Below, piece by piece: positions 1-64,000 of a stretch of DNA of 64,000 nt. The DNA comes from Clostridia bacterium (GTDB lineage: Bacteria > Bacillota > Clostridia > UMGS1840 > HGM11507), in the NCBI GenBank assembly GCA_017554615.1, contig JAFZHY010000004.1:1-64000 (forward strand), read 5' to 3'. Positions within the stretch are counted from its first letter, which is position 1, and each line of letters begins with the position of its first letter. The notes beneath the pieces are model-generated. The model was given only the letters and a program-made list of their open reading frames with translations. It searched no databases and was not told the origin of the DNA. A program made the position numbers and the translations under genes.

Positions 1-75
1 ACTTTTATATATTTACCTATTAATTTTTCTAAAAAACCATATTTTTAGCAGGTAAAATCAATAAAAAATTACGGT

Positions 76-96
76 CGGAAAATCTTCCGTTTTTTT
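76..96 (+). terminator. Rho-independent terminator of a gene left of the window
   Basis: A 5-bp stem CGGAA/TTCCG with a 4-nt loop is followed by seven T residues. It probably ends a plus-strand transcript that starts outside the window. Bases 1-75 are stop-rich in all frames and hold no visible gene end. Confidence 0.6.
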
Positions 97-99
97 CGA

Positions 100-129
100 C
101 ACTTATAAATGACACTTATATAATAAGTG
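100..129. promoter_or_regulatory. Direct and inverted CACTTAT repeats, possible operator
   Basis: CACTTATA occurs at 100-107 and again at 113-120. The second copy forms a perfect 7-bp inverted repeat with ATAAGTG (123-129) around a 3-nt centre. This looks like a small protein-binding palindrome, but no regulator can be named. It lies directly before the periodic array at 186-482. Confidence 0.35.
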
Positions 130-185
130 GTAAAAATTGCAAAAACCGTTTAGATTGTTGTCAAATCAGCATTTCTAACAGTTTT

Positions 186-482
186 TATAAAAGAACAGAC
201 ACCTTTTATAAAACATCAGTAACTATTTATAAAAGGGCAGAACTGAAAACATAAAACTACAGAACTAAAATTATAAAAGGTCGACGGTAAAATCATAAAA
301 ATCCGTCTTTGATTTTATAAAAAGGTGGTCAATAATTTATAAAAGTCTAAATATTTTTTATAAATCTTCTGCAATCTTTTATAAAAGAATGAGGATTTAT
401 TATAATCAGTTTTATAAAAAACAAAAGAGATTTTATAAAACTTTTGATAGTTTTTATAAAACCTCTAATATTATTTATAATG
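186..482. repeat. Array of 15 TTTATAAAA-type elements at 21-22 bp period
   Basis: Elements matching (T/C)ATAAAA or TATAA(A/T) begin at 186, 207, 228, 250, 272, 294, 316, 338, 359, 380, 401, 413, 434, 455 and 476. Spacing is 21 or 22 bp throughout, except one 12-bp step (401 to 413) that splits the array into blocks of 11 and 4. Most copies are preceded by T or TT, giving a near-palindromic TTTATAAA core. The 14-15 nt between cores are not conserved, although the first four carry CAG at the same place. A 21-22 bp period is two helical turns, so the cores face one side of the DNA. This suggests cooperative protein binding or a curved or easily melted region. No gene overlaps it. Confidence 0.85.
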
Positions 483-606
483 TGTGGAACTTTGCGACAC
501 AACCAATTATGCATATGAAAATGCCTTTACAATTCAATTTCTCTTTGAGATTTCAATAAAAAGTCCGTTCCACAGAAAATCGAGTTATAGGTACATAAAA
601 TATTTC

Positions 607-635
607 TTGACATATTATAAAAAATGTGGTATTTT
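607..635 (+). promoter_or_regulatory. Promoter of the T-box/acyl-CoA ligase transcript
   Basis: A perfect TTGACA -35 box (607-612), a 17-bp spacer and TATTTT (630-635) with a TG extended -10 at 627-628 lie just upstream of the T-box Stem I. Transcription should start near 642. Confidence 0.7.
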
Positions 636-643
636 AATATAAA

Positions 644-909
644 GGCTTTGACGAAGAGGGCATATTTTATGAATCTTTTAGAGAAATGACGTTTGGTGCA
701 AGTCATAGAGGACAAAATGTGTTTGTAGCTTCTGAGCCGAAAGGAAGAAAGCGTATAGCAAGTAGAACCTTTCCGTGATTGCTGCGTTAATGCATAAAGG
801 TTGTCAGACCTTGAGAGTGGCGGTTTTAATAATCGCAATTTGAGTGGTACCGCGGGTAATTTATTTACTCGTCTCAAAGTTTTATAACTTTTGAGGCGAG
901 ATTTTTTTT
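644..909 (+). ncRNA. T-box riboswitch, predicted valine specifier (GUA)
   Basis: The T-box core GAGTGGTACCGCGG is at 842-855. It is followed by a strong terminator hairpin (868-900) and a T run. Stem I closes with GGCTT (644-648) against GAGCC (734-738) and GAAG (653-656) against CTTC (729-732). Its tip is an ATGAC/GTCAT hairpin with the typical GGTGCAA loop. The triplet one purine before CTTC is GTA (725-727), the same geometry that gives ACC in the thrS T-box at 51188-51190. This predicts tRNA-Val sensing. The UGGU of the T-box pairs with discriminator A, as in tRNA-Val. The specifier loop is compact and lacks an obvious AGUA S-turn, so the codon call is less certain than the T-box call. 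Confidence 0.92.
868..909 (+). terminator. T-box regulated terminator before the ligase gene
   Basis: The stem CTCGTCTCAAAG (868-879) pairs with CTTTTGAGGCGAG (888-900) around a short AT-rich loop, and is followed by a T run. Uncharged tRNA binding to the T-box should favour the competing antiterminator. Confidence 0.9.
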
Positions 910-934
910 GCCTCGTATAAAGGAGAAATTTTAT

Positions 935-3226
935 ATGAAAAATATGATAATCAGTGAAAAAATCAAGGATATGGCTCGAAGAATAAAAGAGCTTCGTGAA
1001 ATTGAAAATTACACACCTGAAGAAATGGCAGAAAAAACAGGTATCTCAGTTGACGAATATCTTATGTGCGAAAATGGGGAATCAGACCTTAACTTTGCTT
1101 TTATCTACCGTTGTGCAGATGCTTTTCAGGTTAATGTAACAGATATTATAGAAGGTGTCAGCCCAAGGGTTAAATCATATACTGTTACACGTTCTGGCCA
1201 CGGTCAGCAGATTGCAAAGGCACATGATATGGTATATCATAACCTTGCATATGCTTTTAAAAACCGTATTGCAGAGCCTTTATATGTTGTAAGTTCCTAT
1301 GACGAAAATAATATCAATAAAGATATTGAACTTACCACTCATAAAGGTCAGGAATGTGATATAGTTATTGAAGGAAATCTTATGGTTCAGATTGGCGAAC
1401 ATAAGGAAATCTTAGGCCCTGGCGACAGTATTTATTATAACAGTGATACTCCTCACGGTATGATAGCAGTTAACGGAAAAGACTGTAAATTTTATGCTAT
1501 CGTTCTTAAGTCAGACGGAGTAAAAGGGGAAGATACAAATTCTGATATAGGAAGTATGGAGCAGATTATAGGAACTGTTCACAGAGATACTAAAGACAGA
1601 ATTTATCATAAATTTATTGATATAGTAGAAGACGAACAGGGAACACCTACATCAATAACATTTAAAAACGAAGATAAGTTTAACTTTGCGTTTGACTTAG
1701 TTGACGAATTATCAAGACGCGAGCCTGAAAAACTTGCTATGCTTCATATCTCAAAAGACGGAACTGAAAGAAGATTTACCTTTACTGATATGAGAAAACT
1801 CTCCAGCCAGTGTGCAAACTATTTTGCATCTTTGGGAATTAAAAAAGGCGACAGAGTAATGCTTATTCTAAAGCGTCACTATCAGTTCTGGATAGCAATG
1901 CTTGGTCTTAATAAATTGGGAGCAATTGCAATTCCTGCAGTTGACCAACTTCACGAGCATGACCTTACATACAGATTTGATGCTGCAGGTGTAACATCCA
2001 TTGTTTGTACTAAAGACGGAGAAATTTCAGATTTTGTAGACGAAGCGATTAAAAAATGTCCTCAGGTTGTTAATAAAATGATGGTTGGGGGAGAAAAAGA
2101 AGGCTGGAGAAACTTTGACGAAGAGTATAAGAGATTCAGCACCCACTTTACAAGAAATGAAGATTCTCCTTGCGGTAATGACCCGATGCTTATGTATTTC
2201 ACATCGGGAACTTCAGGTTACCCTAAAATTGCAACCCATAATTATAAATATCCTTTAGGCCATTTTCACACTGCAAAATACTGGCATAATGTTGACCCTG
2301 ACGGTCTTCACTTTACCATTTCTGACACAGGCTGGGCAAAGGCTATGTGGGGAAAACTATATGGCCAATGGCTGTGCGAAGCGGCAACATTTGTATACGA
2401 TTTTGACAGATTTGACGCTGCCGAAATATTACCTATGTTTGCAAAACATCATATTACAACATTCTGTGCACCTCCTACAATGCTTCGTATGATGATTAAA
2501 CAGGATATATCAAAATATGATTTCTCTTCAGTTACTCATATGACTACTGCAGGGGAAGCGCTAAACCCTGAAGTTTACCGTCAATTTAAAAAGGCAACAG
2601 GTCTTCAGATTAAGGAAGGCTTCGGGCAGACTGAAAGCACAATGATTATAGGTAACCTTATCGGTAAACCTCATAAAATCGGTGCTATGGGTAAACCTGC
2701 TCCTATTTATAAAGTTGAACTTCACGATGCTGATGGAAATCAGGTAGGTACAAACGAGTCGGGCGAAATTGTTATAAATATTAAAGACGGTGCTCCTTGC
2801 GGTCTGTTTACAGGATACTATGGGGACGAAGAAAAAACAAAAGAAGTTTGGCATGACGGTTATTATCATACAGGCGACGTTGCATGGCGTGATGAAGACG
2901 GATACTACTGGTATGTTGGAAGAGTTGACGATGTTATCAAATCTTCAGGATACCGTATCGGCCCGTTTGAAATAGAAAGCGTTATTATGGAACTTCCGTA
3001 TGTTTTAGAATGTGGTGTTTCTGCTGTTCCTGATGAAATAAGGGGTCAGATAGTTAAGGCAAGTATTGTTTTAGTTAACGGTACAGAGCCGACTGAAGAA
3101 CTTAAAAAAGAAATTCAGACATATGTTAAGGAAAAAACTGCTCCTTATAAATACCCAAGAATTGTGGAGTTTAAGGAAAGTCTTCCAAAAACAGTAAGCG
3201 GAAAAATTCAGAGAAATAAACTATAA
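935..3226 (+). CDS. XRE-cupin-AMP-forming acyl-CoA synthetase fusion
   Basis: The ATG at 935 has AGGAG nine bases upstream; an earlier in-frame TTG at 908 lies in the terminator tail. The 763-residue product has three parts. Residues about 13-63 are an XRE helix-turn-helix. Residues about 110-185 are a cupin-like beta barrel (GPGDSIYYNSDTPHG). The remainder is an ANL-superfamily adenylating enzyme with TSGTSGYPK near 420, EGFGQTES near 561, YHTGD near 645 and the C-terminal SGKIQR lysine. All catalytic motifs are present, so it should form acyl-AMP and then acyl-CoA. It resembles acetyl/medium-chain acyl-CoA synthetases (ACSM type); the substrate cannot be read from sequence. A valine-type T-box controls it, which suggests a branched-chain acid such as isobutyrate (inference). 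It is monocistronic, with its own terminator. Confidence 0.88.
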   Translation: MKNMIISEKIKDMARRIKELREIENYTPEEMAEKTGISVDEYLMCENGESDLNFAFIYRCADAFQVNVTDIIEGVSPRVKSYTVTRSGHGQQIAKAHDMVYHNLAYAFKNRIAEPLYVVSSYDENNINKDIELTTHKGQECDIVIEGNLMVQIGEHKEILGPGDSIYYNSDTPHGMIAVNGKDCKFYAIVLKSDGVKGEDTNSDIGSMEQIIGTVHRDTKDRIYHKFIDIVEDEQGTPTSITFKNEDKFNFAFDLVDELSRREPEKLAMLHISKDGTERRFTFTDMRKLSSQCANYFASLGIKKGDRVMLILKRHYQFWIAMLGLNKLGAIAIPAVDQLHEHDLTYRFDAAGVTSIVCTKDGEISDFVDEAIKKCPQVVNKMMVGGEKEGWRNFDEEYKRFSTHFTRNEDSPCGNDPMLMYFTSGTSGYPKIATHNYKYPLGHFHTAKYWHNVDPDGLHFTISDTGWAKAMWGKLYGQWLCEAATFVYDFDRFDAAEILPMFAKHHITTFCAPPTMLRMMIKQDISKYDFSSVTHMTTAGEALNPEVYRQFKKATGLQIKEGFGQTESTMIIGNLIGKPHKIGAMGKPAPIYKVELHDADGNQVGTNESGEIVINIKDGAPCGLFTGYYGDEEKTKEVWHDGYYHTGDVAWRDEDGYYWYVGRVDDVIKSSGYRIGPFEIESVIMELPYVLECGVSAVPDEIRGQIVKASIVLVNGTEPTEELKKEIQTYVKEKTAPYKYPRIVEFKESLPKTVSGKIQRNKL

Positions 3227-3238
3227 AATATGCTTTTT

Positions 3239-3276
3239 AAAAACTGCAGTAACTATTATGGTTATTGCAGTTTTTT
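3239..3276 (+). terminator. Terminator after the acyl-CoA synthetase gene
   Basis: AACTGCAGTAAC pairs with GTTATTGCAGTT (one G-U pair) around a 7-nt loop and runs into a T tract. Confidence 0.85.
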
Positions 3277-3301
3277 AGTATTTTACTAACTTCTAATTAG
3301 G

Positions 3302-3331
3302 TTGACAAAAGAGAAGATTTTAATATATAAT
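3302..3331 (+). promoter_or_regulatory. Promoter of the nif3-like to metH gene set
   Basis: TTGACA (3302-3307), an 18-bp spacer and TATAAT (3326-3331) match the vegetative sigma-A consensus perfectly in both boxes. Confidence 0.8.
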
Positions 3332-3397
3332 ATATACTATAAATGACAAAAAATGAAGAGATTTTAAACATAGAAAAAAGATTTGGAGGAGATATAT

Positions 3398-4189
3398 ATG
3401 AAGGTAAGTAAAATAATGGAAGATTTATTCTCATTGGCAGAAAAAAGAGAATATTCTACCGAGGGAGATATACTAAAGGCAGGGGATAAAGACAGAGAAG
3501 TTTCAAAAGTGGCAGTTACAATGTTTCCTACCGTAAAGGTTATAAAAGAAGCAGCCGAGTGGGGAGCAGAGCTTCTTATAACCCATGAGCCTTTATATTT
3601 TATAGGCAGAGGCCAGATTAACGAAGAAGATAAAGTTTCTTTACTTAAAAGAAAAATAGTAGAAGAATCAGGGCTTACAATCTACCGTTTTCACGACCAT
3701 CCTCATTATACTACTCCTGATATTATAGCTTTAGGTGAGTTTAAAGCACTTGGCTTAGAGGGAGAACTTGAAACAACAGATGTGTTTGACCTTGTAAGGC
3801 TTCATCTTAAAGAGCCTGTTACAGCGTTAGAACTTGCAAAAATTATAGAAGAAAAATTAAATGTTAAGCATGTCAGAATTTGTGGGCAAAGAGATATTAA
3901 ATCAAAGGTTTTATCAGGTGTGTTCGGTGCAGGGGGCGCAGTAGCATTTGATGAACTTAAAAGAGACGAAAGCGAAATAGTGCTCGTTGGCGAAACTTGT
4001 GAATGGTGCTACGCAGAATATGCAAGAGAAGCGGCACTTTTAGGTCTTAATAAAACACTTATGATTTTAGGACATGTTGGCTCGGAAAGAGATGGTATGG
4101 TATATACTGCAGAAATTCTTAAAAATATGCATCCTGAACTTGAAGTTAAATATTTTGAATGTGATGAAGTTTATACATATACTGACTAA
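3398..4189 (+). CDS. Nif3/DUF34-like dinuclear metal-binding protein
   Basis: The 263-residue product belongs to the Nif3 (DUF34, YqfO/YbgI) family, whose members bind two metals and are often annotated as GTP cyclohydrolase I type 2 or left without a function. Likely metal ligands sit in LLITHEPLYF, in the HDHPHYTTPD segment and in the C-terminal GHVGSERDGM. The ATG at 3398 follows GGAGG at 3385-3389; an in-frame TTG at 3383 overlaps the ribosome site and is not the start. It is the first gene after a consensus promoter and is followed closely by a deacetylase gene. The biological role is unresolved for the family. Confidence 0.8.
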   Translation: MKVSKIMEDLFSLAEKREYSTEGDILKAGDKDREVSKVAVTMFPTVKVIKEAAEWGAELLITHEPLYFIGRGQINEEDKVSLLKRKIVEESGLTIYRFHDHPHYTTPDIIALGEFKALGLEGELETTDVFDLVRLHLKEPVTALELAKIIEEKLNVKHVRICGQRDIKSKVLSGVFGAGGAVAFDELKRDESEIVLVGETCEWCYAEYAREAALLGLNKTLMILGHVGSERDGMVYTAEILKNMHPELEVKYFECDEVYTYTD

Positions 4190-4210
4190 TGATATTCAGG
4201 GGGAAATAAA

Positions 4211-5461
4211 GTGGGGGCTTTTTTTAGAAAAATCAAAAGATTTTTCAAACAAAACAGGTACTACATAGCAATAATTCTTGTTTTTTTACTTATTGCACTT
4301 ATTATTGCAGGAATTATTTTAGGCATAAATCAGGGGAAAGAGGAAAAACAGGCTAACAAAGAAAAAATAGCAGTAAACGAATTTTTACAAAATGTTAAAA
4401 ATTTAAGCGACGGATATTTTTATCAGGAAGCAATAGATTTAATTGATAATTCCAAATATGTAGGGAAAGAAGAAGTTATAGCCTTTAGGGATGAACTTTT
4501 GTTAAAAAAGGATAATCAAAAAGAATATAACGGTCAGGTTTACCATGTGTTTTTCCATAGTCTTATCGTTTATCCTTCCCTTGCATTTGATGGGGACTTT
4601 ATGCACGAAGGCTATGATATGTGGATGACTACCGTATCTGAATTTAAAGCAATGCTTCCCCAACTTTATGAAAGAGGTTTTGTTCTTTATAATTTATCGG
4701 ATATAAAGGAAGGCGAAAAGATATTTCTTCCTGAGGGTAAGAAACCTCTTATAATCTCTATTGACGATGTTAATTACTATGAATATATGGAAAACGACGG
4801 TTTTTCTGACAGGCTGGTTGTAGATAACGATGGCAAGATTGCAACAGAGGTTAAAACGCCGACAGGCGAAAAGGTTATTACATATGACGGAGATGTTATG
4901 CCGATACTTGATGCCTTTGTTAAAGAGCATCCCGATTTTTCATATAGAGGTGCAAAGGGTGTTGTGGCAGTAACAGGATATGAGGGTGTTTTTGGATATA
5001 ACTATGAAAACGAATCTCTTAGCGAAGAAGAAAGAAACGCTCTTATGCTTAAAGCAAAAGAAGTTGCACAGGCACTAAAAAATAATGGATGGCTTATTGC
5101 CTGTCACAGTTATACACATAACAGTTATTTTTCTGATGGTAATGTAAGTAATGAAGACTTAAATTATGATACTAACCGTTTCAGAGAGAGAACTTCTGAG
5201 TGGGTGTTAAACCCTGATATTTACATAAGTCCGTTCGGATATCATCTTTTAGAGGGGGACGAAAGGCTTAAATATCTAAAAGATATGGGATATAATTATT
5301 TCTGTCCTGTAAGCCCTGCAATGAGAACTTTGTTTTTAGAAGAGGGCGTTGTAGTTTCAGAAAGATTTAATTTAGACAGATATAATATGAGAACAAAAAA
5401 GGAATATATTAACGAAACCTTTTTTGATGTAGACAGTGTGTATTATAAGCAGTCTTTATAA
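4211..5461 (+). CDS. Membrane-anchored polysaccharide deacetylase
   Basis: The 416-residue protein starts at a GTG preceded by GGGGG. A basic N-terminus and one hydrophobic segment (about residues 17-39) form a signal anchor, so the enzyme should face the cell wall. The NodB-like catalytic part has the metal motifs SIDDVNYYEY (variant of TFDDG) and CHSYTHNS (HxxxH), plus SPFGY. Such enzymes (carbohydrate esterase family 4) remove acetyl groups from peptidoglycan or other wall glycans. The first motif is divergent, so the substrate is uncertain. It lies 21 bp after the nif3-like gene and 21 bp before a permease gene, in an apparent operon. Confidence 0.78.
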   Translation: MGAFFRKIKRFFKQNRYYIAIILVFLLIALIIAGIILGINQGKEEKQANKEKIAVNEFLQNVKNLSDGYFYQEAIDLIDNSKYVGKEEVIAFRDELLLKKDNQKEYNGQVYHVFFHSLIVYPSLAFDGDFMHEGYDMWMTTVSEFKAMLPQLYERGFVLYNLSDIKEGEKIFLPEGKKPLIISIDDVNYYEYMENDGFSDRLVVDNDGKIATEVKTPTGEKVITYDGDVMPILDAFVKEHPDFSYRGAKGVVAVTGYEGVFGYNYENESLSEEERNALMLKAKEVAQALKNNGWLIACHSYTHNSYFSDGNVSNEDLNYDTNRFRERTSEWVLNPDIYISPFGYHLLEGDERLKYLKDMGYNYFCPVSPAMRTLFLEEGVVVSERFNLDRYNMRTKKEYINETFFDVDSVYYKQSL

Positions 5462-5482
5462 ATAAAAAAGGGAGAACAAAAA

Positions 5483-6496
5483 ATGAAAAAAACTGGTATG
5501 TTTATATTGGGTGTTGCTATCTGTATGGTTGTAGCAATATTATCTATTATTCTTGAAAGGGTAATCCCCGGAGAACTTTTAGGTTCTTCGATTATTGCTC
5601 TGTTTATGGGAACAATAATCAATAGTTTTTTCCATCCGAACTGGATAAAACCGGCACTTAAATTTACATCCAAAAGGATACTTAAGGCAGCCATTGTTTT
5701 ACTTGGTGCATCTTTATCTATTGGTACCATTATGACTGTTGGTAAAATGACCTTTTTTGTAATGATTTTCACATTTGCTATGTGTTTTGGCGGTGGGTTC
5801 TTTGTTCGAAAACTTTTTGGGCTTAACTGGAAACTAAGCAATTTAATTTCAGCAGGAACAGGAATTTGCGGTGGCTCGGCTGTAGCGGCTATTGCACCTG
5901 TTATAGATGCCGATGATAAAGATATAGCATTTGCTTTATCTTCCACATTTTTATTTGATATGGTAATGGTTGCATTATATCCTGTTATGGGGAAATTTTT
6001 AGGTATGACTGACATTGCCTATGGTATCTGGGCAGGAACATCTGTAAATGACACAGCAAGTGTGGTTGCTTCAGGATATGCTTTTTCAGAGGCAGCAGGG
6101 GACTTTGCAACAATGGTTAAACTTACCCGTACTATTGCAATCATTCCTACGGTATTGGTGTTTGCATATATTGGCACACGCATTAAACAAAAAGAATTGC
6201 AAACAGTGGGCGAAGGCAAAAAAGTAAGTATTATGAAAATTATTCCTTGGTTTATTGGTGGTTTTTTACTATTGGCAATAGCAAACAGTGTTGGACTTAT
6301 TCCGTTAGGTGTATCTAATATTATGAAAACTCTAAGTAAATTCCTTATGGTATCAGCATTGGCTGCTATCGGTCTTGGCACCAGCCTTGCTGACTTTAAG
6401 AAAGCAGGACTTTCGCCAATGTTTTACGGAATAACTATTGATACACTGGTAACATTGACAGCGCTTATAGTTATTTGGTGTATGGGTCTTATGTAA
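5483..6496 (+). CDS. YeiH/UPF0324 family membrane protein (putative exporter)
   Basis: The 337-residue integral membrane protein has about ten hydrophobic helices and the family signature region with GTGICGGSAVAA and GTSVNDTASVVA. UPF0324/YeiH proteins are often called putative sulfate exporters, but the substrate is not well established. The start ATG at 5483 has GGGAG upstream. The length is normal for the family and no truncation is seen. Its neighbours (deacetylase, lipoprotein, metF) do not fix a substrate, although the methionine genes downstream make a sulfur compound a reasonable guess. Confidence 0.82.
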   Translation: MKKTGMFILGVAICMVVAILSIILERVIPGELLGSSIIALFMGTIINSFFHPNWIKPALKFTSKRILKAAIVLLGASLSIGTIMTVGKMTFFVMIFTFAMCFGGGFFVRKLFGLNWKLSNLISAGTGICGGSAVAAIAPVIDADDKDIAFALSSTFLFDMVMVALYPVMGKFLGMTDIAYGIWAGTSVNDTASVVASGYAFSEAAGDFATMVKLTRTIAIIPTVLVFAYIGTRIKQKELQTVGEGKKVSIMKIIPWFIGGFLLLAIANSVGLIPLGVSNIMKTLSKFLMVSALAAIGLGTSLADFKKAGLSPMFYGITIDTLVTLTALIVIWCMGLM

Positions 6497-6532
6497 TAAT
6501 AAACAGGATGAGTTTATAGAGGTAAAAATAAA

Positions 6533-7048
6533 ATGAAAAGAATACTTATATTAATTACATTACTGTCTATATTCTTCCTTTGCTCATGTGAAACAAAAAA
6601 TTTTCAACAAGAGTCAGACATAAATACAAGCGAAGAGAAAGAATTAATAAGTGAGAAACTTTTACATACCATTGAGAGTGAATATAAAAAAGAATCAGAA
6701 TATGAAAGATATTTAACAACTGCAGGAATGATAGAACTTGCTAATAAGTATAAAAATAAGTGGGATGCAGTATCTGATGAATACTATGAAAAAATTATAT
6801 CAGTTACAAAAGAAAATTTTAAAGATAAAAAGGATGTTATTTTAGAAAAACTTAATAACTTAAAAGCATCATATGAAGAATATGAAAAAAGTAATTTAGA
6901 TTTAAAAAAAGAAATCTACAGTTTAAAATATTCGGGTGGAAGTATTATCGGCCCTCTTTGTGCAAATGAATTATATGAATTAAGAAAGAACTATGCATTA
7001 GAAATTGTAGATATCTATGAAAAATTAACATTTGATATGGAGTATTAG
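6533..7048 (+). CDS. Small predicted lipoprotein, unknown function
   Basis: The 171-residue product starts with a type II signal peptide: MKR, a hydrophobic stretch and the lipobox LCSC, so Cys19 should be lipidated by Lgt and cleaved by LspA (lspA is at 35730). The mature part is highly charged, rich in Lys and Glu, and predicted mostly helical; it is probably an extended surface protein. I recognise no domain. It lies between the YeiH-type permease and metF with gaps of 36 and 33 bp, so co-transcription is likely but a functional link is not evident. Confidence 0.7.
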   Translation: MKRILILITLLSIFFLCSCETKNFQQESDINTSEEKELISEKLLHTIESEYKKESEYERYLTTAGMIELANKYKNKWDAVSDEYYEKIISVTKENFKDKKDVILEKLNNLKASYEEYEKSNLDLKKEIYSLKYSGGSIIGPLCANELYELRKNYALEIVDIYEKLTFDMEY

Positions 7049-7081
7049 TGATGAAATAAATTGTAAGGGAGATAGGCAATT

Positions 7082-7957
7082 ATGAAACTGACAGAAATTT
7101 TAAACAATGATAAATTTTCCTTGTCTTTTGAGGTGTTTCCGCCAAAAACGGACTCGAATTTTGATACAGTGAAATTTGCAACCGAAGAAATAGCAAAATT
7201 AAAACCGTCTTTTATGAGTGTTACATACGGAGCAGGTGGGGGAACAAGTAAATATACTTTAGAGATTGCAAAGAATATTAAAGAAACTTACAATGTGCCG
7301 ACTCTTGCACATTTAACCTGCGTATCTTCCACTAAAGAAACTGTTAAGGCGCGTATAAACGATATGAAAGATGCAGGGGTTAAAAATATTATGGCTCTAA
7401 GAGGCGATTTAACTCCTGAGTTAATGGATAAAGACAGAAAAGACTGGGCATATAAGAATGCTATTGACCTTGTGCGTGATATTAAAAACATCAGTGATGA
7501 TTTTTGTATAGGCGGAGCGTGTTATCCTGAAATTCATCCTGAAAGTAAATCAAGCAGTGAAGATATCAAATATTTAAAAGAAAAAGTAGATGCAGGTTGC
7601 TCATTTTTAACTACCCAGATGTTTTTTGACAATAATCTTTTTTACAGTTTTATGTATAAAATAAGAGAAGCAGGGATAACCGTGCCTGTTATACCTGGCA
7701 TTATGCCGATAACAAATAAAAAACAGGTGGAAAGGGCAATAAATTTATCAGGCTCTTTTATGCCTCAAAGATTTAAAAGCCTTGTGGATAAATTCGGGCA
7801 TTCTCCTGAAACAATGCTTCAGGCAGGTATTATATATGCAACTGACCAGATTATAGATTTATTTGCCAACGGAATTAAAAATGTTCATGTGTATTCTATG
7901 AATAATCCTTTTGTGGCAGAACATATACAAAGTAATTTATCTGATATATTGAGGTAA
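7082..7957 (+). CDS. metF: Methylenetetrahydrofolate reductase
   Basis: The 291-residue protein fits the MTHFR family (beta/alpha barrel, FAD). It begins with SLSFEVFPPKTD, has SVTYGAGGGTS and LTCVSSTKE, and continues with MALRGD and GGACYPEIHPES. It reduces 5,10-methylene-THF to 5-methyl-THF, the methyl donor for MetH. It lies two bases before the MetH-reactivation gene, and metH follows, so the three form a methionine synthesis unit. As in many acetogens and other anaerobes, MetF may also serve C1 metabolism. No S-box or cobalamin riboswitch is visible upstream. Confidence 0.93.
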   Translation: MKLTEILNNDKFSLSFEVFPPKTDSNFDTVKFATEEIAKLKPSFMSVTYGAGGGTSKYTLEIAKNIKETYNVPTLAHLTCVSSTKETVKARINDMKDAGVKNIMALRGDLTPELMDKDRKDWAYKNAIDLVRDIKNISDDFCIGGACYPEIHPESKSSSEDIKYLKEKVDAGCSFLTTQMFFDNNLFYSFMYKIREAGITVPVIPGIMPITNKKQVERAINLSGSFMPQRFKSLVDKFGHSPETMLQAGIIYATDQIIDLFANGIKNVHVYSMNNPFVAEHIQSNLSDILR

Positions 7958-7959
7958 AA

Positions 7960-8613
7960 ATGGGAGAACATATTTTAATCAAAAATTATGACGAACCCCC
8001 TGTAAACAAAGATGAAATTTTAAGATATATGGGTATGGGGGAAAAAACCCAAGAAATTGATAATTTAATAAACGAATCTTTAGATGAAATAAAAGGTAAA
8101 CTTAACTATAAAGTATGCTATATAAAACTACCTGTTAAGGTAGATGACAAAGTAGATTTCGGATATTTTACATGTGAGTCAAAAGATTTGTCAAAAAACT
8201 TAGAAAGTGTAAAAGAGGCTGTAATTTTTGGTGCAACTATTGGTATTGAGATTGACAGACTTATTGTTAAATACACTAAACTGTCCCCTGTAAAAGCGCT
8301 TATCTTTCAGGCGATAGGAGCAGAAAGAATAGAAGCCTTATGTGATAAGTTTTGTAGAGAGATTAAAAAAAACCATTTTATAAAGCCGAGATTCAGTCCT
8401 GGTTACGGAGATTTTAGTTTAAATTATCAAAAGGAAATATTTAAACTTTTATCCCCTTATAAACACATAGGCTTAACTCTTAACGAAAGCCTTGTTATGA
8501 CACCTTCAAAATCGGTTACAGCGATTATAGGAATATCGGATAACTTTTGTAAAGAGAAAGCACCGTGTGAAAAATGCGATAAAATTGAATGTGAATTCAG
8601 GAGAAAACAATGA
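7960..8613 (+). CDS. Stand-alone MetH reactivation (AdoMet-binding) domain protein
   Basis: The 217-residue product resembles the C-terminal activation domain of cobalamin-dependent methionine synthase, including RFSPGYGDFS, which corresponds to the RxSPGYGD AdoMet-binding motif. In full-length MetH this domain lets AdoMet remethylate oxidised cob(II)alamin. Here it is a separate gene that overlaps metH by 4 bp, and the metH product lacks the domain. It should therefore act in trans on the neighbouring enzyme. The C-terminus has a cysteine-rich tail (APCEKCDKIEC) that could bind metal or an iron-sulfur cluster; this is inference. The reductant partner is not encoded nearby. Confidence 0.85.
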   Translation: MGEHILIKNYDEPPVNKDEILRYMGMGEKTQEIDNLINESLDEIKGKLNYKVCYIKLPVKVDDKVDFGYFTCESKDLSKNLESVKEAVIFGATIGIEIDRLIVKYTKLSPVKALIFQAIGAERIEALCDKFCREIKKNHFIKPRFSPGYGDFSLNYQKEIFKLLSPYKHIGLTLNESLVMTPSKSVTAIIGISDNFCKEKAPCEKCDKIECEFRRKQ

Positions 8614-10997
8614 AATTAAAAGAATATTTAAAAAATAACACAATATATTTAGACGGAGGTATGGGAACTCTTCTTCAGAAAGAGGGGCTTATGCCGGGGG
8701 AACACCCTGAATACTGGAACATATCTTGCCCTAAGATAATCACAAAAATTCATAAAGATTATTTTGATGCCGGAAGCAATATAGTAAACACCAATACTTT
8801 CGGTGCAAATTCTCTTAAGTTTTCTATGGATGAACTTGATAATATAATAAAAAATGCAGTCTTAAATGCTAAAAATGCCCGAAGTGAAAGTATAAATAAC
8901 TATCCTAAATGGGTTGCTTTAGATGTAGGGCCTTTGGGAAGAATGTTAGCCCCATACGGTGATTTGGACTTTTGCGATGCAGTTGATATTTTTAAAAATA
9001 CTATATCATTAGGCGTTAAATACGGAGTAGACTTAATTTTTATTGAAACTATGAATGATTTATATGAAACAAAGGCAGCACTTCTTGCAGCAAAAGAAAC
9101 CTGCGACCTTCCTGTGTTTGTTTCAAACGCATACAGTGAAGACGGACGCCTTATGACAGGTGCAGACCCTCTAAGCGTTATTTCACTTTTAGAGGGAATG
9201 GGTGCTGACGCTATCGGGATGAATTGTTCGTTTGGTCCAAAAGAACTTGGAAAGGTAGCAGAGGAGTATTTAAAATATGCATCAGTTCCTGTAATTTTAA
9301 AGCCTAATGCAGGTCTTCCGAAATCTGTAAACGGCAAAACTGTGTTTAATGTATCGCCTGATGAATTTGCCAATGATGTACTTGCCCTTTTAAATAAAGG
9401 GGTAAGATGTGTCGGAGGGTGCTGTGGAACAACACCTGAGTATATAAAAACCCTTTATGACTTTTCAAAGGATGTTAAATTAGAAGAAATAAAAGATAAG
9501 AATTTAACAGTTGTTTCATCATATTCAAAGAGTGTTGTATTTTCCAAAATTCCTGTTCTTATAGGGGAGAGAATCAATCCGACAGGCAAGAAAAGATTTA
9601 AAGAAGCATTAAAGGAAAATGACATAAATTATATTTTAAAAGAGGGACTTAGCCAACAGGAAAAGGGCGTTCATATCCTTGATGTTAATGTTGGGCTACC
9701 TGATATAGACGAAGAAAAAATGCTTACAGACTCTGTAAAAGAACTTCAGGCAGTAACCAATCTTCCTCTTCAGATTGACACTTCAAACCCGTCTGCTATG
9801 GAGAAAGCATTAAGAATATATAACGGAAAAGCAATGATAAACTCTGTAAACGGTAAGGAAGAAAGTATGGCATCAGTTTTCCCACTCGCTAAAAAATACG
9901 GTGGAGTGATAGTTGCCTTAACTTTAGATGAAAACGGAATTCCCGAAAAAGCAGAAGAAAGAGTTGATATTGCAAGAAGAATTTTAGAAAGAGCAAAAGA
10001 ATACGGAATAAATAAAAAAGATATTATATTTGACCCTCTTGCTCTTACTATAAGTTCATCTGAAAGTGCAGCGAAAGAAACTCTTAAGGCAGTTAAAATA
10101 ATAAAAGAAGAACTTGGATGTCATACATCTTTAGGTGTATCCAATGTTTCTTTCGGTCTTCCCGAAAGAGAGATTATAAACAGCAGTTTCTTTACAATGG
10201 CATTATTTAACGGACTTTCTGCAGCAATTATGAACCCTTATTCTTTTGAAATGTTAAAGTCATATTATTCGTATTTAGCACTAACCGGAATGGACAGTAA
10301 TTGTGTTAATTACATAGATTTTGCGTCTTCTTTTGTAAAGGAAGAATATAAAGAAAATAAAAGAGAAGAAAAGGAAAAAAATAATTATTCTCCTCTTATG
10401 AATTCTATTATAAAAGGGCTTAAAGAACTATCAGGAGAACATACAAAAGAACTTCTTACTAAGAAAGATGCGTTAAAAATTGTTAATGAAGAAATTATCC
10501 CTGCACTTGATATTGTAGGTGTAGGATATGAGAATAAAACATTATATCTTCCTCAACTGCTTATGAGCGCAGAGGCTGCAAAGTCTGCCTTTGAAGTAAT
10601 AAAAGAGGCTTCGTCAAAAACTTCCAAAGGGGATAAATGCACCTTTGTTATAGCAACTGTTAAAGGGGACATTCACGATATAGGCAAAAACATTGTTAAA
10701 CTACTTCTTGAAAACTATGGGTTTAATACCATAGATTTAGGAAAGGATGTACCACCCGAAGAAATTTTAGAGGCAGTTACTAAAAACAACTCTCCTTTAT
10801 GTGGACTGAGCGCTCTTATGACGACAACAGTACCTGCAATGGAAGAAACAATAAAACTATTAAGAGAAAAAGCCCCATGGTGCAAAGTTGTTGTAGGGGG
10901 AGCAGTGCTTAATGAAGAATATGCAAAAAAGATTGATGCAGATAAATATGCAAAAGACGCAATGGAAACAGTAAGGTATGCTTTAAATATCAGATAA
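8610..10997 (+). CDS. metH: Cobalamin-dependent methionine synthase (without activation domain)
   Basis: The 795-residue enzyme has the modules in MetH order. Residues 1 to about 285 are homocysteine-binding, with zinc ligands in GMNCSFGP and GGCCGTTPEYI. About 305-570 is the methyl-THF-binding (pterin) barrel starting LIGERINPTGKKR. About 585-665 is the cobalamin cap. About 670-795 is the B12-binding domain with DIHDIGKN, whose His ligates cobalt. It transfers methyl from methyl-THF to homocysteine. The usual fourth domain, for reactivation, is absent and is encoded by the gene just upstream. A strong terminator follows, ending the operon. Confidence 0.93.
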   Translation: MKLKEYLKNNTIYLDGGMGTLLQKEGLMPGEHPEYWNISCPKIITKIHKDYFDAGSNIVNTNTFGANSLKFSMDELDNIIKNAVLNAKNARSESINNYPKWVALDVGPLGRMLAPYGDLDFCDAVDIFKNTISLGVKYGVDLIFIETMNDLYETKAALLAAKETCDLPVFVSNAYSEDGRLMTGADPLSVISLLEGMGADAIGMNCSFGPKELGKVAEEYLKYASVPVILKPNAGLPKSVNGKTVFNVSPDEFANDVLALLNKGVRCVGGCCGTTPEYIKTLYDFSKDVKLEEIKDKNLTVVSSYSKSVVFSKIPVLIGERINPTGKKRFKEALKENDINYILKEGLSQQEKGVHILDVNVGLPDIDEEKMLTDSVKELQAVTNLPLQIDTSNPSAMEKALRIYNGKAMINSVNGKEESMASVFPLAKKYGGVIVALTLDENGIPEKAEERVDIARRILERAKEYGINKKDIIFDPLALTISSSESAAKETLKAVKIIKEELGCHTSLGVSNVSFGLPEREIINSSFFTMALFNGLSAAIMNPYSFEMLKSYYSYLALTGMDSNCVNYIDFASSFVKEEYKENKREEKEKNNYSPLMNSIIKGLKELSGEHTKELLTKKDALKIVNEEIIPALDIVGVGYENKTLYLPQLLMSAEAAKSAFEVIKEASSKTSKGDKCTFVIATVKGDIHDIGKNIVKLLLENYGFNTIDLGKDVPPEEILEAVTKNNSPLCGLSALMTTTVPAMEETIKLLREKAPWCKVVVGGAVLNEEYAKKIDADKYAKDAMETVRYALNIR

Positions 10998-11030
10998 AAA
11001 GAGTGCAGTAAGATTACTGCACTCTTTTTA
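10996..11030 (+). terminator. Terminator after metH
   Basis: A long perfect inverted repeat, AAAAAGAGTGCAGTAA against TTACTGCACTCTTTTT, begins at the metH stop codon and ends in T residues. Confidence 0.9.
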
Positions 11031-11040
11031 TATATTTTTC

Positions 11041-11069
11041 TTGCTCTTTTTGTAACTTTATAGTATAAT
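11041..11069 (+). promoter_or_regulatory. Promoter of the SNF symporter gene
   Basis: TATAAT (11064-11069) lies 17 bp after a weak -35 TTGCTC (11041-11046). The start codon is at 11105. Confidence 0.6.
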
Positions 11070-11104
11070 AGTGCATTATATGTGATTTTTTGGAGGAAAC
11101 TTTT

Positions 11105-12463
11105 ATGGGAAATGAAAACAGAGGTTCATTTACGGGCAAACTTGGCTTTGTTCTTGCTGCGGCAGGTTCGGCAGTTGGCTTAGGTAATATATGGAGATTT
11201 CCGTACCTTGCTGCAAAATACGGTGGAGGTATATTCTTATTTGTTTATATATGCTTAGTGCTTAGTTTTGGCTTTGCTCTTATGGCAGGGGAAATTGCAC
11301 TGGGAAGAAAAACAGGGCTTAGCGCTATTGGTGCATTTAAGATTTTAAATAAGAAATATGCATTTATAGGCTATCTTGCTGCTTTAGTTCCGGCTATAAT
11401 TCTTCCTTATTACTCTGTAATAGGCGGATGGGTTTTAAAATACTTATCAGTTTTTGTAACAGGGCATGGATCTAGTGCATCTTATGATACATACTTCGGT
11501 CAGTTTATTTCAAGTGCTACTGAGCCTGTTATATGGTTTGTATTATTTGTAACTGTTACAGCAGTTATTGTTATGTTCGGCGTTGAAAAAGGTATAGAAA
11601 AAGTAAGCAAAATAATGATGCCGGTGCTTGTTGGGTTGTCTGTAGTTATTGCAGGATATTCGGTGTCTTTACCGGGGGCTTTTGACGGAGTGCTTTATTA
11701 CATACTTCCTGATTTTTCAAAGTTTTCTGTTGAGACAGTTCTTGGAGCAATGGGGCAAATGTTTTATTCAATGTCTCTTGCAATGGGGATAATGATAACA
11801 TACGGTTCTTATATGAAAAAAGATGTATCATTAGAAGGGGCAGTTAAACAAATAGAACTTTTTGACACGGGTATAGCATTTTTAGCAGGTCTTATGATTA
11901 TTCCTGCAACTTATGCATTCTCAGGCGGAGACCCTGCGGCATTAGGTAAAGGGCCAAGCCTTATGTTTGTTGCTCTTCCTAAAATCTTTGATACAATGTG
12001 GGGTGGGCATATAATAGGAATAGTATTCTTTGTGCTTGTTCTTTTAGCTGCTCTTACTTCATCTATTTCACTTATGGAAACAGTTGTATCAATTATCTGT
12101 GATAAACTGAAAATAAAAAGAATTGTATCTTGTATAATAGTTTATGTATTTTCTTTAATATTAGGTTTATTATCATGCTATGGATACAGTATTTTTGATG
12201 AAGTTAAAATAATTGGAATGCAGTTCTTAGATTTCTTTGACTTTATATCCAACAGTGTTATAATGCCGATAGTTGCATTCTTAACCTGTATTTTCATAGG
12301 CTACATTATTAAGCCAAAAGCACTTATCGATGAAATAGAACTTACAGGAACTTTTAAAAGAAAGAAATTATTTGAAGTAGTTATAAAATATGTTGCTCCT
12401 GTGTTTATTGTTTTAATTCTTCTTTCATCAGTGCTTGAAGCATTCGGAATATTTAAAATATAA
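11105..12463 (+). CDS. Sodium:neurotransmitter symporter (SNF/NSS) family transporter
   Basis: The 452-residue membrane protein starts LGFVLAAAGSAVGLGNIWRF, the TM1 signature of the NSS/SNF family (LeuT fold), with the sodium-site residues in AAAGSAVGLGN. About eleven to twelve helices follow. These transporters bring in amino acids or related amines with Na+; the substrate is not predictable here, though tyrosine or tryptophan are common in bacteria. The ATG at 11105 is preceded by GGAGG; an upstream in-frame start at 11090 lies inside that ribosome site. The gene has its own promoter and shares a bidirectional terminator with the convergent sulP gene. Confidence 0.88.
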   Translation: MGNENRGSFTGKLGFVLAAAGSAVGLGNIWRFPYLAAKYGGGIFLFVYICLVLSFGFALMAGEIALGRKTGLSAIGAFKILNKKYAFIGYLAALVPAIILPYYSVIGGWVLKYLSVFVTGHGSSASYDTYFGQFISSATEPVIWFVLFVTVTAVIVMFGVEKGIEKVSKIMMPVLVGLSVVIAGYSVSLPGAFDGVLYYILPDFSKFSVETVLGAMGQMFYSMSLAMGIMITYGSYMKKDVSLEGAVKQIELFDTGIAFLAGLMIIPATYAFSGGDPAALGKGPSLMFVALPKIFDTMWGGHIIGIVFFVLVLLAALTSSISLMETVVSIICDKLKIKRIVSCIIVYVFSLILGLLSCYGYSIFDEVKIIGMQFLDFFDFISNSVIMPIVAFLTCIFIGYIIKPKALIDEIELTGTFKRKKLFEVVIKYVAPVFIVLILLSSVLEAFGIFKI

Positions 12464-12469
12464 TCAAAA

Positions 12470-12501
12470 AAAGGGTAAACGAAAACTTTCGTTTACCCTT
12501 T
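12470..12501. terminator. Bidirectional terminator between convergent transporter genes
   Basis: AAAGGGTAAACGAAA pairs with TTTCGTTTACCCTTT around a short centre, flanked by A and T runs. It should end both the SNF gene (plus) and the sulP gene (minus). Confidence 0.85.
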
Positions 12502-12512
12502 AAATTTATCTT

Positions 12513-14171
12513 TTAGCGTCTTTTTTTAATTTTTTTACTAAGTTCTACGATTGATTCTGCTTCTTTATACGCATCGGAAACTGTGTCAAAGAACATTTCT
12601 TTCTTTATGCCCTCCATACCGCCTAAGTTGGATATGATTTTTAAAGGTTGTTCGCTTACTCCTGCAAACATTGGAAGAATATGCTCTTCCTTACATCTTT
12701 TTTGAATTTTTTCTAATGCGTCATACGCAGTAGCATCCATAACTGTCATTTTAGACATATCAAATATAACAATATTTAATTTTGTATTTATATCTCTTAA
12801 AACATCTAAAAAATTACTTGCAGAGCCAAAGAATAACGGACCGTTTATTTCATAAATCATAATCTTATCATTGTTATATAAATTGCTGTCATATTCGTCT
12901 GTTTTATAAGATTTAACAGTAGTATTGTCTGAAACCTTCATAACAATTAAGACAAGTGCTAAAATCATTCCCACTTCAATAGCAACTACAAGGTCAAAAA
13001 CAACGGTTAAAATAAAGGTAACCATCATAACCAAAGCATCGCTTTTTGAAGATTTTAAAAGAGTTTTCATAGATTTTATTTCTGCCATATTGTAGGAAAC
13101 AACTACAAGGATACCGGAAAGTGCAGACATTGGAATAAGTTTTGCATATGGCATAAATACAAGCATTATAAGAAATAATGTTATGGCATGGATAATACCT
13201 GCCATAGGAGTTTTTCCACCGTTTTTAATATTTGCCGCTGTTCTTGCTATTGCACCTGTTGCAGGGATACCACCGAAGAATGAAACGGAAATATTTGCTA
13301 TACCCTGACCGATAAGTTCTGCATTTGAATCGTGTTTTTTACCTGTCATCCCGTCTGCAACAACTGCTGAAAGCAAAGATTCAATCGCTGCTAAAAGAGC
13401 AATAGTAAATGCAGGAGATATAAGAGTTTTTAAAGTTTCAAAATCTATTTTTGGTAAACTTGGCAAAGGCAGAGAGCCTGAAATTTCACCAAACTGAGTT
13501 TCAATAGTGTTAACAGGCAGTTTAAATATTGTAACCAATAATGTTGTAACAATAAGTGCTATTAAAGAGCCTGGTATTTTTTTATTTATCTTAGGCCATA
13601 AAAACGAAATTGCAATAGTTAAAACACCGATAGCAGTTGCCCATAAGTTAATACTAGAAAAGTTTTCAAAATATGCTATCCATTTATGTATAAATTCTGA
13701 CGGTATGCCTGAAATATTAAGACCTAAAAGGTCGTTAATCTGGGTAGACATAAGTGTAACTGCAATACCAGTTGTAAACCCGACGGTAATTGTATACGGT
13801 ATGTATTTTATAACGTTACCCAATTTAAAAATACCAAAGAGAACTAAGAATACACCTGCCATAAGTGTAGCAATAATAAGACCGTCTATTCTGTACTGAG
13901 CAATTATTCCGCAGATGATAACAACGAATGCTCCCGTAGGCCCACCAATCTGAACGTCGCTTCCACCGAAAAAGGATATACAAAAACCGGCAATGAATGC
14001 AGTTATAAGACCTTTTTCAGGAGAAACACCTGAAGAAATTGCAAGAGCGATAGATAAAGGCAGAGCAATTATTGCAACTATAATTCCTGCAATAAGGTCT
14101 TTAGACCAGGTGCCGTCTTTAAAATATCCCCCTAAATTTTTAAAAACCTCAAAAGACTTAGGTTTATACAT
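12513..14171 (-). CDS. SulP family anion permease with STAS domain
   Basis: The 552-residue protein has the SulP (SLC26) architecture: a membrane part of 10-14 helices (residues about 25-430), with family features near DLIAGIIVAIIALPLSIALA and GGIPATGAIARTAANIKNGG, then a C-terminal cytoplasmic STAS domain (about 450-550; FDMSKMTVMDATAYDAL). SulP proteins carry sulfate, bicarbonate or other anions, some with sodium; the substrate here is unknown. ATG at 14171 with AGGGGAT upstream. It appears to be the second gene of a minus-strand pair, 21 bp after a zinc-ribbon protein gene. Confidence 0.9.
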   Translation of the reverse strand: MYKPKSFEVFKNLGGYFKDGTWSKDLIAGIIVAIIALPLSIALAISSGVSPEKGLITAFIAGFCISFFGGSDVQIGGPTGAFVVIICGIIAQYRIDGLIIATLMAGVFLVLFGIFKLGNVIKYIPYTITVGFTTGIAVTLMSTQINDLLGLNISGIPSEFIHKWIAYFENFSSINLWATAIGVLTIAISFLWPKINKKIPGSLIALIVTTLLVTIFKLPVNTIETQFGEISGSLPLPSLPKIDFETLKTLISPAFTIALLAAIESLLSAVVADGMTGKKHDSNAELIGQGIANISVSFFGGIPATGAIARTAANIKNGGKTPMAGIIHAITLFLIMLVFMPYAKLIPMSALSGILVVVSYNMAEIKSMKTLLKSSKSDALVMMVTFILTVVFDLVVAIEVGMILALVLIVMKVSDNTTVKSYKTDEYDSNLYNNDKIMIYEINGPLFFGSASNFLDVLRDINTKLNIVIFDMSKMTVMDATAYDALEKIQKRCKEEHILPMFAGVSEQPLKIISNLGGMEGIKKEMFFDTVSDAYKEAESIVELSKKIKKRR

Positions 14172-14192
14172 GTTAATAACACATCCCCTTAT

Positions 14193-14771
14193 TTAATTTA
14201 AAATATCTTTAAGTACCAAATCAATATTATCAAACGAAACAGGTAAAGCATAATTACATTTATCGCAGATAATATAAAGCCCCTTTTCATTATAGGCAAC
14301 AGAATATGTGCTTTTACAATCGCACACCTTTATTTTTTCAGGATGCTCATACACAATTTTAGATAAAGTAACCATCTGTTCAATTACATGAGCGTCTGCA
14401 ATATAGTGTGCCTCTTCGGTGTATTCGCTGCCTTCTTTTATATATTCTTTAATTTTTTCTTTGATTTTTTCCCTGTTTCCTACGAATAAAACATTTGCTT
14501 CATAGTAAGGGCAGGAAAAAGAAAAACAATCTTTAGAGAAGAACTGATTAAAAGGCACCATAAAAGAATGCTCCTCTTTGCACACAGGGCAGAAAAGTTC
14601 TATCTTAAAAGACTTTGTAGAATTTTTTGTAACCTTGATTTTGCTTTTTTCACACTCGCAAAAATAGTCTTTAACTCTGTTTCCCGAAAAGTCAAATATA
14701 TTTATATCAACTATCCTGTAATCGTCGCAATCAGGACAGATGAATGCAATGCCGGTGGTTTTAGTTTTCAT
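14193..14771 (-). CDS. Cysteine-rich zinc-ribbon protein, unknown function
   Basis: The 192-residue product carries several paired cysteines: CPDC near the N-terminus, CEC, CPVC, then CDC and CDKC near the C-terminus. This suggests two or three zinc ribbons that do not match a family I can name (a CpXC-like domain is possible). The middle part is helical and charged. It has no signal peptide or membrane segment, so it should be cytoplasmic. GGGAG precedes the ATG, and TATAAT-like boxes lie just upstream on the minus strand. It is transcribed with the SulP permease gene; whether it regulates or assists that transporter is unknown. Confidence 0.6.
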   Translation of the reverse strand: MKTKTTGIAFICPDCDDYRIVDINIFDFSGNRVKDYFCECEKSKIKVTKNSTKSFKIELFCPVCKEEHSFMVPFNQFFSKDCFSFSCPYYEANVLFVGNREKIKEKIKEYIKEGSEYTEEAHYIADAHVIEQMVTLSKIVYEHPEKIKVCDCKSTYSVAYNEKGLYIICDKCNYALPVSFDNIDLVLKDILN

Positions 14772-14863
14772 AAAATCACTCCCTAAGAAGTTATTATATA
14801 ATATAAGTATAAAAAAATCAAATAAATACTTAAAAAAATATTTTAATTTTATAAATAATATAG

Positions 14864-14869
14864 TATAAT
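14864..14869 (+). promoter_or_regulatory. -10 box of the murD operon promoter
   Basis: A perfect TATAAT 40 bp before the murD start sits in a very AT-rich region; no clear -35 box is seen at 17 bp. Confidence 0.5.
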
Positions 14870-14909
14870 GAAAAGTAAATTATAATTACAAAAAGGGCGG
14901 GGCAAAAAA

Positions 14910-16277
14910 ATGTTTGCAAATTTTTTGGACTTTAAAGAAAAAATGAAAGGTAAAACGGTTAATGTTATCGGGCTGGGGGTCAGTAATATCCCTCTTGTTA
15001 AAATGCTTGTATCTTTCGGGGCATTTGTTATAGGCAGAGATAAAAATGAAGATATATCTTTAGATGTTGATATTTCATATAAACTTGGAGAAGATTATTT
15101 AAAAGATATAAAAGGAGATTATATTTTTAAATCTCCTGGTATCCGTCCTGACCTTCCTGAGTTTTTGGAATTTACAAAAAACGGTGGAATACTTACCTCT
15201 GAAATGGAAGTGTTTTTTGATGTTTGCCCTTGTAAGATTATCGCAGTAACAGGGAGCGACGGTAAAACAACTACAACTTCTCTTATTTCAGAACTTTTAA
15301 AGGAAGCAGGGTACTTAGTTCACACAGGGGGAAATATAGGCACACCCCTGCTACCTAACATAGAAAATATAAAACCTGATGATATATGCGTTGTGGAACT
15401 TTCAAGTTTTCAACTTATGACTATGAAAAAATCTCCGTCTGTGGCTGTTATAACCAATATAACTCCTAATCATCTTGACGTTCATAAATCGTATGAAGAG
15501 TATATTTTAGCAAAAGAAAATATAACTAAATTTCAAACTAAAGAGGATAAACTCATAGTAAATTACGATAATGAAATAACAAGAAAAATCGGAGAAAATA
15601 AGAAAGATAATGTTTGTTATTTTTCACTTAATGCACTCTGTAAAGACGGTTTATATTATGAAGACTTAAAAATTTTAGAAAAAGGCGAAAAACTTATTGA
15701 TATAAAAGATATAAAAATACCAGGAATGCATAATGTTGATAATTATATGGCAGCCTATCTTGCAGTAAAAGATTATATAACAGTTGATGTTTTAAAAAAA
15801 GTTGCAAAGAATTTTAAAGGGGTAAATCACAGAATAGAGTTTGTTAAAGAAGAAAACGGAGTAAAATATTATAACGATTCTATTGCTTCAAGCCCTACAA
15901 GAACAACTGCGTGTATAAATGCTTTTTATTCTATGGGTAAAAAGCCGATACTTATATTAGGCGGAAAAAATAAAAATCTTGATTTTACTTTGCTTGGTAA
16001 GGAAATAGTAAATAAAACCAAGAAAATATATCTTGTGGGAGACCTTAAAAACCCTCATCTTAATACAGCGAAGGCAATAGAAAAAGCAGTTTATGATGTG
16101 GATAAGAATTTCCCTGTGGAATTTTTCTATACCTTGGAAGAAACGGTTAAAAAAGTAAAAGAAGACGCAGATAAAGGAGATATTGTAGTATTATCTCCCG
16201 CAAGTACAAGTTTTGATAAATATAAAAATTTTGAAGAAAGAGGAAATCTTTTTAAAGAGTATGTAAATAATGGATAG
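14910..16277 (+). CDS. murD: UDP-N-acetylmuramoylalanine-D-glutamate ligase
   Basis: The 455-residue Mur ligase adds D-glutamate to UDP-MurNAc-L-Ala in the cytoplasm. An N-terminal Rossmann-like domain (VNVIGLGVSNIPLVK) is followed by the ATP-binding P-loop TGSDGKTTTT near residue 115, by SSFQL and NITPNHLDVHKSYEEY, and by the C-terminal domain with NHRIEFV and LGGKNKNLDF. Length is normal. The ATG follows GGGCGGGG. The gene is not in a dcw cluster here. Instead it leads an operon with three M42 peptidase paralogues (8-bp overlap with the first) and a PLP enzyme. Confidence 0.93.
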   Translation: MFANFLDFKEKMKGKTVNVIGLGVSNIPLVKMLVSFGAFVIGRDKNEDISLDVDISYKLGEDYLKDIKGDYIFKSPGIRPDLPEFLEFTKNGGILTSEMEVFFDVCPCKIIAVTGSDGKTTTTSLISELLKEAGYLVHTGGNIGTPLLPNIENIKPDDICVVELSSFQLMTMKKSPSVAVITNITPNHLDVHKSYEEYILAKENITKFQTKEDKLIVNYDNEITRKIGENKKDNVCYFSLNALCKDGLYYEDLKILEKGEKLIDIKDIKIPGMHNVDNYMAAYLAVKDYITVDVLKKVAKNFKGVNHRIEFVKEENGVKYYNDSIASSPTRTTACINAFYSMGKKPILILGGKNKNLDFTLLGKEIVNKTKKIYLVGDLKNPHLNTAKAIEKAVYDVDKNFPVEFFYTLEETVKKVKEDADKGDIVVLSPASTSFDKYKNFEERGNLFKEYVNNG

Positions 16278-17277
16278 TTTAAAAGAACTTCTTAGTGTTA
16301 ATACAGTATCAGGCAGTGAGTTGTCCGGCAGTAATAAAGTTTATGAAATTTTTTCAAATAGTGGAGCAGAAGTTACGCTCGACAAACTTTCAAATGTTAT
16401 TGCCACAAAAAATAAAAAAGGAAAGTTTAAGGTTTTATTAGATGCCCATTTTGATACAATAGGGCTTATGGTAACTAAAATCTTAAAAGGCGGTTTTATA
16501 AAATTTACTGCTTTGGGCGGAGTAGACCCAAGAATTTTACCCTCCCTTACTGTTACAGTGCACGGAAGTAAAGATATAACAGGGGTTATAGGTGTTGTCC
16601 CTCCTCATCTTTTAAAAGGGGACGATAAGAGTGCCTATAAAATTGAAGATTTGTTTATTGATACAGGGAAAGACGAAGAAGAACTAAAAAAAATAGTATC
16701 CGTAGGGGATGTTATATCTTTTAAAAGCGAGTATACTGAACTTTTAAATGGCAGGATTGCATCGGCAGGTCTTGACGATAAAATAGGCGTCTATATAGTA
16801 TCTGAAGTTTTAAGTAAGATGGATAATGAAAATATCTGTCTTTTTGGTGTTGCAACTATCGGTGAAGAGATAGGCTTAAAAGGCGCAAAAGTTATCAGTA
16901 ACTTTGACGACTTTGACTTGGCAATTATAATTGATGTAACCCACGGTATGACACCTGATGCTATTAAAAACAGAGCGTTTGAATTAGGTAAAGGCCCTGT
17001 TATAACTCTTGGCCCATCCCTTTCAAAAGAGTATAACGATAAGATTAAAAAGGTTGCAAATAAAAAGAATATAGATATCCAGATAGAAGTTGAGCCAGGA
17101 AATACAGGCACAAATGCATGGGTATATCATAGCCTTAAAACTTCCTGTCCGTCTGTTATGGTGTCTGTTCCTTTAAGATATATGCACACATCCTATGAAG
17201 TTTGTGATAAAGGGGATATTTTATCTTCTGTTGATTTAATTTTAGAGTTTTTAAATTCAATAGGGGGTGAAGTGTAA
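16270..17277 (+). CDS. M42 family metallo-aminopeptidase (intact active site)
   Basis: The 335-residue protein belongs to the M42 (TET/FrvX/YsdC) family of dinuclear metallo-aminopeptidases, cytosolic peptide-trimming enzymes that often form dodecamers. All expected ligands are visible: His in LLDAHFDTIG, Asp in AGLDDKIG, the catalytic Glu-Glu in TIGEEIGLKGA, Asp in IIIDVTHG and the final His in RYMHTS. It overlaps murD by 8 bp and the next paralogue by one base. Of the three tandem copies this is the one with complete catalytic residues. Confidence 0.9.
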   Translation: MDSLKELLSVNTVSGSELSGSNKVYEIFSNSGAEVTLDKLSNVIATKNKKGKFKVLLDAHFDTIGLMVTKILKGGFIKFTALGGVDPRILPSLTVTVHGSKDITGVIGVVPPHLLKGDDKSAYKIEDLFIDTGKDEEELKKIVSVGDVISFKSEYTELLNGRIASAGLDDKIGVYIVSEVLSKMDNENICLFGVATIGEEIGLKGAKVISNFDDFDLAIIIDVTHGMTPDAIKNRAFELGKGPVITLGPSLSKEYNDKIKKVANKKNIDIQIEVEPGNTGTNAWVYHSLKTSCPSVMVSVPLRYMHTSYEVCDKGDILSSVDLILEFLNSIGGEV

Positions 17278-18290
17278 TGCTTAAAAAATTAACCGAAGCA
17301 TTTGGTGTATCAGGCTGCGATAAAGAGGTCAGAGATATTATAATTGATGAAATAAAAGACTATGTAACCGATATAAAAATTTTAAAAGATTCAAATATAA
17401 TAGCCTTTAAAAAGGGCAGAAAAACAAGTGATAAAAAAATAATGATAAGTGCACAGACCGACGAAGTAGGTTTAATGGTAAAAGATATTACAAAAGAGGG
17501 GTATCTTGAAATCTGCTCGGTAGGGGGGATAGATTCAAGAATTCTTCCGTCCAAAAAAGTATATGTGGGCGATAATAAAATACCAGGTATTATCGGTATA
17601 AAAGCAGTTCATATGACTGATAAAAAAGAAAGAGAAGAGTTAATACCGATAGAAAAACTATATGTTGATATAGGTGCTTATGATTACTTGGATGCTCTAA
17701 ATTATATAAACAGGGGAGATTATATCCTCTTTGATTCATCATACGAAGAATTATCTTCTACAAGGGTTATGGCAAAAGCACTTGATGACAGAGTCGGCGT
17801 TAAAATTCTTATTGACCTTTTAAAAGAAGAGAGTGAATACGATTTTTATGCAGTGTTTAATTCTCTTGAAGAAATAGGCCTAAAAGGTGCTATGACAGCG
17901 TCTTATTATATTAACCCTGATATTGCCTTAATCTTAGAGGGAACTACCTGCTCGGATGTTTTAGATACAAAAGAGCATCTTCAGTCAACAAATCTTTCAA
18001 AGGGTGCAGCCCTTTCAATATGGGACAAGGCATCAATATCGGATGCAAAACTTAATGATTATATAATAAATCTTGCTAAAAAAGAGGGAATACCTCTTCA
18101 ATATAAAAGAACTAACAAAGGCGGAAATGATGCAGGGACAATTCAGGTTGCAAAAGACGGATGCAAAACTGCAGTTTTATCCGTGCCTTTAAGATATATC
18201 CATTCCCCTGTATGTGTGATGGATAAAAATGATTTTAACTCGGCATTTAAAATAGCAAAAGCCTTTTTAAATAATGTGGGAGGTTTATAG
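17277..18290 (+). CDS. M42 family peptidase paralogue with one altered metal ligand
   Basis: The 337-residue protein is a second M42 paralogue. It keeps ALDDRVG, SLEEIGLKGA, GGNDAGTIQ and RYIHSP. The first metal-ligand motif, normally AHxDE, reads AQTDEVG, so Gln60 replaces His. The Asp of the DVT motif is Glu (ILEGTTCSD), a variant that I believe occurs in other M42 proteins. It may work with a single or altered metal site, or it may have changed specificity. It starts on the last base of the previous stop region and is 2 bp from the third copy, so the three are translationally coupled. Confidence 0.85.
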   Translation: MLKKLTEAFGVSGCDKEVRDIIIDEIKDYVTDIKILKDSNIIAFKKGRKTSDKKIMISAQTDEVGLMVKDITKEGYLEICSVGGIDSRILPSKKVYVGDNKIPGIIGIKAVHMTDKKEREELIPIEKLYVDIGAYDYLDALNYINRGDYILFDSSYEELSSTRVMAKALDDRVGVKILIDLLKEESEYDFYAVFNSLEEIGLKGAMTASYYINPDIALILEGTTCSDVLDTKEHLQSTNLSKGAALSIWDKASISDAKLNDYIINLAKKEGIPLQYKRTNKGGNDAGTIQVAKDGCKTAVLSVPLRYIHSPVCVMDKNDFNSAFKIAKAFLNNVGGL

Positions 18291-18292
18291 AA

Positions 18293-19243
18293 ATGGAAAA
18301 TATTAAAATTATAGAAAATATATTTGCCCTGTCAGGTTATGAAAATGATTTAGCCTTGTTTTTACTAAGTGAAACTAAAGGATATGTAGACGAAGGGTAT
18401 ATAGATAAACTTGGAAATGTAATTTTAAGAAAAAAGGGTACTGGCGAGAAACTTCTTATAAATGTTCCCATATCTTCTGACGGGTTTTTTATATCCCATA
18501 TAACCGAAGACTTTAAAGGGAAAATAAAAGGCGTTGGCAACATATGCTATGAAAAAATGCTTGGCAAAAGAGTAAGAAACCGTGATGGAAAAATCATTGG
18601 TGTTATTATGTCTGACTCGGATGAAGTAAAAGACGAAGACGATTTATATGTTGATTTTGGCGCTTATAAAAAAGAAGATGTTTTGGTTAAAGTAGGCGAC
18701 GTTTTAGAAGTTTTTGAAAAGTCTTTTGAAGTGGGAGATAATCTTTATGGTGTGTCGGTTGACAGATGTTTAAATATATCAGCACACCTTGATATAATAA
18801 AAAACTTAAATACCGATTTTGATTTATATTACTGTTTTAGTGTTATGGATAATACAGGATTTAAGGGTGCTAAAACTGCTGCTTTTAGTATAAACCCTGA
18901 TATATGTATAACCTCTTCTTTGTCTTATGAAAATTTAAAAGAAACAGATATTAAATTAAATAAAGGCGTAGTTGTAAGAATTAAAGACAGCCATATTATA
19001 GTAAATAAAAACTTAAGAGATATGGTTATTAAAAAACTTTCCCAAAATTTAGTGCCTTATCAGTTGGAGGTTTTGTCAAATTCAGGACTTTCTAATAACG
19101 AAATAATGTATCTTAATAACGGTATTTTAACTGCTAATATAAATCTTCCGGCAAAAGAAGCAGGAGGCTTAATAAAAACTGTAAATAAAAATGACTATAA
19201 AGAATTTAAAAAAGGTCTAATAGCAATAATTAACAAGGGGTAA
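18293..19243 (+). CDS. M42-like pseudoenzyme (catalytic residues lost)
   Basis: The 316-residue product aligns over its whole length with the two upstream M42 paralogues (conserved DLYVDFGAYK, GFKGAKTAAFSINPD, the C-terminal NKNDYKEF) but has lost nearly all catalytic residues. The AHxDE motif reads NVPISSDG, LDDKIG reads VDRCLN, GEEIG reads MDNTG, DVT reads SSL and the last His is in a NLPAKEAGG stretch without His. The reading frame is intact and codon use is like its neighbours, so this is a maintained protein rather than a pseudogene. A structural or regulatory subunit of a mixed M42 oligomer is a plausible role (inference). Confidence 0.75.
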   Translation: MENIKIIENIFALSGYENDLALFLLSETKGYVDEGYIDKLGNVILRKKGTGEKLLINVPISSDGFFISHITEDFKGKIKGVGNICYEKMLGKRVRNRDGKIIGVIMSDSDEVKDEDDLYVDFGAYKKEDVLVKVGDVLEVFEKSFEVGDNLYGVSVDRCLNISAHLDIIKNLNTDFDLYYCFSVMDNTGFKGAKTAAFSINPDICITSSLSYENLKETDIKLNKGVVVRIKDSHIIVNKNLRDMVIKKLSQNLVPYQLEVLSNSGLSNNEIMYLNNGILTANINLPAKEAGGLIKTVNKNDYKEFKKGLIAIINKG

Positions 19244-19247
19244 AAAA

Positions 19248-20522
19248 ATGATAGATTATAAAAAATATTTTGACGTGTCAGACAGGGCTGTTGAAATTGT
19301 AAATTGTGGCGAAGAAAGAGCAAAAGCCTCTTTTAAGAAAGTAGAAGAGATAGCAACAATAAATCAACTTAAGGTTTTAAAAGCGTTCAGGGATAACAGA
19401 ATAAGCGAAGCGCATTTTAACTCAACTTCAGGATATGGTTATGATGACTTGGGAAGAGATACCCTTGATAAACTCTATGCTGATATTTTCGGTGCAGAGG
19501 ATGCATTGGTAAGACACAATATAATCTCAGGCACTCATGCTCTTTCGCTTTGTCTTTTTGGAGTTTTAAGACCGAATGATACTTTGGTTGCAGTAACAGG
19601 AAAACCTTATGACACACTTGAAGAAACAATAGGTATAAGAGGGGAAGAAGGAGTCGGCTCCTTAAAAGATTTCGGAGTAAACTACAAAGAAGTTCCCTTG
19701 AAAAATTCCAAAGTTGATTTTGACGGGATAAAGAATGCAGTAGACGATAGCGTAAAGGCTGTTATTATACAAAGGTCAAAGGGTTATGATTTTAGAGAAT
19801 CTCTTTTAGTTGATGAAATCGGGGAAATTATTTCTTTTGTAAAAAGTATAAATAAAGATATAATCACAATAGTTGACAACTGCTACGGAGAATTTGTGGA
19901 AGATAAAGAGCCGACAGAAGTAGGAGCAGATTTAATGGCAGGATCTTTAATTAAAAACCCTGGCGGAAGTATCGCAAGAACAGGTGGATATATTGCTGGA
20001 AAGAAGGAATATGTCAAAATGTGTTCATATAAATTAAACGCAGTGGGAATAGGCAAAGAATGTGGTGCAACTTTAGGGCTTAATAAAGAAATGTATCAGG
20101 GTATATATTTTGCGCCTTTTATTGTATCTCAGGCAGTTAAAACTGCAATCTTGACTGCTCAAATATTTGAAGATGCAGGGTTTGATGTATGCCCTAAGGC
20201 AGACGAAAAAAGGTCTTGCATAATAGAAGCAATAAAGTTTGGCACAAAAGAGGGTGTTTGCCTGTTCTGTCAGGGAATTCAAAAAGGTGCAGCAGTAGAC
20301 TCTTTTGTAACTCCTATGCCATGGGATATGCCGGGTTATGAGCATCAGGTTATTATGGCTGCAGGTGCTTTTAATCAGGGGTCATCAATAGAACTTTCGG
20401 CAGACGGTCCTATAACTCCTCCTTATATTGCATATATGCAGGGTGGGGTTACATATGATTACGGTAAAACAGGCGTTCTTTTTGCTGTGGATAGCCTTCT
20501 TAAAAATAATATAATAAAATAA
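19248..20522 (+). CDS. Methionine gamma-lyase-like PLP enzyme (aluminium-resistance family)
   Basis: The 424-residue PLP-dependent protein matches the family typified by B. subtilis YnbB (Met_gamma_lyase, also called aluminium resistance protein). Features are STSGYGYDDLGRDTLD near the start, HNIISGTHALSL, the VDNCYGEF Asp that contacts PLP nitrogen, and GSLIKNPGG with the Schiff-base Lys. It probably cleaves a sulfur amino acid, but the reaction is not proven for the family. In Bacillus the orthologue lies near miaA, as here (miaA at 28257). It is the last gene of the murD operon, 4 bp after the M42 pseudoenzyme. Confidence 0.85.
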   Translation: MIDYKKYFDVSDRAVEIVNCGEERAKASFKKVEEIATINQLKVLKAFRDNRISEAHFNSTSGYGYDDLGRDTLDKLYADIFGAEDALVRHNIISGTHALSLCLFGVLRPNDTLVAVTGKPYDTLEETIGIRGEEGVGSLKDFGVNYKEVPLKNSKVDFDGIKNAVDDSVKAVIIQRSKGYDFRESLLVDEIGEIISFVKSINKDIITIVDNCYGEFVEDKEPTEVGADLMAGSLIKNPGGSIARTGGYIAGKKEYVKMCSYKLNAVGIGKECGATLGLNKEMYQGIYFAPFIVSQAVKTAILTAQIFEDAGFDVCPKADEKRSCIIEAIKFGTKEGVCLFCQGIQKGAAVDSFVTPMPWDMPGYEHQVIMAAGAFNQGSSIELSADGPITPPYIAYMQGGVTYDYGKTGVLFAVDSLLKNNIIK

Positions 20523-20534
20523 CTCAATATATAC

Positions 20535-20563
20535 TTGACTAAAAATATTAAATGGGTTAAAAT
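20535..20563 (+). promoter_or_regulatory. Promoter of the AspT-type transporter gene
   Basis: TTGACT (20535-20540), 17-bp spacer, TAAAAT (20558-20563); start codon at 20587. Confidence 0.7.
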
Positions 20564-20586
20564 GCTTAAAGAAATGGGGTAATTAA

Positions 20587-21825
20587 ATGAGTTTATTTGG
20601 TGGTGTTATTTCCATTACAGGAATTACATATCTTGTTTTCTGCCTGTTTGCAATTACAATAATAGGCTATGCACTTGGCAGAATTACATTTAAAGGCGTA
20701 TCACTTGGTACTGCAGGGGTATTTATTGTTGCACTTATATTTGGTTGCGTTTTTTACGACGATTTATCCAAACAACTTCCTGAGTATACATCCAATGCGC
20801 TTAAAGTTGTTGAAAATATAGGGCTTATACTGTTCGTTTCATCAGTTGGCTTTATCGCAGGGCCAAAGTTTTTTGGAAATATAAAGAAAAACTTTACATC
20901 TTATGTACTGTTAGGTTTTATAATTATTGTTGCAGGAGGCATTTGCGCAGTTTTATGTGTATATGCAGGAAAACTTATGGGTGAGACTGATATGCAGAAA
21001 TTATCTGCCATAGTTTCAGGGCTTTTTGCAGGAGCGCTTACATCTACACCTGCCTTTTCTGCGGCAAAAGCATCTGTTTCTACAAACGAACTTGAGCAGT
21101 TAGTTTCCGTGGGATATGGTATAGCATATATATTTGGTGTTATCGGCGTTGTTTTATTTGTTCAACTTATGCCAAAAATTTTAAAAGTAAATATGAAAGA
21201 AGAAAGAGAAAAACTTATTGCTTTAGAAAATGCATCTGATACAAAAAAAATTACAGGTAAACTTTTAGAACTTGACAGTTTTGGTATTGCACCTTTTGCA
21301 CTTAGTGCAATTATTGGTATAGTTATTGGTATGATTAAAATTCCTCTTTCATCCAAAGGTCTTGACGGAACAACATTCTCCCTTACAACAACAGGCGGAT
21401 GTTTACTGGCAGCACTTGTTTTCGGCCACTTTGGAAAGGCTGGAAAAGTTAATCTTATGCCAAGTGTAACAACACTTAAAGTATTCAGAGAATTTGGGCT
21501 TGTGCTTTTCTTAATAGGCGCAGGTATTTCTGGCGGAGCAAGATTTGTTCAGGAATTTAAAATAGATTATTTTGTTTACGGTGCTTTAATGACTGTTGTG
21601 CCTATGATTATAGGGTTTATCTTTGCAAAATTTGTGCTTAAGATGAATATTTTAAATATTTTAGGTTCAATCACAGGAGGAATGACAAGTACCCCTGCAT
21701 TAGGAACTTTAATTCATGTAGCAGGTACAGAAGATGTTGCCGCAGCATATGCTGCAACCTATCCTATCGCTCTTGTAGCAGTTGTGTTGGTATCGCAGTT
21801 TATTATAATATTCTTTGCAGTTTAA
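20587..21825 (+). CDS. AspT/YidE/YbjL-type permease (AAE family), no TrkA domain
   Basis: The 412-residue membrane protein has two homologous halves, each with the signature GxxTSTPA (GALTSTPAFSAA near residue 150 and GGMTSTPALG near 365). This duplication is typical of the aspartate:alanine exchanger family (AspT, YidE, YbjL). The TrkA-C domains usually found between the halves are absent; only a short charged loop (about 200-220) is present. It is likely an organic or amino acid transporter; the substrate is unknown. The gene has its own consensus promoter and a terminator at 21840. Confidence 0.78.
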   Translation: MSLFGGVISITGITYLVFCLFAITIIGYALGRITFKGVSLGTAGVFIVALIFGCVFYDDLSKQLPEYTSNALKVVENIGLILFVSSVGFIAGPKFFGNIKKNFTSYVLLGFIIIVAGGICAVLCVYAGKLMGETDMQKLSAIVSGLFAGALTSTPAFSAAKASVSTNELEQLVSVGYGIAYIFGVIGVVLFVQLMPKILKVNMKEEREKLIALENASDTKKITGKLLELDSFGIAPFALSAIIGIVIGMIKIPLSSKGLDGTTFSLTTTGGCLLAALVFGHFGKAGKVNLMPSVTTLKVFREFGLVLFLIGAGISGGARFVQEFKIDYFVYGALMTVVPMIIGFIFAKFVLKMNILNILGSITGGMTSTPALGTLIHVAGTEDVAAAYAATYPIALVAVVLVSQFIIIFFAV

Positions 21826-21839
21826 AGGTTAAAAATTTA

Positions 21840-21877
21840 AGAGTCTTATCATTTATATTCTGATAAGGCTCTTTTTT
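21840..21877 (+). terminator. Terminator after the AspT-type transporter gene
   Basis: AGAGTCTTATCA pairs with TGATAAGGCTCT (one G-U) around a 9-nt loop, followed by T residues. Confidence 0.88.
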
Positions 21878-21897
21878 AATTTTTAGGTTAAAAAATA

Positions 21898-21926
21898 TTG
21901 TAATATTTTAAAAATTATGCTAAAAT
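21898..21926 (+). promoter_or_regulatory. Promoter of the miaB-ileS operon
   Basis: TTGTAA (21898-21903), 17-bp spacer and TAAAAT (21921-21926). The following AT-rich stretch also holds a TATAAT, so a second start is possible. Confidence 0.55.
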
Positions 21927-21970
21927 ATATTATTATTTAAAATATATAATATATTATGGAGGATAGTGTC

Positions 21971-23362
21971 TTGAATAAGATATCCGCTAACGAAATAAAA
22001 AGGCAAAAAGACTTTGTTTTAAAAGTAAAAAATGAGATAGATAAAGGAATTTATGCATGTGTTATAACCTACGGTTGTCAACAGAATGAGAACGATTCTG
22101 AAAAGTTAAAAGCGTATTTATCCGATATGGGTTATAAAATATGTGATACGCCAGAAAAAGCAAAGGTTATTATATTTAATACCTGCGCAGTAAGAGAGGG
22201 CGCTCAGGAAAGAGTGTATGGAAACTTAGGTGCGCTAAAACACCGAAAGCAAAAAGAAGATGATTTAATTATCGGAATTTGCGGATGTATGGCTCAGCAG
22301 GAAGAAGTTTCAAAAAGAATAAAATCACAATTTCGCCATGTTGATATAGTGTTTGGTACTCACAGTCTATACCGTTTTCCCGAAATAATGTGGGAAGTTA
22401 TATCAAAAAGAGTAAGAAAATTTGATATTATAGACTGCGATGGGTATATAGTAGAGGGGATAGACCAGTTAAGAGAAGATAAATTCAGAGCGTCAGTTTC
22501 TATTATGTACGGTTGCAATAATTTTTGTTCGTACTGTATAGTGCCTTATGTAAGGGGAAGAGAAAGAAGCCGAGACCCTGAAAATATAATTTCAGAAATT
22601 AAGGAACTTAATGATAAAGGGTATAAGGAAATTACTCTTTTAGGGCAGAATGTAAACTCATACGGAAAAGATTTAGACGAGCCTTTTGATTTTGCCGACC
22701 TTATTAAAGAGGTTAATAAAATTGACGGGATAAAGAGAATAAAGTTTATGACATCTCATCCTAAAGATATCTCGGATAAACTCATAAATGCTATGGCAGA
22801 ATGTGAAAAGGTTGTTCCTTATCTTCATCTTCCTTTTCAATCGGGAAGTAACCGTATTTTAGAGAAGATGAACAGAAAATATACAAGGGAAAAATATCTT
22901 GACATAATAAGAAAGGTAAGAGAAAAAATACCAAACATTGCTTTATCCAGCGATGTAATTGTCGGGTTCCCTAATGAAACCTATGAAGACTTTTTAGAAA
23001 CTCTAAATCTTATTAAAGAAGTAAGGTTTGACACACTCTTTACCTTTATCTATTCCAAAAGGCCTGGCACACCTGCCGCAAAAATGGAAGACAGTATTTC
23101 ACAGGAAGAAAAGCATAAGAATTTTAATGAACTTTTAGAAGTTCAGAATGCTATTTCAAAAGAAATAAACGATACCTATGTGGGAAATACTTATAGCGTT
23201 CTGGTAGAAGGCGTGAGCAAAAATAACCCTGATATGATGTCAGGAAGAACAGATACAAATAAAATAATAAACTTCGCAAAAAAAGACGCAAAAGAGGGCG
23301 ATATTGTTAATGTTAAAGTTACAAGTTCGCAAACTTGGGCGCTTATAGGCGAAGAAGTATAA
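21971..23362 (+). CDS. miaB: tRNA-2-methylthio-N6-isopentenyladenosine synthase (radical SAM)
   Basis: The 463-residue methylthiotransferase adds a methylthio group to i6A37 of tRNAs. The N-terminal UPF0004 domain has its three cluster cysteines in TYGCQQNENDSE, NTCAVREGAQ and ICGCMAQQ. The radical SAM motif CNNFCSYC near residue 182 holds the second 4Fe-4S cluster, and a TRAM domain ends the protein. An ATG at 21956 lies inside the ribosome site (ATGGAGGAT). The TTG at 21971, eight bases after GGAGG, is therefore the better start. It heads an eleven-gene operon that also contains miaA, which makes its substrate. Confidence 0.92.
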   Translation: MNKISANEIKRQKDFVLKVKNEIDKGIYACVITYGCQQNENDSEKLKAYLSDMGYKICDTPEKAKVIIFNTCAVREGAQERVYGNLGALKHRKQKEDDLIIGICGCMAQQEEVSKRIKSQFRHVDIVFGTHSLYRFPEIMWEVISKRVRKFDIIDCDGYIVEGIDQLREDKFRASVSIMYGCNNFCSYCIVPYVRGRERSRDPENIISEIKELNDKGYKEITLLGQNVNSYGKDLDEPFDFADLIKEVNKIDGIKRIKFMTSHPKDISDKLINAMAECEKVVPYLHLPFQSGSNRILEKMNRKYTREKYLDIIRKVREKIPNIALSSDVIVGFPNETYEDFLETLNLIKEVRFDTLFTFIYSKRPGTPAAKMEDSISQEEKHKNFNELLEVQNAISKEINDTYVGNTYSVLVEGVSKNNPDMMSGRTDTNKIINFAKKDAKEGDIVNVKVTSSQTWALIGEEV

Positions 23363-23377
23363 AAAGGAGAAATTACA

Positions 23378-23755
23378 ATGAACGAATTATTACAAAAAGC
23401 ACAGGAACTTGCAGAACTTATTAAAACAAGTAAAGAATACTTACTTGCAAAAGAAACTGAAGCCATTCAGGCAAATGATGAAAAAGCGCAACAGATGATT
23501 CAAGCATATAACGATAAAAGAAGAGATATCGCAGTAAGAATGCAGTGCTCTCAGTTAAGCGAAGAAGAAACAGAAGCGGTAAGAAAAGAAATAAACGATG
23601 CGTTTAACGAACTTATGGAATATGATGTTATAAAAAACTATGTAGAAGCGCAGAAAGATTTTGAAATATTAAATCAGCAGATTATGAACATTATTTCAGG
23701 CGCAGTAAACGGTGGTTGCGGCGGTTCATGTTCTAGTTGTTCAGGTTGCCACTAA
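23378..23755 (+). CDS. YlbF/YmcA (Ric-complex type) protein with Cys-rich tail
   Basis: The 125-residue helical protein fits the YlbF/YmcA family. In B. subtilis YmcA (RicA), YlbF (RicF) and YaaT (RicT) form a complex with iron-sulfur clusters that affects RNase Y-dependent mRNA processing and MiaB activity, and ymcA follows miaB directly, as this gene does. The C-terminal tail is GGCGGSCSSCSGCH, a cluster of four cysteines and one histidine that could ligate an iron-sulfur cluster. Which of the two family members it represents is not clear by eye. RicT is not in the window. Confidence 0.8.
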   Translation: MNELLQKAQELAELIKTSKEYLLAKETEAIQANDEKAQQMIQAYNDKRRDIAVRMQCSQLSEEETEAVRKEINDAFNELMEYDVIKNYVEAQKDFEILNQQIMNIISGAVNGGCGGSCSSCSGCH

Positions 23756-23780
23756 TTTAAAAAAACGGGAGAATTAAAAA

Positions 23781-26432
23781 ATGGGGAAATTCATACTGGA
23801 AGATTTATTAAATGAAAATATATCTCCGATGATGAAGCAGTATATTGAGTTAAAGTTAAAGAATAAGGATAAAATAATTTTTTATCGTTTAGGGGACTTT
23901 TACGAAATGTTCTTTGACGATGCAATTCTTACATCCAAACTTTTAGAACTTACTTTAACAGGCAGAGACTGCGGACTTACAGAACGTGCGCCTATGTGTG
24001 GTGTTCCTCATCATTCGGTGTCAGGATATATCGGCAAACTTACAAGTTTGGGATATAAAGTAGCCATCTGCGAACAGGTGGAAGACCTTAAGGACAAAAA
24101 GGGGATAGTAAAAAGAGAAATAGTAAGAGTTATTACACCGGGAACAGTTACCGATACTGATGTGCTAAGTGAAAAGAGCAATAACTTTTTATGCTCAGTA
24201 TACGGCGATGAAAAAGGCGTGTGTATGGTTTTTTCTGATGTTTCAACAGGTGAACTTGATATTATAAATCCCATTATGGAAAGCGAATATGCCTACAAGA
24301 TAATAAGCGAACTTTCTAAATATTCCCCAAAAGAAATTCTTATAAATAAAAAGTTAGCACAAAATGAAAAACTTTTAAAAGAAATCAGTTTAAGATACTC
24401 CCCGTATATAAATTCTATTGACGAAGAAGATTATGATAATAATAACGGTATTAAGATTATAAAGAGTAAATTTACCGATTATGAACTTGGAAAAACAAAT
24501 ATATTAAATTATAAGCAGTCGGTTAACGCTCTTTCTAAAATGATAGAATACCTTTGCGAAACTCAGTTTAACGAGCTTAAGCACGTTAGTAAATTTGAAT
24601 GTTATAATGAAGAAGATTTTGCCCATATTGATATTTCCACTAAAAGAAATTTAGAACTTACAGGCACTTTAAGGGATAACAATAAACAGGGGTCGCTTAT
24701 TGGTATACTTGATAAAACCTCTACCTCTATGGGTGCAAGGCTTCTTAAACAATATATTGAAATGCCTCTTAAATCTTATGTTCATATTGCCCTAAGACAC
24801 GGAGCAGTAGAAGAACTTTTAGAAAAAAGAGAGGTAAGAGAAGAAATAATAAAGAAACTAGATTTTGTATACGATATTGAAAGACTTGCCTCAAGGGTTT
24901 CATATAAAAGCGCTAACGGAAGAGATTTGGTTGCCTTAAGAAAATCTTTTGGCTGTGTACCTGAAATTAGAAGCATACTATCAAAGTGTACAAGCACACT
25001 CTTAAAAGAAATATATGAAGAACTTGACCCTTTAACTGACGGAGTGGATATATTAGACCGTGCCCTTAATGAAGCACAACCCCTTTCGGTAAAAGAGGGT
25101 GGTCTTATAAAAGACGGTTATAATGAAAAGTTAGACGAACTTCGCCGTGCTATGAGAGAGGGCAAGGAATGGATTTTACAGATAGAAAATCAGGAAAGAG
25201 AAAAAACAGGAATTAAAAATCTTAAAATAAGTTTTAATAAAGTATTCGGCTATTATATTGAAGTAACAAAATCATACTTAAATATGGTGCCTGACTACTT
25301 TGTGAGAAAACAGACTCTTGCAAACTGCGAAAGATATATAACCTCAAAGTTAAAGGATATTGAAAGCCTTGTTATCGGTGCAGAAGATAAAAGTATTAAC
25401 CTTGAGTATGAACTCTTTGCCGAAATAAGAGAAGAAATGTATAAAAGATTGGAAAGAATTCAGAAAACTGCCAAAGCACTGGCAAAACTTGATGTTCTTT
25501 GTTCTTTTGCAACGGTTGCCTTTAAAAACCATTATGTTAAACCAACTCTGTCTTCTGACGGAAAGATTATCATAAAAGAGGGAAGACATCCTGTGGTTGA
25601 AAAGGTTGTTACAACAGGCGCATTTATCCCTAATGATACATATCTTGATATGACTGATAATATATTTTCCATTATCACAGGGCCTAATATGGCAGGTAAA
25701 TCTACCTATATGCGTCAGGTGGCTCTTATTACTTTAATGAGTCAGATTGGCTCATTCGTTCCCGCAAGAAGCGCTACTCTTCCTGTTGTGGATAAGATAT
25801 TTACAAGAGTAGGAGCATCGGATGACCTTGCTTCAGGTCAGTCTACCTTTATGGTGGAAATGAGCGAAGTGTCCAATATATTAAAAAATGCCACTAAAGA
25901 CAGCCTTGTTATTTTAGACGAAATAGGCAGAGGCACATCCACCTTTGACGGTCTTAGCATAGCATGGTCGGTAGTGGAATATATACTTAAAAAAATTGGA
26001 GCAAAAACTCTTTTTGCAACTCATTATCACGAACTTACCGTTCTTGAAGAAAAATTAAAAGGTGTTAAAAATTATCAGGTCGCAGTTAAAAAAAGAGGCG
26101 ATGATATAACTTTTTTAAGAAAAATTATTGAGGGTGGCACTGATGACAGTTACGGTATAGAAGTTGCCCTTCTTGCAGGAGTGCCTAATGATGTTGTAAA
26201 AAGAGCAAGAGAAATAGTAAAAGTTTTAGAAAGCAAAGACCTTGCTATTGATGAAATTACTTTAAAAAATATGCCTGAGCCAAAAAAAGAGGATGACACT
26301 CAGATTGGCTTTGTAAATATGGCAAATGATAATATAGTTAAAACCTTAAAGGGAATAGATGTTACCACTCTTACTCCCGTTGAGGCACTTAACATTCTTT
26401 ACGATTTAAGTAATAAAGTTAAGGAGTTATAA
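23781..26432 (+). CDS. mutS: DNA mismatch repair protein MutS
   Basis: The 883-residue protein has the mismatch-binding N-terminal domain with YRLGDFYEMFFDDA (the GxFYE mismatch-reading Phe-Glu) near residue 37. The clamp and lever region is followed by the ATPase with Walker A GPNMAGKST near 634 and Walker B DEIGRGTSTFDG. It recognises mispairs and recruits MutL. Length matches MutS1, not MutS2. It lies 4 bp before mutL, so the two are translationally coupled. Confidence 0.96.
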   Translation: MGKFILEDLLNENISPMMKQYIELKLKNKDKIIFYRLGDFYEMFFDDAILTSKLLELTLTGRDCGLTERAPMCGVPHHSVSGYIGKLTSLGYKVAICEQVEDLKDKKGIVKREIVRVITPGTVTDTDVLSEKSNNFLCSVYGDEKGVCMVFSDVSTGELDIINPIMESEYAYKIISELSKYSPKEILINKKLAQNEKLLKEISLRYSPYINSIDEEDYDNNNGIKIIKSKFTDYELGKTNILNYKQSVNALSKMIEYLCETQFNELKHVSKFECYNEEDFAHIDISTKRNLELTGTLRDNNKQGSLIGILDKTSTSMGARLLKQYIEMPLKSYVHIALRHGAVEELLEKREVREEIIKKLDFVYDIERLASRVSYKSANGRDLVALRKSFGCVPEIRSILSKCTSTLLKEIYEELDPLTDGVDILDRALNEAQPLSVKEGGLIKDGYNEKLDELRRAMREGKEWILQIENQEREKTGIKNLKISFNKVFGYYIEVTKSYLNMVPDYFVRKQTLANCERYITSKLKDIESLVIGAEDKSINLEYELFAEIREEMYKRLERIQKTAKALAKLDVLCSFATVAFKNHYVKPTLSSDGKIIIKEGRHPVVEKVVTTGAFIPNDTYLDMTDNIFSIITGPNMAGKSTYMRQVALITLMSQIGSFVPARSATLPVVDKIFTRVGASDDLASGQSTFMVEMSEVSNILKNATKDSLVILDEIGRGTSTFDGLSIAWSVVEYILKKIGAKTLFATHYHELTVLEEKLKGVKNYQVAVKKRGDDITFLRKIIEGGTDDSYGIEVALLAGVPNDVVKRAREIVKVLESKDLAIDEITLKNMPEPKKEDDTQIGFVNMANDNIVKTLKGIDVTTLTPVEALNILYDLSNKVKEL

Positions 26433-26435
26433 AAA

Positions 26436-28253
26436 ATGTCCCGAATTAATGTTCTTAGTTCACAACTTTCCAATATGATTGCAGCAGGAGAAGTTTTGGA
26501 AAGACCTTCGTCTGCAGTTAAAGAACTTGTTGAAAACTCAATAGATGCAGGTGCTGACCGTATAATAGTTGAGATAGAAGACGGTGGCAAAACTTTAATA
26601 AAGGTTACAGATAACGGGTCTGGTATGACAAGGGAAGACGCCCAAACCTGTTTTCTTCGCCATGCAACAAGTAAAATTTCAACCAAAGAAGATTTGGAAA
26701 ATATTATAACTTTAGGTTTCAGGGGCGAAGCATTAGCAAGTATTGCCGCAGTGAGCGAAGTGATATTGGAAACAAGAGTAAAAGAAAATATAACGGGAAC
26801 AAGAGTGCATATAAAAGCAGGAGAAATAATCGATGTTTCTGATGTTGGATGTAATGTGGGAACGGTTATTACAATTAAAAATCTCTTTTTTAACACACCT
26901 GTCAGAATGAAGTTTTTAAAATCGGATACAACTGAAGCATCCTATATTACAGAGATTATGGAAAAACTTATTATTGCAAGGCCTGATATTTCATTTCTCT
27001 TTATAAAAAATAAAAAGGAATGTTTATATTCAGCAGGGGATAACAATGAGTTTTCCAACCTTTTAAATATTTACTCAAAGGACATCTGCGATAATTTAAT
27101 AAAAATAGATTACAAAGAAGACTATATCACAATAAAAGGTTATTTAGGCAACGAAAAAATACTTCGTTCCAACCGAAAAAATCAGATATTTTTTGTTAAT
27201 GGAAGAGTAGTTAAAAACAGAATTTTTTACAGTGCAACAGACGAAGCCTTAAAAGAAAAGGTTATGGTATCCAAATATCCTTTTATAATACTTGATATAA
27301 CTGTTAACCCTGAAGAAGTGGATGTTAATGTTCATCCTACCAAAGCAGAAGTTAAATTTTCAGACGACAGATTTATCTATAACCATATTTATAATGCCAT
27401 ATATTCATCTTCCAAAGTTTCGGGAATGGAAGATGAAAGTAAAAATATTGAACCTTTAAAAGAAGAATATGAAAAAATGTCATTTATTAAACCGACAGAG
27501 TTTATAGAAAAACCTATTAAAATGACATTAAGGGAAGAAAAAAAGGAATATAACAAAGAGTTTGATGTGGTTGATACACCGAAATTTGAAGCGCTTGTTC
27601 CAAAGGTAAAAGAGCCTTCAAAACCTTATATCGTTGAAGATAAGAAAGAAATGGTTGTAAAAAAAGAAGAAAAAGTAAAAGATTATAAAATAATAGGCCA
27701 ACTGTTTTCAACATATGTGGTAATAGAAAAAGAAGATAAAATATTTCTTCTTGATCAACACGCAGCCCATGAACGCCTTTTGTATGATAAAATAAGAAAA
27801 GAATATGAAAATAAAAATATCATATCCCAGAAACTTCTTATGCCACGTACAATTCGCCTGTCGCCTACTGAATATAGCATAGCGATAGAAAACCTTGAAG
27901 TTTTTTCAGGTCTTGGTTTTGATATAAGCGTGTTTTCCGATAACGAACTTGCAGTAAGGGAAATTCCTTTTGAACTTGGAATAAATGAACTTACCGATAC
28001 AGTTTTGGAAATTATAGAAATAATAAAAGATAATAAAAAGAGCCTTATTACATACAAGCAGGAAAAAGCACTTCACACCCTTGCGTGTAAAAGTGCAATA
28101 AAGGCAAATATGAACTTTTCAGATTATGAACTTGAAAAACTTGTTGATGATGTTTTAAATCTTCAGGATGCAAACACCTGTCCGCACGGACGACCTCTTT
28201 TTGTGTCTTACACTAAATATGAAATTGAAAAACACTTTAAAAGGATAACATAG
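26436..28253 (+). CDS. mutL: DNA mismatch repair protein MutL (endonuclease type)
   Basis: The 605-residue protein begins with the GHKL ATPase: IAAGEVLERPSSAVKELVENSIDAGA, DNGSGM and GFRGEALAS. After a charged, Lys/Glu-rich linker (about 330-415), the C-terminal dimerisation domain carries the metal-dependent nicking motif DQHAAHE near residue 439, plus ACKSAIKA and CPHGRP. This is the endonuclease type found in bacteria without MutH, so the strand signal is not Dam methylation. The fourth position of the DQHA(X)2E(X)4E motif is Asp rather than Glu. miaA follows by 3 bp. Confidence 0.95.
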   Translation: MSRINVLSSQLSNMIAAGEVLERPSSAVKELVENSIDAGADRIIVEIEDGGKTLIKVTDNGSGMTREDAQTCFLRHATSKISTKEDLENIITLGFRGEALASIAAVSEVILETRVKENITGTRVHIKAGEIIDVSDVGCNVGTVITIKNLFFNTPVRMKFLKSDTTEASYITEIMEKLIIARPDISFLFIKNKKECLYSAGDNNEFSNLLNIYSKDICDNLIKIDYKEDYITIKGYLGNEKILRSNRKNQIFFVNGRVVKNRIFYSATDEALKEKVMVSKYPFIILDITVNPEEVDVNVHPTKAEVKFSDDRFIYNHIYNAIYSSSKVSGMEDESKNIEPLKEEYEKMSFIKPTEFIEKPIKMTLREEKKEYNKEFDVVDTPKFEALVPKVKEPSKPYIVEDKKEMVVKKEEKVKDYKIIGQLFSTYVVIEKEDKIFLLDQHAAHERLLYDKIRKEYENKNIISQKLLMPRTIRLSPTEYSIAIENLEVFSGLGFDISVFSDNELAVREIPFELGINELTDTVLEIIEIIKDNKKSLITYKQEKALHTLACKSAIKANMNFSDYELEKLVDDVLNLQDANTCPHGRPLFVSYTKYEIEKHFKRIT

Positions 28254-28256
28254 GCT

Positions 28257-29177
28257 ATGAAAAAAATAGTTTGTATTGCCGGGCCGACAGGGTCAGGAAA
28301 AACAAAACTCGGCATAGAAACAGCAAAAAAATATAACGGTGAAATTATTTCTGCCGATTCTATGCAAATATATAAAAAACTAAATATCGGCACAGCCAAA
28401 CCAACCGAAGAAGAAAAAGAGGGAATAGAGCATCATTTAATTGATATAATCTCTCCTTGTTCTCAGTTTTCGGTAAAAGAATTTGTTGATTTAGCCAATA
28501 AAAAAATAGACGGTATAATTAAAAAAAATAAACTCCCTGTTATAGTAGGGGGCACAGGCCTTTTTATATCCTCTCTTATTGATAATGTTAAGTTTTCAGA
28601 AAGTGAGCAGGATGAAAGATTAAGGGAAGAACTTAAGAATTTAGCAGAAGAAAAAGGCGCCGAATATCTTCATAATATGTTAAAAGACATAGATTACGAG
28701 TCATATTTAAGGCTTCATCCGAACAATATAAGAAGAGTTATAAGAGCAATAGAAATTTATAAAACAACAGGGATGACAATGAGTGAGCAGATAAAAAACT
28801 CAAAGAATGTTCCGTCCCAGTTTGATGTAAGATATTTTGGACTTAACACAAGGCGCGAAGTTATATATGAGCGTATAAACAAAAGAGTGGATATTATGGT
28901 TGAACAAGGTCTTTTTGATGAAGTTTACGCTTTGTATAATGAAGGGATAGATTTAAGGTATAAATCTATGCAGGCAATAGGCTATAAACAACTTATAATG
29001 CACTTTGAAGGGAAGTTAACAAAAGAAGAAGCCATAGACCTTATAAAGCAGGAGTCAAGAAGATATGCCAAAAGGCAGTTAACCTGGTTTAGAAGAGATG
29101 AGAGAATTATCTGGATAGATATAGAAAAATACAATACGCCAGAGTTACAACTTGAATTTATAGAAAAATATATATAA
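28257..29177 (+). CDS. miaA: tRNA dimethylallyltransferase
   Basis: The 306-residue enzyme transfers the dimethylallyl group to A37 of tRNAs reading UNN codons, making the substrate of MiaB. The P-loop GPTGSGKTKLG is at residues 8-18, followed by SADSMQIYKKLNIGTAKP, VGGTGLF and the C-terminal YKSMQAIGYK and RRYAKRQLTWFRRD. The length is normal. It lies in the same operon as miaB, 3 bp after mutL; miaA beside mutL is a common bacterial arrangement. Confidence 0.95.
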   Translation: MKKIVCIAGPTGSGKTKLGIETAKKYNGEIISADSMQIYKKLNIGTAKPTEEEKEGIEHHLIDIISPCSQFSVKEFVDLANKKIDGIIKKNKLPVIVGGTGLFISSLIDNVKFSESEQDERLREELKNLAEEKGAEYLHNMLKDIDYESYLRLHPNNIRRVIRAIEIYKTTGMTMSEQIKNSKNVPSQFDVRYFGLNTRREVIYERINKRVDIMVEQGLFDEVYALYNEGIDLRYKSMQAIGYKQLIMHFEGKLTKEEAIDLIKQESRRYAKRQLTWFRRDERIIWIDIEKYNTPELQLEFIEKYI

Positions 29178-29193
29178 CAAAAAAGGAGGATTT

Positions 29194-30429
29194 ATGAATA
29201 AAAATTATAAACTAAAAATTACAGGAATACTTATTTTAGTGCTTTCTATTATTGTTTTAATAAGTATGTATTACATAAATTCTTCCTCAGCAAATACAAT
29301 AACTGTTTATAAAGAATCGGTAGAAGAAAAGGTTTATGCCAAAGGATTTATATGTACCGAGTCTACATTAATTAGTGCAAATGAAACAGGCGAAGTTTTA
29401 TTTACTTGTCCTGAAGGGAAAATGATTGTCCCTTATTATAAAATAGCAACAATCTATTCAGGTGTAATAGATGATGATACACGCACCACTTTAAAAAATC
29501 TTAACGATAAAATAGTATATGCAGGTGCAAATGTAAAAAACAAGGATAATATAGTGGGGGATGTCCCTACCATAACAAGAGAAATAAGTAAATCTATTTC
29601 ACAGGCGATTACCGAAACTAATGAAAATAACTATTCAAATATTTATAAAATAAAGAACGAAATAAACCTTTATAATAAGAAACTTTTTGAATTAAAAGGC
29701 GAAAAAATAGAGGTTAAGGAAGAAAATATTGAAGACGAAATTATAAAGGTTGAGCATTCGCTAAATCTTAATAAAACTGAATATAAAAGCCCTGTTCACG
29801 GTATGTTTTCAACAAAGGTTACAAACTTTGATGAACTTATTACTCCAAAAAAAGTAACCAGTCTTTCACCAGGCGAGTATGACTCAATTTATAATACAAA
29901 AATTGAAGAACAAAATGATATCGCACCCGGTAAGAATTTTTGTAAAATTGTAAATAACTACGAGTGGTATACTGTGGCTAAATTTAAAAAGGAAGAAATT
30001 GAGGGAATAAGCGAGGGGTCTTTTGTTCATTTAAGAATTTTAAATAAATCTGACAGTAAAATTCCTGCAACGGTTATATATATATCCGATGAGGAGGATG
30101 AAGAAGTGGTTGTTGCCTTAAAATCAACCAAACATCTTGATAATATATGGGTAACTGATAAAATAGAATTTGAACTGATACTAAGAACAAGGTCAGGCTT
30201 TAAAGTTCCTCCGTCTGCCATAATAGAAAGAGGAAATGAATACGGAGTATATGCAATTAAAGACAGTGTGTATAAATTTATTAAAGTAGAGCCTGTGCTT
30301 TTTGAAGATAAGTTTGTCCTTTTAAAAGATAAAACAACTGAGGGTGGCTCAGAGGGAGAAAATGTCATTTTATACGATTTTGTGGTGGTAAATCCTGAAC
30401 ATGTTAAAGAAGGGGATTTCGCACATTAG
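29194..30429 (+). CDS. HlyD-like membrane-anchored protein, unknown function
   Basis: The 411-residue product starts with a basic N-terminus and a single hydrophobic segment (about 10-30), so most of it should lie outside the cytoplasmic membrane. It has an HlyD-like layout: a barrel-like region (KGFICTESTLISANETGEVLF), a helical middle (150-190), then beta-rich segments ending in VPPSAIIERGNEYGVYAI. In other Clostridia similar genes lie next to yggS and sepF. No ABC transporter partner is adjacent, so an efflux role is doubtful. Its place in a division-gene cluster suggests an envelope role (inference). The first part of yggS overlaps it in a rejected upstream reading. Confidence 0.65.
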   Translation: MNKNYKLKITGILILVLSIIVLISMYYINSSSANTITVYKESVEEKVYAKGFICTESTLISANETGEVLFTCPEGKMIVPYYKIATIYSGVIDDDTRTTLKNLNDKIVYAGANVKNKDNIVGDVPTITREISKSISQAITETNENNYSNIYKIKNEINLYNKKLFELKGEKIEVKEENIEDEIIKVEHSLNLNKTEYKSPVHGMFSTKVTNFDELITPKKVTSLSPGEYDSIYNTKIEEQNDIAPGKNFCKIVNNYEWYTVAKFKKEEIEGISEGSFVHLRILNKSDSKIPATVIYISDEEDEEVVVALKSTKHLDNIWVTDKIEFELILRTRSGFKVPPSAIIERGNEYGVYAIKDSVYKFIKVEPVLFEDKFVLLKDKTTEGGSEGENVILYDFVVVNPEHVKEGDFAH

Positions 30430-30442
30430 TTGGGAGAAAGAA

Positions 30443-31126
30443 ATGATTTCTGATAATATTAAGAAAATTAAAGAAGATATTTTTAATGCCTGTATAAAAA
30501 GCGGCAGAGATTTTTCAAAAATTGAAATAGTGGGCGTTACAAAAACGGTTAAAGAAGATAAAATACTTTGCGCAATAAACGAGGGGATAACCCATGTGGG
30601 GGAAAACCGAGTTCAGGAATATCTTTCTAAATATGATTTCTATAAAGCGAATAATTTAAAAACAAGCATAATCGGTCATCTTCAGACCAATAAAGTAAAA
30701 TATATTATCGATAAGGCAGACCTTATTCAGTCGGTGGACAGTTTCCACCTGGCAGAAGAAATTTCAAAACAGGCGCTAAAGCATAATACCACAATGGATA
30801 TACTGGTTGAAATAAATATAGGAGATGAAGAATCTAAATCAGGTGTATCCTTTAGCGAGGTTGATGAAATTACTCATAGAATAAGCGAACTTCCGGGCAT
30901 TTTTATAAAAGGTCTTATGTCTATTCCTCCTGTTTTTACAGATGAAATAACAGCAAGAGGATATTTTCAAAAATTATATAAAATTTATATTGACATTATG
31001 GGCAAAAAAAGGGATAATATATGTATGGATATTCTGTCTATGGGTATGTCAAGTGATTACCTTTTGGCCATAGAAGAAGGCTCTAATATGGTAAGAATAG
31101 GCAGAGGAATATTCGGCGAAAGATAA
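30443..31126 (+). CDS. YggS/PLPBP family PLP-binding protein
   Basis: The 227-residue protein is of the YggS/YlmE (PLPBP) family: single-domain PLP proteins that control vitamin B6 and amino acid balance without known catalysis. Motifs include VGVTKTV with the PLP-binding Lys, VGENRVQEYLSKY, IGHLQTNKVK, LVEINIGDEESKSG, MGMSSDYLLAIEEG and VRIGRGIFGER. The chosen ATG follows GGGAG; an in-frame start at 30401 lies inside the preceding gene. As in B. subtilis (ylmE-sepF), it lies directly upstream of sepF. Confidence 0.93.
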   Translation: MISDNIKKIKEDIFNACIKSGRDFSKIEIVGVTKTVKEDKILCAINEGITHVGENRVQEYLSKYDFYKANNLKTSIIGHLQTNKVKYIIDKADLIQSVDSFHLAEEISKQALKHNTTMDILVEINIGDEESKSGVSFSEVDEITHRISELPGIFIKGLMSIPPVFTDEITARGYFQKLYKIYIDIMGKKRDNICMDILSMGMSSDYLLAIEEGSNMVRIGRGIFGER

Positions 31127-31171
31127 AGGCAAATCTTAAAATGAGAAATATATAAATCGGGAGGAAATAAA

Positions 31172-31630
31172 ATGGCTAATTTTTTCAAAAAAACAATGGA
31201 ATTTATAGGTTTATCAGACGAAGATGAAAATATCGATGTTGAACCGGTAGAAGAAAAAGAAAGCGAAAGAGAAAAGAAAAACGATTCTTTCTCAGTAAGC
31301 CCTAAAAAGAATAAGGTGGTTAATATCCATACTACTACTCAGCTAAAAGTTGTTGTATACACTCCTAATTCTTTTGACAGTGCAAGAGAAATTGCTGACC
31401 ACTTAAAAGCAAAAAAACCGGTTGTAATAAATTTAGAAAATGTTGAAACTTCTGTTGGCAGAAGAATAATCGACTTTTTAACAGGCTCTGTTTATGCAGT
31501 TGACGGAAGCATCCAGAAAATAGCAGACAGAATCTTCCTTATCGCTCCTTATAATGTTGGTATTATGGGCGGAGATGTTAAGGACGAGCTTATGAAAAAC
31601 AAAATAGTTTTCCCTTATACTAACAGATAA
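31172..31630 (+). CDS. sepF: Cell division protein SepF
   Basis: The 152-residue protein has an N-terminal amphipathic membrane-binding helix (MANFFKKTMEFIGLS), an acidic linker, and a C-terminal FtsZ-binding fold (VVVYTPNSFDSAREIADHLK to GSVYAVDGSIQKIADRIFLIAP). SepF tethers FtsZ rings to the membrane and bundles filaments in Gram-positive bacteria. It stands between yggS and ylmH, the typical ylm cluster order. GGGAGG precedes the ATG. Confidence 0.94.
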   Translation: MANFFKKTMEFIGLSDEDENIDVEPVEEKESEREKKNDSFSVSPKKNKVVNIHTTTQLKVVVYTPNSFDSAREIADHLKAKKPVVINLENVETSVGRRIIDFLTGSVYAVDGSIQKIADRIFLIAPYNVGIMGGDVKDELMKNKIVFPYTNR

Positions 31631-31639
31631 GGTGAATTT

Positions 31640-32410
31640 ATGCAAAAAAAAGACAGAGTGTTGTATTATGCAACTGACAAAGAGGAAAGGCTTCTTCTTT
31701 CCCATATCTTTGACAATTATGTTAAATCAGTTACAAAAAACCATAATACATATTCAAATTTTTTTAGCGAAGAAAAAACATTGCTTATAGAAAGTGCATT
31801 CGGCAATGAATGTGATGTAAAATTTGATACATATGGCGGATATCAAGGAGCAGAAAGAGTGATTTCTGCTTTTTTGGTGAATGAAGAAAAGAAAGCCTAC
31901 CCTATAAAATGTCTGGAAATTACAGGAAGGGATATTAAGAAACTTTCCCATCGTGATTTTTTAGGCGCTTTAATGAGTCTTGGAATTGAAAGAGATACAG
32001 TAGGCGATATTATCATATCGGATAAATGCTATGTGTTTGTAAAAGAAGAAATTGCAGATTATATTATATTTAACCTGTCTAAAGTCGGCAATGTGGGAGT
32101 AAGCGTCTTAGAATACTTGGGCGAAGAAATTGTAAGGGAAGAAAAAAGCGAAATTTTAACGGTAACTGTTGAATCACTTCGCTTAGATTTAATTTTATCT
32201 AAAGCCTTTAATATTAAAAGGAGCGACAGTGTAAAGTATATAGCAGCAGGTAAGGCTACAGTGTCAGCAAGAACTGTTACTGCAAACGATTATAAGGTTA
32301 AAGAGAATGATAAAATAACCTTAAAAGGCAAGGGAAAAGTATTGTTCTTAGGAGAAAAAGGGCAAAGTAAAAAAGGCAAGATCATAGTAAGTATCAAAAA
32401 ATATCTGTAA
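31640..32410 (+). CDS. ylmH: YlmH-type S4 domain RNA-binding protein
   Basis: The 256-residue protein matches YlmH of the ylm division cluster. The N-terminal part contains the conserved ITGRDIKKLSHRDFLGALMSLGIERDTVGDI region, and the C-terminal S4 RNA-binding domain spans about 180-240 (LRLDLILSKAFNIKRSDSVKYIAAGKATVS). YlmH homologues associate with ribosomes and have been linked to rescue of obstructed 50S subunits; the division link is by gene position. It lies 9 bp after sepF and 13 bp before divIVA. Confidence 0.9.
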   Translation: MQKKDRVLYYATDKEERLLLSHIFDNYVKSVTKNHNTYSNFFSEEKTLLIESAFGNECDVKFDTYGGYQGAERVISAFLVNEEKKAYPIKCLEITGRDIKKLSHRDFLGALMSLGIERDTVGDIIISDKCYVFVKEEIADYIIFNLSKVGNVGVSVLEYLGEEIVREEKSEILTVTVESLRLDLILSKAFNIKRSDSVKYIAAGKATVSARTVTANDYKVKENDKITLKGKGKVLFLGEKGQSKKGKIIVSIKKYL

Positions 32411-32423
32411 GGGGGATATATTT

Positions 32424-32861
32424 ATGATTACACCTGTTGAAATACAGAATAAGGAATTTTCAAAAAGTGCATTTGGATACAATAAAAACGAGGTAGACGA
32501 ATTTTTAGGCATTATAGAAAGTGAATATGATGCTTTATATAAAGAAAATATCGCGCTTAATGATAAAATAAATATGCTTCGCGATGCAATAAAAGAATAT
32601 AAATCTATGGAAGCGGCACTTCAGAGTACTATTATGACTGCGCAGAATGTTGCAACAGAACTTGAAACAACTGCTAAATTAAAAGCCGAAACCATTATTA
32701 AAGAAGCAGAAAATAAAGCAGCCGATATAATAATAAATGCAAAAAAAGAAGTAAGCGATATTATAAACCGTAAAGAAGTATTGGCGCAGGAATATGATAT
32801 CTATAAAATAAAAATTAAAAATACAGTTGAAGAGCAACTTAAAATAATTAACGAAATTTAG
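32424..32861 (+). CDS. divIVA: DivIVA domain protein
   Basis: The 145-residue protein starts with the DivIVA membrane-curvature domain (ITPVEIQNKEFSKSAFGYNKNEVDEFL) and continues as a coiled coil to the end. DivIVA proteins gather at negatively curved membrane, at septa and poles, and recruit partners in division or chromosome placement. The protein is a little shorter than B. subtilis DivIVA. Its position after ylmH and before ileS is the usual ylm-divIVA-ileS order of Firmicutes. Confidence 0.93.
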   Translation: MITPVEIQNKEFSKSAFGYNKNEVDEFLGIIESEYDALYKENIALNDKINMLRDAIKEYKSMEAALQSTIMTAQNVATELETTAKLKAETIIKEAENKAADIIINAKKEVSDIINRKEVLAQEYDIYKIKIKNTVEEQLKIINEI

Positions 32862-32882
32862 ACCGAAAGGACAGAAAATAAA

Positions 32883-35669
32883 ATGGAAAAAGATTACTCA
32901 ACTACTTTGAATCTTCCTGAAACCGAGTTCCCTATGCGTGGTAACCTGCCTGTAAGAGAACCTGAATTCTTGGAAGAAATGAATAAAAAGGACCTTTATA
33001 ATAAGTTAATGGAAAAAAACGAAGGTAAACCTTTATTTATTCTTCACGACGGACCTCCGTTTGCAAACGGGGATATCCATACAGGACATGCGCTTAACAA
33101 AATCTTAAAGGATATTGTTATTAAACATAAAGCGATGACAGGTTATAAAACACCGTATATTCCTGGCTGGGATACTCACGGTCTTCCTATTGAAACTCAG
33201 GCAATTAAAAAAATGGGTGTTAACCGTTTTGAAGCAGGGCCTGTTAAATTCAGAGAAGTGTGTAAAGATTTCGCAGAAGGTTATATAAAGAACCATATTG
33301 AACAGTTCAAACGCCTTGGTGTAATCGGAGATTTTGAAAATCCGTATATCACATATCAGCCTGAATTTGAAGCAAGACAGATTGAATTATTCGGCGAAAT
33401 TGCAAAAAAAGATATTATATATAAAGGTTTAAAACCTGTTTACTGGTGTCCTGACTGTCAGACTGCTTTAGCCGAAGCAGAAATTGAATATCAGGAAGAT
33501 AAAACATACTCAATTTATGTAAAGTTTGAAGTATGCGATGATGTAAATAATATTTTATCAGGCATTGATAACGCATATTTTGTTATCTGGACAACTACTA
33601 CATGGACTCTTCCTGGCAACGTTGCTATATGTCTTAATGCTGATTTTGATTACGGTGTATATAAAACAGAAAAAGGCAATTTAATTGTTGCCAAAGAAAT
33701 GGCTCAGTCTGTTTTTGCAACTATCGGTATTGAAAATTACGAAGAATTAAAGGTTATAAAAGGAAAAGATTTGGAAGGAATATGGTGTAAACATCCGTTC
33801 CTTGACAGAAAATCTCTTATAATAAACGGAGACCATGTTACATTAGAAGCAGGTACAGGATGCGTTCATACTGCTCCTGGCTTTGGTATGGATGACTTTT
33901 TGGTTTGCCAGAATTATAAAGAACTTCCTATTATAGTTTCAGCAGACGATAAAGGCTGTATGACCGACGAAGCAGGAGAATTTGCAGGCCTTAAATATGA
34001 AGAAGCAAACAAGAAAATTGCAATAAAATTAGATGAAACAGGTCATCTTTTAAAGAGTGTTAAAATTGCTCACCAGTACCCTCACTGCTGGAGATGTAAA
34101 AACCCTATAATATTCAGAGCAACTGAACAATGGTTTGCATCAATTGATGCGTTTAAAGATAAAGCCATTGAAGCAATAAAAAAAGTTAAATGGGTTCCTC
34201 AATGGGGAGAAGAAAGAATTGCAGGAATGGTTAAAGACAGAGCAGACTGGTGTATCTCCCGTCAGAGAACATGGGGTGTGCCTATTCCTATTTTCTACTG
34301 CGAAGAATGTAATAAACCGATTATCAATGAAAAAACTATTGATGCAATAAAAGAACTTTTCGGCAAAGAAGGTTCTAACGCATGGTATACACTTGATCAG
34401 GATAAATTCTTAGCCGACTTAGGTGTTAAATGCGAATGCGGATGTGATAAATTCAGAAAAGAAACTGATATAATGGACGTTTGGTTTGATTCAGGTTCAT
34501 CTCACGCTTCTGTTATAGAAGAAAGAGAAGGCGTAGAAGTTTCTGATATGTATCTTGAAGGTAACGACCAGTACAGAGGCTGGTTCCAGTCTTCACTTTT
34601 AACTTCCGTTGCAACAAAAGGCGTTGCACCGTATAAAACAGTACTTACTCATGGTATGGTAGTTGACGGAGAAGGCAAGAAAATGTCTAAATCTTTAGGC
34701 AACGGTATCGACCCTATTAAAGATATCTGTGAAAAAATGGGTGCAGATATTTTAAGGCTATGGGTAACCTCTTCTGACTATAAAGCAGATATAAGAATTT
34801 CTTACGATATTTTAAAACAGATTTCTGAAATATACAGAAAAATAAGAAATACAGCAAGATATATCTTAGGTAATATTCATGATTTTAATCCTGAAACCGA
34901 TTTGGTAGAATTTAAGGATATGCTTGAAATTGACAGATATGCCATAGCAAAATTAAACTCTGTTACACAAAAAGCGCTAAAAGCATACGAAGATTATGAA
35001 TACCATATTTTATATCACACAATTCATAACTTCTGTGTTGTAGATATGTCAAACTTCTATCTTGATATTATCAAAGACAGATTATATACTGAAAAGAAAG
35101 ATTCTTTTGCAAGAAGAAGTGCACAAACTGCTATGTATATGGTGCTTGATTCACTTGTAAAACTTCTTGCTCCTGTACTTGCATTTACAACAGAAGAAAT
35201 CTGGGCTAATATGCCTCACACATCAAAAGACGATTCTTACAGTGTAATCTTTAACGATATGCCATCATTTAAAGAAGAATTAAACGATGTTTCTCTTTTA
35301 GAAAAATGGGAAAGAATTTCAAAATTAAAAGACGCAGTATCAAAAGGTCTTGAAATTGCAAGAACAAATAAAGTTATAGGTCATTCTCTTGGTGCATCAG
35401 TTACTTTATATGCAGACGGTGAACTTTTAGACTTTATAAAGAGCATAGAAAAAGATTTGGAAACAGTATTTATTGTATCTGATGTTAAAATCAAGGCACT
35501 TGGTGAAGCAGAAGATGCCATAGACTGTGAAGATGTTTTAGGCCTTAAAGTCAAAGTAAGCCAGGCAGAAGGCGAAAAATGTGAAAGATGCTGGATGATT
35601 AAAACTTCTGTTGGAGAAAATAAAGACCATCCTACACTTTGTTCAAGATGTGCAGATGCACTTTTATAA
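32883..35669 (+). CDS. ileS: Isoleucyl-tRNA synthetase
   Basis: The 928-residue class I synthetase has the HIGH-type motif HTGH (in FANGDIHTGHALN, near residue 66), the CP1 editing domain with TTTTWTLPGN, and GKKMSKSLGNG near 600. The C-terminal zinc module has CERCW and CSRC pairs. This is the bacterial type with the C-terminal zinc finger. Unlike many Firmicute ileS genes it has no T-box: only 21 bp separate it from divIVA, and it is read as the last gene of the miaB operon. A terminator follows. Confidence 0.96.
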   Translation: MEKDYSTTLNLPETEFPMRGNLPVREPEFLEEMNKKDLYNKLMEKNEGKPLFILHDGPPFANGDIHTGHALNKILKDIVIKHKAMTGYKTPYIPGWDTHGLPIETQAIKKMGVNRFEAGPVKFREVCKDFAEGYIKNHIEQFKRLGVIGDFENPYITYQPEFEARQIELFGEIAKKDIIYKGLKPVYWCPDCQTALAEAEIEYQEDKTYSIYVKFEVCDDVNNILSGIDNAYFVIWTTTTWTLPGNVAICLNADFDYGVYKTEKGNLIVAKEMAQSVFATIGIENYEELKVIKGKDLEGIWCKHPFLDRKSLIINGDHVTLEAGTGCVHTAPGFGMDDFLVCQNYKELPIIVSADDKGCMTDEAGEFAGLKYEEANKKIAIKLDETGHLLKSVKIAHQYPHCWRCKNPIIFRATEQWFASIDAFKDKAIEAIKKVKWVPQWGEERIAGMVKDRADWCISRQRTWGVPIPIFYCEECNKPIINEKTIDAIKELFGKEGSNAWYTLDQDKFLADLGVKCECGCDKFRKETDIMDVWFDSGSSHASVIEEREGVEVSDMYLEGNDQYRGWFQSSLLTSVATKGVAPYKTVLTHGMVVDGEGKKMSKSLGNGIDPIKDICEKMGADILRLWVTSSDYKADIRISYDILKQISEIYRKIRNTARYILGNIHDFNPETDLVEFKDMLEIDRYAIAKLNSVTQKALKAYEDYEYHILYHTIHNFCVVDMSNFYLDIIKDRLYTEKKDSFARRSAQTAMYMVLDSLVKLLAPVLAFTTEEIWANMPHTSKDDSYSVIFNDMPSFKEELNDVSLLEKWERISKLKDAVSKGLEIARTNKVIGHSLGASVTLYADGELLDFIKSIEKDLETVFIVSDVKIKALGEAEDAIDCEDVLGLKVKVSQAEGEKCERCWMIKTSVGENKDHPTLCSRCADALL

Positions 35670-35687
35670 TTATAATGAATAATTAAG

Positions 35688-35712
35688 AAAGGACTGTTAA
35701 CAGTCCTTTTTT
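35688..35712 (+). terminator. Terminator after ileS
   Basis: AAAGGACTG and CAGTCCTTT form a near-continuous palindrome (centre TTAA) followed by T residues. lspA begins only 17 bp later, so some read-through is likely. Confidence 0.82.
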
Positions 35713-35729
35713 AAAAAACGGAGATAAAA

Positions 35730-36188
35730 ATGTGGATTTATATTTTGATTACTATGCTCATAATAGCATTGGATATATACACAAAACATCTTGCCAATAC
35801 TGTTATTTTAAATAAAACCATTACCGTAATAGAGGGAGTATTATCCTTTCAGCATAATGGAGGAAATGGCGGAGGAGCATGGGGGATATTAAATGGGCAA
35901 AGATGGTTGCTTGTAAGTATCACTCTGGTTGTTATATGTGCTTTAATAGGCTATCTTATTTATATTAAAGCAACCAACAAACTTCTTTTAACATCCGTGT
36001 CTTTTATAATAGGCGGGGGAATAGGAAACCTTATTGATAGAGTGAGTGTCGGACTCGTTACCGATTTTATAAAATTTGACTTTATCAATTTTCCGATCTT
36101 TAATGTTGCCGACTGCTTTATAGTTATCGGTGTTATTCTTTTGTCTTATTACATTCTGTTTGTGGATGGTCGCAAGGAGGAGAAGTAA
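35730..36188 (+). CDS. lspA: Lipoprotein signal peptidase
   Basis: The 152-residue aspartic peptidase cleaves prolipoproteins after lipidation. It has four membrane segments and the two catalytic Asp motifs, GNLIDRVSVG and FNVADC. The region corresponding to the family NxGxAFG motif reads NGGNGGGAWG. rluD follows with one base between, the common Firmicute pair lspA-rluD. CGGAG precedes the ATG. Confidence 0.94.
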   Translation: MWIYILITMLIIALDIYTKHLANTVILNKTITVIEGVLSFQHNGGNGGGAWGILNGQRWLLVSITLVVICALIGYLIYIKATNKLLLTSVSFIIGGGIGNLIDRVSVGLVTDFIKFDFINFPIFNVADCFIVIGVILLSYYILFVDGRKEEK

Positions 36189-36189
36189 T

Positions 36190-37104
36190 TTGGAAGAAAT
36201 TAAAATAACGGTAACCAAAAACGATAATATAAGAATTGATAAATATCTTTGTGAAAAACTGGAAACTTTCACAAGAAATAATATAGCAAATCTTATTGAT
36301 AAGGAAATGGTGTCTGTTAACGGTAAAAAAGTAAAATCAAACTATAAGCCAAAACTTAATGATGAGATAACCCTTACAGTTCCAGACCCTGTAATGCTTG
36401 ATGTAAAAGCAGAAGAAATACCTCTTGAAATTGTTTATGAAGATGACGATATTTTGGTTATCAATAAACCAAAAGGAATGGTTGTTCATCCTGCGGCAGG
36501 AAATTATGAAGGCACATTGGTTAATGCGCTTTTGGGCTATTGCAAAGACTCTTTGTCCGAGATTAACGGTGTAATTCGCCCTGGAATTGTTCACAGAATA
36601 GATAAAGACACAAGTGGTCTTTTGCTTGTTGCAAAGACTAACCGTGCGCATCTTTCGTTAGCCGAACAAATCAAGCAGCATTCTGCAAAAAGAGAATATC
36701 TTGCCCTTGTGATAGGCGAAGTTAAAGAAGATGGAACGGTTAATGCCCCGATAGGCAGAAGTGAAAAAGACAGAAAGAAAATGGCAGTAACCTATAAAAA
36801 TTCCAAAGAAGCAATAACCCATTATACAGTAAAAGAAAGGTATAACGGATACACACTTCTTCATTGTAGATTGGAAACGGGAAGAACTCATCAGATAAGA
36901 GTTCATATGTCTTATATAGGCAAACCAATTCTTGGAGATATGGTGTATGGCCCTAAAAAGCAAAAGTTTAATTTAGACGGGCAGATGCTCCACGCTTTTA
37001 AAATAGGCTTTACCCATCCTGTTACAAAAGAGCCTATGACATTTGAAACAGAACTTCCCGAATATTTTTTGGAAATTTTAGATAAATTATCGAAAAAAGT
37101 ATAG
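36190..37104 (+). CDS. RluD-type large-subunit pseudouridine synthase
   Basis: The 304-residue protein joins an N-terminal S4 domain (IRIDKYLCEKLETFTRNNIANLIDKEMVSVNG region) with a pseudouridine synthase domain whose catalytic Asp is in HRIDKDTSGL near residue 137. It is the Firmicute YlyB/RluD type and probably modifies 23S rRNA; the exact sites cannot be assigned. The start is TTG at 36190, eight to ten bases after AAGGAGG, which lies in the end of lspA. An ATG at 36130 in the same frame is inside lspA and has no ribosome site. Confidence 0.9.
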   Translation: MEEIKITVTKNDNIRIDKYLCEKLETFTRNNIANLIDKEMVSVNGKKVKSNYKPKLNDEITLTVPDPVMLDVKAEEIPLEIVYEDDDILVINKPKGMVVHPAAGNYEGTLVNALLGYCKDSLSEINGVIRPGIVHRIDKDTSGLLLVAKTNRAHLSLAEQIKQHSAKREYLALVIGEVKEDGTVNAPIGRSEKDRKKMAVTYKNSKEAITHYTVKERYNGYTLLHCRLETGRTHQIRVHMSYIGKPILGDMVYGPKKQKFNLDGQMLHAFKIGFTHPVTKEPMTFETELPEYFLEILDKLSKKV

Positions 37105-37130
37105 ACAAGTTAAAATAAAAGTAGTATAAT
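37102..37130 (+). promoter_or_regulatory. Promoter of the pyrimidine operon
   Basis: TAGACA (37102-37107) overlaps the rluD stop codon; TATAAT (37125-37130) follows after 17 bp. Transcription should begin just before the PyrR leader. Confidence 0.7.
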
Positions 37131-37137
37131 TATTACA

Positions 37138-37283
37138 GTGTTCGAGGGATAAATCCCACACATAGATTTAAGACCTTTAAATTAGTCCCGAGAGGCTGAT
37201 AAGGCGATATTATAATATGGTTATAATACTATCTTTCTACGATTTTATAATACCGTTTATCAGCAGATAAACGGTATTTTTTT
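37138..37283 (+). promoter_or_regulatory. PyrR-responsive attenuator leader
   Basis: The conserved PyrR-binding loop AGTCCCGAGAGGCTGATAAGG-type element spans 37184-37204. A small GGGAT/ATCCC hairpin precedes it, and a strong terminator (37250-37283) follows. In this system PyrR with UMP binds the anti-antiterminator hairpin, lets the terminator form and lowers transcription of the operon when uridine nucleotides are plentiful. Confidence 0.9.
37250..37283 (+). terminator. Attenuator terminator of the pyrimidine operon
   Basis: ATACCGTTTATC pairs perfectly with GATAAACGGTAT around an AGCA loop, followed by seven T residues. Confidence 0.92.
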
Positions 37284-37297
37284 AACGGAGGATTAAT

Positions 37298-37825
37298 ATG
37301 GAAAAACTTATTTTGGATGAAGCTGGTATTAAAAGGGCTGCAACAAGAATTTCTTATGAAATAATTGAAAAAAACAAAGGGTGTTCGGATATATGCCTTA
37401 TAGGTATCCAAAGAAGAGGCGTTTCCCTTGCTAAAATGATTAAAGAGCGTATTAAGGAAAACGAGGGCGTGGATATCGATTTAGGAATTCTTGATATCAC
37501 TTTTTACCGTGATGATTTAAGCGTGTTGGACGAGCATCCCATCTTAAACGGTACTGATATTCCTTTTTCTATATTTGATAAAAAGATTATTCTTATAGAT
37601 GATGTTTTATATACAGGAAGAACCACAAGAGCGGCAATAGATGCTGTTATGGACCTGGGCAGACCGAAGTCAATTCAACTTGCAGTTCTTATTGACAGAG
37701 GGCATAGAGAACTGCCTATCCACGCAGACTATGTAGGTAAGAATCTGCCTACTTCCAAAAAGGAAGTTGTCCATGTTCATACGAAAGAGTATGACGGGGA
37801 AGATTCGGTTACACTTGAGCAGTAA
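37298..37825 (+). CDS. pyrR: PyrR regulator / uracil phosphoribosyltransferase
   Basis: The 175-residue bifunctional protein binds pyr mRNA leaders and has weak uracil phosphoribosyltransferase activity. The PRPP motif [13 protein letters not shown] is near residue 97, with [10 protein letters not shown] upstream and [19 protein letters not shown] in the C-terminal part. It is the first gene after its own attenuator, the standard autoregulated layout. ATG at 37298 with CGGAGG upstream. Confidence 0.95.
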
Positions 37826-37858
37826 AAAATAAAATAAAAAAAGAAAAGGGGTTTTTTC

Positions 37859-39244
37859 ATGTCAAACAATTTAAAAGACGGCATCTATGATGTCAGAGAA
37901 CTTGGACTTGCAAAAACATTGGTGTTAGGTTTTCAGCATATGTTTGCTATGTTCGGAGCAACTGTTTTAGTTCCTCTTCTAACAGGCCTTGATGTTGCAA
38001 CAACACTTCTTATGGCAGGTCTTGGAACACTACTTTTCCACTTTATTTCAAAAGGTGAAGTTCCTGCTTTCTTAGGCTCTTCATTTGCTTTTCTTGGTGG
38101 ATATGGTGCTATTGCACCACTGTCAGGCGTTGAAGGTATGACAAATGCGCAACTTTTACCATACGCTTGTATCGGTGTTGCATGTGCAGGTCTTGTATAC
38201 CTTGTTCTTGCAGGGCTTATTAAACTTGTAGGCATCAATAAAGTTATGAAATTCTTCCCGCCTGTTGTTACAGGTCCTATTATCATTTCAATAGGTCTTG
38301 GACTTGCAGGAAGCGCAGTTAATAACTGTAATTCAAACTGGCTTATCGCAGTTATTGCATTGGCTATTATTGTTATATTTAACATCTGGGGTAAAGGAAT
38401 GGCTAAAATTGTTCCTATTCTTTTAGGTGTTTTAGGCTCATGCCTTATAGCATCAGTTTTAGCTCTTATCTGGGGGCAGACAATAGAAGTTAACGGTGGC
38501 TCATATATAGCACTTGCAGGTAACCCTGCTCTTATCCTTTTTGATAACGGTGCTCTTAAAAACTTTATGGAAGCCGACTGGATAGGTTTCCCTGTTAAAT
38601 GGAACGGCACAGTTTTCGGAGGGGTTGACTGGTCTAACAGTTCTTTAATTATAAGTTCAATTATAGCAATTATCCCTATTTCCCTTGCTACAATGATGGA
38701 ACATATAGGCGATATATCTGCTATATCTTCAACAGTAGGTAAAAACTTTATTGCAAAACCTGGTCTTCACAGAACACTTATGGGAGACGGTCTTGCTACA
38801 TCTTTATCCGCTTTATTTGGTGGTCCTGCCAATACAACATATGGAGAAAACACAGGGGTTCTTGCGCTTTCTAAAGTATATGACCCTAAAGTAATAAGAA
38901 TTGCTGCTGTAATTGCTGTAATTTTATCATTCTCTCCTAAATTTGCAGCATTGGTATCACTTATTCCAACTGCTGTTATTGGTGGTATATCATTTATCCT
39001 TTACGGTATGATTTCTGCAGTAGGGGTTAGAAATATTGTTGAAAACAAAGTTGATTTTACAAAGAGCAGAAACCTAATTATTGCTGCTATTATTTTAGTG
39101 TCTGCGTTAGGTCTTGGTTCAGTTGCAACATTTACAATCGGTGCAGTTACAATTTCATTATCTGCACTTGCAGTTGCGTCAATTTTAGGTATTATTTTAA
39201 ATATCGTATTACCTGGCAATGACTATGTATTTGATAAAGAATAA
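37859..39244 (+). CDS. uraA: Uracil/xanthine permease (NCS2 family)
   Basis: The 461-residue membrane protein of the NAT/NCS2 family has about fourteen helices, with QHMFAMFGATVLVPLLTGLD near the N-terminus and FGGPANTTYGENTG near residue 320, the signature of uracil permeases (UraA/PyrP). It imports uracil by proton symport. It stands between pyrR and pyrB, as in B. subtilis, so it falls under the same uridine-nucleotide attenuation. Confidence 0.93.
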   Translation: MSNNLKDGIYDVRELGLAKTLVLGFQHMFAMFGATVLVPLLTGLDVATTLLMAGLGTLLFHFISKGEVPAFLGSSFAFLGGYGAIAPLSGVEGMTNAQLLPYACIGVACAGLVYLVLAGLIKLVGINKVMKFFPPVVTGPIIISIGLGLAGSAVNNCNSNWLIAVIALAIIVIFNIWGKGMAKIVPILLGVLGSCLIASVLALIWGQTIEVNGGSYIALAGNPALILFDNGALKNFMEADWIGFPVKWNGTVFGGVDWSNSSLIISSIIAIIPISLATMMEHIGDISAISSTVGKNFIAKPGLHRTLMGDGLATSLSALFGGPANTTYGENTGVLALSKVYDPKVIRIAAVIAVILSFSPKFAALVSLIPTAVIGGISFILYGMISAVGVRNIVENKVDFTKSRNLIIAAIILVSALGLGSVATFTIGAVTISLSALAVASILGIILNIVLPGNDYVFDKE

Positions 39245-39252
39245 ATAAATTT

Positions 39253-39286
39253 TAAACGGGGCTGTTATAAAAAGCAGTCCCGTTTA
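39253..39286 (+). other. Stem-loop between uraA and pyrB without U tract
   Basis: TAAACGGGGCTG pairs with CAGTCCCGTTTA (one G-U) around a 10-nt loop, but no T run follows. It could stabilise or process the mRNA, or be a weak terminator. It lacks a PyrR loop motif. Confidence 0.7.
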
Positions 39287-39313
39287 ATAAAACTTGAAAG
39301 GGGCATAAGTTAA

Positions 39314-40246
39314 ATGAAGTTTCCAAAGGATTTACTTGGGATAAAAGAGTTAAACGCAGACCAGATAAACGAAATATTAAAAACTGCGTCTATAATGAAG
39401 GAGATTATTACTAAAAACAGTAAAAAAACTCCTCATCTTCAGGGGAAAACAGTAATCACTCTGTTTTATGAAAACAGTACAAGAACGAGATTATCCTTTG
39501 AACTTGCATCTAAATACTTAAGTGCCAATGCAGCCAATGTTGCAGTAGCATCATCATCTGTTGCAAAAGGGGAATCGCTTATCGATACAGCCCGTACAAT
39601 AAATATGATGGGTACAGATGCCCTTATTATAAGACATCAGTCTGCAGGAGCGCCTCATCTTGTGGCACAGAATGTGAATGCATCTGTTATAAACGCAGGA
39701 GACGGTATGAACGAGCATCCTACACAGGCTCTTCTTGATGCTTATACAATGATAGAGAAAAAAGGTAAAATTGAAGGTTTGAAAGTTGCCATAGTCGGCG
39801 ATGTTCTTCACAGCCGAGTGGCAAGAAGTAATATATATTTACTTAATAAACTTGGCGCAGAGGTTACACTTTGTGCACCATCAACATTAATGCCAAAGGA
39901 AATAGAAAAATTAAATGTAAAAACATTCTGCGATGTGGAAAAAGCAATTAAAGATGCAGATGTTGTTATGGGACTAAGAATTCAACTTGAAAGACAGAAG
40001 AAAGGTTTGTTCCCTACAATTAACGAATATTCAAACATTTTCGGAATTAACGAAGAAAGAATTAAACTTGCAAAGAAAGATGCAATTATACTTCATCCTG
40101 GACCTGTTAACAGAGGTGTGGAAATAACATCCGGAATATACGCTCATGAGCGTTCAGCTATTGACGAGCAGGTTACAAACGGTGTAGCAATAAGAATGGC
40201 AATATTATATCTGCTTACCAGAAAAGGAATGGGTGAAGAAAAATGA
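39314..40246 (+). CDS. pyrB: Aspartate carbamoyltransferase catalytic chain
   Basis: The 310-residue enzyme joins carbamoyl phosphate and aspartate. The carbamoyl phosphate motif ENSTRTRLSFE is near residue 52, with SVAKGESLIDT (active-site Lys), MNEHPTQALLDAYT and HPGPVNRGVEI further on. No regulatory pyrI gene accompanies it, so it should be the unregulated trimeric type typical of Firmicutes. It overlaps pyrC by 4 bp. Confidence 0.95.
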   Translation: MKFPKDLLGIKELNADQINEILKTASIMKEIITKNSKKTPHLQGKTVITLFYENSTRTRLSFELASKYLSANAANVAVASSSVAKGESLIDTARTINMMGTDALIIRHQSAGAPHLVAQNVNASVINAGDGMNEHPTQALLDAYTMIEKKGKIEGLKVAIVGDVLHSRVARSNIYLLNKLGAEVTLCAPSTLMPKEIEKLNVKTFCDVEKAIKDADVVMGLRIQLERQKKGLFPTINEYSNIFGINEERIKLAKKDAIILHPGPVNRGVEITSGIYAHERSAIDEQVTNGVAIRMAILYLLTRKGMGEEK

Positions 40247-41523
40247 AAACAATTATAAAAAATATTAACTTAATAAATTTTAACAGTGAAGAAATCTTAG
40301 ATATTATCATAAATAATGATAACGGTAAAATTGAAAAAATCGGTAAGGGTCTTTCAGATAACGGATGTGAAAAGGTAATAGATGGAGTTGGCAAAATTGC
40401 ATTTCCAGGCCTTTGTGATATCCATTGCCATTTAAGAGACCCTGGCTTTGAATATAAAGAAGATATAGAAACAGGTGCTAAAAGCGCTGCAAAAGGTGGT
40501 TTTACTGCAGTTCTTGCAATGCCTAATACAAGCCCTGTCGCAGATAATAAAACAGTAATTGACTATATCTATAAAAAAATAGAAGAAAAAGCGTGTATTA
40601 AAGTTTATCAGTCAGGTGCTATATCCAAAGGTCTAAAAGGCGAAGAATTAGCCGAAATGGGAGAAATGCAAAAGTCAGGGATAATTGCAGTAACAGACGA
40701 TGGAAAACCTGTTTCGGATGCATCGCTTATGAAAAAAGCGCTTATCTATGCAAATATGTTAGGCCTACCCGTTATATCCCACGCAGAAGACTTAAGTCTT
40801 GTAGACGGTGGATGTATGAACGAAGGGTTTATGTCTACCTACCTTGGACTAAGAGGCACAAACAAAGCAGCAGAAGAAGCAATGACTGCAAGGGATATTA
40901 TAATTGCGAAAAATACCGATACCCCTGTGCATATAACCCATGTAAGCACAAAGGGAGCAGTTGAAATAATAAGAGATTTTAAAAAGCAGGGAGTAAAAGT
41001 AACCTGTGATACCTGTCCGCACTACTTCTCACTAACTGATAAAATGTGTGAAGGGTTTAATACAAACGCAAAAATGAATCCTCCTTTAAGAGAAGACGAG
41101 GATGTTTGTGCTATAATAGAAGGATTAAAAGACGGAACAATAGATATGATAGGTACAGACCATGCACCTCATCATATAGACGAAAAAAACTGTGAGTTTG
41201 ATAAAGCCTTAAACGGAATTATAGGTTTTGAAACTGCGTTTAGCGTTGCCTATAAATATCTTCATAAAGGCGCAGGATTTTCGCTTTCCGAGATTATTAA
41301 ACTTATGAGTTATAACCCTAATAAATTCTTAAAACTAAGCGGTGGAGAAATTAAAGAGGGAGAAGATGCAGATTTGGTTATTGCATCAGTTGATAAAGAA
41401 TATGAGTATAAGGAAGAAGATATTGTTTCAAAGAGTAAAAACTCACCTTATATAGGCTTTAAGTTTGAAAGTAAGATAGAGAATGTTTTTGTTAACGGTA
41501 AAGATGTTTTGGAGGAAAAATAA
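40243..41523 (+). CDS. pyrC: Dihydroorotase (type I)
   Basis: The 426-residue amidohydrolase closes carbamoyl aspartate to dihydroorotate. The zinc HxH is in DIHCHLRDPGFEYKEDIETG near residue 62; HAED, the HITHVS region and MIGTDHAPHH supply other ligands and the catalytic Asp. It is of the long class I type found in Firmicutes. Start ATG overlaps pyrB; pyrF starts immediately after its stop. Confidence 0.95.
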   Translation: MKTIIKNINLINFNSEEILDIIINNDNGKIEKIGKGLSDNGCEKVIDGVGKIAFPGLCDIHCHLRDPGFEYKEDIETGAKSAAKGGFTAVLAMPNTSPVADNKTVIDYIYKKIEEKACIKVYQSGAISKGLKGEELAEMGEMQKSGIIAVTDDGKPVSDASLMKKALIYANMLGLPVISHAEDLSLVDGGCMNEGFMSTYLGLRGTNKAAEEAMTARDIIIAKNTDTPVHITHVSTKGAVEIIRDFKKQGVKVTCDTCPHYFSLTDKMCEGFNTNAKMNPPLREDEDVCAIIEGLKDGTIDMIGTDHAPHHIDEKNCEFDKALNGIIGFETAFSVAYKYLHKGAGFSLSEIIKLMSYNPNKFLKLSGGEIKEGEDADLVIASVDKEYEYKEEDIVSKSKNSPYIGFKFESKIENVFVNGKDVLEEK

Positions 41524-42435
41524 ATGGATTTACTTATAAAGAAAATTATAGAAAAGAAAAACCCAACAGTAGCAGGTCTTGATCCTAAAATTGATTATGT
41601 GCCAAAATTTATACTTGACAAATATTACAAAGAATACGGAGAAACACTAAAAGGTGCAGCCTATGCAATTTTAGAATTCAATAAAGGACTTATTGATGCT
41701 TTATGCGATATCGTTCCTGCCGTAAAACCCCAGAGTGCGTACTATGAAATGTACGGAGTGTATGGCGAAGAAGTTTTAAAAGAAACAATAGACTATGCAA
41801 GTAAAAAAGGCTTATATGTTATCTTAGACGGTAAAAGAAACGATATAGGTGCAACAAGTGAAGCATATGCAACTGCGTACTTAGGCAAAACAAAAATTTC
41901 AGATGATTTAAAAGTACCTGCGTTTGGTGCAGATTCGCTGACAGTTAACGGGTATTTAGGAACTGACGGTATATCTCCGTTTGTAAATACTTTTGACTTA
42001 GGTAAAACTATATTTGTCCTTGTTAAAACATCCAATAAATCAAGCGGAGAACTTCAGGACTTAGAACTTAAAGACGGTAAAAAAATCTACGAAAAAATGG
42101 CAGAACTTGTTGATATGTGGGGTAAAGATTGGGTAGGAGAGTATGGTTACTCTAAAGTCGGCGCAGTAGTAGGCGCAACATATCCTGAACAGTTAAAAGA
42201 AATAAGAAAGTCAAATCCTAATACCTTTTTCTTAGTACCTGGTTACGGTGCGCAAGGTGGGGGAGCAGATGACATTAAATATGCATTTGACGAGAAAGGA
42301 CTTGGCGCAATAATAAATTCTTCAAGAGGAATTATGTGTGCATATAAAAAAGGAAACTATACCGAAGAAGAATATGCAAAGGCAGCAAGAGAAGAAGCAA
42401 TTAGAATGAGAGATGAAATTTCTTTTATTAAATAA
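41524..42435 (+). CDS. pyrF: Orotidine 5'-phosphate decarboxylase (type 2)
   Basis: The 303-residue protein is the longer, type 2 form of OMP decarboxylase. The catalytic Asp/Lys array is in ILDGKRNDIGATSEAYA near residue 101, and the phosphate site in FLVPGYGAQGG near residue 237. It makes UMP. It abuts pyrC with no gap. The preceding step, orotate phosphoribosyltransferase (pyrE), is not encoded in the window. Confidence 0.94.
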   Translation: MDLLIKKIIEKKNPTVAGLDPKIDYVPKFILDKYYKEYGETLKGAAYAILEFNKGLIDALCDIVPAVKPQSAYYEMYGVYGEEVLKETIDYASKKGLYVILDGKRNDIGATSEAYATAYLGKTKISDDLKVPAFGADSLTVNGYLGTDGISPFVNTFDLGKTIFVLVKTSNKSSGELQDLELKDGKKIYEKMAELVDMWGKDWVGEYGYSKVGAVVGATYPEQLKEIRKSNPNTFFLVPGYGAQGGGADDIKYAFDEKGLGAIINSSRGIMCAYKKGNYTEEEYAKAAREEAIRMRDEISFIK

Positions 42436-42465
42436 TGGCAGAATAAAGAAAGGATTGATTGTATA

Positions 42466-43545
42466 GTGAAAGCATCATTATTACTTGCCGACGGAACAAT
42501 ATTTAACGGTAAGGTTAAAGGAAAAACAGAAAATACTATTGGCGAAGTTGTTTTCTGTACCTCTATGGTAGGCTATCAGGAACTTATTACAACTCCTGCA
42601 TATAAAGGACAGTTAGTGGTTTTAACATTCCCTCTTATAGGAAATTACGGAGTAAATAAAGAAGATGTATCAAGAGACGGAGCGTATGTGTCAGGGATAA
42701 TTACAAGAGACATCTGCGATTTTCCTAATAATTTCAGATGTGAAGGCACATTGGACGATTATTTAAAGGAAAATAATATCGTTGCTCTTTATGATATTGA
42801 TACAAGAGCCTTAACAAGACATTTAAGGGATAACGGAACTATGAATGGCAAAATTATCATAGGAGATGTTCTGGATAAGGAAAAAGAACTTGAAGTTGTA
42901 AACGCCTATGAAATAAAAAACGCAGTAAAAGAAGTTTCAGTAAAAGAAATTAAAGAAATAGAAGTTGAAAAGCCTTCAGGTGAAGTTGCAGTTATAGATT
43001 TTGGTGTTACAAACAGCGTTTTAGAAAGTTTAAAAAGAAGAAACTTAAATATAAAAATTCTGCCTTTTGATTTTAAGGCAGAAGACATAGTAAATCTTGG
43101 GGTTGACGGTGTAGTATTATCTGACGGGCCTGGTAACCCATGTGAGTTAGAAGAAACTACAAAAGAAATTAAAAAACTTTTTGAACTTAAAGTTCCGATT
43201 TTTGGAATTGAACTTGGGCATCAGTTAATGGCTATTGCCTTAGGTGCAGATATAGAAAAGTTAAAGTATGGGCACAGAGGTTCAAGCCAACCGGTTAAAA
43301 ACCTGTCAACAGGTAAAACTCATATAACAAGTCAGAATCACGGTTATACCGTTTCTAAAATTAATGAAGAAAGTATGATAGTTTCTCATATAAATATAAA
43401 CGATGATACAATAGAAGGCATTATTTATAAAAATTATCCTGCCTTTTCAGTTCAGTTTCATCCGGAAACATCTAATGAAACTTGTGATACTTCATATTTG
43501 TATGATGATTTTGTTAATTTAATGGGAGGAAAAATAAATGCCTAA
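42466..43545 (+). CDS. carA: Carbamoyl phosphate synthase small chain with lost glutaminase Cys
   Basis: The 359-residue protein has both CarA domains: the N-terminal carbamoyl phosphate synthase small-chain domain (GTIFNGKVKG, GEVVFCTSMVGYQELIT) and the class I glutamine amidotransferase domain. The nucleophile motif, normally GICLGHQ, reads GIELGHQ: the codon for residue 249 is GAA (43210-43212), so Glu replaces Cys. His332 and Glu334 (FHPE) remain. GHRGxNHPV reads GHRGSSQPV, and the loop after HPE is divergent. Glutamine hydrolysis should be impossible, so the holoenzyme probably uses free ammonia; CarA may be kept as a structural partner of CarB. GTG start at 42466 with AAAGGA upstream; 8-bp overlap with carB. 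Confidence 0.92.
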   Translation: MKASLLLADGTIFNGKVKGKTENTIGEVVFCTSMVGYQELITTPAYKGQLVVLTFPLIGNYGVNKEDVSRDGAYVSGIITRDICDFPNNFRCEGTLDDYLKENNIVALYDIDTRALTRHLRDNGTMNGKIIIGDVLDKEKELEVVNAYEIKNAVKEVSVKEIKEIEVEKPSGEVAVIDFGVTNSVLESLKRRNLNIKILPFDFKAEDIVNLGVDGVVLSDGPGNPCELEETTKEIKKLFELKVPIFGIELGHQLMAIALGADIEKLKYGHRGSSQPVKNLSTGKTHITSQNHGYTVSKINEESMIVSHININDDTIEGIIYKNYPAFSVQFHPETSNETCDTSYLYDDFVNLMGGKINA

Positions 43546-46500
43546 AAAGGATAGTATAAAAAAGGTTTTAGTTATAGGCTCAGGTCCGATTGTTATCGGT
43601 CAGGCAGCAGAATTTGACTATGCGGGAACACAGGCTTGCCGTTCTTTAAAAGAAGAAGGGCTTGAAGTTGTTTTAATAAACTCTAACCCTGCAACAATTA
43701 TGACCGATTCAAATATTGCTGACCATGTGTATATCGAGCCTCTTAATGTTGAAACAGTTAAAAGAATAATTTTAAAAGAAAAGCCTGACAGTGTGCTTCC
43801 TGCATTAGGAGGTCAGACAGGTCTTAACCTTGCAATGGAACTTGCAGAGGAAGGTTTCTTTGACGAGCATGGAATAACCCTGCTTGGAACAAGTGTTTCC
43901 TCTATTAAAAAAGCAGAAGACAGACAGGCGTTTAAAGATACTATGGAAAGTATAAACCAGCCTTGTATCGCATCTAAGGTTGTTAATACTTTGGAAGATG
44001 CTATGGACTTTGCAAAATCTATCGGTCTTCCTGTAATCGTTCGTCCTGCATATACATTAGGGGGAACAGGCGGAGGTATTGCATATACCGAAGAAGAATT
44101 AAGAGAAATAACAACCAACGGTTTAAGACTAAGCCGTGTTACTCAGGTTTTAATTGAAAAATGTATCTCAGGTTGGAAAGAAGTAGAATTTGAAGTATTA
44201 AGAGATGCTAAAGATAACGCTATTACAGTGTGCAGCATGGAAAATATCGACCCTGTCGGCGTTCATACAGGGGATAGTGTAGTTGTTGCCCCTGCACTTA
44301 CATTGGCAAACAAAGAATATCAGATGCTAAGAAGCGCAGCACTTAATATTATATCAGCATTGGAAATTGAAGGTGGATGTAACGTTCAGTTTGCACTTCA
44401 TCCTGAAAGTTTTGAATATGCAGTAATTGAAGTTAACCCTCGTGTAAGCCGTTCTTCAGCATTAGCATCAAAAGCGACAGGTTTCCCTATCGCAAAGGTA
44501 ACATCCAAAATTGCAATAGGTTATACATTAGATGAAATTGTAAACGCAGTTACTAAAAAAACATATGCTTGTTTTGAGCCTACTGTTGACTACTGTGTTA
44601 TAAAATTCCCTCGTTTCCCGTTTGATAAATTTGTAAATGCGCAGAAAGCACTTGGAACACAAATGAAAGCAACAGGGGAAGTAATGTCTATTTCAAATAA
44701 CTTAGAAAGTGCTCTTCTAAAAGCAGTAAGATCACTTGAAATTGGAACAAAACATCTATGGCTTGAAGCGTTTGATGAACTTTCAGACGAAGAAATAAGA
44801 GCAAAAATCTTTACTATGGACTATGAAAGAATTTTTGCAATCTGTGAAGGTTTAAGGCGTCATATAGTTACCATTGATGAAATTTCAGAAAAAATCAAAA
44901 TGGATATCTTCTTCTTAAAGAAGTTTAAAAACATTATTGATATGGAAGAAAAAATCAAGGAAAACTTAGACGAAGAAACATATATTGCCGCAAAGAAAAT
45001 GGGCTTTTTAGATGAAATAATCGAAAAACTTGCAGGCAAAGAACTTAAATTTGAAAAAGGCGCAGTATATAAAACAGTTGATACATGCGCAGGAGAATTT
45101 GAAGCAGAAACTCCGTATTTCTATTCTACTTATGATGAATACAATGAAAGTGTAAGAACAGATAAAAAGAAAATTCTTGTATTGGGTTCAGGCCCTATAA
45201 GAATAGGTCAGGGTATTGAATTTGACTATTGTTCCGTTCACTGTGTATGGGCATTAAAAGAAGAAGGATATGAAACAATAATTGCAAATAATAACCCTGA
45301 AACTGTAAGTACCGATTTTGACACTGCAGATAAATTATATTTTGAACCTTTGACAAAAGAGGATATGAAGCATCTTGTAAACACTGAAAAACCTGACGGT
45401 GCTATCGTTCAGTTTGGCGGTCAGACTGCGATTAAATTAACAAAAGCACTTACTGAACTTGGTGTTGAAATTTTAGGAACAAAACTTGAAGATATAGATG
45501 CAGCAGAAGACAGAGAAAAATTTGATGCAATTTTAGAAAAATTAAATATTAAACGCCCTCAGGGTGATACAGTATTTACCGAAGAGGAAGCCATAAAAGT
45601 TGCAAACGAACTTGGCTATCCTGTACTTGTTCGTCCTTCATATGTTCTTGGCGGACAGGGAATGGAAATTGCATATAGTGATAATGATATAAAAGAATTT
45701 ATGAAGATTATCACATCTCAGTCAGAATTAAAAGAGCATCCTATTTTAATTGACAAATATCTTCTTGGTAAAGAAGTTGAAGTTGACGCAATATGTGACG
45801 GAGTGGATATTTTAATTCCTGGTATTATGGAGCATGTTGAAAGAGCAGGTGTTCACTCAGGGGACAGTATTTCAGTATATCCTGCAAAAACAATTTCTCC
45901 AAGGCTGAAAGAAATTATATATAACTATACAAAGAGTCTGGCAATGGAACTTAATGTTAAAGGTCTTGTTAATATTCAGTTTGTTATATATAACGAAGAG
46001 GTTTATATTATAGAAGTTAATCCTCGTTCATCAAGAACAGTTCCTTATATAAGCAAAGTAACAACCGTGCCTATGGTTGACCTTGCAACAAAAGTAATTT
46101 TAGGCACACCGTTAAAAGACTTAGGATATGGCACAGGTATTTATAAAGAAAGCGAATATTCTTGCGTAAAAGTTCCTGTATTCTCATTTGAAAAATTACA
46201 CGGTGTGGATGCAACATTAGGCCCTGAAATGAAATCAACAGGCGAAGTTTTAGGTATAGCAAAAGACTTTGACGAAGCGCTTTATAAAGGAATTATTGCA
46301 TCAGGCATAAACATTAAGGATAAGGGTAAAATATTTATATCTGTAAAAGACACTGACAAACAGGAAGTTATAGATATAGCATCCTTATATGATTTATTGG
46401 GCTTTGATATATATGCAACATCTGGTACTGCGAATGTACTTAATAATCACTTTGTTGCAGCAAGTGTGGTTAAAAAGATTGCAGACGGAGATAATAATGT

Positions 46501-46720
46501 TATAGACATTATGAATAAAAACGGTTTTGACATTATTATAAATACTCCGACAAGAGGCCGTAAAGCAGAAACAGACGGTTTTAAAATCAGAAGACTTGCA
46601 GTTGAACATGGTATTCCGTGTTTCACATCTTTAGATACTGCAAAAGCAGTAGGAAAAATTCTTCTTGATAAAAAGAAAAAGAAATCTGATCCGTCAATTA
46701 TTGATATAACAACTATTTAA
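43538..46720 (+). CDS. carB: Carbamoyl phosphate synthase large chain
   Basis: The 1060-residue protein has the duplicated ATP-grasp halves. The N-half starts [24 protein letters not shown] and makes carboxyphosphate and carbamate. The C-half starts [23 protein letters not shown] near residue 546 and phosphorylates carbamate. The C-terminal MGS-like allosteric domain follows (about 930-1060). Length and motifs are normal. Because the partner CarA lacks its glutaminase Cys, this subunit probably accepts ammonia directly (inference). pyrK follows by 11 bp. Confidence 0.95.
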   Translation: [1060 protein letters not shown]

Positions 46721-46731
46721 GGTGAAAGTAT

Positions 46732-47505
46732 ATGGCTATTAGTGAAGTTATAAATTCAGAAATTCTAAGTAAAAGAGAAATAGCAAAAGATATTTTCGAA
46801 TTTATCATTGATGCAGATAATAAATTAGGCACTGCCAAAGCAGGTCAGTTTATTCATGTAAAATGTGATAATTCGGTATATTTAAGAAGACCAATATCTA
46901 TCTGTGAGATAAAGAATAATACACTTAAGTTTATTTTTCAGGTAAGAGGAAAGGGAACATTGGCTCTCTCTAAATTCTCGGTGGGAAATACTCTTAGTGT
47001 GTTAGGTCCTTTGGGTAACGGTTTTTCAGTTGATAAGGAATATAAAAACCCTGTTGTTATAGGAGGGGGAATAGGAATTTACCCTCTTTTGCAAACAGCA
47101 AAAATGGTTAAAGCAGACGCTATTTTAGGTTTTCGAAATAAAGATTTTGTAACCTTGGAAGAAGAATTTAGAAGCGTATGTAAAGAAGTGTATATTACAA
47201 CTGATGACGGAAGTTATGTAAGAAAAGGTCTTGTTACAGAAGTTTTAGAAGAACTTATTAAAGAAAAAGAAATTGATGCTATCTTTGCGTGTGGCCCAAT
47301 GCCTATGCTAAAGGCAGTTAAAGTAATAGGCGAAAAATACAATATTTTTACCGAAGTGTCTTTAGAAGAAAGAATGGGTTGCGGAATAGGCGCTTGTCTA
47401 TGCTGTGCAACACCAGTGGTTGATAGTGAGTTGGAAGAAGGGTATACTTATGCCCATGTATGTTCTCATGGCCCTGTATTCAACATAAATGAGGTGATAT
47501 TATGA
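46732..47505 (+). CDS. pyrK: Dihydroorotate dehydrogenase electron transfer subunit
   Basis: The 257-residue FAD and 2Fe-2S protein passes electrons from PyrD to NAD. The flavin motif is YLRRPISIC, the NAD-binding part has VIGGGIGIYPLLQTAK, and the cluster cysteines are in GCGIGACLCCATPV and the AHVCSHGPVF segment. It overlaps pyrD by 4 bp, the normal partner arrangement of the class 1B enzyme. Confidence 0.94.
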   Translation: MAISEVINSEILSKREIAKDIFEFIIDADNKLGTAKAGQFIHVKCDNSVYLRRPISICEIKNNTLKFIFQVRGKGTLALSKFSVGNTLSVLGPLGNGFSVDKEYKNPVVIGGGIGIYPLLQTAKMVKADAILGFRNKDFVTLEEEFRSVCKEVYITTDDGSYVRKGLVTEVLEELIKEKEIDAIFACGPMPMLKAVKVIGEKYNIFTEVSLEERMGCGIGACLCCATPVVDSELEEGYTYAHVCSHGPVFNINEVIL

Positions 47506-48413
47506 GTAAATTAAAAACTTCAATTTGTGGAATAGAATTTAAAAACCCCGTTATAACAAGTTCGGGAACATTCGGGTTTGGAACAGAATATAATAAATAT
47601 TATGATGTTTCCTGCCTTGGAGGTATGTCTTTAAAAGGGCTTACCCTAAAGCCAAGACAGGGCAACCCTCCAAAAAGAATAGCAGAAACACCAATGGGAA
47701 TTTTAAATAGTGTCGGTCTTCAGAACCCCGGGGTAAAAACATTTGTTAACAATATGCTTCCGTTTATAAGAAAGTTTGACACAAACCTTATAGCCAACAT
47801 TTCAGGCAACACCGTTGAAGAATACTGCGAAATGGTAGAAATATTATCCGATTCACAAGTTGATATGATAGAGATGAATATTTCTTGTCCTAATGTTAAA
47901 AAAGGCGGTCTTAATTTCGGAACAGATCCTAAAATGGTTGAAGAAATAACAAGCGAGGTTAAAAAGCATTGTAAAAAACCTCTTATTGTAAAACTTACAC
48001 CTAATGTAACCGATATAACAGAAATTGCTAAATCTGCTGAATCAGGTGGCGCAGATGCTCTTTCTTTAATTAACACACTTTTGGGAATGAGAATTGATAT
48101 AAATACAAAACGCCCTGTTTTATTTAATAATATGGGAGGGCTATCCGGTCCTTGCGTTAAGCCTGTGGCTGTAAGAATGGTGTGGCAGGTAAGAAATGCA
48201 GTTAAACTTCCTATAATCGGTATGGGTGGAATTTCAAACTGGGAAGACGCAGTTGAGTTTATGATTGCAGGAGCAGATATAATATCTGTGGGTACAGCCA
48301 ATTTTGTTGACCCATTTACTGCACCAAATATTATTTCAGGTTTAGAAGGATATGTTCAGGATAATAAACTAAATAATATTTCAGATATTGTAAATACTAT
48401 TATTCCAAACTAA
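47502..48413 (+). CDS. pyrD: Dihydroorotate dehydrogenase 1B, catalytic subunit
   Basis: The 303-residue FMN barrel enzyme oxidises dihydroorotate to orotate. ITSSGTFGFGTEY, the KGLTLKPRQGNPPKR loop and NISCPNVKKGG (catalytic Cys of class 1) are visible, with FMN-phosphate contacts in IGMGGISNWEDAVEF and the GADIISVGTANF segment. With PyrK it forms the NAD-linked heterotetramer. It is the last gene of the pyrimidine operon and is followed by a bidirectional terminator. Confidence 0.95.
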   Translation: MSKLKTSICGIEFKNPVITSSGTFGFGTEYNKYYDVSCLGGMSLKGLTLKPRQGNPPKRIAETPMGILNSVGLQNPGVKTFVNNMLPFIRKFDTNLIANISGNTVEEYCEMVEILSDSQVDMIEMNISCPNVKKGGLNFGTDPKMVEEITSEVKKHCKKPLIVKLTPNVTDITEIAKSAESGGADALSLINTLLGMRIDINTKRPVLFNNMGGLSGPCVKPVAVRMVWQVRNAVKLPIIGMGGISNWEDAVEFMIAGADIISVGTANFVDPFTAPNIISGLEGYVQDNKLNNISDIVNTIIPN

Positions 48414-48418
48414 ATTTA

Positions 48419-48455
48419 AAAAGCAAGTAATCTAAAAGATAGATTACTTGCTTTT
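48419..48455. terminator. Bidirectional terminator after pyrD
   Basis: AAAAGCAAGTAATCTA pairs perfectly with TAGATTACTTGCTTTT around a 5-nt loop. It also covers the last codons and stop of the minus-strand acyltransferase gene. Confidence 0.88.
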
Positions 48456-49499
48456 AATTTTTTTAAAATATAAAATACATAAGAAAATAGTTACAGGATA
48501 AACAATTATTATTCTTATAAAAAAAGATAAAAAGTCTGAAATTATACCGAATTTTTCCAAAATATAATTTGCCCCGTATAATGTAAGCACATGCCATAAG
48601 TATATATAAAAACTTGCCTTATCTATATCTTTTAAAATCTTAAATTTATCCATAACAAAAGGCGCGATTTTAAAAGCAATAAGAAACAATATAATTAAAG
48701 CAGATATCACATATAAAGAATGAATATTATTATAAAAAGAAACTGTATATATATAGTTGTAATTTACATATGTAAAATATGAAAATACCAAAGTTATAAA
48801 AAGATAAATAATAAATACTTTAGTTTTATGTTTTACTAATAAGTTTAAAAATTTGTCATAGTTTTTTCCTATATATCCTCCTATAATGTAAAAGGATAAA
48901 TAAGTAGTAACAATTCTGTCGTTATATAAAAATGTAAAGTCAGGAAAACACTTGTTTATAATATATGGCAAATAGTCCTGACAAAGCATAGTTAAAACTA
49001 TAAAGAAAGGAATTGCTGCAACTGGACAAACTTTATCAATAATTTTTTTCCACAGGGGAGTAAGTAAATCAAACTGCAGTATTAAAGGTATAAAATAAAG
49101 ATGATACACAAGATTTCCGCTTATGAAATTTTTAAATATAAACCAAAAATCTAACTTGTAATCGTATCTTAACATAAAAACAATATAGTAAACTATAAAC
49201 GCAAAAACATACGGTATAGCCACGCTTTTTAATCTTATTTTTATATACTTAAAATAAGGCACCTCATCTTTTTTGGTAAGAAAGAATTTACAGGCAGAAA
49301 GCATAATAAACCCCTGAACTACAAAGGTTAAACCCTTCCACGAAAAAATAAGGGCGTTATACTTAAAAGTATTTACAGGGAATGAATAAACCATATACGA
49401 AATAATATGAATAAAAATTACAAGAAGGCAGAAAAGCGTATTAAGAAAGGAAAGTTCAGGCCTTCTTTTTTTAATTGTTAGATTTCCTATTTTTACCAC
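48444..49499 (-). CDS. Membrane acyltransferase (acyltransferase 3 family)
   Basis: The 351-residue protein has about ten hydrophobic helices. It starts like acyltransferase 3 (OatA/YrhL type) proteins: PELSFLNTLFCLLVIFIHII, in which the catalytic-type His lies in VIFIHI. A YLWHVLTLYG segment near the C-terminus is also typical. Such proteins move acetyl groups across the membrane to sugars, including peptidoglycan. No extracellular SGNH domain is attached. The only in-frame canonical start, GTG at 49499, lies within the GGGGTGG ribosome site, so the true start may be a few codons later at a rare codon. The gene is read alone, opposite to its neighbours. Confidence 0.75.
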   Translation of the reverse strand: MVKIGNLTIKKRRPELSFLNTLFCLLVIFIHIISYMVYSFPVNTFKYNALIFSWKGLTFVVQGFIMLSACKFFLTKKDEVPYFKYIKIRLKSVAIPYVFAFIVYYIVFMLRYDYKLDFWFIFKNFISGNLVYHLYFIPLILQFDLLTPLWKKIIDKVCPVAAIPFFIVLTMLCQDYLPYIINKCFPDFTFLYNDRIVTTYLSFYIIGGYIGKNYDKFLNLLVKHKTKVFIIYLFITLVFSYFTYVNYNYIYTVSFYNNIHSLYVISALIILFLIAFKIAPFVMDKFKILKDIDKASFYIYLWHVLTLYGANYILEKFGIISDFLSFFIRIIIVYPVTIFLCILYFKKIKSK

Positions 49500-49566
49500 C
49501 CCTTTTTTTAAAATGAGTTTAGCACAAATTTTTAGAAAAGTAAAGTTTAAATCACTTGTTTTTTAT

Positions 49567-49596
49567 TTGACAAAAATATTATTTAAATGATATAAT
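49567..49596 (+). promoter_or_regulatory. Promoter of the PP2C-like gene
   Basis: Perfect TTGACA (49567-49572) and TATAAT (49591-49596) with an 18-bp spacer; GTG start at 49652. Confidence 0.85.
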
Positions 49597-49651
49597 AAGA
49601 CAAATTATCTACTATGGGTTTTTATGCCCGATAAAAAAGGGAGGTATAGAA

Positions 49652-51052
49652 GTGGATATCATAAATTATTCTGCAGCAGTATGCTCAGACAGAGATAAAA
49701 TGTCTGAATTTCATACAAATAATTTTTATTTAAACGGAATGTATGTATATTCATATGATAATGATGAAAAAATTCTATACCGTAATAATCCGTCAGGCTC
49801 AGAATTTATATTTGGTGTTTTTGATGGGTTGGGGGATGAAACTTACGCAAGAGAAGCCTCTTTAATTACAGCGCAAACAGTCAAAAAATACCACGATAAA
49901 ATAAAAATGCTTCAGGCAAGAAATGATGAGAAGAATATCGCTAATATAATAACTGAAGCAAACGAAAAAATGAAAGAATATTCAAAAAAAGAAGGGTTTA
50001 TAAAATTAGGCTCAACATTTTGTGCTATGGCATTTAAAAATGATGTTGCTACAGTTTATAATATAGGAAACACCAGCGCCTTTATGTTAAGAGATAAGGA
50101 ACTTATAAAACTTTCTACCGATGATTTAAGAGATGGTAACTCTGTTGCAAGTCTTGGTAATATATATGAAGAAACTTCTGCAAAACTTCATATATCAAAG
50201 CCTGTTGAAGTTAAAGGAGAAGATGTCTTCTTTATCTGTACAAACGGATTTTTAAATTTTATTGATACAGAAGATATTATAAGAATAATAAACAGTTCTG
50301 ATTCTTCATATGCTGCAGTACAGAAACTTATGAAGGAAATAAGAAGCAACGGAAACCACGAGGAAGGTACTTTAATGCTTATTAAAGCAGGAGATTCTCT
50401 AACTTTAGGTGCAAGGTTAAAAAAGAAAAAGATAAAAAAGCAACGCTTATTTAAAAGAATTATTGCCTTGGTAGTTGCCCTGATACTTTTAATAGTATCG
50501 TTTAATTTAATTTTTGGCAAACCAAAAGAAAAAAAGGCAAAGGATATTTTAATTGATTCAGTTGTTATTACTAAAAACATAAGTGAACTTAAGATAAACG
50601 ACAGTGGTAAGTTTGAAATAGAGGTTACCCCTGAGAATGCTTCCGAGAAAGTTAAATTTACATCTTCTGATGAAAATGTGCTCTTAGTTACAGAAGATGG
50701 CGAGTATCTTGCAAAATCTTCAGGTAAGTGCAGTGTAACCCTTTCGTCAAAAAAATATACCCATTCTTTTGATATTACCATAATCAATGTTACAGTAGGG
50801 GTTAGTGTTTCAAACAAAAACCTGACACTTAATGTTGGCGAAGAAAAACAAATTGAGTTTGAAGAAAGCGTTGAGAGAATTAAAGATAATCTTATATATT
50901 CATCTTTGGACTCTAATATCGCATCAGTTGATAATAGCGGACTTATTAAGGCGCAAAATGCGGGTAGCACCGAAGTATATGTTAAATATAATGATTTTAC
51001 CGAAACCGTATATGTACAGGTTTTAGGCGCAGATGAAGAAACCCAAATGTAG
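49652..51052 (+). CDS. PP2C-like pseudophosphatase with TM segment and Ig-like (BIG2) domains
   Basis: The 466-residue protein starts at a GTG after GGGAGG. Residues 1-250 follow the PP2C fold order but lack most metal ligands. The NED motif reads TNNF, DGMGG reads DGLGD (Asp kept), IGDSR reads IGNTS, CSDGL reads CTNGF and the EDNIT motif reads EEGTL. A basic stretch and one membrane helix (about 269-290) follow. The rest should be outside the cell and has two bacterial Ig-like BIG2 repeats (about 310-380 and 385-460; VSNKNLTLNVGEEKQI, IASVDNSGLIKAQNAGS). It looks like a receptor with an intracellular non-catalytic PP2C domain. No Ser/Thr kinase is nearby. It has its own strong promoter. Confidence 0.75.
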   Translation: MDIINYSAAVCSDRDKMSEFHTNNFYLNGMYVYSYDNDEKILYRNNPSGSEFIFGVFDGLGDETYAREASLITAQTVKKYHDKIKMLQARNDEKNIANIITEANEKMKEYSKKEGFIKLGSTFCAMAFKNDVATVYNIGNTSAFMLRDKELIKLSTDDLRDGNSVASLGNIYEETSAKLHISKPVEVKGEDVFFICTNGFLNFIDTEDIIRIINSSDSSYAAVQKLMKEIRSNGNHEEGTLMLIKAGDSLTLGARLKKKKIKKQRLFKRIIALVVALILLIVSFNLIFGKPKEKKAKDILIDSVVITKNISELKINDSGKFEIEVTPENASEKVKFTSSDENVLLVTEDGEYLAKSSGKCSVTLSSKKYTHSFDITIINVTVGVSVSNKNLTLNVGEEKQIEFEESVERIKDNLIYSSLDSNIASVDNSGLIKAQNAGSTEVYVKYNDFTETVYVQVLGADEETQM

Positions 51053-51061
51053 CAAAAACTA

Positions 51062-51090
51062 TTGACGAATATGAATTTTAGTGTTAAAAT
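51062..51090 (+). promoter_or_regulatory. Promoter of the thrS T-box transcript
   Basis: TTGACG (51062-51067), 17-bp spacer and TAAAAT (51085-51090), just before Stem I of the T-box. Confidence 0.75.
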
Positions 51091-51097
51091 AATTTTA

Positions 51098-51346
51098 ATA
51101 GCGATGATGAAGACAGTAGCAATCTATGTGTTATACCCAGAGAGGAAAACCGTGGCTGGAAGTTTTCCTGTAACAAGATTTGTGAACACCACTTCGAAGC
51201 TGCAAATGTGAAAGGAAATCTTAGTAATGTTTGCCGTAACCTTTCGTTAAAGGAAATTTAAGAGGCGAAATTTATCGCAATCAGGGTGGAACCGTGCGTT
51301 TTTATGCACCCCTGAAAAGTCATAACAGGCTTTTCAGGGGTTTTTT
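51098..51346 (+). ncRNA. T-box riboswitch, threonine specifier (ACC)
   Basis: Stem I begins GATGAAGACAGTA with the AGUA S-turn and closes with CTTC (51192-51195). The apical loop has the classic GGCTGGAAG. The specifier triplet ACC (51188-51190) follows GAAC and precedes A-CTTC. The T-box core AGGGTGGAACCGTGCG ends near 51298 and the terminator is at 51309-51346. TGGA matches the U discriminator of tRNA-Thr. It raises thrS transcription when tRNA-Thr is uncharged. Confidence 0.96.
51309..51346 (+). terminator. T-box regulated terminator before thrS
   Basis: CCCCTGAAAAG (51309-51319) pairs with CTTTTCAGGGG (51330-51340), followed by six T residues. Confidence 0.93.
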
Positions 51347-51370
51347 AATACAAATAAAAGGAGAATTAAA

Positions 51371-53116
51371 ATGAGCGAATTAAATGAACTTCAGATTTTA
51401 AGACATAGTGCATCTCATGTGTTGGCACAAGCAGTTAAAAGACTTTTTCCGGATGTTAAACTTGCAATAGGTCCGGCGGTAGAAAACGGATTTTATTATG
51501 ACTTTGATTCCGAAACTCCGTTTACAACCGAAGTTTTAGAAAAAATTGAAGCCGAAATGAAAAAAATTGTAAAAGAAAATCTTAAGATTGAACGCTTTGA
51601 ATTACCAAGAGAAGAAGCGTTGGAACTTATGAAAGACGAACCTTATAAGGTAGAACTTATTAACGATTTACCTGATGACGCTGTTATATCTTTTTATAAA
51701 CAGGGCGAGTTTGTTGACCTTTGCGCAGGTCCTCACGTTGCATATACAAGTAAAGTTAAGGCATATAAACTTTTAAGTGCCACAGGTGCATATTGGAGAG
51801 GCTCTGAAAAGAATAAAATGCTTCAGAGAATATACGGTACTGCGTTTGCCACAAAAGACGAACTTGCAGCACATCTTACTCAGCTTGAAGAAGCAAAGAA
51901 AAGAGACCATAATAAGTTAGGAAGAGAACTTGAACTTTTCACAACATCTGATTTAATCGGTCAGGGGCTTCCTATTCTTCTTCCAAAAGGTGCAAAAATA
52001 ATTCATATTCTGCAGAGATTTGTTGAAGATACAGAAGCGGAAAAAGGATGGCAGTTAACCAAAACTCCATATATGGCAAAAAGCGATTTATATAAACTAT
52101 CAGGCCATTGGGATCACTATCAGGACGGAATGTTTATAATGGGCGACCCTGATGATAAGGAAGTTTTTGCTCTTCGTCCTATGACTTGTCCGTTCCAGTA
52201 TCAGGCATATCTTAATAAACAGCGTTCATACAGAGATTTACCGTTAAGATATAACGAAACATCAACACTCTTTAGAAATGAATCTTCAGGCGAAATGCAC
52301 GGGCTTATAAGAGTTCGTCAGTTTACTATTTCAGAAGGGCATCTAATGTGTACTCCTGACCAGTTGGAAGCAGAATTTAAAGGTTGCTTGGAACTTGCAA
52401 TTTATATGCTTAAAACATTAGGTCTATATGAAGATGTATCATACAGATTTTCTCAGTGGGACCCATCAAATAAAGAAAAATATATCGGAACTTGCGAACA
52501 ATGGAATGAAGCACAGGGCATAATGGAAAAAATTCTTAACCACCTTGATATTCCGTATAAAGTAGGGGTAGGGGAAGCAGCATTCTATGGCCCTAAACTT
52601 GATATTCAGATTAAGAATGTTCACGGTAAGGAAGATACTTTAATAACAATACAGATTGACCAGTTACTTGCCGAAAAATTCGGTATGGAATATGTGGACA
52701 GCGACGGAACAAAGAAAAACCCTTATATTATCCACAGAACTTCTATCGGCTGTTATGAAAGAACTTTAGCGCTTTTAATAGAAAAATATGCAGGTGCATT
52801 CCCAACATGGCTTGCTCCTACTCAGGTTAAAATTCTTCCTATTGCAGAGGCTCATCATGAATACGCCAAAGAAATCGGCAATATGTTCAAAAACAGTGGC
52901 TTAAGAGTTGAAGTTGATTTAAGAAACGAAAAAATCGGTTATAAAATAAGAGAAGCTCAACTTGAAAAAGTTCCTTATATGCTCGTTATAGGCGATAAGG
53001 AAATGGAAGAAGGAAAGGTTGCTGTGCGTTCCAGAAAAGAAGGGGATAAGGGCGCAGTTTTATCAACTGACTTCTTAAAAGATATCCTTGTAGAAATTGC
53101 AGAAAAAAGATTATAA
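51371..53116 (+). CDS. thrS: Threonyl-tRNA synthetase lacking the TGS domain
   Basis: The 581-residue class II synthetase starts right at the editing domain (ILRHSASHVLAQAVKRLFP, with the HxxxH of the editing site at residues 11-15). The usual N-terminal TGS domain of about 60 residues is missing. The T-box terminator ends 24 bp upstream, so no longer reading frame exists. The catalytic core is complete: zinc ligands in PMTCPF, GEMHGLIRVRQF and the IIHRTSIGCYER segment, followed by the anticodon-binding domain. AAAGGAG precedes the ATG. Expression is under the threonine T-box. Confidence 0.95.
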   Translation: MSELNELQILRHSASHVLAQAVKRLFPDVKLAIGPAVENGFYYDFDSETPFTTEVLEKIEAEMKKIVKENLKIERFELPREEALELMKDEPYKVELINDLPDDAVISFYKQGEFVDLCAGPHVAYTSKVKAYKLLSATGAYWRGSEKNKMLQRIYGTAFATKDELAAHLTQLEEAKKRDHNKLGRELELFTTSDLIGQGLPILLPKGAKIIHILQRFVEDTEAEKGWQLTKTPYMAKSDLYKLSGHWDHYQDGMFIMGDPDDKEVFALRPMTCPFQYQAYLNKQRSYRDLPLRYNETSTLFRNESSGEMHGLIRVRQFTISEGHLMCTPDQLEAEFKGCLELAIYMLKTLGLYEDVSYRFSQWDPSNKEKYIGTCEQWNEAQGIMEKILNHLDIPYKVGVGEAAFYGPKLDIQIKNVHGKEDTLITIQIDQLLAEKFGMEYVDSDGTKKNPYIIHRTSIGCYERTLALLIEKYAGAFPTWLAPTQVKILPIAEAHHEYAKEIGNMFKNSGLRVEVDLRNEKIGYKIREAQLEKVPYMLVIGDKEMEEGKVAVRSRKEGDKGAVLSTDFLKDILVEIAEKRL

Positions 53117-53118
53117 TT

Positions 53119-53149
53119 AAAAAAAGAAGGCATAAAGCCTTCTTTTTTT
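53119..53149. terminator. Bidirectional terminator between thrS and the yitT-like gene
   Basis: AAAAAAAGAAGGC pairs with GCCTTCTTTTTTT around a 5-nt loop between two convergent genes. Confidence 0.88.
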
Positions 53150-54011
53150 ATAATGAGTCGGTTTTATTTAAGTCGAAAAATCCCTTTCCTAAGGTTCGTC
53201 TTACATCAAATATAACCATAAAAGCCTCATTGTCAATATTTCTTACAATGTTTTGAAGTTTAACTATTTCCTTTGGGTTAACTACTGCAAAGAGCATTTT
53301 TTTATCTTTCTTTGTATACATTCCCTGTGCAGATATTCCTGTATTTCCTCTTTCCAACTTTGTAAATATTTCTTTTGATATTTCTTCATACTTATCAGAA
53401 AGAATAAACACTCCTCGCCCAAAATGTGCTCCGTCTAAAAATAAATTTATAGTAAGCATGGACACAAATATTGCTATTATGCCATATATACCTTTTGTTA
53501 CACCGAATACTGATATACCGATAAGTATTATAATTAAATCAGTAATAAAAAGAAGTTTTGATATATCACAATGAGGCTTTATTTTCTTAAATATAGATGC
53601 AATCATATCAGTTCCCCCTGATGTTGCTCCCGACCTTAATATAAGCCCTAAGCCAACGCCTGAGAATAAACCTGTAAGAAGGGAAGTAAGAAGAATATCA
53701 TCTGACACATCAAGAGGGTTTTTAATATATACTGCCGCCTCTAATATTATACTCATCCATATAACGGAAATAAGAGATTTAAGTATAAACTTAAAGCCTC
53801 TTTGTTTTATTGAAATAATAAATAACGGTATATTAAGAATAAGGTTTGTAATAAATAAAGGTATTAAATCATTAGAGAGCCATTTGATAATTATTGCCAA
53901 GCCCGATATTCCGCCTATAACAAGTTCCATAGGGTCGGCAAACCATGCAACTGACAGGGAAAACACCGTACTTCCCAAAATAATATCAAAGTAATCTTTT
54001 GCTATTTTCAT
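53148..54011 (-). CDS. YitT family membrane protein (DUF161/DUF2179)
   Basis: The 287-residue protein has five or six membrane helices in its first 190 residues (GGISGLAIIIKWL and RSGATSGGTDMIASIFKK are typical) and a C-terminal cytoplasmic DUF2179 domain (about 220-275; TGISAQGMYTKKDKKMLFAVVN). Function is unknown for the family. The start codon at 54011 follows immediately after a strong hairpin whose 3' arm contains AAGGA, the only apparent ribosome site. It is last in the IDH-rex-yitT set. Confidence 0.88.
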   Translation of the reverse strand: MKIAKDYFDIILGSTVFSLSVAWFADPMELVIGGISGLAIIIKWLSNDLIPLFITNLILNIPLFIISIKQRGFKFILKSLISVIWMSIILEAAVYIKNPLDVSDDILLTSLLTGLFSGVGLGLILRSGATSGGTDMIASIFKKIKPHCDISKLLFITDLIIILIGISVFGVTKGIYGIIAIFVSMLTINLFLDGAHFGRGVFILSDKYEEISKEIFTKLERGNTGISAQGMYTKKDKKMLFAVVNPKEIVKLQNIVRNIDNEAFMVIFDVRRTLGKGFFDLNKTDSL

Positions 54012-54017
54012 AAAAAA

Positions 54018-54052
54018 TCAGTCCTTGTAAAATATTATTTTACAAGGACTGA
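54018..54052 (-). terminator. Hairpin terminator between rex and yitT that contains the yitT ribosome site
   Basis: A perfect 16-bp stem with a 3-nt centre (TCAGTCCTTGTAAAAT against ATTTTACAAGGACTGA) is followed on the minus strand by six T residues and then directly by the yitT ATG. AAGGA in the 3' arm is the only plausible ribosome site, so the hairpin may end rex mRNA and also hide the yitT start. Confidence 0.85.
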
Positions 54053-54056
54053 AAAT

Positions 54057-54695
54057 TTATTCTTTATTCAGTTCATTTATTTTATAAGAAAGAGTCATAA
54101 GACTGTCAGATAAGTGAACATTAACCATAGCAATATTATCAGGAACTTTTAAATCAAGATAAGAGAAATTCCATATCCCTTTAACGTTGGAATTAACAAC
54201 AGTATCAATAACTTCTTTAATTCCTGCTGCAGGAATGGTAAGAACAACAATATCTATACTGTTGGTGTCAAGAAAGTCTTTCAAAGATTTAATATCAAGA
54301 ACTTTAATAGAGTTTATTTTTGTGCCTATTAAGTTTTTGTTATTATCAAAAATGGCTTTTATAGAAAACCCTCTTCTTTTAAAGTTTGTGTAATTTGCAA
54401 TGGCTTTTCCAAGGTTACCAGCCCCAAGAATTACAACCGAATTTTCTCTGTCTGTTCCAAGAATGTTTCCAATTTCTTTATAAAGATACTCAACATTGTA
54501 TCCGTATCCCTGCTGTCCGAAACCTCCGAAACAGTTAAGGTCCTGCCTTATCTGGGATGCAGTTGTGCCCATAAGTTCGCTTAAATCTTTTGAAGAAATT
54601 CTTGTTATTCCGCTATTCAGTAAGTCGCCTAAATATCTGTAATATCTCGGAAGCCTTCTAATAACGGCTTCAGACACTTTTTTTTGATTATTCAT
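54057..54695 (-). CDS. rex: Redox-sensing transcriptional repressor Rex
   Basis: The 212-residue repressor reads the NADH/NAD+ ratio. The N-terminal winged helix spans 1-80 (VSEAVIRRLPRYYRYLGDLL, RISSKDLSELMGTTASQIRQDL, FGGFGQQGYGYNVEYL) and is followed by a Rossmann domain with VVILGAGNLGKAIANY. Rex controls fermentation genes in Clostridia. It is downstream of an NAD-type isocitrate dehydrogenase gene with a 16-bp gap and upstream of yitT. I found no standard 18-bp Rex operator before these genes. Confidence 0.95.
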   Translation of the reverse strand: MNNQKKVSEAVIRRLPRYYRYLGDLLNSGITRISSKDLSELMGTTASQIRQDLNCFGGFGQQGYGYNVEYLYKEIGNILGTDRENSVVILGAGNLGKAIANYTNFKRRGFSIKAIFDNNKNLIGTKINSIKVLDIKSLKDFLDTNSIDIVVLTIPAAGIKEVIDTVVNSNVKGIWNFSYLDLKVPDNIAMVNVHLSDSLMTLSYKINELNKE

Positions 54696-54711
54696 ATTAT
54701 AATCCTTTCAA

Positions 54712-55878
54712 TTATGAATTTATATCTGAAATTGTGCTCATAACATAGTCTGCAAATTCACTGCATGTAGCACCGGTATCTCTTCCGGTAATCTGAACTT
54801 TCTTTTCTTCAAACATACATTTATTAAGTGCATCTTCAAGTTTTTTTGCCTTGTCTGTAAAGCCGATATGTTCTAAAAGCATAACAGTTGCTCTTAGCAT
54901 ACTGCAAGGGTCTGCATAAATATCTCTGCCCTCAGCAACCATTCTTGGCGCAGAACCGTGAATAGCCTCAAACATAGAATATTTCTTACCTAAGTTAGCA
55001 CTTCCTGCAGTACCAACGCCTCCCTGAAATTCAGCAGCCTCATCGGTAATAATATCACCGTAAAGGTTAGGAAGAATAACAACCTCAAACTGATTTCTTC
55101 TTTTTTCGTCAACAAGTTTTGCAGTCATAATATCTATGTACCAGTCATCAACCTGAAGTTCAGGATATTCTTTCGCCATTTCATAGCAAAGTTTTAAGAA
55201 TTTACCGTCAGTTGTTTTAATAACATTAGCCTTGGTAACAATAGTAACTCGTTTTTTACCGTTTTTTCTTGCGTATTCAAATGCTGCTCTTGCAAGTCTT
55301 TTAGTTCCTTCTGTTGTGGTAACGCAAAAGTCAATAGCAAGGTCATCGTTAACATGAATTCCCTTTGAGCCGACAGCGTAAGAACCCTCTGTGTTTTCTC
55401 TAAAAAATGTCCAGTCAATACCCTGTTCTTTAACTTTAACAGGTCTTACATTTGCAAAAAGATCAAGTTCCTTTCTCATTGCAACGTTAGCACTTTCAAC
55501 ATTTGGCCAAGGGTCTCCTGCTCTTGGAGTAGTAGTAGGGCCTTTTAGTATAACATGGCATTTTTTAAGTTCGTTAAGTGCAGATGGTGGAATGGCAGTA
55601 TTAAGTTCTGCTCTTTTTTCTATTGTAAGGTCGTCTATAATGTTAAACTTAACCTTTCCAGATTTAATTTCATCCTGTAATAAAAATTCAAGCACTCTTT
55701 GTGCTTCATTTGTTATACGTGGGCCTATTCCGTCGCCACCGCAAATACCAATGATAATTGTATCAAGTTTATCAAAATCAATAAAATCTTTATCTGAATT
55801 TATTCTTTCAACTCTTTTTAACTGGTCTTCTAAAACTTTTGCAAAATGTTCGGTTGCATTTTTTATTATTTCGTTCAT
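54712..55878 (-). CDS. Isocitrate/isopropylmalate dehydrogenase family enzyme, probably isocitrate dehydrogenase
   Basis: The 388-residue beta-decarboxylating dehydrogenase has GGDGIGPRI, the substrate motif VESANVAMRKELDLFANVRPV, FRENTEGSYAVG, the catalytic Lys/Asp region in TKANVIKTTDG and LPNLYGDIITDEAAEFQGG, and HGSAPRMVAEG. The SxN motif and the overall form fit clostridial isocitrate dehydrogenases better than LeuB. It makes 2-oxoglutarate for glutamate synthesis. The cofactor is not certain by eye. It is co-oriented with rex, which senses NADH, and has its own promoter at 55913-55941. Confidence 0.82.
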   Translation of the reverse strand: MNEIIKNATEHFAKVLEDQLKRVERINSDKDFIDFDKLDTIIIGICGGDGIGPRITNEAQRVLEFLLQDEIKSGKVKFNIIDDLTIEKRAELNTAIPPSALNELKKCHVILKGPTTTPRAGDPWPNVESANVAMRKELDLFANVRPVKVKEQGIDWTFFRENTEGSYAVGSKGIHVNDDLAIDFCVTTTEGTKRLARAAFEYARKNGKKRVTIVTKANVIKTTDGKFLKLCYEMAKEYPELQVDDWYIDIMTAKLVDEKRRNQFEVVILPNLYGDIITDEAAEFQGGVGTAGSANLGKKYSMFEAIHGSAPRMVAEGRDIYADPCSMLRATVMLLEHIGFTDKAKKLEDALNKCMFEEKKVQITGRDTGATCSEFADYVMSTISDINS

Positions 55879-55912
55879 TTTAAAGTTCCTTTCTTATATA
55901 ACATATCAAGTA

Positions 55913-55941
55913 ATTTTATCATATTCTAAGGTTTTTTTCAA
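55913..55941 (-). promoter_or_regulatory. Promoter of the isocitrate dehydrogenase-rex-yitT unit
   Basis: Read on the minus strand: TTGAAA (55941-55936), 17-bp spacer, TAAAAT (55918-55913). The -35 box overlaps the end of tsaD. Confidence 0.65.
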
Positions 55942-57029
55942 CTGTTTTCAATATCTATATACGGTACAGCATTTAAATTAAGGTCTGCAAACTTTTTCTC
56001 TTTATATAAGTAATATCCCATAGATGCTATCATAGCCGCATTATCTGTGCATAAAACGGGTAGGGGATATAATATATTCATATTTTCTTTATTTGCAGTT
56101 TCTTCAAATATTGTTCTTAAGTGTGTATTACAGGCAACTCCACCTGCTAATACAATTTTGTCATACCCTTTTTCTTTTGCAAGTTTAAAGGTGTTTTCAC
56201 AAAGAATAGAAACTATTGCATTGGTAAACGATGCAAGAATATCTGCTTTTGTGATTTCTTCTTTTTGCTGTTTAACACCATTACCGTTTAATTTTTCTCT
56301 TAAAACAATATCGGTAAAATCAGCATTTTGAAAATCAGGGTTAATCTGTGCTATTCTGTGAAGATAGTTTATAACAGAGGTTTTAACACCGCTGAAAGAA
56401 AAATCATACGAGTCGCAAAAAGTAACTTTAGGAAAGCAAATAGCATTTTTATCTCCCAAGTAACTTATTTTATCTATTTTTGCTCCTCCTGGATACGGCA
56501 GGTTTAAAACTCTGCCTATTTTATCAAATGCTTCTCCTGCTGCATCATCTTTGGTTTTTGCAAGGATATTATATTCGTTATAATCTTTAACTTCAATAAT
56601 GTGGCTGTGCCCCCCTGATACAACAAGGCATAAAAAAGGAGGCTCTAAATCTTTATGTGTAAGATAATTTCCTGCAATATGGCCTTTTATATGATGAACT
56701 TTTACAAGAGGTATTTTTAGTGCATATGATAATGATTTAGCATATGAAACACCGCATAAAAGCGCACCCACAAGTCCAGGACCGTATGTAACACTTATAG
56801 CATCTATATCTTTTAATGTGCAGGATGCGTCTTTTAATGCCTTATCCACCACATAAGAAATCTTTTCAATATGCATACGGGAAGCAAGTTCAGGCACAAC
56901 TCCTCCGTATTCTTTGTGAACATCGATTTGAGAATAAATCGTATTTGATAAAATTTCGCGTCCGTCTTTTACAATGGCACAGGAAGTTTCATCGCATGAA
57001 GATTCAATTCCCATAATAATTGTACTCAT
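55938..57029 (-). CDS. tsaD: tRNA N6-adenosine threonylcarbamoyltransferase
   Basis: The 363-residue Kae1/YgjD enzyme moves the threonylcarbamoyl group to A37 of ANN-decoding tRNAs. It begins IIMGIESSCDETSCAIV and has VTYGPGLVGALLCG and the metal motif HHIKGH near residue 114. The partner TsaC is encoded two genes upstream in the same operon; tsaB and tsaE, normally close by, are not in the window. RimI lies 3 bp before it. Confidence 0.95.
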   Translation of the reverse strand: MSTIIMGIESSCDETSCAIVKDGREILSNTIYSQIDVHKEYGGVVPELASRMHIEKISYVVDKALKDASCTLKDIDAISVTYGPGLVGALLCGVSYAKSLSYALKIPLVKVHHIKGHIAGNYLTHKDLEPPFLCLVVSGGHSHIIEVKDYNEYNILAKTKDDAAGEAFDKIGRVLNLPYPGGAKIDKISYLGDKNAICFPKVTFCDSYDFSFSGVKTSVINYLHRIAQINPDFQNADFTDIVLREKLNGNGVKQQKEEITKADILASFTNAIVSILCENTFKLAKEKGYDKIVLAGGVACNTHLRTIFEETANKENMNILYPLPVLCTDNAAMIASMGYYLYKEKKFADLNLNAVPYIDIENS

Positions 57030-57032
57030 AGT

Positions 57033-57470
57033 TTATCCTTCCAAACTGTAAAGAATTGCAGTTTCGTTATTTTCATAGTATTTTTTTCGTTCGCCGATTA
57101 TTTTGAAATTATATTTTTCATATAGTTTTCTTGCAACTATATTTGATTCTCTTACTTCAAGAGTTAGAAATTTAAGATGATTATTATTTTTATAATCTAT
57201 AATCTCTTTTATAAGAAGATGGGAAAGTCCCTTTCCCTGATGCTCTTTTTTTATTGCGATATTTGTAATATGTCCCTCGTCTAAAATATGCCATAAGCCT
57301 ACATAACCCACAGGCTCATCATTTAATAAAAGCACAAAATATTTTGCAAGAGGGTTATTTATCTCTTCGATAAAAGATTGCTTAGTCCATGGGTGTAAAA
57401 AGCAGGAAACTTCCGTTTCATATACTTTATCAACATTTGAAAAGTCAAGAGACACTATTTTAGTTTTCAT
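57033..57470 (-). CDS. rimI: Ribosomal protein alanine N-acetyltransferase-like GNAT protein
   Basis: The 145-residue GNAT acetyltransferase has YVGLWHILDEGHITNIAIKK and the acetyl-CoA loop HQGKGLSHLLIKEI, then LEVRESNIVARKLYEKYNFK, as in RimI, which acetylates the N-terminus of ribosomal protein S18. Position next to tsaD supports rimI. The ATG at 57470 follows AAAGAGG; an earlier in-frame start at 57494 lies within the upstream gene. It overlaps the end of the TsaC-phosphatase gene by 11 bp. Confidence 0.85.
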   Translation of the reverse strand: MKTKIVSLDFSNVDKVYETEVSCFLHPWTKQSFIEEINNPLAKYFVLLLNDEPVGYVGLWHILDEGHITNIAIKKEHQGKGLSHLLIKEIIDYKNNNHLKFLTLEVRESNIVARKLYEKYNFKIIGERKKYYENNETAILYSLEG

Positions 57471-58914
57471 ATAAAAACCTCTTTTCAATAGCAAATCTTA
57501 TCTCATCAAAAACGGATTGATAAACCTTAATTGGTTGCATATAAGGGTCTAAAATATCTCCATTTTCTTTAAGTGTTTTTATTTTTTCTTCAAAATGCGG
57601 AAATGCCTTAACTAAAACATCTCTCTGGCTGTTTGTCATAGTGTATATAATATCGGCTCTTACTATATCTTCTTCTGATACCTGTGATGCTTTAAAATCA
57701 CCAAAAGGAATGTCATTGTCTTTAAGTGTTTTTTCAGAACTAAATGCCATATTAGACATACAGCACACATAAAGCCCTCTTGATTTAACGAAAACACCGT
57801 CTAAATTATAACTTTTTAGTATAAATTCTGCCATAGGGCTTCTGCAGGTATTGCCTGTGCAGATAAAAAGCACATTTTTAATATCCACTATATTTCCTCC
57901 GCAGGTTTTTTTAAGCCTGTTCATAATGGCAACGCCAATGCCTTCTTCTTTAACCGAAGGTATATAAATTTTAGAAACTTTTTGTTTGTCTGCTTCTCTT
58001 AAATATTTAAATATTTTTTCTCCGCATTCTGACAGATTATCTTCATCGCCTAAACAGAAGTTGGGGAAAAGTTCCTTTAGTTTGTTATACGAAGAAAAAC
58101 TAAAAGCACATTCAGTTTCTTTTATATTTTTTAATATGTATTCCTGGATATCCTTTGAATTACCTCTTACTAAAACAACAGGGCAGGATGGGGAATAATG
58201 CTTATATTTCATCCCTGGAGAAGCAGGGTTTTTAATATCCGAAACATTTTTAATAAGAGACGGATGATATATAACATCAGGAATAAACTTTCTAATCTCA
58301 TCAATAGTAATTTTTCCCGGTCTTAAAATCATATTAGGTGTTACAGTAAGATTTATAACAGTAGATTCAAGCCCTATTTCACAGTTCCCGTTATCTACAA
58401 TATAAGGAATTTTACCCTTAAAATCGTCATACACATATTGGGATGATGTAGCACTTACCGTACCCGATATGTTTGCACTCGGTGCAGCAACAGGGCAACC
58501 TGCTTTTTCAATTAAATATCTTGTGTATATATTGTCAGGCATACGAATTCCAACAGTGTCTAAGCCACCTGTAACCGAATAGGGAATTTTATCATTTTTC
58601 TTAACAATCATAGTAAGAGGACCTGGCCAGAAGTTTTTAGAAAGTGTGTAGAAAATTTCAGGAATATCCTTTCCCACTTCTTTTGCATCTTCTTCCTTTG
58701 CAATATGAACTATCAAAGGGTTGTCAGACGGTCTTCCCTTAACTGTAAAAATCTTTTGTGCAGATTCACTAAAGAGAGCATTTGCTCCCAGACCGTAAAC
58801 AGTTTCAGTAGGTATAGCAACAACTTCGCCTTTTTTTAAAGCCGAAGCAACTTCATCTAAAATATTAAGTTCATTTTCATTTGTTACACTTATAATTTTA
58901 GTAATTTTAATCAC
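57460..58914 (-). CDS. TsaC/Sua5 threonylcarbamoyl-AMP synthase fused to LMW phosphatase
   Basis: The 484-residue protein has the YrdC/Sua5 domain first (about 1-205; AIPTETVYGLGANA, KGRPSDNPLIVHI, SANISGTVSAT), which makes threonylcarbamoyl-AMP for t6A. The Sua5 C-terminal domain follows (about 220-335). A complete low-molecular-weight protein-tyrosine-phosphatase domain ends it (about 342-484), with the P-loop CTGNTCRS and the general acid in DPYMQP. CTGNTCRS, with Thr before the last Cys, is the form in B. subtilis YwlE, a phosphoarginine phosphatase; in B. subtilis ywlC and ywlE are close separate genes. The only canonical start, GTG at 58914, lies inside the ribosome site AGGGTG. Confidence 0.88.
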   Translation of the reverse strand: MIKITKIISVTNENELNILDEVASALKKGEVVAIPTETVYGLGANALFSESAQKIFTVKGRPSDNPLIVHIAKEEDAKEVGKDIPEIFYTLSKNFWPGPLTMIVKKNDKIPYSVTGGLDTVGIRMPDNIYTRYLIEKAGCPVAAPSANISGTVSATSSQYVYDDFKGKIPYIVDNGNCEIGLESTVINLTVTPNMILRPGKITIDEIRKFIPDVIYHPSLIKNVSDIKNPASPGMKYKHYSPSCPVVLVRGNSKDIQEYILKNIKETECAFSFSSYNKLKELFPNFCLGDEDNLSECGEKIFKYLREADKQKVSKIYIPSVKEEGIGVAIMNRLKKTCGGNIVDIKNVLFICTGNTCRSPMAEFILKSYNLDGVFVKSRGLYVCCMSNMAFSSEKTLKDNDIPFGDFKASQVSEEDIVRADIIYTMTNSQRDVLVKAFPHFEEKIKTLKENGDILDPYMQPIKVYQSVFDEIRFAIEKRFLYEN

Positions 58915-58918
58915 CCTG

Positions 58919-59989
58919 TTAATTTTCTTGATTCTGAAGTTTTTCTGCCTGGTCTGCAGTAATCAGAGCATCTATAAATTCATCAATATTTCCGTTTAAA
59001 GTGTTTTCAAGTTGGTTAATGGTAAGTTTAATTCTATGGTCAGAAACTCTTCCCTGAGGATAGTTATATGTTCTTATTCTTTCACTTCTATCTCCTGTAC
59101 CAACCTGACTTTTTCTCTCGCTTGCAACTTTTTCATGTGCTTCTGCCATTTTCATATCATAAAGTCTTGAAAGAAGAATTTTCATAGCCTTATCTCTGTT
59201 CTTATGCTGACTTCTTTCGTCCTGACACATAACAACAATACCGGTAGGCTTATGAGTAAGTCTTATTGCAGATTCAGTTTTATTAACGTGCTGACCACCT
59301 GCACCTGATGAACGCAGTGTATCTGTTTCAATATCGTCAGGGTTAATGTCAACGTCTACTTCTTCTGCTTCAGGAAGCACTGCAACCGTAACAGTAGAAG
59401 TATGTATTCTTCCGCTTGATTCAGTTTCAGGAACACGCTGTACTCTGTGAACTCCGCTTTCATATTTAAGTCTTGAATAAGCGCCCTCGCCATAAACCAT
59501 AAACGAAATTTCCTTGTATCCGCCAATTCCTGTAGGGCTTTCTGAAAGCACTTCTGTCTTCCATCTTCTCTGGTCGGAATACATAGAATACATTCTGTAT
59601 AAATCGCCAACGAAAAGTGCCGCTTCATCGCCACCTGCACCTGCTCTTATTTCAACAATAACGTTCTTATCATCGTTAGGGTCTTTAGGTAAAAGAAGAA
59701 TTTTTAATTCTTCTTCATAAACAGCAATGTTTTCTTTTGCTTCTTCAAGTTCCATTTTAACAAGTTCTTCAAAATCTTTTTCCAAACTGGTAGAAAGAAG
59801 TTCTTTTGATTCGTTAATAGTGTCCTTAGCCTTTTTATACTGTTTGTATTTTTCAACAATAGGGGTTAAGTCCTTTTGTTCTTTCATAAGTTTTCTCCAT
59901 CTTTCCTGGTCTGCGATAACCAAAGGGTCTGAGATGGTTTCATTAAGTTTGTTATATTTATCTTCTAAAAAATCAAGTTTATCAAACAT
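58919..59989 (-). CDS. prfA: Peptide chain release factor 1
   Basis: The 356-residue class I release factor reads UAA and UAG. It has the RF1-type recognition segment [15 protein letters not shown] (PxT motif) and the GGQ loop [16 protein letters not shown] near residue 228. Length is normal. AGGAG precedes the ATG. It lies 12 bp after prfB, an unusual direct pairing of both release factors, and 4 bp before the TsaC fusion. No prmC methyltransferase gene is nearby. Confidence 0.95.
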
Positions 59990-60001
59990 ATTTTTCTCCT
60001 C

Positions 60002-61109
60002 TTACTTCTCTAACTGAAATTTTAAATATTCGTTAATAAATCCGTCAATATCTCCGTCCATAACTGCGTTTATATTTCCCATTTCAAAATTTGTGCGATG
60101 GTCTTTAACAAGATTGTAAGGGTGGAAAACATATGAACGAATCTGGCTTCCAAAACCGATATCCATTTGTTCGCCTTGAATATCAGAAAGTTTGTCTTTT
60201 TGCTCCTGCTCTTTGATTTCCAAAAGTTTGGCTTTTAGCATCTTCATAGCAGTTTCACGGTTTTTATGCTGACTTCTTTCATTCTGGCAGGATACTACAA
60301 TACCGGTAGGGAAGTGGGTTATTCTTATAGCAGAATCGGTTTTGTTTATATGTTGCCCTCCGGCACCCGATGCCCTGAAAGTATCCACTCTTATTTCGTC
60401 AGGATTTATATCAATCTGGATATCGTCATCAAGTTCAGGCAAAACATCAAGGGATGCAAAGGATGTGTGCCTTCTTCCTGATGCGTCAAAAGGGGAAATT
60501 CTCACAAGCCTGTGAACTCCTTTTTCTGCTTTTAAATATCCGTATGCATTAAGCCCTGAAACAACCATTGTAACACTTTTTATACCTGCTTCATCGCCGT
60601 CTAAAAAGTCTACCGTTTCAGTTTTAAAGCCTCTTCTTTCACACCATCTTGAGTACATCCTGTAAAGCATTTCAACCCAGTCTTGTGCTTCTGTTCCTCC
60701 TGCTCCTGCATGAAGAGAGATAATAGCATTGTTTTTATCATACGGGCCGGAAAGCAGAGTTTCAAGATTCATTGTGTTTGTATTCTCTTTTAAAGTTTTA
60801 AATAAATCTTTTGCATCTTTTAAATAAGTTAAACTTTCTTCCTCAGTGCCAAGTTCAATTAAAAGTTCTATTTCTTCGCACACATCTAAAAGTGAGTTGT
60901 AAGCACCTATTTTATCCTTAAGATTTTTTATCTTCTGAAGAATTTTTGATGAATTATCTGAATTACTCCAGAAATCAGGCTTCTGGGTTTCTTCCTCCAA
61001 AGAGGAAATTTCACTTTGCATAGATGCTAAGTTAAAGTGAATCACCTAACTTTGTAATATCTTCTTTAAGAGTTATAAGGTCTTTTTGTAATTCTTCATA
61101 CTCTAACAT
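60002..61109 (-). CDS. prfB: Peptide chain release factor 2 with programmed +1 frameshift
   Basis: Translation starts at ATG 61109 (AAGGAG upstream) and reads 25 codons, ending GDSL, to an in-frame TAA at 61034-61032. A +1 shift at CTT skips base 61034, and reading continues from AAC (61033) to 60002, giving 368 residues, the normal RF2 length. The second frame alone (from 61045) lacks the N-terminus. The protein has the RF2-type SPF motif (RISPFDASGRRHTS) and GGQ in SGAGGQHINKTDSAIR. RF2 reads UGA and UAA, so low RF2 should favour frameshifting. secA is 33 bp upstream in the same operon. Confidence 0.93.
61032..61047 (-). promoter_or_regulatory. prfB recoding site (CTT TAA C with internal SD-like element)
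   Basis: On the minus strand AGGTGA (61047-61042), a perfect match to the anti-SD region of 16S rRNA, lies 4 nt before CTT (61037-61035), followed by TAA (61034-61032) and C. This is the standard prfB frameshift layout, but the stop is UAA, not the usual UGA. Confidence 0.88.
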
Positions 61110-61142
61110 TTAATCAACTCCTTAAAATAATAATATTTAAAA

Positions 61143-63887
61143 CTAATCATTGGAATTAAATCCGCAGCATTTTTTATATTTTTTACCCGAACCGCATGGG
61201 CAAGGGTCGTTTCTTCCAACCTTCTGGGTTTTTCTTACTGTAACCTTTCTTGGCTCTTCATTTGATTCTAAAACTGCATTCTGCGGACGGGCAACCTGTT
61301 TTCTTTCCATATTGGTCTGAAGTTTTAGGTTAAAAAGAATTTTAGCAGTATCGTTACTGATAGATTCTATCATTTCTTCAAACATATTAAAGCCTTCAAT
61401 CTGGTATTCTATAACAGGGTCTTTTTGTCCATACGCTCTAAGACCGATTCCTCGTCTTAACTGGTCCATATCATCAATATGGTCCATCCACTTTTTATCA
61501 ACAGTGTTAAGAAGAACAACTCTTTCAAGTTCTCTTATATTTTCGCCAAACTCTTCTTCTTTTTGTTTGTATCTTTCAAGCATATTTTCAGTTAAAAGTT
61601 TTGTAAGTTTAGCCTTTGTAAGATATGAATATTCATCTTCTTTAATTATAATTTCTTTATCCAAAGGAGCATAATTTGCATTTGCAAACTCTAAAATATA
61701 ATTCATATTCCAGTCGTCAGGATATTCTTCTATACACTGGGTAGATACAAAAGATTTAACAGAATCAATAAGCATTTTTTCAATGCTTTCTTTGATGTTT
61801 TCTCCGTTTAACACTTTTTGTCTTTGAGAGTAGATAACTTCTCTTTGCTTATTCATAACATCGTCAAACTGAAGAACGTGTTTTCTTATCTGGAAGTTTT
61901 TGCCCTCAACTCTTTTTTGGGCATTTTCAATAGCGCCTGTTAACATCTTATGCTCAATAGGCTCATCATCAGGCATACCAAGAGCGTTAACCATGCCTAT
62001 AATTCTTTCAGAACCAAATAAACGCATAATGTCATCTTCTAAGGAAATAAAGAATCTTGTTTCCCCAGGGTCTCCCTGACGCCCTGCACGGCCTCTTAAC
62101 TGGTTATCAATTCTTCTTGATTCATGTCTTTCAGTACCGATGATGCAAAGTCCACCTGCATCGACAACTTTTTTCGCTTCTTCGTCTGTCTTAGATTCAA
62201 AATCGTAAAGAAGTGCCTGATAAAGTTTTCTTCCCTCTAATATCTCTTCGTCAGTAGTATCCTGATATCCTACGCATAAAGAAATGATTTCGTCAGAGTA
62301 TCCTCTTTTAGCCATTTCTTTTTTAGCCATAAATTCAGGGTTACCGCCAAGTTTTATATCTGTACCTCTACCTGCCATATTTGTAGCAATAGTAACTGCA
62401 CCAAGTTTTCCTGCCTGAGAGATAATCTCTGCTTCTTTTTCGTGATATTTAGCATTAAGAACTTCATGCTTAATTCCGTGTTTTTTAAGAAGTCTGCTTA
62501 ACAGTTCGCTTTTTTCAATAGATATTGTACCAACTAATATAGGTTGAAGTTTTTCGTGTTTTTCAACTATTTCATTTATTACTGCCTGATATTTTGCAGC
62601 CTCGTTTTTATATACAAAATCAGATAAGTCTTTTCTTTTTATTTCCTTGTTGGTAGGTATAACAACAACGTCAAGTTTATAAATTTCCTGAAACTCTGTT
62701 TCTTCGGTAAGAGCAGTACCTGTCATACCTGAAAGTTTATTATATAATCTAAAATAATTCTGGAAAGTAATTGTCGCAAGAGTTTTAGACTCTCTTTCAA
62801 CCTTAACTCTTTCTTTTGCTTCAATAGCCTGATGAAGACCTTCTGAGTATCTTCTTCCAAACATTAAACGCCCTGTGAATTCGTCAACTATAATAACTTC
62901 TCCGTCTCTTACAACATAGTTAACATCTTTTTTCATAACACCGTGCGCCTTTAAAGCCTGATTTATATGATGTGAAATTGTCATATTCTCAGGGTCGGAA
63001 AGGTTTTCAAGGGAGAATGCTCTTTCGGCCTTTTCTACACCTTGTTTTGTAAGAGTAGCGTTATTTGCCTTTTCGTCAACTATATAGTCAACTGATGCAT
63101 TTTCATCTTCTTCTTTTTTTAAATCAGTTTCCACAATAGTTTTATAAGAGAGAGTTCTTACAAATTTATCTGCCTTTTCGTATATGTCTGTTGATTCATC
63201 TCCTGCGCCTGAGATAATAAGAGGAGTTCTTGCTTCGTCAATTAATATACTGTCAACTTCGTCAACTATTGCAAAGTTATGACCTCTTTGAACCATCTGT
63301 TCTTTATAGATAACCATATTATCTCTTAAATAGTCAAAACCAAATTCGTTGTTTGTACCGTATGTGATATCGGCAAGATAGTTTGCCTTTCTGTCGCTTG
63401 GGTCAATATCATGGATAATAAGTCCGACAGTCAAACCTAAGAATTTATAAATTTTGCCCATCCATTCACTGTCTCTTTTTGCAAGATAATCATTAACTGT
63501 AACTATGTGAACGCCTTTTCCTGATAATGCGTTAAGATAAGCAGGAAGAGTTGCAACCAGTGTTTTACCTTCTCCTGTCTTCATTTCTGCAATTCTTCCC
63601 TGATGAAGAATAATTCCGCCTAAAATCTGAACAGGGTAGTGCTTAAGCCCAAGAACTCTCCATGCAGCCTCTCTTACGGTAGCAAAAGCCTCAGGAAGAA
63701 TATTATCAAGAGTTTTTCCCATTTTAAGTTGTTCTTTTAAATATGGAGTTTTGGCTTTTAATTCACTGTCAGAAAGTCGGGAAAATTCATCTTCTAATGA
63801 AAGAGTTAAATCAACAATAGATTTTAATTTTTTAATTTCTCTTTCGGAATAAGAGCCAATCATTTTTTCAATTATAGATTTAAACAT
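61143..63887 (-). CDS. secA: Preprotein translocase ATPase SecA
   Basis: The 914-residue motor drives secretion through SecYEG. Walker A MKTGEGKT is near residue 103, with the [15 protein letters not shown] helicase motif, [12 protein letters not shown] and [14 protein letters not shown] further on. The C-terminal zinc tail [13 protein letters not shown] binds SecB or lipids. The ATG at 63887 is six bases after GAGGTG; an in-frame GTG at 63896 is part of that ribosome site. It heads the minus-strand operon with prfB, prfA and the t6A genes. Confidence 0.96.
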
Positions 63888-63900
63888 TAAATTCACCTCA

Positions 63901-64000
63901 TAGTAATTTAAAGGGTATTTTTATCAATTTATAAAAACTGTAAAAAAACTTATTTAAATAGTCTTAAATTATAGTCTATACCTATCATATCCTAATATAA
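63901..64000 (-). promoter_or_regulatory. AT-rich region upstream of secA with a probable -10 box
   Basis: On the minus strand a TATAAT is found about 85 bp before the secA start, without a convincing -35 box. No gene is visible in these last 100 bases. Confidence 0.35.

Follow-up and report, generated by a model that had tools for sequence, protein, structure and literature searches.

A helically phased array of AT-rich palindromes lies within an IS1595-family transposon of gut Clostridia

The array and the insertion that carries it

The DNA analysed here (the window) is a stretch of 64,000 nucleotides that begins within a mobile element, the start of the contig (window position 1) falling inside a transposon. 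The features of this element and of its surroundings are collected in Table 1. The array within it consists of near-palindromic TTTTATAAAA sites which start, in the TTTATAAAA register, at positions 184, 205, 226, 248, 270, 292, 314, 336, 357, 378, 399, 411, 432, 453 and 474, and three of them (248, 292 and 399) are degenerate. The successive steps of 21, 21, 22, 22, 22, 22, 22, 21, 21, 21, 12, 21, 21 and 21 bp divide the array into a block of 11 sites and a block of 4, separated by the single 12-bp step. Both the fifteen AT motifs at 21-22 bp and their arrangement in two blocks, as proposed in a preliminary description made from the sequence, are recovered in these coordinates and steps.

Table 1. 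Features of the window (positions in nucleotides;. denotes a feature without strand)
Feature	Position	Strand	Basis or remark
Right part of internally deleted, transposase-less IS1595-family copy, with right target duplication	1..599	.	Alignment to L009; left end on contig C25
Conserved block found after the transposase stop codon in full copies	1..125	-	Alignment to L009 5293-5416, where the block contains a terminator-like hairpin
Remnant -35 (TTGACA) of the transposase promoter	159..164	-	Sequence and alignment; promoter intact (12/12) in L009
Site array	183..482	.	15 near-palindromic TTTTATAAAA sites, 21/22-bp steps and one 12-bp step
12-bp step joining the two blocks	399..420	.	Kept in subfamilies A and B
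Right terminus; the terminal inverted repeat, CCTATAACTCGATTTTCTGTGGAA on the minus strand, has its end at 591	483..591	-	
8-bp target duplication TACATAAA	592..599	.	Partner copy beside the left end, G000:C25 (L110 6618-6625)
T-box leader	639-879		Directly upstream of the synthetase gene
HTH-cupin-AMP-binding synthetase gene	935-3226		
PyrR binding site	37170-37284		
Second T-box leader	51095-51316		Upstream of the probable threonyl-tRNA synthetase gene
Probable threonyl-tRNA synthetase gene	51371-53116		

The spacing was evaluated against randomized sequence. A strict search of the window returned 13 sites forming 10 pairs at 21/22 bp; 2000 dinucleotide shuffles gave 0.02 such pairs on average and never more than 1, and 13 randomly placed sites gave at most 6 in 20000 trials. 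The phase coherence of the array is R = 0.93 at 10.8 bp per turn, and no other chain of at least three sites is present within the 64-kb window. The earlier view that AT-richness alone does not give this spacing is upheld, and equal periodicity in shuffled sequence, named beforehand as an outcome that would speak for chance, is not reproduced. Spacers inside one array resemble each other slightly more than shuffled sequence does (0.30 vs 0.26). A CRISPR is ruled out, as had been argued from the start, by repeats and spacers that are far too short; a coding repeat is ruled out by the many 22-bp steps, which break any frame; and an Rfam search over the array gave no match to a structured RNA.

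Alignment to a complete element of the same genome (locus L009) indicates that the transposase gene and its -10 element have been deleted from the window copy, with 15 sites retained. Because these parts are missing and the first 125 positions correspond to the block that follows the transposase stop codon, the window copy is assigned as a transposase-less derivative. The left end on contig C25 is preceded by the same 8 bp TACATAAA, so the contig break most likely falls inside one insertion, of which window 1-599 and the C25 left end would be the two parts; the cargo on C25 differs. The transposon is inserted just ahead of the promoter of the HTH-cupin-AMP-binding synthetase gene, an unusual target for the T-box leader located directly upstream of it.

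The transposon family and its array-bearing subfamilies

A search of the window's own genome recovered a second copy on contig C13, which is 90% identical to the window copy and contains more repeats. This second copy is the complete transposon at L009 (4603-7655), which has inverted ends CCTATAACTnnATTTTCTGTGGAA, an 8-bp duplication CCTAAAAT at each side, a gene on the minus strand (5420-7060) for a transposase of 546 aa, and a DUF4180 gene as passenger. Its transposase matches the IS1595-family model NF033547 of NCBIfam (77.9 bits against a cut-off of 75) and scores 16.4 with Pfam DDE_Tnp_IS1595, under the cut-off of 27. The N-terminal zinc-binding domain reaches 34 bits against a cut-off of 28 with NF050000, the IS1/IS1595 zinc-ribbon model, and has four Cys that are invariant in the alignment; its match to Pfam Zn_ribbon_IS1595 falls under the cut-off. 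Residues D176, E177 and D266 are conserved and are candidate catalytic residues only. The C-terminal extension contains a Rho_N/SAP-like stretch with sub-threshold Pfam matches only, and the corresponding domain (approximately residues 434-544 of L030, pLDDT 85 in the predicted structure) gave no match in a PDB fold search. Exact 8-bp target duplications with inverted ends were found for 16 insertions; duplications of this length are a feature of the IS1595 family (PMC8101967), and insertion sequences that carry passengers are already known (PMC7986276). The window array belongs to the interior of an IS1595-family transposon found in gut Clostridia and is not a stand-alone element.

The transposase gene of L009 is followed by a terminator-like stem with a T tail (RNA fold z = -2.2). 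This hairpin (L009 5368-5395) and its equivalents are conserved and divide the transposase from exchangeable passengers, which include DUF4180, SHOCT, XRE-like and small proteins without known function.

Genome scans identified further full-length copies with 94-97% transposase identity (subfamily A) and two full-length copies with 46-49% identity (subfamily B). Their hosts are metagenome-assembled gut and rumen-type Clostridia, and these transposons are present in several families of that class. Full copies of either subfamily have the array in the stretch that separates the transposase promoter from the right end; it starts about 110 bp inward of that end and reaches to 28 bp ahead of the promoter -35. 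Most A copies have 18-20 sites, two have 13, and B copies have 10. The promoter itself is a consensus TTGACA-17-TATAAT (12/12 match in L009), and in subfamily A the last site starts 28 bp ahead of TTGACA. Subfamily B has 21-bp spacing throughout apart from one 12-bp step, which lies in the same local sequence TTTTATAAAAccGATTATAAA as in A, and shares the promoter junction TTTTATAAAAACTGTT with A; its other spacers are unrelated. A diverged relative with unrelated spacers thus retains the spacing, the outcome that the preliminary description had asked of related genomes. Its statement that the array lies in a gene-free region is accurate for the window and misleading for the element, since full copies have the transposase gene about 70 bp from the array.

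Distribution beyond these subfamilies was evaluated by pattern and homology searches. Distant IS1595 relatives (31-37% identity) have no array upstream of the transposase, though their C-terminal region is the same. Among 300 genomes of the phylum, a strict three-site pattern turned up in 1, the window's own, and a looser pattern occurred in 26 of 391 genomes of the class, these hits being partly minisatellites and isolated chance triples. A 22-bp repeat at L102 5560-5660 (G311:C26), degenerate and with cores of TTTATAA, precedes a valyl-tRNA synthetase gene and is probably a minisatellite because its units resemble each other. Neither the transposase nor the transposon ends had a relative in viral contigs, and the viral hits to the array pattern were rejected, being either tandem repeats or AT-rich matches that occur singly at 20/22 bp; plasmids contained distant IS1595 relatives only.

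The class-wide search also recovered three five-site TTTATAAAA arrays with 21/22-bp steps and unrelated spacers: L095 4821-4915 (G112:C19), L096 6368-6460 (G195:C24) and L097 6352-6444 (G340:C46). They sit between serine-resolvase and tyrosine-integrase genes, in what are apparently two different integrative elements (L095 versus L096/L097). No IS1595 transposase relative was detected in these elements by tblastn, and L095 is without matching transposon ends.

Constraint on the sites and mobility of array-less copies

Selective constraint was examined by comparing site and spacer columns in nine A copies, which are closely related and not fully independent: site columns vary by 1.8% and spacer columns by 6.9%, a difference reached by 0 of 405 label rotations. 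Because spacers hold more G/C, the comparison was repeated with A/T columns only in the eight A copies with the promoter -35 still beside the array, and the variation was 1.4% vs 4.3% (p = 0.006). Overall, sites vary about four times less than spacers, and the B spacers are unrelated to those of A. Recombination among the units, by making sites alike, could give the appearance of part of this conservation. Site changes are more frequent relative to spacer changes in transposase-less copies (27:66, compared with 23:118; p = 0.02), which suggests that constraint on the sites may be relaxed after loss of the transposase; the contrast is confounded by the junctions of deletion derivatives, which inflate the change counts.

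Searches with the right terminus recovered many derivatives. Transposase-less copies that retain sites include the window copy with 15, L098, L099 and L101 with about five each, and L133 with two. Other derivatives are array-less and carry a DUF559 cassette, and four of these (L121, L122, L126 and L127) have exact, differing 8-bp duplications. Right ends of the array-less form (these four together with L119, L120, L124 and L134) are found in many Clostridia genomes, and the DUF559 gene sits in its own short inverted-repeat cassette. Because array-less derivatives with exact duplications exist, the array does not appear to be obligatory in cis for movement, with the proviso that any single copy could have lost it after insertion. 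Some array-less copies differ slightly in their right ends, and a related transposase may have mobilised them. The existence of array-less copies with exact duplications fits a control role of the array better than an obligatory role in mobility.

Interpretation and relation to known systems

Our preferred reading, to which we give about an even chance, is that the array is a cis-regulatory segment that controls the transposase promoter through phased protein binding. Because the palindromic 10-bp sites are constrained, adjacent to a promoter and phased at about two turns with indifference to the spacers, they point to a protein that reads one face of the DNA. Since neighbouring sites are separated by roughly two helical turns, a protein acting as a dimer or multimer could coat that face and would then control the transposase promoter, most likely by holding a strong promoter down, although repression rather than activation is a guess. 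The reader would be the transposase itself or a conserved, widespread host AT-binding protein, because the elements span several families and their cargo differs. The multi-site platform for a DNA-binding protein suggested in the preliminary description agrees with the conserved sites and with the spacing kept in a diverged subfamily; it missed the transposon context and the adjacent transposase promoter. Counting against promoter control are the 2-15 sites kept in some transposase-less copies, which such a role does not require.

Those retained sites, found in several mobile transposase-less copies, would suit an array of accessory transposase-binding sites at one element end, which would enhance transposition or serve as an assembly platform, with a layout like the multi-site ends of Tn7 or Mu. 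The subterminal position on one side only, the palindromic and phased sites, and the fact that full copies share only the transposase gene, whose product has the sub-threshold Rho_N/SAP-like stretch in its C-terminal extension, also agree with this proposal. We nevertheless consider it unlikely, as derivatives that have the same ends and exact 8-bp duplications but no array occur in several genomes, distant relatives with the same C-terminal region are without the array, and the C-terminal domain lacks a PDB fold match. For these sub-threshold matches, the missing fold match and the sharing of the region by array-less relatives, the SAP/Rho_N domain was set aside as the array reader and is kept as a lead. 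Overlapping promoter-like motifs that trap or stall RNA polymerase and so damp the transposase, like the "promoter islands" of E. coli, are an improbable explanation: the 22-bp units form a TTTATA-18-TATAAT series on the transposase strand and promoter-dense regions can silence genes (PMC7054387), but subfamily B and the 21-bp block have TATAAA in place of TATAAT without the 18-bp series, and -10 elements are not expected to be perfect palindromes.

Two further explanations both appear very improbable. Intrinsic DNA shape, in the form of curvature or easy melting that aids the promoter or folding of the transposon end, is compatible with an array segment among the least stable 0.5% of the window and with predicted curvature above that of shuffles (ratio 0.82-0.83 vs 0.92; 0/200; an estimate from wedge parameters). 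This curvature is modest, however, a phased A-tract control being far more curved (0.26); a TpA step lies at the centre of TTTTATAAAA, and 300-400 bp exceeds the need of an upstream bend. The curved element raised in the preliminary description is only weakly supported. A decayed minisatellite without function, kept only by recombination between short AT cores, would account for copy number that shifts by whole units (20, 18, 13) and for the slight likeness of spacers within one array. It is difficult to reconcile with sites conserved over spacers even among A/T columns, with two subfamilies whose phase, 12-bp step and promoter junction persist despite unrelated spacers, and with the near-identical units of true minisatellites that match the same pattern.

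The integrase-side arrays hint that a reader protein could be shared with the IS1595 arrays. It is a doubtful, if broader, proposal that phased TTTTATAAAA arrays form a regulatory code common to unrelated Clostridia mobile elements, with an undescribed protein, of the host or of a mobile element, that would read them, coat one DNA face and control recombinase genes. An apparently orphan repeat is now tied to a specific mobile element with a testable regulatory architecture. Up to 20 near-identical palindromes, helically phased, precede a consensus transposase promoter, and subfamilies with fewer than half of their transposase residues in common retain this arrangement. Should the array be read by a protein, it would represent either an unusual form of autoregulation by the transposase or a new code through which mobile DNA is silenced in gut Clostridia.

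An insertion sequence array of this form was not found described in the literature searched (mostly non-subscription papers); an IS1595-family transposon with passengers is known, and its phased array is apparently undescribed. In common with the IS1595 family (ISPna2, IS1016 and IS1595 groups, and tIS with passenger genes), the element has the family transposase, zinc ribbon, 8-bp duplications, inverted ends and passengers; it differs in its long C-terminal extension, in ends that begin with CC, and in the 10-20 phased AT palindromes before the transposase gene. The TnsB sites of Tn7 and the ends of Mu also place several phased protein sites near one end, with conserved sites of about 22 bp, whereas here the array appears not to be obligatory for movement, the sites are 10-bp palindromes and transposase binding is putative. 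Iterons of plasmid origins likewise form a direct array with a spacing of about two helical turns. Here, in contrast, conservation is confined to a 10-bp core and the array precedes a transposase promoter; the annotated and domain-searched neighbours are the transposase and passengers, with no replication gene or replicon beside the array, and the iteron-like region of the preliminary description is therefore not supported for these insertion sequence copies. The promoter islands of horizontally acquired genes in E. coli (PMC7054387) share a run of AT-rich promoter-like motifs upstream of a mobile gene, and the present array is distinguished from them by its strict 21/22-bp phase and its conserved palindromic site.
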